A program made the translations under genes and the position numbers. The notes below the pieces were generated by a model. That model made no database searches. It was not told where the DNA came from and saw only the letters and a program-made list of their open reading frames with translations. 33,620 bases of DNA from Methanobrevibacter sp. (lineage in GTDB: Archaea > Methanobacteriota > Methanobacteria > Methanobacteriales > Methanobacteriaceae), in the NCBI GenBank assembly GCA_017434555.1, contig JAFRFB010000037.1:1-33620 (forward strand). Direction: 5' to 3'. Each line of letters opens with the position of its first letter. Within the stretch, counting starts at the first letter, position 1. Shown here piece by piece: positions 1 through 33,620 of this stretch.

Positions 1-513
1 ATGTGGAGTAAGAATGGTAATGTGTTTAATTATAATGGTGTTTTAGCTCCTGGTCAGTCTGCTAGCTTTACTATTGCGTTTAATACTTCTGTGGAAGGTA
101 AATTTATTAATTGTGTAGTTGCTGGATCTGATAAGACTGAGAATAAGACTACTGAAAACACTACTAATGTATTTAAACCTGGTATGGATGTTACTAAGAA
201 GTCTTTGACTCCTAATGTTTTGGTTGGTGAGCAGACTTTGTTCTTGATTACTGTTACTAATACTGGTGATGTGGCTTTAGGTAATGTTTTTGTTGAGGAA
301 GCTATGCCTGAAGGTTTGATTTATGATAGTTTTACTGGTGATATGTGGAGTAAGAATGGTAATGTGTTTAATTATAATGGTGTTTTAGCTCCTGGTCAGT
401 CTGCTAGCTTTACAATTGCGTTTAATACTTCTGTGGAAGGTAAATTTATTAATTGTGTAGTTGCTGGATCTGATAAGACTGAGAATAAGACTACTGAAAA
501 TACTACTAACGTT
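1..513 (+). repeat. 342-nt-period near-identical tandem repeat inside adhesin gene
   Basis: Bases 1-171 recur at 343-513 with only a few differences, for example near base 82 (ctattg against caattg), one aac/aat change near 160, and the last codons. The period is 342 nt, or 114 codons. Later repeats in the same gene are homologous only at protein level, so this pair reflects recent duplication or gene conversion. Confidence 0.9.
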
Positions 514-2223
514 GTTGAACCTAAAGTGGATGTTCAAAAAATCACTATTACTCCTCTTGTTTTAGTTGGAGACCAAGCTGAATTTGAAATCATTGTTACA
601 AACACTGGAAAAGTCGCATTACACAATGTGATTCTTGAAGAAACTTCATATGAAGGTTTGATTTATGATTCATTCACTGACAATGGATTATGGACCCATT
701 CAGTTGTAAATGGTAAAAATGTATGGACTTTAAATAAAGTCTTAAATGTAAATGAAAATGTTAATTTGTTTGTTAAATTCAATACTGTAACTGTCGGTAA
801 CTTTACCAATATTGTAACTGTCAGCTCTGACGAAACTAAGGATAAAACCGCAAAAAATACTACAATTGTTTATAATAATACAGAACCTGTTCCTGAACAG
901 GATCCATCCAAAAATCCAGATATAAACATTGAAAAAATCGCATTGCACAAACTTTTAGTTATTGGAAGTCAGGCTGTATTTGAAATAATTGTTACTAACA
1001 CCGGTGATGCTGTATTGCATGATGTATGTGTAAGTGAAGATTCATTCAATGGATTGGTTTATGACAGTTGGTATGATAACACTGGTTTATGGACTAAAAA
1101 CAGTGATTTAACTTGGACTATGAATTCTCCATTATACTTAGGTGAAATTGCTTCATTCTATGTAGTATTCAACACTACAAAAACTGGTGAATTCACAAAC
1201 ATCGTATCTGTTGATTCTAACGAAACTGATAAAAAATCCGCAAATGATACTGTTGAAGTTATCAAACCTGATTTCGCTGTTGAAAAGATTGCAATTAACA
1301 GATCAGTTTTAGTCGGCGAACAAGCAATGTTTGAAATCATTGTTCAAAACTTAGGTCAAGTAGATTTAAACAATGTCGTTGTGCGTGAAGACTCATTTGA
1401 TGGTCTTGTATATGATTCTTTCCTAGACTACACTGGTTTATGGACTAAAAACAGTGATTTATCCTGGTCTTTAAATGTTCCTTTGGATGTCGGTGAATAT
1501 GCAGGATTTTTCGTAGTTTTCAACACTACCAAAACAGGTAACTTTGTAAACGTTGTTGTTGCTGATTCAACAGAAATTCCAAATAAAAGGGCTAATGACA
1601 CCGTTGAAGTATTGAATGCTGATTTAGAAGTTCAAAAAATTACAATCAATAAAACAGTTTATGTCGGCGAGAAAGTAATGTTTGAAATCGTTGTTCACAA
1701 TGCAGGAAAAGTCATCTTAAATGGTGTAACTATCCACGAAAATTCATTTGATGGTCTTGTTTATGATTCATTCATAGATCAATATAACTTATGGACTAAA
1801 AACAGTGATTTATCATGGACTTTAAACACTCCATTATATGCTGGTGAATATTTAAGCTTATTTGTAGTATTTAACACTAATAAAGTTGGAACCTTTACCA
1901 ATGTTGTTTCAGCTTCAAGTGATAAAACTCAAGAAAAATCAGCTAACAATGTCACTACTGTAATTGACAAACCAGTTCCTGAAGAGCCTACTCCTGTTAC
2001 TCCTGAAGAGCCTACTCCTGTTGTTCCTGAAGAGCCTACTCCTGTAGAAGAAAAACCTACTAATGTAACTAATGAAGCTCCTGTAAAGAATAACAATACA
2101 AGTGTTCCTGAAAGCCCACAAAAAGGTTCCAGTGATGTTCTTCCTGCAACAGGTAATCCATTAGTAATGGTTTTACTTGCTTTGCTTGCTGTTGGAATCG
2201 GTGTTTTAAGACGCAGAGATTAA
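1..2223 (+). CDS. DUF11-repeat adhesin-like surface protein, 5'-truncated by window edge
   Basis: The visible 740 residues are the C-terminal part of a large secreted surface protein. The first Met lies inside a repeat (the same MWSKNG stretch recurs at residue 115 after FTGD), so the true start is left of the window. Five DUF11/TIGR01451-type beta-sandwich repeats of about 114-135 residues follow (roughly 58-171, 172-307, 308-421, 422-535, 536-650), each with a VGEQ/VGDQ..F.I.VTNTG-like strand and a GL(I/V)YDS motif. A Pro/Glu/Thr spacer with TPV-PEEP repeats (about 656-690) leads to an LPATG motif at about 713, a hydrophobic segment and a terminal RRRD. That is the layout of a sortase substrate. 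The family is expanded in gut Methanobrevibacter and is thought to mediate adhesion; the ligand is unknown. The first 513 nt are almost a perfect 342-nt-spaced duplication and favour T-ending codons, unlike the later repeats. Confidence 0.88.
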   Translation: MWSKNGNVFNYNGVLAPGQSASFTIAFNTSVEGKFINCVVAGSDKTENKTTENTTNVFKPGMDVTKKSLTPNVLVGEQTLFLITVTNTGDVALGNVFVEEAMPEGLIYDSFTGDMWSKNGNVFNYNGVLAPGQSASFTIAFNTSVEGKFINCVVAGSDKTENKTTENTTNVVEPKVDVQKITITPLVLVGDQAEFEIIVTNTGKVALHNVILEETSYEGLIYDSFTDNGLWTHSVVNGKNVWTLNKVLNVNENVNLFVKFNTVTVGNFTNIVTVSSDETKDKTAKNTTIVYNNTEPVPEQDPSKNPDINIEKIALHKLLVIGSQAVFEIIVTNTGDAVLHDVCVSEDSFNGLVYDSWYDNTGLWTKNSDLTWTMNSPLYLGEIASFYVVFNTTKTGEFTNIVSVDSNETDKKSANDTVEVIKPDFAVEKIAINRSVLVGEQAMFEIIVQNLGQVDLNNVVVREDSFDGLVYDSFLDYTGLWTKNSDLSWSLNVPLDVGEYAGFFVVFNTTKTGNFVNVVVADSTEIPNKRANDTVEVLNADLEVQKITINKTVYVGEKVMFEIVVHNAGKVILNGVTIHENSFDGLVYDSFIDQYNLWTKNSDLSWTLNTPLYAGEYLSLFVVFNTNKVGTFTNVVSASSDKTQEKSANNVTTVIDKPVPEEPTPVTPEEPTPVVPEEPTPVEEKPTNVTNEAPVKNNNTSVPESPQKGSSDVLPATGNPLVMVLLALLAVGIGVLRRRD

Positions 2224-2234
2224 AACTTTAATTA

Positions 2235-2262
2235 GGGAAATTCAATTTCCCTCTCTTTTTTT
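2235..2262 (+). terminator. Hairpin plus T tract after adhesin gene
   Basis: Arms GGGAAA (2235-2240) and TTTCCC (2246-2251) enclose a 5-nt loop and are followed by a C/T stretch with seven Ts (2256-2262). It lies 12 nt past the adhesin stop codon, as expected for an archaeal oligo-T terminator strengthened by a stem. Confidence 0.65.
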
Positions 2263-2423
2263 ATTTTCATAGATAAAGTATTTTAAAATATCTAATTTAA
2301 AACACTACTTTTATTATATTAATTAATTGATTAAAAATTTAGATACTTTTCACATAAGTTATAAAATAATTAATCATAAATTCAATTAAAATGATGGTTG
2401 GATTATTGTAAAAAATAAGAGAA

Positions 2424-2449
2424 AAAGAAATTTAGTTTAAAATTTCTTT
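2424..2449 (-). terminator. Inverted repeat spanning purD stop codon
   Basis: AAAGAAATTT (2424-2433) and AAATTTCTTT (2440-2449) form a perfect 10-bp inverted repeat with a 6-nt loop. The purD stop codon (2432-2434) falls at the arm/loop border. On the minus strand the stem is followed by a T-rich tract, so it probably ends purD transcription. Confidence 0.6.
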
Positions 2450-3742
2450 CATGTGTGCAACACGTTTTTCAACTAATGCTTTGGTTCCTACATCGCTTCT
2501 GTGGTAAACATTACCTTTAACATATTCGCATGCTTTTTCAGCTGTTTCTTCTGCTTCAGTAATTGTTTCACCGCTTGCAACGATACCTAAAGCTCTTGAA
2601 CCGGATAAATGAATTCCATCATCTTCAAGTCCAACTGCTGCATAAAATACTTTTGCACCCATATCCTCAATGGCCTCTTCATCCACTTCGATGATTTCGC
2701 CTACATGTTCGGTTTCTGGATATCCGTCAGGTACAATGTATTTACATACGCTTGCCTTATCTTCAAATTCTACTTTGTCTAATGTACCATCAACAATCGC
2801 CTGACAGACATCGATTAATGGGGTTTTAAGTAAAGGCAATACATTCATTGCTTCAGGATCACCAAATCTTGCATTATATTCGATTACACGTGGGCCGTCA
2901 GCAGTTAACATGAATTGGCCGTATAAGATACCTTTGTATGGTTCAGCTTCTTTTGCAATAGCTTTAACAGTATCTTCCATTATTTTCACTGCTTTATCAT
3001 AATCTTCCTGTGATAAGAATGGTAACAATCCGTTTGAATCAGAGTATGATCCCATTCCTCCGGTAATTGCACCGACATCTCCTTCAAATGCATGAGGATG
3101 GTCTTGAGCGGCAGGCATTGGAGCAATGTGTTCACCGTCACAAAATGCCTGAATGGTAAATTCTTCACCAAGTGCTCTTTCTTCAATTATAACTTGTGCA
3201 AATCCGCCCATAGCATTATCAATAACTTCTTTTGAATATTCTTTTGCTTCGTTATTGTCTTTTAAGTGGTCTCCAACAATTTTAACTCCTTTTCCACCTG
3301 TCAATCCTACAGGCTTAACTACAACATCCTGGTCAAATTCATCTAAAAATGCACTTAAATCATTGTAATTATCAAATACTCTGTAAATTAATGATCCATC
3401 AATATCATAATCTTCAAATAACTTTCTCATGAATGATTTGTCGGTTTCAATTCTTGCTGCACTTTTTGAAGGTCCAACACATTTGATTCCATTTTTTTCA
3501 AGTTCATCAACAATTCCTTTTTCAAGAGGAGCTTCAGGACCAATAAATGCAATATCGATATTGTTATTTTTAGCATATTCGGCTACTTTTTCGACTTCAC
3601 CTTCATTACCTTGTTCATATTCGGCTATTTTACTCATTCCTGGGTTTACTTTACTCATATAACAGTATAACTCAACATCATCTTTTAAAGCATCAGCTAT
3701 GGCATGTTCACGAGCACCTGTTCCAACAACTAAGACTTTCAT
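2432..3742 (-). CDS. purD: Phosphoribosylamine--glycine ligase (GAR synthetase)
   Basis: This cytosolic ATP-grasp enzyme joins glycine to 5-phosphoribosylamine with ATP hydrolysis, the second step of purine synthesis. At 436 residues it has the normal monofunctional length. The N-terminal domain opens with GTGAREHA (7-14) and carries GPEAPL (68-73). The ATP-grasp domain has [11 protein letters not shown] (143-153), and the metal/ATP site [10 protein letters not shown] (288-297) is intact. The start is supported by an AAGGAG-type ribosome binding site just upstream on the minus strand. It is a single-gene unit. Upstream on the same strand is the toxin gene, separated by a strong hairpin, so read-through looks unlikely. 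Nothing suggests damage or fusion to purM or purN. Confidence 0.96.
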
Positions 3743-3810
3743 AATAAGATTCTCCTTATTAAATTGTATATTTTTAAAATTATTTAAATGGTTACTTTAT
3801 AATATGTTTT

Positions 3811-3851
3811 AAAAAAAGTAATTGTGAATGTTATAATTGTTTATAACATTC
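3811..3851 (-). terminator. Hairpin and T tract between toxin gene and purD
   Basis: GAATGTTATAA (3826-3836) and TTATAACATTC (3841-3851) form a perfect 11-bp inverted repeat with a 4-nt loop. On the minus strand a run of seven Ts follows at 3817-3811. It lies after the toxin stop (3880) and before the likely purD TATA box (about 3795-3805). A terminator of the TA operon is the simplest reading; an operator for purD is possible. Confidence 0.55.
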
Positions 3852-3879
3852 TTTAATCAATTTTTTTTAAAAGAAAATG

Positions 3880-4260
3880 TTAATTAAAAAGATGATTAAT
3901 TCTTTCTTTGTTTTCTATTTCATTATTTTGTTTGAAGTAGAATTCAACAAAATAAATAAAATATTCATCAGGATCGTAAATAAAAGAAATTCTAAATCCG
4001 GATTTTGAACCTTTATTCATTTTTTTACAATAAAATACTTTTGCAACAAATGCAGGTAAGGTAACATTTTTATCTAACCCAGAGATTTTTGAATATTTCT
4101 TTGTATCTAATGGAATTTTATAATTATTGTCTTTCAAATCAACTTTCAATGCTTTTTCAAATCTTTCAAAATCCTCATCGATTGAATTACACTTTCTTTT
4201 AAATTTTCTTTTCTCTTTGAGAAATCTTTTGTCATAGCCTATTTCAATCTGATTCGTCAT
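3880..4260 (-). CDS. RelE/ParE-fold-like toxin, second gene of a Panacea TA module
   Basis: This is a 126-residue basic protein with a Lys/Arg-rich N-terminal helix (about residues 9-26) and a C-terminal beta-hairpin-like stretch, FRISFIYD then FIYFVEFYF, ending in charged residues. That pattern is typical of RelE/ParE/HigB-type toxins, which cleave ribosome-bound mRNA or poison gyrase; which of these applies here cannot be told. The start ATG at 4260 lies 17 nt inside the upstream antitoxin gene and is preceded by AAAGG, so translation is probably coupled. Gene order is antitoxin then toxin. The toxin assignment rests on fold-level resemblance plus operon context; another small TA effector is possible. 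The reading frame is intact. Confidence 0.6.
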   Translation of the reverse strand: MTNQIEIGYDKRFLKEKRKFKRKCNSIDEDFERFEKALKVDLKDNNYKIPLDTKKYSKISGLDKNVTLPAFVAKVFYCKKMNKGSKSGFRISFIYDPDEYFIYFVEFYFKQNNEIENKERINHLFN

Positions 4261-4750
4261 ATTGCCTTTTTAAATATCCAGGATTTCTATAAAAAACAAA
4301 ACCATAATCTATGATATCCATATCGTCAGTTGCTTTCCAAGGCATATCTCCGTGAGAATACTCACTAATTTGATTAGCATTCATGTAGCTTAAGTCATTA
4401 ATGACATCATCAATTACAAACAATTCATCTTCACTAAAGTTCATTGAAGGTTGTTTTAAAGAGGAATAATTGTACATAACCCTTCCCAATGGAATTTTTT
4501 TAGTTGTTACGTTAATTTTTCCTTCATCTATTAATTCTTTTACAGCTACATCGTAATGTATTGGTGCTGGACCACGTGGTAATTTTCGATAGGATTCATT
4601 TGTTATAGATTTTTCGTATAATTCAAAAAAGTTGAAATCTGAGAAATATAATAATTTATATAAAACTGTTTTTCCAACATTTTTTTTCGTACCGCACTTA
4701 TGGATAATATAATGCAATACATCTTTGAATTTTTCTTTATTAAAATCCAT
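4244..4750 (-). CDS. Panacea (DUF4065/SocA-like) antitoxin
   Basis: This 168-residue protein shows Panacea/DUF4065 hallmarks: KLLYFSDF near residue 28, a GPAPIHYDVAVKEL stretch around 60-73, and near the C-terminus ISEYSHGDMPWKAT. The domain is known as a versatile antitoxin module paired with many unrelated toxins, and SocA, a ClpXP adaptor-like antitoxin, belongs here. The start ATG at 4750 has a strong AGGAGG site a few bases upstream. The gene overlaps the downstream toxin gene by 17 nt. A TATA-like box and a palindrome at the expected transcription start (4784-4810) suggest autoregulation by the antitoxin or the complex. Family assignment is firm; the partner's mechanism is not. Confidence 0.82.
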   Translation of the reverse strand: MDFNKEKFKDVLHYIIHKCGTKKNVGKTVLYKLLYFSDFNFFELYEKSITNESYRKLPRGPAPIHYDVAVKELIDEGKINVTTKKIPLGRVMYNYSSLKQPSMNFSEDELFVIDDVINDLSYMNANQISEYSHGDMPWKATDDMDIIDYGFVFYRNPGYLKRQYDESD

Positions 4751-4783
4751 TAATAATCCTCCTGTGGTTTTTTAAATTTTTCA

Positions 4784-4827
4784 AAACATATTTTTAAAAC
4801 TAATATGTTTAAACATTTATTTATAAG
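4784..4827 (-). promoter_or_regulatory. TA-module promoter with palindromic operator at the start site
   Basis: A TATA-like CTTATAAATA lies on the minus strand at about 4827-4818. The expected start, about 25 nt downstream near 4797, is the centre of a perfect inverted repeat: AAACATATT (4784-4792) and AATATGTTT (4802-4810) with a 9-bp spacer. It sits 34-60 nt upstream of the antitoxin ATG. Binding there would block RNA polymerase, as in autoregulated TA operons. Confidence 0.5.
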
Positions 4828-4876
4828 TTATTTAATATTACTTTTTTCCAAGAGCATTTGACGACAATTCTCCAAA

Positions 4877-4927
4877 ATATTTAAATACTAACACTTGCAT
4901 ATACAAGTGTACAGTTGCATATGCAAG
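4877..4927 (+). promoter_or_regulatory. MATE operon promoter with two palindromic operator half-sites
   Basis: The TATA box ATATTTAAATA (4877-4887) is followed by two palindromes over the predicted start: an 18-bp element with CACTTG/CAAGTG arms at 4892-4909 and a perfect 12-bp TTGCATATGCAA at 4915-4926. Their centres are 20 bp apart, about two helical turns. A MarR-family gene is the second gene of the operon, so it is the likely binder. The ribosome binding site GAGAGG follows at 4926-4932. Confidence 0.6.
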
Positions 4928-4938
4928 AGAGGTAAATT

Positions 4939-6312
4939 ATGGAAAAAAATTCAAATATTGAAATGATTACAGGAGACCCTAAAAAAGCAATAAATAAATT
5001 ATCATTGCCAATTATTGCTAGTATGTTTTTAATTTTTGCAAATAACATAATTGATAGTATTTGGGTAGCAGGACTCGGTGCAGAACCATTGGCCGCTCTG
5101 GGATACATCACACCATTATTTATGATTATTGTCGGATTTGGAAATGGAATTGGTGCCGGTGGTAATTCACTGATTTCAAGATTTATCGGTGCTGAAGATA
5201 AGACTTCGGCCAATAATGCAGCAATACACAATTTAATTTTAAGTGTTATTGTATCAATAGTTATTTCAGTCATTTTCTTAGTCTTTTTGGAACCATTGCT
5301 TGTCATGATGGGTGCAAGCAGTGTATTAGGCTATGCAATGGACTATGGTTTTATTGTATTTGCTTGTACCATTGCACTTTTAATGCCGCCAATTGTGGGT
5401 GGAGCATTCAGGGCTGAAGGAGACATTAAAAGAGCTACACTACCAATCGCTCTGGCCGCTATTATCAACATGATTTTAGATCCAATATTCATTTACACTT
5501 TAAACATGGGAATAGCAGGGGCTGCTTGGGCAACCGCTTTGGGACCATTTATAAGCTTACTTTTAATGTTTTATTGGATATTTGTAAAAAAAGACACTTT
5601 TCTATCATATAATCTCAAAGATTTTACAAATGATTTTGGAATGTATAAGGATATTTTGGTTGTCGGTATTCCGGCAAGTCTCGAGCAATTGGTATTGTCC
5701 GTTTTAACAATTTTCGTTAATTATATGCTCACGATTGTTTCAGGACCTGTAGCAGTAGCAGTTTATACTGCAGGATGGAGAATAATCAATATAGGAATGC
5801 TTCCGGCAATTGGTGTTGGAACTGCTGCAATTTCAGTTGCAGGCGTAGCATTCGGTGCTAAAAAATATGAAAATCTAAGGGTTACAGCCAGATACGCCGT
5901 TAAAGTCGCACTTATAGCATCAATTATTGTCTGCATAATATTGAATGTATTTTCAAACCAGATTGCATTAATTTTCTCATATTCCGAAAGCAGTGCACAA
6001 CTAGCACCTTTGATTGCAGGGTTCTTGCAGATAATGTGTCTTTTCATATTGTATGTTCCATTCGGAGCAAGTGCAGGTAATGTATTTCAGGGAGTTGGGA
6101 AAGGAACAATATCTTTTGTATTAACGACATTTAGGGAATTCATTCTTGTACTTATCTTTGCATATATTTTAGGATTCGTATTTAACATGGGAGAATTTGG
6201 GATCTATTGTGGAATGCTTTTAGGTGGTGGTATAGGTTCCTTGATATGTTACACATGCATTGAATTATATATTAATAAATTAATTAAAGAGAGGGGTGCT
6301 CATGGAATTTAG
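4939..6312 (+). CDS. MATE-family multidrug efflux transporter
   Basis: This 457-residue integral membrane protein has about 12 hydrophobic segments in two related halves, the usual size and layout of MATE (MOP superfamily) exporters. It opens with the family-typical GDPKKAINKLSLPIIASM, followed by NNIIDSIWVAGLG (substrate-pocket helix 1) and the GAGGNSLISR loop; the second half starts near GIPASLEQL. Such proteins export cationic drugs or organic compounds in exchange for Na+ or H+; the substrate here is unknown. It is the first gene of a three-gene operon: its last 11 nt overlap the MarR-type regulator, which in turn overlaps a nitroreductase. The palindromes at the promoter suggest induction by a ligand of that regulator. 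Confidence 0.93.
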   Translation: MEKNSNIEMITGDPKKAINKLSLPIIASMFLIFANNIIDSIWVAGLGAEPLAALGYITPLFMIIVGFGNGIGAGGNSLISRFIGAEDKTSANNAAIHNLILSVIVSIVISVIFLVFLEPLLVMMGASSVLGYAMDYGFIVFACTIALLMPPIVGGAFRAEGDIKRATLPIALAAIINMILDPIFIYTLNMGIAGAAWATALGPFISLLLMFYWIFVKKDTFLSYNLKDFTNDFGMYKDILVVGIPASLEQLVLSVLTIFVNYMLTIVSGPVAVAVYTAGWRIINIGMLPAIGVGTAAISVAGVAFGAKKYENLRVTARYAVKVALIASIIVCIILNVFSNQIALIFSYSESSAQLAPLIAGFLQIMCLFILYVPFGASAGNVFQGVGKGTISFVLTTFREFILVLIFAYILGFVFNMGEFGIYCGMLLGGGIGSLICYTCIELYINKLIKERGAHGI

Positions 6313-6718
6313 CGAAGATTTGCCTACAACTCCATTTATTTCTCTCATTTATAGAAATCACGCCAAATATTTAAATAATAAAGTTGAAGATGTAAATTTA
6401 ACTTTTGGTCTTTATCCTTTTTTAATTGAAATTTATAAACATGACGGCATCAGTCAGGAGGAATTGGCTAAATTATTATACTTGAATGAAAGTACTGTAA
6501 CCAGAAATTTGGATAAACTTGAAAAAAAGGGTTTTATTAAAAAAACCCCTCAAAAAAGGAAAAAAATTATAACTATAACTGATGAAGGTGCCAAAATCGC
6601 CCAAAAGGTTATGGATTATGATGAGAGTTGGGATGAAATCATTAAAAAAGATTTAAGCGAAGAGGAATATATTAATTTTAAAAAAATTTTAATAAAAATT
6701 TGTGAGGGTTTAATATGA
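6302..6718 (+). CDS. MarR-family transcriptional regulator
   Basis: This 138-residue winged-helix regulator has a helix-turn-helix at about residues 48-70 (ISQEELAKLLYLNESTVTRN) and a wing at KKTPQKRKKIITITDEGAK, both classic for MarR. I place the start at ATG 6302, with GAGG at 6291-6294 in front; an in-frame GTG at 6296 would add only two residues and would destroy that spacing. It overlaps the end of the MATE gene by 11 nt and the nitroreductase by 4 nt (ATGA), so the three are co-translated. The double palindrome upstream of the operon is the likely operator, giving autoregulation relieved by a drug-like or redox ligand. The ligand is not predictable from sequence. Confidence 0.88.
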   Translation: MEFSEDLPTTPFISLIYRNHAKYLNNKVEDVNLTFGLYPFLIEIYKHDGISQEELAKLLYLNESTVTRNLDKLEKKGFIKKTPQKRKKIITITDEGAKIAQKVMDYDESWDEIIKKDLSEEEYINFKKILIKICEGLI

Positions 6719-7248
6719 ATCAGACTATTGAAGATTTAAAGTCAAGAAGAAGCATTCGTAAATTCAAGGACGAACAGATATCAGACGAAGATTTAAAAAC
6801 AATTTTGGAAGCGGGAACTTATGCACCTACTGGCCGTGGAGCACAATCTCCTAAAATAGTTGTTATTCAAAATCCGGATACTATTAAAGAGTTTTCCGAG
6901 TGGAATAGAGGCTTTTTCCCTGTTGACGTGCCGGAAGATATGGATCCGTTATATGGGGCTAAAACCCTTTTGATTGTATTGGCAGATAGTGAACTTCCAA
7001 CTTATGTTGAAGATGGAGCCAGTGTATTATGTGTACTGGTTAATGCAGCTCATGCTGTTGGTGTCGGCTCATGTTGGATACACCGTGCGAGAGAAGAGTT
7101 TTCATCCGATAAAGGAAAAGCTCTTTTAAAGGAATGGGGAATTCCTGAAAGTTATGAGGGAATCGGTCATGTAGTTTTAGGTTATCCTGACATGGAAGCC
7201 CCTGAACCATTACCTAGAAAAGAAGATTATATACATTTTGTAGATTAA
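6715..7248 (+). CDS. Nitroreductase-family FMN protein
   Basis: This 177-residue flavoprotein of the nitroreductase fold has the N-terminal FMN-binding RRSIRKF motif (11-17), an APTGRGAQ helix start (37-44) and the C-terminal GIGHVVLGYP FMN-contacting segment near 150. Members reduce nitro compounds, quinones or flavins with NAD(P)H, and some have other roles. It is the last gene of the MATE-MarR operon, with an ATGA overlap to the regulator and a GAGG site before the start. The pairing of an efflux pump with a reductase under a MarR regulator suggests a response to redox-active or electrophilic compounds, but that is inferred from context. The substrate is unknown. Confidence 0.85.
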   Translation: MNQTIEDLKSRRSIRKFKDEQISDEDLKTILEAGTYAPTGRGAQSPKIVVIQNPDTIKEFSEWNRGFFPVDVPEDMDPLYGAKTLLIVLADSELPTYVEDGASVLCVLVNAAHAVGVGSCWIHRAREEFSSDKGKALLKEWGIPESYEGIGHVVLGYPDMEAPEPLPRKEDYIHFVD

Positions 7249-7292
7249 TAGATTTTTCTTACTTTTAAAAATCAATGTAAAAAAAGAATTAA

Positions 7293-7314
7293 AGATGAGT
7301 AAATTAACTCATCT
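7293..7314 (-). terminator. Inverted repeat overlapping argS stop codon
   Basis: AGATGAGT (7293-7300) and ACTCATCT (7307-7314) form a perfect 8-bp stem with a 6-nt loop. The upstream arm on the minus strand includes two bases of the argS stop (7313-7315). A T-rich tract follows on the minus strand. It lies between convergent argS and nitroreductase genes and may serve both. Confidence 0.55.
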
Positions 7315-9013
7315 ACATTTTTTCAGGAGCAGGTACTCCTAAAATATCTAAAGCGTTTTTTATAGTTGTTTTTGCTCTGTCAACTAAAATCAATCTTGTG
7401 TCTTCAACATCAGAACCGATTACCTGTTCGGATTTGTAGAACTTATTGAATGATCCTGCTAAATCCTGACAGTATTGGGTTATATTGTGAACTCTTTTCT
7501 TGTTAGCACAGTCTTCAACGACCTGTGGGAATTTAGCTATTAATCTTACTAAATCCTGTTCGGTTTCATTTGGAGTCCAATTTTCATCGATTTCAAGTGA
7601 AGATATATCTTTTCCAGATTTATTCAGTAACTTGCAGGCTCTGGCATGAGCATATTGTATTGAAGCACAGCCTCGCTCAAAGCTTAAAGCCTCATCCCAT
7701 TTGAATGTCAAATGTTTTTCAGGGGATAATTTTGCAATGAAGAATCTTATAGCTCCAATTCCGATTTGTTTAGCCATTGGTGCAATCTCTTCATCACTTA
7801 AATCAGGATTTCTTGATTTAATTTCTTTTGTTGCTCTTAAAATTGCCTCATCAACCAAATCATCAACTGATACGAATTTTCCTTTTCTTGTTGACATTGA
7901 ACCATCTGGAAGTGTAATGAATTCATAGAAAATTACTTCAGGTGCAGTTTCCTTTAAAATCTCTTCAAAGATTACTTTCATCTGTTTTGAAGATAATTTG
8001 TGGTCTGAACCTAGAATATCTAAAACCAAATCACCGCGAGTTGCTTTAAATCTGTGATATGCCAAATCTCTTGTAGAATAAAGTGATGTACCGTTTGATC
8101 TTCTAAGTACGAATTCCTTTTCGATATTATAGAAAGTCAAATCAATGAAATCCACGTCTTCATGTGATACGAATCCTTCTTTTTCAAAGTATTTTACAAG
8201 GGAATCAACGTCCCCATTTCTGATGAATTTTCCTTCCCATACAAAATCATCGTGGTGAATATTCATTCTATGAAGTGTATCCTTAATTCCTGAAACACAG
8301 CTTTCTACAACATTTTCAAAGGTTTTATTTAACTCTTCGTCTTTTCCCTCTTCATATTTCTGAATAAGTTCACTTACTTTTTCGTTGGCAGCGTCGTTTT
8401 CATCAACTTCCTTATTTGCTAGGAAATATAACTTACCGATTTTTTCATCGATTTTTTCTCCTTCCTGGTCTTCAATTTTCAAGCCCATTTCGGTTATTCC
8501 GTAAACGATTATTGCAATTTGGCGGCCCATATCATTGACATAATATTGGGTTTCCACTTCATGACCAGCTAACTTTAATAATCTTGCAAGTGAATCTCCA
8601 AAAATGGAGTTACGTACATGTCCGATATGTAATGGTCCATTTGGATTGGCAGAAGTATGTTCCAAGACAATTTTTTCATCTACCTTATCGAGCTGGCCGT
8701 AGTTTTCGTCTACCTTTTCAAGCAATTTTTTGGAAAATTTTGAATAGTCTATAAAGAAATTAACGTAAGGACCGAAGTTTTGAACTTTTTCAAAAATGTC
8801 TGGAACTTCAATTTTAGAAACTAAATCTTCAGCTACAAGATTTGGAGAAGTTTTTAATTTTTTAGTAAGTGCAAAAGCTATTGTACTTGCTAAGTCTCCT
8901 AATTTCGGGTCCGGTGGAAATTCCAAACGGAAATTTCTATCTATATCTTCATCATATTGATCTAATGCTTTATTTATAGCATCAATGGCTTGTTTTTCAA
9001 TTTCAAAATACAT
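7313..9013 (-). CDS. argS: Arginyl-tRNA synthetase
   Basis: This class I synthetase (566 residues) charges tRNA-Arg. It starts with the ArgRS-specific N-terminal Add-1 domain (about 1-100), then has EHTSANPNGPLHIGHVRNS with the HIGH signature at 129-132. The KMSKS equivalent, MSTRKG (373-378), follows LPDG, and the all-alpha DALR anticodon-binding domain fills the C-terminus and ends in PAPEKM. All motifs are intact and the length is normal. It is the last gene of a tightly spaced minus-strand run: the signal peptidase gene ends 18 nt upstream, and an AGGTGAG site precedes the ATG. Confidence 0.97.
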   Translation of the reverse strand: MYFEIEKQAIDAINKALDQYDEDIDRNFRLEFPPDPKLGDLASTIAFALTKKLKTSPNLVAEDLVSKIEVPDIFEKVQNFGPYVNFFIDYSKFSKKLLEKVDENYGQLDKVDEKIVLEHTSANPNGPLHIGHVRNSIFGDSLARLLKLAGHEVETQYYVNDMGRQIAIIVYGITEMGLKIEDQEGEKIDEKIGKLYFLANKEVDENDAANEKVSELIQKYEEGKDEELNKTFENVVESCVSGIKDTLHRMNIHHDDFVWEGKFIRNGDVDSLVKYFEKEGFVSHEDVDFIDLTFYNIEKEFVLRRSNGTSLYSTRDLAYHRFKATRGDLVLDILGSDHKLSSKQMKVIFEEILKETAPEVIFYEFITLPDGSMSTRKGKFVSVDDLVDEAILRATKEIKSRNPDLSDEEIAPMAKQIGIGAIRFFIAKLSPEKHLTFKWDEALSFERGCASIQYAHARACKLLNKSGKDISSLEIDENWTPNETEQDLVRLIAKFPQVVEDCANKKRVHNITQYCQDLAGSFNKFYKSEQVIGSDVEDTRLILVDRAKTTIKNALDILGVPAPEKM

Positions 9014-9031
9014 TAACTCACCTTTAAATAA

Positions 9032-9454
9032 TTATAATCCCCTTAACCATAATGAAAGATTACCAATATAAGGGATTTTAATAGGGTTATCTCCCCAGGT
9101 TACTACTCTATCTTTAATCTGTTCTGTTTTTACATAATAGGGATCTGAACGATTGTTATGGTCTCCTTTTATCTCATACATTGTCGTACCGTTTATTTCT
9201 ACAATATTGATAACTCTATGAATGACTGGCTGGTTGAACCATGCTGCATTATAGACAACAATGTCCCCTACTTTAACATCTTTAGGGTTAAATTCCTGTA
9301 ATCCAAGGAGATCTGACTTTTCAACAACCACTATATCTCCTCTATAAAATACTGGTTCCATACTTCCTGAAACGACAACATTCAAGTGTTGAGCAACGAT
9401 TAAAACGATTGCAAGTATTATTATGTATGATGCAATTTCTTTGTAATCAACCAT
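9032..9454 (-). CDS. Signal peptidase I, archaeal/ER type (S26B)
   Basis: This 140-residue membrane protease cleaves signal peptides from exported proteins on the outer face of the membrane. It has one N-terminal TM helix (about 8-26) followed by VSGSMEP with the catalytic Ser31, VIHRV with His79 in the position bacteria fill with Lys, and GDHNNRSDP with conserved Asp98/Asp104. The Ser-His-Asp arrangement marks the archaeal and eukaryotic ER class. It sits 9 nt after hemL and 18 nt before argS, so it is probably cotranscribed. Its substrates would include the adhesin and other surface proteins of this window. Confidence 0.93.
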   Translation of the reverse strand: MVDYKEIASYIIILAIVLIVAQHLNVVVSGSMEPVFYRGDIVVVEKSDLLGLQEFNPKDVKVGDIVVYNAAWFNQPVIHRVINIVEINGTTMYEIKGDHNNRSDPYYVKTEQIKDRVVTWGDNPIKIPYIGNLSLWLRGL

Positions 9455-9463
9455 GTAAACACC

Positions 9464-10738
9464 TTAAAATTTATTTTTCTTTTTAAAAGCAACAGCTAGT
9501 GCTACTTCAATAGCTTCGGCAGTAGTCTGTAAGTCTGCCATACTATGAGCCTTTGAAATAAAGTTACATTCAAACTGACTAGGTGGAATGAATACACCTT
9601 CCTTTAAAAGAGCTCTAAAGTATCTTAAAAATCCTTCAGTATCGGATTTTTGTGCATCAGCGTAATTGTAAACTTCAGCAGGATTTAAGTAAATCTGAAA
9701 CATTGATGCAAGACCAACGCATTGGATGTTATACTGTTCATCATCTATTATTGATTCAATGTTTCCTCGTAAGAAATTACCTTTTCTTTCCAAATCCTTA
9801 TAAAATTTATCATCTAATTGGGATAATGTTGATAATCCTGCCTGGACAGAAATTGGGTTACCGCTAAATGTTCCTGCCTGATAAACCGGTCCTTGTGGAG
9901 CTATTAATTCCATAATTTCTCTTTTTCCACAGAAAGCACCCATTGGAAGGCCTCCACCGACAATCTTACCTAATGTTGTCAGGTCAGGGGTGACTCCATA
10001 ATATTCTTGAGCACCTCCTCTTGATGCTCTAAAACCGGTAATCACTTCATCAAATATTAATATGATATCATTTTCTTCAGTTATTTTACGTACAAACTCT
10101 AAAAATCCAGGTTTTGGTTCAATACATCCGACATTACCCATTACAATTTCCATTATTAGACAGGCAATGTTTTCGCCTTCTTTTTCAATTAACTCAGTTA
10201 ATGCCTCTTCATCATTGAATGGAACGGATAATGTATTTTTTGTAGTGTCTGTTGGAATACCTGCAGAATCAGGCAAACATGCTGCACCTGAACCGCCTTT
10301 AACTAAAACATAATCATGAGCTCCGTGATAAGCTCCTTCAAATTTGATGATTTTGTCACGGCCGGTAAAACCACGGGCCAATCTGATAGCACTCATTGTA
10401 GCTTCAGTTCCGCTGTTACAAAATCTGACCATCTCGGCAGACGGTATTCTATCAACAACTTCTTTTGCGAGTTTAATCTCATTTTCAGTTGGAGCACCAT
10501 AGGCGGTACCGATAGTTAATTGATTTGAAACTTCACGTACAACTTTAGGGTCGGCATGTCCAAGTATTAATGGTCCATAAGCAAGGCAGTGGTCAATGTA
10601 TGAATTTCCTTCACTGTCCGTTATTTTACATCCTCCTGCACTTTCAACAAAAAATGGATAAGGCTTAAATGCACGTACTGGTGAATTTACTCCACCAGGG
10701 AAGTATTTTTTAGATTCATTAAATAATTCTTCAGTCAT
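9464..10738 (-). CDS. hemL: Glutamate-1-semialdehyde 2,1-aminomutase
   Basis: This PLP enzyme makes 5-aminolevulinate from glutamate-1-semialdehyde, the C5-pathway precursor of siroheme, F430 and corrinoids. I choose the start at 10738 ([16 protein letters not shown]), giving 424 residues, the family's normal length, with AAGTGA in front. A longer frame from 10777 would add 13 atypical residues and overlap cbiC. The PLP-binding segment [14 protein letters not shown] is at 107-120, FDEVITGFR at 229-237, and the Schiff-base Lys258 lies in [12 protein letters not shown]. It starts 8 nt after cbiC ends, and both genes serve tetrapyrrole synthesis, supporting an operon. Confidence 0.96.
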
Positions 10739-10746
10739 TTTATCAC

Positions 10747-11376
10747 TTATAAATGTTGGATTAATGAGTTTACACAAGCAACTGCTATAGGTGTTCCACC
10801 TTTAGGACCTTCCGTAATGACATTAGGGATATTTGAATTTCTTAAAGCTTCCTTGGAATCAGCAGCTCCAACAAATCCAACAGGAACTCCTACTATGGCT
10901 TTCAGATTAATTTCACCTTTTTGGTATAAATCCATAGCTTCAAAAACAGCTGTCGGCGCATTTCCAGAAACAACAATTCCTTCAAAATCGTTTTCACTTG
11001 CATATCTTATAGCTGCAGCAGCCCTTGTAATTTGGTGCTCTTTAGCTATTTTTTTAACTTCTTCATTTTTTATATAACACTCGACTTCACCGTCATAACG
11101 GGTAATTCCGTATTTAACCATATTTATGTCGGTTAAAATTGTTTCATTGTTTCTTAGAGATTTCATTGCAACATCAACAAAATCATCACTGATATGAACA
11201 AGCTTTGCATATTCCGGATCCGCCGTTGAGTGAACAATACGCTCAACAATGTCTTTTTCAGCAGGTTTTAAATCTTTAATTTCATCACCTATAAGGCCAC
11301 GGATAATTTCTCTACTTCTATTAGCAATATCAAGGCCCTGTTTAGTTGATGCACCCATAAACATTTGGTCTGTCAT
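10747..11376 (-). CDS. cbiC: Cobalt-precorrin-8 methylmutase
   Basis: This 209-residue CbiC/CobH enzyme moves a methyl group from C-11 to C-12 of the corrin ring, giving cobyrinate in the anaerobic cobalamin pathway that methanogens need for corrinoid methyltransferases. The catalytic His49 lies in VHSTADPE. The glycine-rich stretch [16 protein letters not shown] and the C-terminal [15 protein letters not shown] are family signatures. No ribosome binding site is visible before the ATG at 11376; a TTTATAATA box about 45 nt upstream predicts a very short leader, so initiation may be near-leaderless. It is the first gene of the cbiC-hemL-signal peptidase-argS run. Confidence 0.94.
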
Positions 11377-12064
11377 ATTTATGTATATGTAAAAAAATAG
11401 TTAAAATATTTTAGTATTATAAATCTAATTTAATTTTAAATTCTATATTGGGATTAATATTCCAACTTTTTATTTTTTTACAAACTCAAACAATTTTACT
11501 TCATCAGGTCAATATTGTCTTTAAAAATTAGTAAATTTTATATAACTTATTGTTTATATGTTATTTTCTATATTATACATTTTTTGCATGTAAAATATTT
11601 ATCCTGATTGTGATGCTAATGATAATATTAATGATATTAATAATCAATCTAGTGATTCTGTTGTTAAATCAACAGTTAATAATCAATCAAATAGGAATAG
11701 CTATTTTGCACTATTATTAATTTTATCACTTGTTCTTTTTGCAGGAATTTTAATAAAGAAATATAAAGATTGAATTTTTTCTTGCTTTAAATGAAAGTTC
11801 ACTTTAAAAATTTAATAGTTTTTTGATTCAAGCATCATTTTAATAAGACTTACTTTTTAATTTTTTAAGTTATCAAAAATATTTTTAGAAAATTATTGGC
11901 TTTATCTACATTTAATTAAAACTTTGTTAAAAAATCTTTTTTCAAGTAAATTTTTCTCTATTGTAAAAAAATTCTAATCTATTTAAAATATTGTTTTAAG
12001 GAAGTAAAATTGTTTTTATTTGAAACTGACTATTTTATATACTTTATTTTCTAAATAAAATACT
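11377..12064. other. AT-rich accessory gap with gene remnants
   Basis: This 688-nt stretch lacks an intact gene. It holds the minus-strand promoter of cbiC (TATA near 11415-11423), a broken small membrane-protein gene (11558-11773, listed separately) and the plus-strand promoter of the JAB-like gene (about 12031-12043). The rest, 11774-12030, is T-rich with many stops in all frames, and I see no gene, tRNA or clear repeat in it. Confidence 0.7.
11558..11773 (+). pseudogene. Broken small membrane-anchored protein gene (in-frame stop)
   Basis: One frame runs from ATG 11558 through a short hydrophobic start (MLFSILYIFCM), hits TAA at 11591, then stays open to TGA 11773. The part after the stop is Asn/Asp/Ser-rich and ends in a clear C-terminal TM anchor, YFALLLILSLVLFAGILIKK. 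No alternative start codon follows the TAA in frame. The N-terminal leader plus C-terminal anchor without a middle domain looks like the collapsed remains of a secreted surface protein. A TATA-like TTTTATATAA lies just upstream (about 11537-11546). A short expressed protein read through the stop cannot be excluded. Confidence 0.5.
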
Positions 12065-12067
12065 ATG
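12031..12067 (+). promoter_or_regulatory. TATA box giving a predicted leaderless start at ATG 12065
   Basis: TTTTATATACTT lies at about 12033-12044. A start site about 25 nt downstream of its centre falls at about 12063-12066, on the ATG at 12065. This ATG opens a frame (MVSIIENINN) that lines up with the JAB-like gene only after a one-base shift near 12126. Confidence 0.45.
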
Positions 12068-12159
12068 GTATCAATAATAGAAAATATAAATAATCTGTAC
12101 AATATAATTAAAATTCCCTATCAATTGATAATAGAGGTGCCTTTGTCCTGCCATCGGAA

Positions 12160-12747
12160 TTGAAATTGAAAGACCAGGAATTTTTGAAATATTGTCATTT
12201 GGATGTTGACTGGGATGCAAATTCAATTTCTAAAGAGGATTTACCTCCCGAATTTTGTAAAAAAGCAGTTAATTTAGTTGATCTGTTTAGACGAAAGACA
12301 GTAAATTTACCTTATGAATGCTTATTATTCTTTGATTACAAAACTGGTGAGATAATATACTGTTTTGTTGAAGACAATCTTTATGGTAAGGTTTTTGAAG
12401 AGATATATGAAAATCATTTTGAAAATCGTCATGTTGCAAGTATTCATAATCATCCGAAAGGATTTCTATCTGCGCCTTCAGGTCAAAATTTTCAAATTTT
12501 AGAAATAGAAAATGAGGATTATGAGTTGATATGTGGCTATGATGAATTTTGGATTTTAGAAGCAAAAGGAGTTTTTAATGAGAGTGTTGTTGAAGAAATT
12601 CGTGAAAAAGCTTCTAATATATATTTTAATTCTTTTTCAAATGATAATAATTATTTTATCAATGATTTATATGGTGAATTTTTGAAAAATTATATAAATA
12701 ATAAAATAGAAGATAATATTAAATTAACTAAAGTGAGGTATCATTAA
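12160..12747 (+). CDS. JAB/MPN-like (RadC-type) protein with degenerate metal motif; probable N-terminal frameshift
   Basis: The main frame gives 195 residues from a weak TTG at 12160. It has a JAB/MPN core: NLPYECLLFFD (possible catalytic Glu), then IHNHPKGFLSAPSGQNF. The JAMM signature HxHx7SxxD is imperfect: there is one extra residue between HNH and PS, and Asn replaces the metal-ligand Asp. A structural or altered metallopeptidase role is therefore possible. The frame is open back to 12112 with protein-like sequence (NRGAFVLPSELK) but no ATG. An ATG at 12065 downstream of a TATA box opens the adjacent frame, and one missing base near 12126 would join the two. An internal start is possible but the SD (AGAGGTG, 12133-12139) is 20 nt from the TTG. 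A 58-residue gene follows after 1 nt. Confidence 0.55.
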   Translation: MKLKDQEFLKYCHLDVDWDANSISKEDLPPEFCKKAVNLVDLFRRKTVNLPYECLLFFDYKTGEIIYCFVEDNLYGKVFEEIYENHFENRHVASIHNHPKGFLSAPSGQNFQILEIENEDYELICGYDEFWILEAKGVFNESVVEEIREKASNIYFNSFSNDNNYFINDLYGEFLKNYINNKIEDNIKLTKVRYH

Positions 12748-12992
12748 CATGTCACCAGAAGAGAAGTCTACTATTATTTTTAGGGATGGTTGGGATCCTA
12801 TTGGTTCTAGAACATTTTCAGAAGAAGAAAAGTATGAAGCTAGAAGAAATATTGAATCCATGTATAAAGAAATTGGTATTATTCTTAATTTGAATGAATT
12901 AACATTCATAGACTTGTATGTGTGATTTTTTTTAATTCATGGGTTATTAACATGTCACCAGAAGAGAAGTCTACTATTATTTTTAGGGATGG
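12743..12992 (+). repeat. 47-bp direct repeat covering the start of the small gene
   Basis: Bases 12743-12789 are identical to 12946-12992 (offset 203 nt). The repeat begins six bases before the ATG and covers the first 13-14 codons. Outside it the two copies are diverged, which suggests either duplication plus decay or local gene conversion. Confidence 0.9.
12749..12925 (+). CDS. Small charged protein of unknown function, coupled to JAB-like gene
   Basis: This 58-residue protein starts MSPEEKSTIIFRDGWDP and ends in LNELTFIDLYV. The ATG lies 1 nt after the stop of the JAB-like gene, and GTGAGG at 12733-12738 serves as a ribosome binding site, so the two are likely translated together. It is highly charged with predicted helices (SEEEKYEARRNIESMYKEI). 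No known domain is recognised. Its reality is supported by the coupling and by a degenerate duplicate just downstream that keeps both the N-terminal 14 codons and a similar C-terminal end. Confidence 0.6.
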   Translation: MSPEEKSTIIFRDGWDPIGSRTFSEEEKYEARRNIESMYKEIGIILNLNELTFIDLYV

Positions 12993-13115
12993 ATAGGAAC
13001 CTATTTAGGCTATTGTTTAACTGAAGAAGAAAATGTCAGACTAATAGAAATATGGAAGCTAGATACAAAAATGGATATTGATTTAAAATTGGATAAAGTA
13101 ACTTTTAAGTTATAA
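12952..13115 (+). pseudogene. Degenerate second copy of the 58-residue gene
   Basis: The copy keeps the same first 14 codons, then a one-base change in spacing brings TAG after FRDG. In other frames the ancestral pattern reappears: TEEEN, similar to SEEEK, and a C-terminal LKLDKVTFKL matching LNLNELTF. The whole runs to TAA at 13113-13115. At least two frame disruptions make it a pseudogene. Confidence 0.6.
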
Positions 13116-13159
13116 TTCAGTATTTGACAAGTATTATCATCAATATTGCAGTTGCTATT

Positions 13160-14350
13160 CTAGTCCTTTTCACTTGCAGAAAGACCTGCCAAGTAACCGG
13201 TTGAAAAAGCTATTTTTAAATTATATCCTCCGGTTGGCCCATCCAAATCAAGAATTTCGCCAGCAAAATACAAGTTTGGCGTTATTTTTGATTCCATTGT
13301 TTTTGGATTGATGTTTTTAGTGTCAATTCCGCCGATTGTTACTTTGGCCAAATCCTTATTAAAGTCAACAATTTCAAATGTAAATCTTTTTAGATTTTCA
13401 ATTAAACGATTTTTACTTTTTTTATTAATTCTACTTAATTGTGTATCTGGGGAAATATTAATCCTATTTAAGAAATATTCAATGAAATTATTCGTTAAAA
13501 AGTTTTTTAAGTAGTTTTTTATCTGAGTTTTACCTTTTATTTGAAAATCTTTATCAAATTTGTTTTTTAACTCTTCACGTGAGAAATCAGGCATTAAATC
13601 AATGTTTATTTCACATGCCAAATCATAGTTATTGTCCAGGATATCATAATCCATGTCTTTAGAAATTTTTGAGCTTAAATCAATTATTCCAGGACCGGTC
13701 AGACCCACATGGCTGATTAATACATTTCCTCTAACTTTTGACTTTTTATAGCTGCATTCAACGTCATTCAGTGTAATACCTGCAATTGCGCTTAAATCTT
13801 CTTTTGTTATTAATGGTGAAAGCCCATATTTGATTTTTGTTTTAGATTCATCAACTAATGAGTAATTATCGATGCTTGAACCGGTTTGAGGATATGTGAC
13901 TCCTCCAGTTGCAATAATCACTTTTTTGGCTTTGATTTCATCGTTTATAATGAAGTTATCCGTGATTTTAGTTACTTCATAATTCAAACGAACCTCAACA
14001 TTATCCAAATGCTTTTCTAAGCCTTTTAATACATAAATAGACTTTTCGCTTTCGGGAAAAACACGATTATTGTCTTCCTCTATAAAGCCAAAATCAAATA
14101 AATCAAATAAATCTTCGTTTGTAAAAGTGTAAAACGAGGTTTTTAAGAAATTTTTATTGTCAAAAAAAGTTAATAGCTTTTTAGGTGGTTTGTTGTTTGT
14201 AATATTGCATCTTCCGCCACCAGTTAAAAGCAGTTTTTTGCCTAAGGAAGAGTTTTTTTCAAGCAATATTACATTTGAAGTCTCACCGGATGCAATTGCT
14301 GCCATAATTCCGGCAGGACCACCACCAATAATAGCTATATCATAATCCAT
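13160..14350 (-). CDS. HI0933/BaiN-like FAD-dependent oxidoreductase
   Basis: This 396-residue flavoprotein has a Rossmann FAD-binding start DIAIIGGGPAG (4-14), the family signature LTGGGRCNITN (42-52), a mid motif VIIATGGVTYPQTGSS, and a C-terminal YFAGEILDLDGPTGGYNLKIAFSTG segment that closes the flavin site. The HI0933/YhiN family is widespread but its substrate is mostly unknown; BaiN is implicated in bile-acid metabolism, a role not inferable here. It begins 6 nt after aspS ends on the same strand and is probably cotranscribed with it. The frame is intact and the length typical. Confidence 0.9.
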   Translation of the reverse strand: MDYDIAIIGGGPAGIMAAIASGETSNVILLEKNSSLGKKLLLTGGGRCNITNNKPPKKLLTFFDNKNFLKTSFYTFTNEDLFDLFDFGFIEEDNNRVFPESEKSIYVLKGLEKHLDNVEVRLNYEVTKITDNFIINDEIKAKKVIIATGGVTYPQTGSSIDNYSLVDESKTKIKYGLSPLITKEDLSAIAGITLNDVECSYKKSKVRGNVLISHVGLTGPGIIDLSSKISKDMDYDILDNNYDLACEINIDLMPDFSREELKNKFDKDFQIKGKTQIKNYLKNFLTNNFIEYFLNRINISPDTQLSRINKKSKNRLIENLKRFTFEIVDFNKDLAKVTIGGIDTKNINPKTMESKITPNLYFAGEILDLDGPTGGYNLKIAFSTGYLAGLSASEKD

Positions 14351-14356
14351 TTTATC

Positions 14357-15676
14357 TTATGGAGTTAATCTGTGTCTGTCTCTTGGGAAGAGTACACATT
14401 CACGAATGTTTTCAGATCCGGTAAGTACCATGGTTAATCTGTCAGCACCTACACCCCATCCTGCATGTGGAGGCATACCGTATTCGAATGCTTTTAAGTA
14501 GCTTCCAAATCCATCAGGGTTTAAATCTCTTTCTTCGATTTGTTTTACGAGTAAATCGTATTGGTGTACACGAGTAGCTCCGGAAGACAATTCTAAGTTA
14601 TCATACATTAAATCAAATGCATGAGCATATTTTTCATCATCTTCAAACGGCATTACGTAGAATGGTTTGATTGCTGAAGGCCATTTGGTTAAGAAGTAGA
14701 AACCGCCCATGGTGTCGCCTAATGCTTTTTCAGCTGCACGGGATAAGTCTTCTCCCCAGTCCATTTCAACGCCTTTTGCATTGATGATGTCTACTGCCTC
14801 ATCGTAGGTTACGTGAGGGAAATCACCGTCAACTTCAGGTAATGTGTGGTCTAAGATTTCCAATTCGTGAGCACAGTTTTCGTTTACGTCGTTGATTACG
14901 TTAACAAGCATGTCATTTAAGACTTTCATCATGTCTTCATCGTCCATGAATGAAGCTTCTGCATCTATTGAAACTGCTTCGTTCAAGTGTCTTAAGGTAT
15001 CGTGCTCTTCTGCTCTGAAAATCTGGCCGATTTCGAATACTTTATCCATTCCACTACCCATCATCATTTGTTTGTATAATTGTGGGGATTGACCGAGGAA
15101 TGCTTCTTTTTCAAAGTAAGTAATAGGGAATAATTCTGTTCCACCTTCGGTAGCTGATGCTACGAGTTTTGGAGTGTTAATTTCATAAAATCCATTTTCA
15201 TAAAAGAAATCTCTTATTGTGTGGAACATCTGACCTTTAATTTTAAAGATTGCAGATACATTTTCTTTTCTTAAATCTAAAAATCTTGAATCAAGTCTAG
15301 TATCAATTTCAGCTTTTACCTTTTCAGTTGGGTCCATTGGTAAAGGTTGGTTAGATAAGTTTAAGATTCTGGTTTCTTTAGGAATAATTTCAACACCGTT
15401 TGGTGCTTTTCCAGCTTCCTGAACAGTACCTTTAACTGCTACAACGGATTCTTTTCTAAAAGCTCTTAATTCTTCTAATATTTCAGCATCTACTTTTTTG
15501 GAAGGTGCTGTAATTTGTACTCTACCGGTTACATCACGGATGATTACAAAAATGATTCCGCCTAAATCACGGATTTCATGAACCCATCCCATGATTGTAA
15601 CATCTTCTCCAGCTATTTCTGGAGTTGTATCTTTAGCGTAATTAGTTCTTCTCCAATCATTTAATAAACCTTGCAA
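14357..15676 (-). CDS. aspS: Aspartyl-tRNA synthetase, archaeal type
   Basis: This class IIb synthetase (439 residues) has an N-terminal OB-fold anticodon domain ([19 protein letters not shown], about 30-48) joined to the catalytic domain: motif 2 [14 protein letters not shown], motif 3 [11 protein letters not shown] near 408-418, and the terminal [10 protein letters not shown]. It lacks the bacterial GAD insertion, as expected for archaea. Archaeal AspRS is often non-discriminating, charging tRNA-Asn for later amidation; whether this one is depends on whether the genome has AsnRS, which the window does not show. A GAGGTGA site precedes the ATG. The flavoprotein gene follows after 6 nt. Confidence 0.96.
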
Positions 15677-15768
15677 TTAATTCACCTCAGGTTATAAAAA
15701 TAAATTTTCATTATGCATTTAATTTTATAATTAATCTTTAATAAAACTAATGTTGATATTATTTGTAG

Positions 15769-15790
15769 AAAAATCTTTTTAAAGATTTTT
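15769..15790 (-). terminator. Inverted repeat after the zinc-ribbon membrane protein gene
   Basis: AAAAATCTTT (15769-15778) and AAAGATTTTT (15781-15790) form a perfect 10-bp inverted repeat with a 2-nt centre. It is downstream of the zinc-ribbon gene stop (15813) and upstream of the aspS promoter. A terminator is most likely. Confidence 0.45.
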
Positions 15791-15812
15791 AAAAAGGTAT
15801 AAAAAGGAAATA

Positions 15813-16517
15813 TTAGTTAAAATATTCATCGACATTGATATAGTTTAAAACGATATTTCTTAAAAACTTATTTGCCAAAAATGCAAATATTAAGCCTAAA
15901 ATAGTAAATATAACAATTTCGTATCCGGAAAATATTTCGAAAGTGTATTTAAATCCGGCAGATATTTCCACAATCATATTGGCAAACAGTCCAAATAACA
16001 AAGCAATTATGATTCCGCATAGGCCTGAATTGAGAATGTCTTTGAAAAATGATGCAAAAAATCCGACACCTAAAAATATAGCTATTATTAATGCAATAGG
16101 GTAACCTAATGACCCTTGACCTGTCAATCCTATAATAAATGAAAGTATTACTCCAAGTACAAATGTAATTGCAAATCCTAAAATTGAGACTATTATTAGT
16201 TTTTTGTAGTTTATATTATTAATAATTCCGTTAAATGAATATTCGTCAACTTTAATCATTTTTCCACAATTGGAACAGAATATGGCTTCGTCATCATCTA
16301 GAGGTTCATTGCAGTGAGGACAATATTTTATATTGTCTTTAGTCTTTTCGATTTTATCTTCTTTTTCTATTTTTTCACCGCATTCAGAACAGAAAAGAGA
16401 ACCTACATCAACTTTAGCATTGCAACTAGGACAGGTAATTTCTTTTTCTAATTTTTCGCCACAGTTAGGACAAAAATTAGAATTCGATTCCTCTCCACAA
16501 TTCGGACATTTTACCAT
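15813..16517 (-). CDS. Triple zinc-ribbon protein with C-terminal membrane domain
   Basis: This 234-residue protein has three consecutive zinc ribbons, each with two CxxC knuckles: Cys 4/7/16/19, 29/32/43/46 and 66/69/81/84. A polar stretch and about four hydrophobic helices follow between 105 and 220. No enzyme motif is seen. Proteins of this build are common and uncharacterised in Methanobacteriales; the ribbons would face the cytoplasm and could bind protein or nucleic acid. It is divergent from the 16670 gene, sharing a 150-nt intergenic region, and the gene beyond that is another zinc-ribbon membrane protein, so the three may act in one envelope process (inference). Confidence 0.75.
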   Translation of the reverse strand: MVKCPNCGEESNSNFCPNCGEKLEKEITCPSCNAKVDVGSLFCSECGEKIEKEDKIEKTKDNIKYCPHCNEPLDDDEAIFCSNCGKMIKVDEYSFNGIINNINYKKLIIVSILGFAITFVLGVILSFIIGLTGQGSLGYPIALIIAIFLGVGFFASFFKDILNSGLCGIIIALLFGLFANMIVEISAGFKYTFEIFSGYEIVIFTILGLIFAFLANKFLRNIVLNYINVDEYFN

Positions 16518-16606
16518 TTTTACATTAACTCCTATTTATTAACATTATTTTGAAATTATTTATATTTTTTAATCAATTTAAAAGTTATTTAAGCCATTAA
16601 AAAAAT

Positions 16607-16661
16607 TTTATATAATATTAAGAATAAATATCTGTGTGTAAATTATATATAATTTAGGTGA
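16607..16661 (+). promoter_or_regulatory. Promoter and ribosome binding site of the 16670 gene
   Basis: TTTATATAAT (16607-16616), preceded by an A-rich element, predicts a start near 16637. GGTGA at 16657-16661 is 8 nt before ATG 16670, which decides that start over the upstream in-frame GTG at 16658 that lies within the SD itself. Confidence 0.55.
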
Positions 16662-16669
16662 TTTTTCTC

Positions 16670-17671
16670 ATGAAGTTTAATTCTCATGTTATATTTCTCA
16701 TAGCAATCGTTGGAATAATCACTGCGGGTGTTGTAGGTGCTACGATTTTAAACAACGGTTCTATGAAACAAGTAGACTTCGATGGTATTAAAGTTAATGT
16801 ACCTGCCGATACGGATTTTATAAAAACACAGGACGGTTATGCTGACACTAAATATGGCATTGCTATCAAAACTTTTCAAAACAATCAGTCTATGGTCAAT
16901 TATTTAAAAGGAATCACTGGAGTCAAGGTTGTTGCCCTTAAGAATCAGCCGCCTCAATCTTTGGCATTTGTACAGGGAGATAATACTAATATTTTAGTTA
17001 CAAATGGGGGTCAGGGTATTTCTATCGGGGCTAAAGATCAAGGTTTAGTCGCTGACATGTCAAATAGTGTTGTTTTCTCAAATCACCAAAAAAGTGCAAA
17101 ACCTAAAGTTAATGTACCGGTTATTGCTCAGCCTTCTCGTATGGAGATGGATGATGATTATTATTTAATAATGGGTATTTTAGCTCAAGTAAATACTTTA
17201 GAATTAAATGTAGCTAATTTCCAAACTAATATTACTCCTATGATTGAAGAATATAATGTCAATATTGACAACGGAACTATTAATCAATATACTGCTAATG
17301 AATTTATACCTTCTACATCTCAGGATGGAGGGAATACATCACTTTTCGATAATCCTCAAGCAAATAATGTTGTAAGTTCATTAAGTTCTGATTCTTCTAA
17401 TGGCGGTGCTGGAGGAAATTCCGCTTCATCAGGCAGTGCTCCTGTTAATTCAGTTTCACCTACTTCAGGAGATAGTGGTGGTCAAACACAAAACTTGACT
17501 AAAGAACAATTAAAAATTGAGATTGAAAAAGAACTTCCTTCCGGATATTCTGTTTCCGGTATTGATGATGAGGATGGTTATTATATAGTTTCAATTAAAG
17601 ATACACATGGTAAAATCAATAAATATATATACGATTATGAAGGCAATCTAGTTGAAAATAAAGATAATTAA
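16670..17671 (+). CDS. Membrane-anchored extracellular protein, unknown function
   Basis: This 333-residue protein has one N-terminal hydrophobic segment (about 7-28), either a signal peptide or an anchor, then an outside domain (DFDGIKVNVPADTDF and following), a Ser/Gly/Asn-rich linker (about 215-262), and a compact C-terminal domain (about 266-333) with a GYSVSGIDDEDGYYIVSIKD strand pattern that faintly recalls PepSY-like folds. I do not recognise the family with confidence. The next gene's ATG follows the stop codon directly, so it is cotranslated with the zinc-ribbon/pseudomurein-binding protein. That neighbour suggests a role at the cell wall. The start was chosen by the GGTGA site 8 nt upstream. 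Confidence 0.7.
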   Translation: MKFNSHVIFLIAIVGIITAGVVGATILNNGSMKQVDFDGIKVNVPADTDFIKTQDGYADTKYGIAIKTFQNNQSMVNYLKGITGVKVVALKNQPPQSLAFVQGDNTNILVTNGGQGISIGAKDQGLVADMSNSVVFSNHQKSAKPKVNVPVIAQPSRMEMDDDYYLIMGILAQVNTLELNVANFQTNITPMIEEYNVNIDNGTINQYTANEFIPSTSQDGGNTSLFDNPQANNVVSSLSSDSSNGGAGGNSASSGSAPVNSVSPTSGDSGGQTQNLTKEQLKIEIEKELPSGYSVSGIDDEDGYYIVSIKDTHGKINKYIYDYEGNLVENKDN

Positions 17672-17683
17672 ATGGGGGATTTC

Positions 17684-18412
17684 ATGTTTTGTCCTAAGTG
17701 TGGAAAAGAGATAAATGACGGTTCAAAATTCTGTAAACATTGTGGAAATAAAATAAAGCCAAAAGCTCCTGAACAAGCTGCTCAAACTAATACTCCTACT
17801 CAAACATCAAGTAATGATGATAGGAATAAAAAGATTATTATTGGAGTTTTAGTTGCGGCAATTGTAATTTTAGCTATTGTTTTTGTTGCTTTGGGAACAG
17901 GCGTATTTGATAATCATTCACAGCCGGCTAATGCAGGTAATCAAGTACAACAATCAAGTTCGAGTTCAAGTTCAAAAGCTGTTTCACTAAATAGTTTCCC
18001 TGTTAGTGAAGCTCCTGCATTAGCTCAGGCTATTAAAAGTTCTGGAGGAAACTTCCCTGTTCAATTCCAGTCACTTTCATTATCAAAGGCCCAATGTTTG
18101 TATATTTTAAGTAAATCTATTAGTCAGATTGGTGGCGGGCATCCTGATGCGACAATATCTGTAGGAGATCCTTCATATGCTCCTAATCCTAGTGGAAGTG
18201 ACAGTTCTCAGACAATTGCACGTCAAAATTATGTAGATATGTCAAACAGATTCTCATCATGGATTGAAAGTAATGGTTTTGTTCCAAATTATGTTGGAAT
18301 TTATACAAGCGGTGTTTCTGATATTTCTCCATCAAGAATGTTGGATATTTGTGTAAGTATCTTAATAGATTATGGAAACACCCACAATCTACCGGCATCT
18401 GTAAATGTTTAA
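17684..18412 (+). CDS. Zinc-ribbon / TM / pseudomurein-binding-repeat protein
   Basis: This 242-residue protein has an N-terminal zinc ribbon (Cys 3/6/17/20), a polar linker, one TM helix (about 51-71), a Ser-rich stretch (90-98) and two pseudomurein-binding-like repeats (about 105-160 and 182-242). The second is the clearer: FVPNYVGIYTSGV, then SRMLDICVSILI and NTHNLPASVNV, matching the P-yV...l...i...N..lP..v.v pattern. The topology puts zinc ribbon inside and wall-binding repeats outside. Start 17684 is preferred because GGGGGA lies just before it; the ATG at 17672 sits on that SD and would add four residues. It follows the 16670 gene directly and ends in a strong terminator. Role unknown; it may tether or sense the wall. 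Confidence 0.78.
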   Translation: MFCPKCGKEINDGSKFCKHCGNKIKPKAPEQAAQTNTPTQTSSNDDRNKKIIIGVLVAAIVILAIVFVALGTGVFDNHSQPANAGNQVQQSSSSSSSKAVSLNSFPVSEAPALAQAIKSSGGNFPVQFQSLSLSKAQCLYILSKSISQIGGGHPDATISVGDPSYAPNPSGSDSSQTIARQNYVDMSNRFSSWIESNGFVPNYVGIYTSGVSDISPSRMLDICVSILIDYGNTHNLPASVNV

Positions 18413-18443
18413 GTGATTCAATATCACTTATTTTTCTTTTTTT
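18411..18443 (+). terminator. Hairpin at stop codon of the pseudomurein-binding gene
   Basis: AAGTGAT (18411-18417) and ATCACTT (18423-18429) form a 7-bp stem with a 5-nt loop, beginning in the stop codon (18410-18412). A T-rich tract runs from 18430 to 18443. Convergent hisD lies just downstream. Confidence 0.65.
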
Positions 18444-18481
18444 AAATTATGGTAAATGGTATATTATCTAAAAATTAAAAA

Positions 18482-18500
18482 AGATAGATATTATCTATCT
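18482..18500 (-). terminator. Inverted repeat at hisD stop codon
   Basis: AGATAGATA (18482-18490) and TATCTATCT (18492-18500) are a perfect inverted repeat overlapping the hisD stop (18491-18493). On the minus strand it is followed by TTTTTTAATTTTTAGA, a typical T tract. Confidence 0.6.
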
Positions 18501-19765
18501 AATCTTCTTTTAAATGAATCTGAATGAGCAAAGAATCCTTCATATTCAGCTATTGGAACTGAGGTCTTTGACAGTTCAGTTAATCCTTCTTTTGTAATTC
18601 TTTGAACAGTAGGCTTTTTAATAAACGCTTCAGTTGAAAGGCCTGAATACATTTTCGCCCCACCGCCTGTTGGCAATACGTGGTTTGTTCCGGATCCATA
18701 ATCTCCTGCTGCTACTGGGGAGTAAGGTCCTAAAAATATTGAACCTGCATTTTTCACATGACTGAGTGTTTTATCATCGTCTTTTGTGGATATGATTAAA
18801 TGTTCTGGAGCATATTCGTTTGTAACGTAAATTGCTTCTTCAAATGTGGCAGTGATAATAATTTTTCCGCTTTTTGACAATGATTCTTCAATTATTTCAC
18901 GTCTAGGGGCGATTTCTGTTAACTCTTTTACAATTTCATCAGTTTTTTGGGCTAAATTTTCATCATCAGTTACTAAAAAACATGATGCATTAGGGTCGTG
19001 TTCTGCTTGAGCTAAAATATCGGTTGCTAAAAATTCAGGGTCTGCACTTTCATCAGCCAGTATTAATACTTCTGAAGGTCCTGCCGGAAACTCAATGTCA
19101 ACCTGTCCGTAAACTAGTTTTTTAGCTGCAGTCACGAAAATATTGCCGGGACCGACTATTTTTTCAACTTTAGGTATTGATTTGGTTCCGTAAGCTAAAG
19201 CTCCGATTGCCTGTGCTCCACCTACTTTGTAGATTTCATCAGCACCTGCAATATCTGCTGCTACCAATATTGCATCTAAAATCTTTCCATCTTTTTGTGG
19301 AGGAGTAACGCATACTACCTTTTCAACTCCAGCAATTTTGGCCGGAATAACGGTCATTAATATTGAAGATGGATAAGCCGCTCTTCCGCCGGGAATATAA
19401 CATCCTGCCGAGTTAATTGCCCTTACAATTTGACCGGCAGTAATTCCAGGGTTAACTTCCATTTCCCATTCTTGAGGGATTTGTTTTTTGTGAAATTTTT
19501 CGATATTTGCTGCTGCTTGCTTTAAAGCTGTTAATAATGAATCATCTAATGTATCATAGGCTTCTTTAATCTCATCTTCTGTAACTTTTAAGTTATCTAC
19601 TAAAACGCCATCAAATTTTTCAGTATAGGATTTTACAGCATCATCGCCCTTGTCCTTTACATTATTTAAGATTTCAGATACAGTATCTAAAACATTGTTT
19701 ACGTCCTGTTCTGATCTTTTAATAGTTTCTCTCAAGTCAATTTCTGAGTATTTTAATATCTCCAT
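18491..19765 (-). CDS. hisD: Histidinol dehydrogenase
   Basis: This enzyme catalyses the last two oxidations of histidine synthesis, L-histidinol to L-histidine, with NAD+ and Zn2+. At 424 residues it has the normal length. Signatures include [21 protein letters not shown], and the catalytic Glu-His pair in EYAPEHLII, followed by the C-terminal [15 protein letters not shown]. The ATG is 7 nt after the ilvD stop, with AAGGTAGTG overlapping the end of ilvD as ribosome binding site, so ilvD and hisD form an operon. Other his genes are not in the window. The stop codon is embedded in a terminator hairpin. Confidence 0.97.
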
Positions 19766-19772
19766 CGTAACA

Positions 19773-21422
19773 CTACCTTAAAATAGCACCACTGTCTGCA
19801 GATTGTACTAATTTTTGATAAATGCTTAACCATCCATCAACATCACTTTCCGGATGTTTTACATTTTCTAATCTGCTGGCTATTTCTTCATCTGTTAGCT
19901 CTACATTAATGGATCTGTTTTCAATATCAATTTCAATTATATCTCCGTTTTGAACTGCTGCAATAGGTCCTGATGACATTGCTTCAGGTGAAACATGCCC
20001 TATGCATGGTCCACGTGTTCCTCCTGAAAATCTTCCGTCGGTAATAAGGCCAACATCTTTAATGCCCATTCCTGCAAGTGCTGATGTTGCATTTAACATT
20101 TCTCTCATTCCAGGACCACCTTTTGGACCTTCATAGATAATAACAACAATATCTCTTTCTTCGATTTCATGATTAAATATTGCATTTGTCACTTCCTCTT
20201 CTGAGTGGAATACTTTTGCTGGTCCTTTAAGATGCATTAAATCCTCTGCTACAGCTCCTTTTTTAACTACACTACCATTTGGTGCAATATTACCTTTTAA
20301 TATAGCTATTCCACCATCTTCATGGTAAGGATTATCTAATGTGCGAATAACTTCAGTATTTTTATTTTCCACATTTTCAAGATTCTCTTTCAATGTTTTA
20401 CCGGTTACAGTTAATGGAGTCGTGTTAATTTTGTCTCCTAAAGTTTTTAAAACGGCAGGGATTCCTCCGGCTAAATGTAAATCCATCATGGTATCTTCAC
20501 CGGCAGGTGAAATTAATGTGATGTGGGGAACTTCACGGCTGATTTTATCAAATAATTCCAAATCCACGTCCACGTCATCAATTTCACTGGCAATGGCTGG
20601 AATGTGGAGTGCAGTATTTGAAGAACCGCCTAAGGCCATATCAATTGTAATTGCATTATTAAATGCTTCCTGTGTTAAAATATCGGATGGTTTAATGTCA
20701 TTTTTGACAAGTTCAATAATTTGTTTTCCAGATTCATAAGCCATATTATTGTTTTCTTCAGTATCAGCGTGGGTTGTTGCACATAAAGGAAGGGATAAAC
20801 CGAATGTTTCTGTAATACATGCCATTGTATTAGCTGTAAATAGTCCGGAACAGCTTCCTGGACCTGGACAGGCACATTTTTCCATTTCATAAACTTCCTC
20901 TTCTGTGATTTTTCCTGCAGAATGTTCACCTACAGCTTCAAAAACAGTAATTAAATCAGCATTTTTACCTTTATAATTACCTGCAGCCATAGGGCCTCCT
21001 GTAACAACAATACTTGGAACATCTACACGGCAGGCACCCATAATCATTCCAGGAACAACTTTGTCACAGCTTGGAATCAATACCAATCCGTCAAATGCAT
21101 GTCCTTTTGTCATACTTTCAACTGTAGCAGCTATTATTTCTCTTGAAGGAAGGGAATATTTCATTCCTTCGTGATTCATACTGATTCCATCACATATTGC
21201 CATTGTATCAAATTCGAATGGAATACCGCCTGCAGCTATAATACCTTCTTTTACAAATTCAACAAGGTCTTTAAGGTGGATGTGTCCGGGAACGATGTCT
21301 GTAAAACTGTTTGCTATTCCAATGAACGGTTTTTTAAAATCATCGTCCTCAAGACCACAAGCTCTTAAAAGGGACCTGTGAGGTGCTCTTTGAATTCCTT
21401 TTTTAATATTATCACTTATCAT
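19773..21422 (-). CDS. ilvD: Dihydroxy-acid dehydratase
   Basis: This Fe-S dehydratase (549 residues) makes 2-oxoisovalerate and 2-oxo-3-methylvalerate in valine/isoleucine synthesis. It has [19 protein letters not shown], the cluster-ligand segments SCDKVVPGM and [18 protein letters not shown], and the C-terminal [19 protein letters not shown] substrate site. Length and motifs are complete. It is the first gene of ilvD-hisD. Its AT-rich upstream region is shared with the divergent TMEM175-like gene, and the two TATA-like boxes overlap around 21458-21475. An oxygen-sensitive cluster is expected for this family and suits a strict anaerobe. Confidence 0.97.
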
Positions 21423-21457
21423 TTAATCGCCTACTAGGTTATAGTTATGTTTTTCAA

Positions 21458-21475
21458 TGTTAATATATTTAAGTT
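21458..21475. promoter_or_regulatory. Shared AT box between divergent ilvD and TMEM175-like genes
   Basis: The stretch TTAATATATTTAAG reads as a TATA-like element on both strands. It lies about 36-53 nt from the ilvD ATG (21422) and about 43-60 nt from the ATG at 21518, so the two genes probably compete for or share the region. Confidence 0.4.
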
Positions 21476-21517
21476 GAAAAATTCATATACTATATCAATA
21501 GGATATTTGGTGTTTAA

Positions 21518-22366
21518 ATGGCCAATGATGACATTGAAAAATATGAAGAATTATTGAATTTAAAAAATCAAATCGATTCACAAATTGAAGACATTAAAAA
21601 TAACAGTGATGAGAAAACCCTTGCAAAAATGAAAAAAATACATAATCATTTAGAAAAAAAGGGTAAATTTTCTTCAAATAATGATATTGATGAAGATTTA
21701 AAAAGTCTTCATAAGATTAATAAGCATTTAAGCACTTACCAACGTTTTAAAAATGCATTTTCTCAGGATGTTGACATTGATCCCGGAAGGTTGCTGGGTC
21801 TGACTGACGGTATTTTTGGTATGGTCATGACACTGCTTATTTTTGGAATGGCTTTACCTGAAATTGAATTATTAACCGTAGGAGATTTTTCGGCTTTTCT
21901 TCAATCTATGCTTCCTACATTTGGTGTCACTTTAGTCAGTTTTATATTGCTTGCTTGCTTTTGGATTTATCACCATGAATTCATTAAGGTTAAATCACTC
22001 AATTTTCCTTATTTGTGGATAAACGTTTTCTTTTTAGCGGCAATTTCATTCGTTCCATTCACAACAACAATGATTGGTTCATATTCACATTTTTTCCTGG
22101 CAGAAGTATTATTCGGTTTAAATATATTCTTGACATTGCTGTTTTTCATATTGATGTTCTGGTATGCAGAGCGCAAGGGATTTCTTGAAAGAAAGATTTC
22201 AGATGCTGAGAAAAAATATACTTACCATACTTTTTTCATGATAATGGGCTTGACTGTAGTTGTCAATCTCTTGGATTTTCACGTTTCAGGCAATTTCATT
22301 TATTTATTCTTTTTAGTCCCTATTATTTCTACAATACGTGATATAAGATTTAAAATGAAAACATAA
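21518..22366 (+). CDS. TMEM175-family (DUF1211) potassium channel-like protein
   Basis: This 282-residue protein has a charged, probably coiled-coil N-terminal region (1-80) followed by six hydrophobic helices. The first carries RLLGLTDGIFGMVMTLLIFG (91-110), matching the RxxxFSDG-like filter motif of TMEM175, and helices 3-4 show the family pattern FWIYHHEF and LWINVFFLAAISFVPFTT. Prokaryotic TMEM175 proteins are tetrameric K+-permeable channels. Here Leu and Thr replace the usual Phe and Ser of FSDG, so selectivity may differ. The long N-terminal helical extension is not part of the core family. It is monocistronic and divergent from ilvD. Confidence 0.83.
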   Translation: MANDDIEKYEELLNLKNQIDSQIEDIKNNSDEKTLAKMKKIHNHLEKKGKFSSNNDIDEDLKSLHKINKHLSTYQRFKNAFSQDVDIDPGRLLGLTDGIFGMVMTLLIFGMALPEIELLTVGDFSAFLQSMLPTFGVTLVSFILLACFWIYHHEFIKVKSLNFPYLWINVFFLAAISFVPFTTTMIGSYSHFFLAEVLFGLNIFLTLLFFILMFWYAERKGFLERKISDAEKKYTYHTFFMIMGLTVVVNLLDFHVSGNFIYLFFLVPIISTIRDIRFKMKT

Positions 22367-22370
22367 CATT

Positions 22371-22412
22371 TAATATATATAAATAATAAATATTTTATTT
22401 TATTAGAGGGGA
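22371..22412 (+). promoter_or_regulatory. argF promoter and ribosome binding site
   Basis: TAATATATATAAA (22371-22383) is a strong TATA box beginning 5 nt after the TMEM175-like stop; the predicted start is near 22403. GAGGGGAT (22406-22413) gives a good SD before ATG 22418, leaving a very short leader. Confidence 0.5.
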
Positions 22413-22417
22413 TTTTA

Positions 22418-23326
22418 ATGGATAGTTTATTATCTATTTGTGATATTAAAGAGGATGTTTTAAATATTATTGATTTGGTTTGTGATATAAAAGCAGGTAA
22501 AAAGGAAGAAAAACCGCTTGAAGGTAAAACCTTAGCGATGATTTTTCAAAAGTCTTCAACCAGAACCAGAGTATCATTTGACGTTGGAATGTATCAGTTA
22601 GGTGGAAGAGCAATATTTTTATCATCCAATGATTTACAGATGGGTAGGGGAGAACCCATTTCAGATACTGCCCGTGTTTTAAGTCGTTTCGTTGATGGAA
22701 TAATGATTAGGGCCATAGAACATGATGATGTTATAGAATTAGCAAAATATTCTGATGTGCCTGTTATAAGCGGATTAACCAATCTTGAGCATCCTTGTCA
22801 AGTGTTAGCTGATGTATTAACTATTAAAGAACACTTCGGGTCCTTTGAAAATAAAAAAATATGTTTCGCCGGTGACGGAAACAATGTATGTAATTCCCTT
22901 TTATTAATTGCTCCTCTTTTAGGTATGGATATGTCTGTAGCATGTCCTAAAGGTTATGAACCTAATGAAGACATCCTCAAAATCGCTCAGGAATATGCAA
23001 AAGAAAACAATACAGAAATTGTTATTTCAGATAATCTTAATGTTGCCTTAGATAATGTTGATGTTGTCTATACAGATGTTTGGGTAAGTATGGGTGATGA
23101 AGCTGAAAAAGCACAAAGAGAAATAGATTTGGCACCTTTCCAGGTTAATCAGGAATTGATGAATCTTGCTAATGATGGAGCTATATTCATGCACTGTTTA
23201 CCTGCAGTTAGAGGTCAGGAAGTTTCAGCTGAAGTAATTGACGGACCACAATCTGTAATTTATGATCAAGCGGAAAACAGGCTTCATGCACAAAAAGCTG
23301 TTTTATATTATTATTTAAAGGATTAA
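22418..23326 (+). CDS. argF: Ornithine carbamoyltransferase
   Basis: This cytosolic enzyme makes citrulline from ornithine and carbamoyl phosphate in arginine synthesis. The 302 residues carry the carbamoyl-phosphate loop SSTRTR (46-51), HPCQ (125-128), the ornithine loop SMG (224-226) and catalytic HCLP (259-262). SMG rather than other variants supports ornithine, not acetylornithine, as substrate. It has its own promoter. Its stop codon overlaps by a few bases the stop of the convergent zinc-ribbon gene. Confidence 0.97.
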   Translation: MDSLLSICDIKEDVLNIIDLVCDIKAGKKEEKPLEGKTLAMIFQKSSTRTRVSFDVGMYQLGGRAIFLSSNDLQMGRGEPISDTARVLSRFVDGIMIRAIEHDDVIELAKYSDVPVISGLTNLEHPCQVLADVLTIKEHFGSFENKKICFAGDGNNVCNSLLLIAPLLGMDMSVACPKGYEPNEDILKIAQEYAKENNTEIVISDNLNVALDNVDVVYTDVWVSMGDEAEKAQREIDLAPFQVNQELMNLANDGAIFMHCLPAVRGQEVSAEVIDGPQSVIYDQAENRLHAQKAVLYYYLKD

Positions 23327-23601
23327 TGTCCGAAAATTGCGAATATTATAAATAAAAATACTAAACAGATACAGCAAGCCCACAATTTGCTGTCATCATC
23401 TTTTTTTGTATTTGTTGTTGATGAATTTCTATTGACAGTAGTTCTTCTAATAGGACCAGTATTATCTTCAACTGTAACTTTTTTAGCAGTTGTTTTAGTT
23501 TTTTCAGGTTCAGGTTCTTCATACACTAAGTTAACACCGCATTTTCTACAGAATTTACTTCCTTGGGGGTTTTCTTCACCACATTCCGGACAAATTATCA
23601 T
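23323..23601 (-). CDS. Small zinc-ribbon protein with C-terminal TM anchor
   Basis: The 92-residue protein has one zinc ribbon (Cys 4/7/18/21), a polar Thr/Lys/Asn linker and a C-terminal hydrophobic helix (about 72-90) that would tail-anchor it with the ribbon in the cytoplasm. It starts within a 4-nt overlap of the DUF2085 gene's stop, so the pair is translationally coupled. It also overlaps the end of convergent argF by a few bases. The function is unknown. It is the third zinc-ribbon membrane protein in the window. Confidence 0.72.
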   Translation of the reverse strand: MIICPECGEENPQGSKFCRKCGVNLVYEEPEPEKTKTTAKKVTVEDNTGPIRRTTVNRNSSTTNTKKDDDSKLWACCICLVFLFIIFAIFGH

Positions 23602-23942
23602 AAATACGCACCTACAATATTAAAAAAAATTCTAATAGCTATTTTCATAAAAATTATTAGGCCTACACCGCCAATAACTCCACTAACAAATCTTAGATTA
23701 TTATTGCTTTCTCTTAAACCTAAAAATTGGGTAAATCCATCAATGGCTGTAGGTATCATCAGGATTATTGATATTATTAATAGATTTAGGGAATAATTAA
23801 TGGGAAAGAAGTAATTATAGATTAAAAATATAATTAATCCAGTATAAAAGCCAGTACACCTAGCACAGACTGGAAACTGGTGATTTTTGTAATGAAAACT
23901 TCTTTCAGGCATCCTATGGCATAATAGTTTTGAATATTTCAT
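23598..23942 (-). CDS. DUF2085-family membrane protein
   Basis: The 114 residues begin with the DUF2085 signature LLCHRMPERSF, followed by FPVCARCTGFYTG, giving Cys8/His9 and Cys26/Cys29 as likely metal ligands. Three to four hydrophobic helices follow. The family is uncharacterised. Its stop overlaps the start of the zinc-ribbon gene by 4 nt, suggesting a functional pair. The upstream gene at 24012 is divergent. Confidence 0.8.
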   Translation of the reverse strand: MKYSKLLCHRMPERSFHYKNHQFPVCARCTGFYTGLIIFLIYNYFFPINYSLNLLIISIILMIPTAIDGFTQFLGLRESNNNLRFVSGVIGGVGLIIFMKIAIRIFFNIVGAYL

Positions 23943-24011
23943 AATAATCCAAGTTAATTAATTGTGTTTAAATTATTTAGTTTCAAAGTATATTAAGTTT
24001 TTTGAATAAAT

Positions 24012-24521
24012 ATGTTAATGGGTGATAACATTAAAAATCAAGAACATTTGCCGTTATATGGTGTCGGCCCGTATTTAGTCGCTCCAATGATTATAGTTTC
24101 AGTTTTGGGATTGATTCTCTCTTATTATAATTTAATCCCAGTTTACAAATTTGATTCATTATACTGGCTTTTCATAGGTTTGGCCGTTGTACTTATATTG
24201 GATGGAGCTTTCCTATGGCTTGCTGCAGTTAAATTATCAAATATCACTGATAAAATAGAAAATAATCAATTGATTACAGACGGTGTCTATGCATTAGTTC
24301 GCCATCCAATATATTCAGCATGGCTTCAGTTGGCCACAGCTTTAATATTGCTTTCTCAAAACGTCTACTTGCTGATATTGCCGGTAATATTTTGGGCTCT
24401 ATTGTCATTGGCCATGAAAAAAACCGAAGAAAAATGGCTATTGGATAAGTTTGGTAATGAGTATGTAACTATTGTAAGGCCACTAACAGGTTCATTCCTT
24501 TCAGAAAATCCATTTAATTAA
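24012..24521 (+). CDS. Isoprenylcysteine carboxyl methyltransferase-like membrane protein
   Basis: This 169-residue protein has about four TM helices and the ICMT/PEMT signature GVYALVRHPIYSAWL (about 93-107), followed near the C-terminus by EEKWLLDKFGNEYVTIV, which forms the S-adenosylmethionine site. The family methylates small or lipid-linked substrates at the membrane; the substrate here is unknown. Start choice is uncertain: ATGs at 24012 and 24018 both lack a clear SD, while a GGTGAT lies just inside the frame. Either a leaderless mRNA or a later non-ATG start would explain this. It stands alone, divergent from DUF2085. Confidence 0.78.
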   Translation: MLMGDNIKNQEHLPLYGVGPYLVAPMIIVSVLGLILSYYNLIPVYKFDSLYWLFIGLAVVLILDGAFLWLAAVKLSNITDKIENNQLITDGVYALVRHPIYSAWLQLATALILLSQNVYLLILPVIFWALLSLAMKKTEEKWLLDKFGNEYVTIVRPLTGSFLSENPFN

Positions 24522-24570
24522 TTTTTAGGATAAATTGAAAGGAATTCTTTTTTTTCTAATAATAAGATAA

Positions 24571-24623
24571 TTATATATATTCATCAATACAAAAATCATT
24601 TCATAATAAAAGATTTATAAAGG
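24571..24623 (+). promoter_or_regulatory. ilvB promoter and ribosome binding site
   Basis: TTATATATAT (24571-24580) is the TATA box, with a start expected near 24602. AAAGG at 24619-24623 lies 8 nt before ATG 24632. No attenuator-like structure is seen in the short leader. Confidence 0.5.
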
Positions 24624-24631
24624 TTTTAGAA

Positions 24632-26326
24632 ATGAGAGGCGGAGAAGCGATTATTGAATCCCTTAAAAAAATGGGAGTAGAAACAATATTTGGTTATCCT
24701 GGTGGACAAACCATACCCTTATATGATATGTTATATGATGCAGATATCAACCATATCTTAGTTAGACATGAACAGGCAGCAGCTCATGCAGCTGACGGAT
24801 TTGCAAGGGCTTCAGGTAAGGTGGGTGTGTGTTTGGCAACTTCCGGACCGGGCGCAACCAACTTAGTCACTGGAATTGCTACTTCTTTTATGGATTCTTC
24901 TCCTATTGTAGCTATTACGGGTCAGGTTCCAACTCATTTAATTGGAAATGACGCTTTTCAGGAAGCTGATATCATTGGTATTACTATGCCTATTGTTAAG
25001 CATAGTTTTCAACCTAAAGACCCTAATTTAATACCTTCCGTTATTAAAACTAGTTTTGATTTGGCTACAAGTGGAAGACCAGGGCCTGTTTTAATAGATG
25101 TTCCAAAAGAAGTTCAGGAAGGGGAACTTACAGATTTTAATGAAAATTTAATTCAAACAAATGGATATAATCCGACCCTTAAAGGCAATCCTAGACAAAT
25201 TAAAAAGGCTAGTGAATTGATTAAACAAGCTAAAAGGCCTTTAATACTTGTGGGTGCAGGTGTTATTTTAGCTAATGCATGTGATGAATTAAGTGAATTT
25301 GCACACTTAATTAATGCTCCGGTAATGACTTCACTTTTAGGTAAAGGAGCTATTGATGAAAATGATGAATTGGCATTGGGAATGCTTGGAATGCATGGAA
25401 GAAAAGTTTCCAATGATTCAATCAATGAATGTGATTTGTTAATAGCTATAGGTATAAGATTTTCAGATAGAACCACCGGAAGATTGGACAGTTTTGTTCC
25501 GGACAGTAAAGTTATCCATATTGATATAGACCCTGCAGAAATTGGTAAAAATGTAGAAGTCGATTTGCCAATTGTAGGGGATGCTAAAAACATTTTAAAA
25601 TCATTAAATAATTTATTTAAAGGATATTCCGTATCTGGTGATGTCAATTCATGGACTGATAAAATAAAACAAAGAAAAATAGATTTATTGCCAAGAGTCA
25701 CATATGATGACGTTCCACTTAAACCGCAAACAGTAATAAAGGAAATCAGTGAAGTTTTAACTCCTGATTCAATTTTAACGACTGATGTCGGTCAAAATCA
25801 AATGTGGGCAGCTCATTTTTATAATACTCAAAAACCTCGTAAATTCATATCATCAGGAGGGCTTGGAACTATGGGATTCGGTTTCCCGTCAGCTATCGGT
25901 GCAAAAGTTGCATGTCCAGATGATCCTGTTGTCTCCATTAATGGTGACGGCGGATTCTTAATGGTTTGCCAGGAATTGGCTACAGTTTATGATTATGATA
26001 TACCTGTTATAGCAATGGTGCTTGAAAATAGAACTTTGGGTATGGTATATCAATGGCAAAGTTTATTATATGATGGAAGACATTCACAAACTGAATTTAA
26101 AGACAGTCCTGACTTTGTTAAATTAGCAGAAAGTTTTGGAGTTAATGCAGTTAGAGTTGAAAAACCTGGTGAAACGAAAGAAGCATTAAAATCTGCAATT
26201 AAAGATAATGAAGCTATACTGATTGATGTTATAATAGATTCAGAAGAAACACTTCCTATGTTGCCTCCAGGAGCAGGTATCAATGAAATGATTGGAGAAT
26301 ATAAACTCGAAAAAGATGTGATTTAA
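24632..26326 (+). CDS. ilvB: Acetolactate synthase, catalytic subunit
   Basis: This thiamine-diphosphate enzyme (564 residues) condenses pyruvate with pyruvate or 2-oxobutyrate, releasing CO2, the first common step of branched-chain amino acid synthesis. The catalytic Glu lies in VRHEQAAAHAADGFARASG (about 44-62), the FAD-binding middle domain is present, and the ThDP motif NGDGGFLMVCQEL is near 449-461. The small subunit gene starts directly after its stop, and a carbonic anhydrase gene follows that. Confidence 0.97.
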   Translation: MRGGEAIIESLKKMGVETIFGYPGGQTIPLYDMLYDADINHILVRHEQAAAHAADGFARASGKVGVCLATSGPGATNLVTGIATSFMDSSPIVAITGQVPTHLIGNDAFQEADIIGITMPIVKHSFQPKDPNLIPSVIKTSFDLATSGRPGPVLIDVPKEVQEGELTDFNENLIQTNGYNPTLKGNPRQIKKASELIKQAKRPLILVGAGVILANACDELSEFAHLINAPVMTSLLGKGAIDENDELALGMLGMHGRKVSNDSINECDLLIAIGIRFSDRTTGRLDSFVPDSKVIHIDIDPAEIGKNVEVDLPIVGDAKNILKSLNNLFKGYSVSGDVNSWTDKIKQRKIDLLPRVTYDDVPLKPQTVIKEISEVLTPDSILTTDVGQNQMWAAHFYNTQKPRKFISSGGLGTMGFGFPSAIGAKVACPDDPVVSINGDGGFLMVCQELATVYDYDIPVIAMVLENRTLGMVYQWQSLLYDGRHSQTEFKDSPDFVKLAESFGVNAVRVEKPGETKEALKSAIKDNEAILIDVIIDSEETLPMLPPGAGINEMIGEYKLEKDVI

Positions 26327-26812
26327 ATGGATGTAAAATATCATGTTATAAGTACACTTGTAGAAAATAAACCTGGAGTTTTACAAAAAGTTTCTGGCCT
26401 GTTTACACGAAGAGATTTCAATATTGACAGCATTACAGTAGGCGAATCAGAAGTCGATGGACTTGCAAGAATGGTAATTACTGTAAAGGCTGATGATAAG
26501 ATATTGGAACAGGTTACCAAGCAATTAAATAAATTGGTTGATGTTATCAAGATTAAAGATATTTCTAAAAATGCAGTTAAAAGGGAATTATGTCTTGTAA
26601 AAGTCAATATTCCTAATGAAAAGGCAAGAGCTGAAATAATGCAATATGTCAATATTTTCAGGGCAAAAATCGTTGATGTAACAGAAGAGACATTAATAAT
26701 TGAAATAACTGGAGATATGGAAAAAACCAATGCATTTATATCTTTATTAAAAGGTTATGGAATCAAAAAGATTTCAAGAACCGGCCTTACCGCAATGGCA
26801 AGGGGAGTTTAA
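26327..26812 (+). CDS. ilvN: Acetolactate synthase, regulatory small subunit
   Basis: The 161-residue protein has an N-terminal ACT domain ([21 protein letters not shown] at 6-26, split in the family into a valine-binding fold) and a C-terminal domain ending in [16 protein letters not shown]. It activates the catalytic subunit and confers valine feedback inhibition. Its ATG follows the ilvB stop with no gap, so translation is coupled. The next gene (carbonic anhydrase) starts 1 nt after its stop and uses an SD located in its last codons. Confidence 0.95.
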
Positions 26813-26813
26813 A

Positions 26814-27341
26814 ATGACAATTTTGGATAATGTATTAAAAGATAATAAGGAATTTGTTGAAAACTTTGAAGGCGAAGAGATGTCTCACCATGCAGCTAAA
26901 AAATTAGCTATTTTGACCTGTATGGACTGCAGATTAATCGACTTTTTTGAACCTGCATTAGGTTTAAAAAGAGGGGATGCTAAAATCGTAAGAAATGCGG
27001 GTAATTCAATTGTCGGTGAAGATGCAATCCGATCAATCGGTGCAGCTTTATACAATCTTGGAGCTGAAGAAGTAATGGTCGTTGGTCACACCGAATGTGG
27101 TATGGCTGGTGCTGATGCTGAAGCTTTAAAAGAAAAAATGCTTCAAAGAGGCATTAAAGAAGAAGACGTTGCTAAATATGATTTAGCTCAATGGATTGGT
27201 GGATTTGAATCTGAAGAACAAAATGTTATAGATGTCGTAGAAAAAATTAAAAACCACCCATTAATTCCTGATGTACCAGTTCACGGTTTAATAATCGATA
27301 TTGTAACCGGTGAGTTAAAAGTTTTAGTAGATGGTTATTAA
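26814..27341 (+). CDS. Beta-class carbonic anhydrase
   Basis: This 175-residue zinc enzyme interconverts CO2 and bicarbonate. The ligands are Cys36 (TCMDCR, with the Asp38-Arg40 dyad), His92 and Cys95 (GHTECGM), the pattern of the compact beta-class Cab enzyme of methanogens. I choose ATG 26814 because GGGGAG (26802-26807) precedes it; the longer frame from 26757 runs through the end of ilvN and adds residues of no family resemblance. It is the last gene of ilvB-ilvN-cab and ends in a hairpin spanning the stop. The context may link CO2 released by acetolactate synthase to bicarbonate supply for carboxylases (inference). Confidence 0.93.
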   Translation: MTILDNVLKDNKEFVENFEGEEMSHHAAKKLAILTCMDCRLIDFFEPALGLKRGDAKIVRNAGNSIVGEDAIRSIGAALYNLGAEEVMVVGHTECGMAGADAEALKEKMLQRGIKEEDVAKYDLAQWIGGFESEEQNVIDVVEKIKNHPLIPDVPVHGLIIDIVTGELKVLVDGY

Positions 27342-27364
27342 ATCATCTATTCTCTTATTTTTTT
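27329..27364 (+). terminator. Hairpin spanning carbonic anhydrase stop codon
   Basis: AGATGGTT (27329-27336) and AATCATCT (27341-27348) form an 8-bp stem (one G-U) with a 4-nt loop; the stop codon sits at 27339-27341. A T-rich tract to 27364 follows. It separates the ilvBN-cab unit from the alkyltransferase gene starting at 27368. Confidence 0.6.
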
Positions 27365-27367
27365 AAA

Positions 27368-27889
27368 ATGATTAATATAAAACACTACACATCACCAATT
27401 GGAGATATTTTACTTGCTTCTAGAAATGAAAAATTAATCGGAGCCTGGTTTGAGGGACAAAAATATTATTTGGCCAACGTTTCAGATGAAATTATAGAAA
27501 AAGATGATGAAACTTTAATCCAAGCTAAAAAATGGTTAGACAGCTATTTTAATGGTGAAAAACCTTTAATTGATGAATTAGAATTGGCTCCTGTAGGTAC
27601 AGACTTTAGAAAAGAAGTCTGGAAAATCCTTTGCGAGATTCCATATGGAAAAACTATTTCTTATAAAGACATTGCCGATAAAATAGCCAAAAAAAGAGGG
27701 ATTGAAAAAATGTCTTCCCAGGCCGTTGGAGGAGCAGTCGGACACAATCCGATTTCAATCATCATTCCTTGCCACAGAGTTGTCGGTTCAAAGGGAGAGT
27801 TAACAGGCTATGCGGCGGGAATTGACAAGAAGAAGTTTCTCCTAAAGCATGAAAAATATTATTCAGTTGCTGATCTATATAAAAAGTAA
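27368..27889 (+). CDS. ogt: Methylated-DNA--protein-cysteine methyltransferase
   Basis: This suicide DNA-repair protein (173 residues) transfers alkyl groups from O6-alkylguanine to its own cysteine. The N-terminal RNase-H-like domain (1-75) precedes the active domain: helix-turn-helix around ISYKDIADKIAKK (97-109), the Asn hinge in GGAVGHNPISI, and IIPCHRVVG with acceptor Cys135, then KGELTGYAAG. The start lies 4 nt after the T tract of the preceding terminator and has no SD, so it may be leaderless from an internal promoter or arise from read-through. Its 3' end overlaps the convergent membrane-protein gene by 31 nt. Confidence 0.94.
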   Translation: MINIKHYTSPIGDILLASRNEKLIGAWFEGQKYYLANVSDEIIEKDDETLIQAKKWLDSYFNGEKPLIDELELAPVGTDFRKEVWKILCEIPYGKTISYKDIADKIAKKRGIEKMSSQAVGGAVGHNPISIIIPCHRVVGSKGELTGYAAGIDKKKFLLKHEKYYSVADLYKK

Positions 27890-28281
27890 TTGAATATGAA
27901 TATGACTATTGCAAAAATTATAATATAGAACAGGGAATTCATCATTAAATTAAATTCAAATCCGTTTATAACGAAGTTTATGTAATCCGGTGGCAATAAC
28001 GGATTGAAATTGAATAAAAATATTGTTGTAATTATAAATATTATATCAAAAATTAAAATATAAACTCCTGCAAATACAAATCTGAGAGAAGTGTTTGGAA
28101 CATGGCCTTCCTCGACTAGAATATTCAGACCATAAATTATTAGGAAGTATATTCCAAATAGATTTCCAATATATAATACATCATTAAGGCCTAACTTGAT
28201 CAAGACATAACATCCAACATATGAAATAATCAATGCCGTTAATAAAATTATAACTATGAATCGTAGAAATTTAGTATTCAT
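27859..28281 (-). CDS. Small integral membrane protein, unknown function
   Basis: The 140-residue protein has four hydrophobic helices (about 6-30, 38-56, 70-94, 112-137) separated by short polar loops, with no recognised motif. AGGATA precedes the ATG. Its last ten codons overlap the alkyltransferase gene on the other strand. It lies downstream of the anchored surface protein on the same strand, separated by a hairpin terminator, so it probably has its own promoter. Confidence 0.65.
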   Translation of the reverse strand: MNTKFLRFIVIILLTALIISYVGCYVLIKLGLNDVLYIGNLFGIYFLIIYGLNILVEEGHVPNTSLRFVFAGVYILIFDIIFIITTIFLFNFNPLLPPDYINFVINGFEFNLMMNSLFYIIIFAIVIFIFNYFLYRSATE

Positions 28282-28336
28282 TATCCTAGACTTTGTTAAT
28301 TAAAATATATAGTTATTTTCTAAAAAATTAAAAATA

Positions 28337-28351
28337 TTTCACAAAGTGAAA
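28337..28351 (-). terminator. Hairpin after the surface protein gene
   Basis: TTTCAC (28337-28342) and GTGAAA (28346-28351) with a 3-nt loop lie 7 nt after the stop of the surface protein gene; TATTTTT follows on the minus strand. Confidence 0.5.
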
Positions 28352-28357
28352 AATCTA

Positions 28358-29953
28358 CTAATCATGTTTTGTATAACTTGATACGAAAATTGTAGATACA
28401 ATAAATATTGCAATCACTGTGAATAATATATTGTATGGATTACCACTAAACAATACAGAATTTTTAATTTCTTCTTTAATATCACTAACAATACTTGAAT
28501 TGGTAGTATTAGTAGTATTAGTTAAATTTACATCTGTCAGATTTCCAGTTAAAAATTTGTTAATAACTAAATAATCTCCACTGACATACCTCTCATGAGG
28601 TTTATGTTTTTCTTTTCCGTATATTATATTGTATACAATAGAATCGCATTGTTTTTTTATCTCTTCTGATTCAATTAATTCTCCTTTATAAGTATCATAT
28701 TTTAATGCATATGATAATGCGTCATTCTTATTCGTTCTATTTACCCATAAATAATAAAATATTAAATCCTCGCAATTTGGAATATGTATTGAATATATGT
28801 TTTTATTTATTTTCAGTCCAAGCACGCTTATAATGCCCATTATGGCATCTGAAGTGCCTGTTTCATTAACTTTTACTTGTCCGGCGGAGGTCAAAACATA
28901 TAGATATGGATAATCTCTCTGAATATCTATACCCTGTGATTTGAAATAATCTAAAGCTTTCAAACTAGCATTAACACCAATTTCGAAAGGTGTAATTCTA
29001 TTTAAATCTTCTTTTTCATTTAGGTCTAAATCTAGAATTTCATCCGTAGACTTATTTACCATATCAACAGTGATATACGCCATTTCATCTGGATTATTAT
29101 TCCAAGTGAATGCATTATCATCAATGTCTCTTGAAGCGCCCAATATATTTGATGCATATTCAAGAGGTAAACCAATTTGTGGATAATTATTATAATTTCT
29201 CTGATTACTTATAAATCCGAATAAATACGATTCTTTAATTAAAGCAAAATTGCTTGAAAGTTCATTAATTAAGGATTCACTCCAATAATTAACGATTTGA
29301 TCATTATTACCAGATAATTCTATTTTATTTTCATAAAATGTTTCTTTTAAAGATCTATTAGTTTCAGTATTTAAATTTCTTTCAGTTAAAGGTAACATTA
29401 AAAGATTACCGTTATTTTTCATTACATATCCATTAGAAGCATTTAATCTTTCATTTAAACTATTTTCTATGGTATTTTCATTAATTTCAGCTATGTCTGA
29501 ACTATAATATTCGTTAGAATAACTTGCCTCGCTATTTACTGTATTATCTATATTCAAATTGGAATCGTCTTCATGAATTATGTTAATTTCATCAATCACA
29601 ATATTGGAATTTTCCTCATTTATGATGCAAACATTATTAATTTTTAAATCTGAATAATCTGGTTGATTATCCAAATCATTAATCAACTTTTTATTATTAC
29701 CTACCTTGGAAAGGATATTACTTTTATCAATTTCCTTTGCTTCAATATTTAAATTGGAATCATCTTCAAATGAAAATGTATTTTCACTTGAACTAGGATA
29801 ATAACTCTCTAATCCACTATTTGAATCCATCTGAACTTCTGATTGTGGCATTGACAATTGTGTATCAACACCCATATCCTCATTAGCGGAGACAACACTT
29901 AATGAACACAGTGCTAAAATTAATAGAAAAACCATGATAACACCATGTTTCAT
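28358..29953 (-). CDS. Secreted, C-terminally anchored surface protein, unknown function
   Basis: The 531-residue protein has a signal peptide (1-23, MKHGVIMVFLLILALCSLSV and on to VSA), an acidic Asn/Ser-rich low-complexity region (about 25-215) containing two EDDSNLNI repeats (63-70 and 128-135), a more ordered domain (about 220-465), a Thr/Asn stalk with five adjacent N-x-S/T sequons (471-487) and a TM anchor (about 506-526) with a short basic tail. The ordered domain, especially TPFEIGVNASLKALDYF and TSDAIMGIISVLG, faintly recalls FmdE-like sequences, but I would not assign it. An AGGAG site precedes the ATG. A promoter with an inverted repeat lies upstream. It probably belongs to the lineage-specific surface proteome. 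Confidence 0.75.
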   Translation of the reverse strand: MKHGVIMVFLLILALCSLSVVSANEDMGVDTQLSMPQSEVQMDSNSGLESYYPSSSENTFSFEDDSNLNIEAKEIDKSNILSKVGNNKKLINDLDNQPDYSDLKINNVCIINEENSNIVIDEINIIHEDDSNLNIDNTVNSEASYSNEYYSSDIAEINENTIENSLNERLNASNGYVMKNNGNLLMLPLTERNLNTETNRSLKETFYENKIELSGNNDQIVNYWSESLINELSSNFALIKESYLFGFISNQRNYNNYPQIGLPLEYASNILGASRDIDDNAFTWNNNPDEMAYITVDMVNKSTDEILDLDLNEKEDLNRITPFEIGVNASLKALDYFKSQGIDIQRDYPYLYVLTSAGQVKVNETGTSDAIMGIISVLGLKINKNIYSIHIPNCEDLIFYYLWVNRTNKNDALSYALKYDTYKGELIESEEIKKQCDSIVYNIIYGKEKHKPHERYVSGDYLVINKFLTGNLTDVNLTNTTNTTNSSIVSDIKEEIKNSVLFSGNPYNILFTVIAIFIVSTIFVSSYTKHD

Positions 29954-30417
29954 AAATTTCTCCTAATTGGAATATATAATCAATTATACCCACTATAGAT
30001 ATGGTAATACCAAATATGTATTACAATATATAATATTTCATTCATTTTTAAAAAGATTTACTATTTTTTAATCCTTTTCAAGATAATTTTCACATGCCAT
30101 CGATTTTAAAGATGAACATGACTCTATGTAAAAATATAAAAACTAAAGAAGCATTTTTACTGTTACATTTCTTTTTTGCTTATACTTATTTAAAAAACCA
30201 TATTAAAAGTAAATAGATACTTATATTGTAAATACAATGCCAAGAATAGATTAAAAGAAATTCAAATCATAGAATGGAATATTCAATCAAAAAGGGAGGA
30301 ATTGAAAAAAAGAGCTAACTTTTTTTACACTTCCATCAATCAAAAAGTTATTTAAATATAAAAATTAATATTATTAATTGATAAATTTTATCTAATTATT
30401 TATAGGAGACATTAAAA
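29954..30417. other. 464-nt intergenic region between divergent surface-protein and ilvC genes
   Basis: The left end carries the minus-strand promoter of the surface protein with an inverted repeat (30004-30024). The right end carries the ilvC promoter: a TTATTTAAATATA box at about 30348-30360 and AGGAG (30404-30408) before ATG 30418. In between are a short palindrome ATTGTA/TACAAT (30225-30238), a 12-base repeat (30283-30294 and 30336-30347) and no convincing gene or tRNA. Confidence 0.6.
30004..30038 (-). promoter_or_regulatory. Candidate promoter/operator of the surface protein gene
   Basis: A TATA-like ATTATATATT lies on the minus strand at about 30036-30026. Just downstream is an inverted repeat, GTAATAC (30004-30010) and GTATTAC (30018-30024), with a 7-bp spacer, at the expected start site. 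That placement fits a repressor operator; the binding protein is unknown. A second TATA-like stretch near 29970-29980 is an alternative promoter. Confidence 0.4.
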
Positions 30418-31410
30418 ATGAAAATGTATTATGATGCAGATGTAAATACAGACGCACTTGAAGGAAAAACCATTGCTGTAATCGGTTATGGTTCACAAGG
30501 TAGAGCACAATCTAGAAACATGGCTGATAGTGGAGCTAATGTAATAGTTGGTGTTCGTGAAAACGGTAGTTCCTGGAATTTAGTTCAAGAAGATGGAATG
30601 ACTGTTAAAACTATTGAAGACGCTGCAAAAGAAGCAGATATTATCCACATTTTACTTCCTGATGAAATCCAGGAAAGAGTATACAAAGAACAGATTGCAC
30701 CTTATGTCGAAAGCGGCAACACTATTTCATTTTCACACGGTTATAACATTCACTTTGGCTTAATCGACCCTGCTGAAGATGTTAATATTGTAATGTTTGC
30801 ACCAAAAGGACCAGGATCTATGGTAAGAAGAACTTACGAAGAAGGATTCGGTATTCCTGGTTTAGTTGCAGTTGAAAGAGATGCAACCGGTGATGCAATG
30901 CAATTAGCATTAGGTATGGCAAAAGCTTGTGGATTAACCAAAGCCGGTGTCTTAGAAACTACTTTCAAAGAAGAAACTGAAACTGATTTATTCGGTGAAC
31001 AAACTGTATTGTGTGGAGGAATCACTGAATTGATTAATGCAGGTTTCACTACTTTAGTTGAAGCAGGTTATCAACCTGAAATTGCTTACTTTGAAACTTG
31101 TCACGAAGTAAAACTTATCGTTGACTTAATTTATGAAAAAGGTTTCCAAGGAATGTGGCATGATGTAAGTAACACTGCTGAGTTTGGTGGTTTAACTAGA
31201 GGATCTAAAATTATTACTCAAGAAGCAAAAGACGGTATGAAAGAAGTTTTATCTCAAATCCAAGATGGTACCTTCAAAAAAGAATGGGCTGATGAAAATG
31301 CTACTGATGGAGCTAATTTAAAAGAAATGAGAGCAGCTCAAGAACAAATGGATATTGAAATTGTCGGTACCAGATTAAGAAAAGCTTGTGGATTACAAAA
31401 AGATGATTAA
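30418..31410 (+). CDS. ilvC: Ketol-acid reductoisomerase
   Basis: This NADPH/Mg2+ enzyme (330 residues, class I length) converts acetolactate to dihydroxyisovalerate, between the products of ilvB/ilvN and ilvD in the same window. The nucleotide-binding [17 protein letters not shown] (23-39) is followed by the catalytic-domain metal ligands in [12 protein letters not shown] and later [18 protein letters not shown]. The usual His of GSQGHA is Arg here (GSQGRA). It has its own promoter, apart from the other ilv genes, and a terminator hairpin across its stop codon. Confidence 0.97.
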
Positions 31411-31440
31411 GTTCATCTTTTAACTTTTTTTTTACTTTTT
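31398..31440 (+). terminator. Hairpin spanning ilvC stop codon plus T tract
   Basis: AAAAGATGA (31398-31406) and TCATCTTTT (31413-31421) form a perfect 9-bp stem with a 6-nt loop holding the stop codon (31408-31410). Two runs of eight or nine Ts follow (31425-31433 and beyond). Confidence 0.7.
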
Positions 31441-31479
31441 TTTAAAATTTTATTTTTAGGGATAATTGGGGAGTTTTAT

Positions 31480-32487
31480 ATGGTTTTTATCGGAATGGAC
31501 CACGGTACTACCGGTATTTCTTTTTGTTTAATGGATGATGATGGAGATATAATTGACATTTTTAAAATTGATAGGGAAGATTCTAAAAGCGGCAAGGTTT
31601 CCGCTATTGAAGAGTTATCTAAAAGATGTGATTTTGATTCAGTTAAATTAATGGCAATAACCTACGCTATGGGTGATGGAATCAGCAAAATTTTACCAAC
31701 AGATAAGGTTGAAGACAGAGGAATCCTATCCATTGAAGGTGCAGGTAAGGTTACCGGCGGCGGAACTTCAGTATTTTCCGAACTTGAAAATTCAAAAATT
31801 CCAAGTATCATGATACCTGGTCTTCACAAACATTCTGCTTCATTGAACGATTTATTTAATGCAGCATATTCTCATCAGGCTAGTCCTGAGAAGGTGAGTA
31901 TTTCATATAATGCAATTATCGAAACAAATTGGAAAAATTTTATCGTTGCAGATATATCATCCAACAGTGTTAACATATTAATTGAAGATTCTAAAATAAA
32001 AGGTGCGATTGATGCATGCCTTGGAGCTATGGGAATCGTTCACGGGCCGATTGATTTGGAAATGATACGGGACATTGATGAAGGCAGAAGAACTGCAAAT
32101 GAATGTTTTTCACATGCAGGAGCAGTTAAAATCGCTGAAATAGATGGTAAAGTAGCTAATATGAAAGACCAATTATTGGAAAACTATAGAAACGGTGATG
32201 AAAAAGCAAAATTGGCTATTGACACATTAATAATGACCGTTGCTATGGAAATTGCAGGACTGGATGTTGTGTGTAAAAACGAAATTGAAGGTATTGTCCT
32301 GACAGGATCAGTTGGCAGTGCAACAGAACCTTTCAACTTTGAAGATGAAATAAATAAATATTTCAAGAATAAATATGAATTAAAAGTAATTTCTAAAGAA
32401 TCCGGCGCAATTGGTGCTGCTCAAATAGCACGTGATGTTTACAACGGTAAAGACAACATCTTAGGTATTGAAGTTGATTTAAGTTAA
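31480..32487 (+). CDS. Methanogenesis marker protein 12 (ASKHA fold)
   Basis: The 335-residue protein starts with an actin/HSP70/sugar-kinase-type phosphate-1 loop, FIGMDHGTTGISF (3-15), has DISSNSVNILIEDSKIKGAIDACLGAMG in the middle and a late adenosine-type motif EGIVLTGSVGSA (about 269-280). This matches the methanogenesis marker 12 family (TIGR03281), which is confined to methanogens and close relatives; its biochemical role is unknown, and an ATP-dependent activation or assembly function has been supposed from the fold. GGGGAG before ATG 31480 fixes the start. It follows ilvC after a terminator, so it is probably transcribed separately. Confidence 0.88.
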   Translation: MVFIGMDHGTTGISFCLMDDDGDIIDIFKIDREDSKSGKVSAIEELSKRCDFDSVKLMAITYAMGDGISKILPTDKVEDRGILSIEGAGKVTGGGTSVFSELENSKIPSIMIPGLHKHSASLNDLFNAAYSHQASPEKVSISYNAIIETNWKNFIVADISSNSVNILIEDSKIKGAIDACLGAMGIVHGPIDLEMIRDIDEGRRTANECFSHAGAVKIAEIDGKVANMKDQLLENYRNGDEKAKLAIDTLIMTVAMEIAGLDVVCKNEIEGIVLTGSVGSATEPFNFEDEINKYFKNKYELKVISKESGAIGAAQIARDVYNGKDNILGIEVDLS

Positions 32488-32515
32488 AAATTAATTTTAA
32501 AATGGTGGATGGTGG

Positions 32516-32713
32516 TTATTCTTTTAAGCTAACGAAAACTATATTTCCGCCTTTTAAGGTTTCAATACCATTTTCATTTTCTAAAACAATATTTAAATAA
32601 TTATCAATAGCTATTATTTTTCCTTCAGCCTGATTATTGTCTCTTAATTCTACAGTCACGTTTTTATTTTTAAATTGGTTAAATAACCTGTTTACTTGGT
32701 CTTTGTCAGTCAT
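32516..32713 (-). CDS. Archaeal Sm-like (Lsm/SmAP) RNA-binding protein
   Basis: The 65-residue protein is a single Sm fold: motif Sm1 around VTVELRDNNQAEGKIIAIDNYLNIVLEN and a short Sm2 near LKGGNIVFVSL. Archaeal Sm proteins form heptameric rings that bind U-rich RNA. I start it at ATG 32713 (MTDKDQVNRLF); the in-frame TTG at 32722 would put the start against the AAAGGAT site, whereas 32713 leaves a usable spacing. The usual Sm2 start RG(D/N) is replaced by KGGN, as in several archaeal members. It is divergent from the small gene at 32788. Confidence 0.87.
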   Translation of the reverse strand: MTDKDQVNRLFNQFKNKNVTVELRDNNQAEGKIIAIDNYLNIVLENENGIETLKGGNIVFVSLKE

Positions 32714-32787
32714 ATTTTTCAATCCTTTTAATCTATATTATAATATATTTTTTAAATTTATATAGTTTAATGTTTCAATATATTACT

Positions 32788-32931
32788 ATGTCAATTAATC
32801 AGTTAGAAAGTAATTTGGAAGCTATTACCAGAACAATAGCACAACTCAAAAAAGATGGATGTACAGACGAAAAGATTTTTAAAGAACTTTACGAAGAACG
32901 TGATAAGATACTTAAAGATTTAAATCTCTAA
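32788..32931 (+). CDS. 47-residue helical protein, unknown function
   Basis: The short gene encodes MSINQLESNLEAITRTI and on to a highly charged end (ELYEERDKILKDLNL), likely one or two amphipathic helices or a coiled coil. No SD is present, but a TTTAAATTTATATAG box at about 32750-32764 predicts a start close to the ATG, fitting a leaderless mRNA. It is divergent from Lsm, with a 74-nt shared promoter region. Codon use resembles real genes here. Its 3' end overlaps the end of the decayed minus-strand gene by 12 nt. Confidence 0.55.
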   Translation: MSINQLESNLEAITRTIAQLKKDGCTDEKIFKELYEERDKILKDLNL

Positions 32932-33307
32932 TTTTATTTCATCATATGTTAAATATGGGATTTTACTATTTTTAGGTTCCATTTCAAATTTAATAAATCC
33001 TTCGTCAGCTAATTTTTTTATTTACTTTATTTGTTAAATCCCTTATGCTTGTGATTTTCTTTAATTCTACTTAAAATAATTAAACTAAATCATTTAAATG
33101 CAATTTGTCAGTTATTAAACTTTCTGATAATTCAATTGTTTCATCTAAATGATTAGAATAATATTTCCAATTTTCCAAATCAACATACATTTTCATATTA
33201 TTAGTTCTTTTAAATGTTTTTTCTAATTCAGACATTGATTTGTATGTATTCTCCATTTCTTGAATAAATTCTCTTCCACTTAGTTTTTTCACTAATGTAA
33301 TAATCAT
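32920..33307 (-). pseudogene. Decayed winged-helix (HVO_A0114-like) antitoxin/regulator gene
   Basis: An intact first part (33307-33080, 75 residues, MIITLVKKLSGREFIQEM...LHLNDLV) ends at TAA. In the same frame after another TAA comes VELKKITSIRDLTNKVNKK, then a +1 shift at an A run gives KLADEGFIKFEMEPKNSKIPYLTYDEI and a stop at 32920. Put together this reads as one protein whose C-terminal half is a winged helix of the HVO_A0114 type (SIRDL..., GFI, PYLTYDEI); the recognition helix seems deleted. The ATG overlaps the TGA of the upstream fragment by 4 nt, as in TA operons. The 75-residue part could still be expressed. Family naming is from pattern only. Confidence 0.55.
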
Positions 33308-33479
33308 TTTATCGTCTCTACCAATTCTTTAATTCTTTCTGATTCATCATCTTTTATTTCATGATTTTTGGATCTGGATGTATATGTGCAAATCCTAGAT
33401 GATAATTATCAAATATATTTTATCGGCATATTACAATAGACCATCCATTAGGAGTTATTGCATGATATATAATCCTTTT
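33304..33479 (-). pseudogene. Fragment of a toxin-like gene paired with the wHTH remnant
   Basis: One frame reads KRIIYHAITPNGWSIVICR, then an in-frame TAA (33422-33420), then NIFDNYHLGFAHIHPDPK. A one-base loss in an A run (five As near 33365) shifts the frame to NHEIKDDESERIKELVETIK and TGA at 33304. The DN-H...HIHPDP pattern and its position before a winged-helix gene recall the TumE (DUF6516) type of toxin, but this is a weak match. The 5' end is missing: similarity stops at about 33480, next to GAGACTGTCC. Confidence 0.45.
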
Positions 33480-33620
33480 TGAGACTGTCCAATAAATAAT
33501 TTTTTCTAATTTTTTTATTTTTTTGCTTATTATTGTTTTTAAATTTCTTAATTTTTAATTTAGTTTTTTAAAAAGTAGTTAATTATAAATATGTGAGAAG
33601 ATAAATAGTTATTTAACGCA

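Follow-up and report, generated by a model that had tools for sequence, protein, structure and literature searches.

The well-studied enzymes that cut pseudomurein, PeiW and PeiP, are of viral or proviral origin, and to our knowledge the remodelling of this wall polymer during the growth of methanogens is largely unknown. TcaA of Staphylococcus aureus is a wall-related protein with a single membrane span, a zinc finger inside and a large outer part (PMC10328498). In MTH719, the pseudomurein-binding (PMB) domain occupies residues 432-574 and has three motifs along with Trp 447 and 507, and its wall binding has been shown experimentally; the constructs with two motifs bound bacterial spheroplasts and not methanogen pseudomurein, whereas those with three motifs bound both (PMC3124540). 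The adhesin-like proteins of Methanobrevibacter and Methanosphaera have a membrane anchor with pseudomurein binding repeats (PMBRs) on the outside (PMC11532034), and an exported pseudomurein-specific Zn peptidase (OG0000169) was reported in a pangenome study (PMC11915815).

Here we analyzed two tandem open reading frames, P1 and P2, which lie between aspS and hisD (gene names taken from the sequences) in the window, that is, the whole stretch of 33,620 nucleotides of Methanobrevibacter sp. DNA under study. On balance, we consider it somewhat probable that P2 is a wall-anchoring tether from the membrane to the pseudomurein, which was ancestrally paired with a pseudomurein-trimming enzyme. The coordinates of the features are collected in the table.

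Table. Features of the P1-P2 region, in positions of the window
Feature	Coordinates	Strand	Basis or remark
Divergent multi-zinc-ribbon membrane protein, tracks with P1	15813..16517	-	
P1 TATA-like box and ribosome-binding site AGGTGA	about 16608-16616 (box); 16656-16661 (site)	+	consensus only
P1, membrane-anchored or secreted protein, adjoins P2 in few species only	16670..17671	+	
P1 N-terminal outer domain, without known family	16757..17098	+	
P1 Ser/Gly/Asn-rich linker	17282..17473	+	
P1 C-terminal PepSY-like domain	17474..17668	+	PepSY in homologues
P2, zinc ribbon - transmembrane helix - PMB domain protein, 242 aa	17684..18412	+	
P2 cytoplasmic zinc ribbon, Cys 3, 6, 17, 20	17687..17752	+	Zn_Ribbon_1, invariant Cys
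P2 transmembrane helix, aa 45-72	17816..17899	+	hydropathy, AlphaFold model helix 45-72
P2 outer PMB domain, aa 100-242	17981..18409	+	model, structure match, MTH719 alignment
P2 motif 2, sole motif matched by Pfam PMBR	18203..18301	+	27.1 bits, cut-off 24.9

Both reading frames are real and lie where a preliminary description of this DNA had placed them, and its view of P2 as a single-pass protein, with the zinc ribbon inside and the PMB domain outside, is borne out by the profiles and by the predicted topology. The start of P2 at 17684 (MFCPKCG) is likelier than the one at 17672 because most of the close homologues start there. The Pfam model Zn_Ribbon_1 matched P2 with 34.9 bits against a cut-off of 25, and the four cysteines of the ribbon are invariant across 24 homologues. 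P2 has one hydrophobic segment (about aa 45-72), which is flanked by basic residues on the N side, and a linker joins this helix to the outer domain; the predicted topology has the ribbon inside, one span and most of the protein outside.

The preliminary description had proposed a profile search for pseudomurein-binding domains, and in this search PMBR (Pfam PF09373) passed its curated cut-off on P2 (27.1 bits against 24.9, E 4e-6). A chance match was ruled out, as 24 of the 24 P2 homologues match PMBR at E <= 0.01. At the level of the phylum, the repeat was found in 79 of 80 genomes (Methanobacteriales and one sister genome) and in 0 of 14 control genomes. The claim of two such repeats fared less well, since only one of them is matched in the window protein. 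Searched in isolation in the window protein and four homologues, the first half of the outer domain gave no PMBR match at E <= 10 in Pfam, and a profile-profile comparison of the two halves found no similarity (probability 0.2%). Because that comparison gave nothing, the reading of two repeats rests on the structure model and on MTH719. The AlphaFold model of P2 (17 sequences, mean pLDDT 74.9) has an outer domain mostly above pLDDT 90, which is built of two confident strand-helix-strand-helix halves. The two best matches of this domain among the solved structures are chains of 8z4f (PeiP, PMBR region), with E-values of 0.019 and 0.033, neither of them below 0.001, and probabilities of 0.96 and 1.00; chain B was superposed over 64 columns at 2.1 A (probability 1.00, E 0.033).

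A Methanothermobacter-like genome (locus L148) encodes a protein of 574 residues in which Trp occupies positions 447 and 507, just as in MTH719, and the outer domain of P2 aligns end to end with the MTH719-like PMB domain (432-574), with motifs 1-3 in order. Motif 1 is decayed in P2, motif 2 is strong and motif 3 is C-terminal, and a profile match to the MTH719-type domain (52.6 bits) spans everything past motif 1; only motif 2 matches Pfam PMBR in the window protein, though the domain is colinear with all three motifs. This alignment matters because MTH719 needs three motifs to bind methanogen pseudomurein. A single PMB domain whose first motif has decayed describes the outer domain better than two repeats do; P2 thus appears to be of full length for a PMB binding domain, with a weak first motif and with putative wall binding.

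Judged from the sequences, the ribbon-membrane-PMB layout is one that recurs across Methanobacteriales. About 19 of 67 genomes of the genus encode a P2 relative that combines ribbon, helix and PMB domain, as do other Methanobacteriaceae, termite and free-living ones among them, and full-length P2 is missing from most of the genomes of the genus. The organisms of the named loci L062-L079 are Methanobrevibacter or Methanobacteriaceae, either free-living or from rumen, gut or termite; the organism names used for the genomes with G numbers are inferred. The same layout is present in two Methanothermus-like genomes (L080, L081); the version of genus g9 (L088, L089) has a second ribbon and a long linker rich in Asn/Thr, and in Methanothermobacter-like genomes (L084, L085) a protein with helix and PMB domain but without ribbon adjoins a separate ribbon-helix protein. 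The older location of P2 within the genus precedes the RNase P genes (L022, L025); at that place the window genome has only a sister ribbon protein (L127), and P2 seems to have moved from there to the hisD-aspS site in this mainly rumen clade. The sister protein (L127:1492-2094) and its relatives (L022:877-1491 and L026:2804-3367) are ribbon-helix proteins with a common outer domain, which ends in a motif such as FTIDYYETVSWSVEVYKYQ, and they lie ahead of RNase P/proteasome genes or adjoin P2 relatives. A second small zinc-ribbon membrane protein is encoded in the window at 23323-23601 (minus strand) and is kept near the same genes in L062, L064, L066 and L067.

In 16 genomes of deeper relatives, the P2 relative is followed directly downstream, on the same strand, by a gene for a membrane-anchored protein of about 240 aa, which is called M14-like here. 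Nine of these genomes are Methanobacteriaceae (G101, G061, G133, G136, G104, G106, G015, G105 and G103) and seven are Methanothermobacter-like. If a genome of roughly 2,000 genes holds 1-8 of the M14-like type, chance alone is estimated to give well below one such neighbour in 16. The family is present in 149 of the 151 Methanobacteriales genomes searched. It belongs to no Pfam or NCBIfam family, sequence profiles gave only weak matches to AstE_AspA_cat (E 0.049 and 0.2), and the structure was predicted (6 sequences, pLDDT 79) because a search of the family profile against PDB sequences gave no match. By Foldseek, the predicted fold has a probability of 1.00 to M14 entries (2qvp with E 1.4e-6, MpaA 4axv with 9.4e-6 and Csd4 with 5e-5), at modest TM-scores of about 0.37-0.52. 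The residues H84, E87, R126, H153 and E217 are invariant in the set used for folding and are all kept in the wider set. The partner is thus predicted to have the fold of an M14 zinc carboxypeptidase, with a putative activity on wall peptides, and this family is a more novel lead than P2 itself.

Loci of the family include L074:6686-7417, L095:6664-7392, L110:1429-2541 and L109:1602-2255, and in the Methanothermus-like L110 a single protein joins the M14-like domain to three PMBRs. Five M14-like genes are present in the window genome, all on contigs other than that of P2, and in one of its loci (L123) the domain is fused to Ig-like repeats; in the Methanothermus-like genomes also the P2 relative is unlinked to an M14-like gene. 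Another protein of the window genome (L131:1462-2490, contig C52) has a PMBR pair followed by a cysteine-peptidase-like region as in the viral pseudomurein endoisopeptidases, and phage-like genes lie near it. The contig JAKSUH010000022.1 of L071/L072 is as such an inverted repeat whose genes are mirrored around about 6.5 kb, which is probably an assembly artefact, and its M14-like gene is cut short there.

P1 starts at ATG 16670, 8 nt after an AGGTGA, and has an N-terminal hydrophobic segment and no Cys. Its earlier portrait as a secreted or anchored protein with a Ser/Gly linker and a small C-terminal domain is seen in the sequence, the linker being rich in Asn as well. P1 has no family match in Pfam or NCBIfam; PepSY (PF03413) matched the C-terminal domain in 4 of 15 homologues (best E 2.5e-5) and not in the window protein itself. 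Searches with the N-terminal domain brought up no more than a few small proteins, membrane-bound or exported (L055, L056, L061), and those at L055:1498-1980 and L056:1498-1965 are small membrane proteins with this domain alone.

The preliminary description had joined P1 and P2 into a two-gene unit for sensing or tethering the wall, with a cytoplasmic output. The two genes are adjacent, on the same strand and about 10-93 nt apart, in only six genomes (G000, G039, G040, G057, G070 and G087), and within the genus 10 genomes have both, 9 have P2 only, 6 have P1 only and 42 have neither, which is above chance by a Fisher p of 0.001 that ignores kinship. Leaving remote partial matches aside, P1 is present in 16 of the genus's genomes and in a single genome from a sister genus. 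Against such a device, each gene often stands alone at the same hisD-aspS site in close relatives, P2 without P1 in G038, G051, G053, G062 and G072 and P1 without P2 in G069, G074, G086 and G088 (in G092 and G083, where P2 also appears to be missing, the contigs end early), and four genomes (G037, G042, G044 and G064) keep both genes apart. P1 is linked more firmly to the multi-ribbon gene than to P2, because, among the hisD-aspS loci with sufficient flanking sequence, that gene accompanies P1 at ten and is lacking at those with P2 only (L063, L066, L067, L069). Conservation of the pair had been suggested as a check, and the pair is largely not conserved; the word sensing is a guess because there is no output domain besides the ribbon. 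A joint device of P1 and P2 is therefore very unlikely, and P1 is best regarded as a surface protein in its own right, PepSY-like at its end, recently placed beside P2 and dispensable as its partner; the two may be co-transcribed or not. The protein of the multi-ribbon gene combines several zinc ribbons with a polytopic membrane part and accompanies P1 in relatives. PepSY domains are described as inhibitors or regulators of peptidases, and the PepSY-like end of P1 might restrain a wall peptidase, with P1, P2 and the M14-like enzyme acting together while unlinked. The PepSY matches among the P1 homologues and the five M14-like genes of the window genome are in its favour, but P1 is missing from every genome in which P2 and the M14-like gene are adjacent, and we regard this arrangement as highly doubtful.

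The main rival to the tether is a generic surface anchor, in which P2 would be an interchangeable ribbon-helix surface protein whose ribbon is a folded inner cap that fixes the topology and whose PMB domain would do no more than keep the protein in position, with no enzyme partner and no signal. The ribbon may indeed be a generic inner cap, because ribbons on a single helix carry many different outer domains here, and the window genome holds several such proteins whose outer domains are unrelated. The NCBIfam TcaA model (NF053815) matches P2 over the ribbon and helix only (residues 6-74), with 35.9 bits against a cut-off of 550 that leaves P2 outside the family, and the absence of full-length P2 from most genomes of the genus also agrees with a generic anchor. 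This rival is nevertheless rather unlikely, since the M14-like pairing is seen in two or more of the order's families, which is more than drift would keep. The tether has points against it as well, namely the decayed motif 1, given that two-motif MTH719 did not bind methanogen pseudomurein, the window genome and the Methanothermus-like ones, in which no M14-like gene is linked to P2, and the modest TM-scores of the M14 matches, with a model built from 6 sequences.

In the tether as we propose it, the outer PMB domain, homologous to known wall-binding domains, would grip the pseudomurein sacculus, the single helix would cross the cytoplasmic membrane and so link it to the sacculus, and the cytoplasmic zinc ribbon could serve as a docking knob for partner proteins. 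Gene order, the domain fusion and the predicted fold suggest that ancestral P2 was the wall-holding partner of the membrane-anchored M14-like zinc carboxypeptidase, which would probably trim the peptide stems of pseudomurein. In the lineage of the window, P2 would have left the site beside the RNase P genes for hisD-aspS, and the enzyme would act here in trans because its five genes lie on other contigs; joint action of the two in this genome is presumed. More broadly, and only tentatively, a conserved, membrane-spanning wall-remodelling module of Methanobacteriales can be envisaged, in which a PMB protein with a zinc ribbon or a membrane anchor positions a pseudomurein-trimming M14-like carboxypeptidase. 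If this is true, the M14-like family would be the archaeal counterpart of Csd4/MpaA-type enzymes, hitherto unnamed and nearly universal, and the window would carry the tether half in a lineage that unlinked the two. P2 and its old gene partner, the host-encoded M14-like enzyme, are thus candidates for the remodelling of pseudomurein and for wall-membrane linking in rumen and gut methanogens.

The preliminary description recognised no described system in this locus. That holds in part: in the collection of papers searched by full text, none linked pseudomurein to zinc ribbons, but the TcaA topology and membrane anchors with PMBRs are both known. TcaA is the closest described architecture to P2, with the same order of ribbon inside, one span and most of the protein outside, and differs in an outer domain that is unrelated to PMB. 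MTH719, which is Methanothermobacter S-layer-like, shares the C-terminal PMB domain that aligns with the outer domain of P2, but it has a signal peptide, a long outer body, an intact motif 1 and no zinc ribbon. PeiW and PeiP share the PMBRs, and 8z4f is the best structural match of the outer domain of P2, whereas P2 is without a catalytic domain. The adhesin-like proteins differ in their large Ig-like, beta-helix or transglutaminase parts, and no zinc ribbon has been reported in them. Csd4 and MpaA resemble the M14-like partner in the predicted fold and in the invariant HxxE...H...E residues; the partner differs from them in having about 8-12% identity to them, no family model and pseudomurein as its wall polymer.
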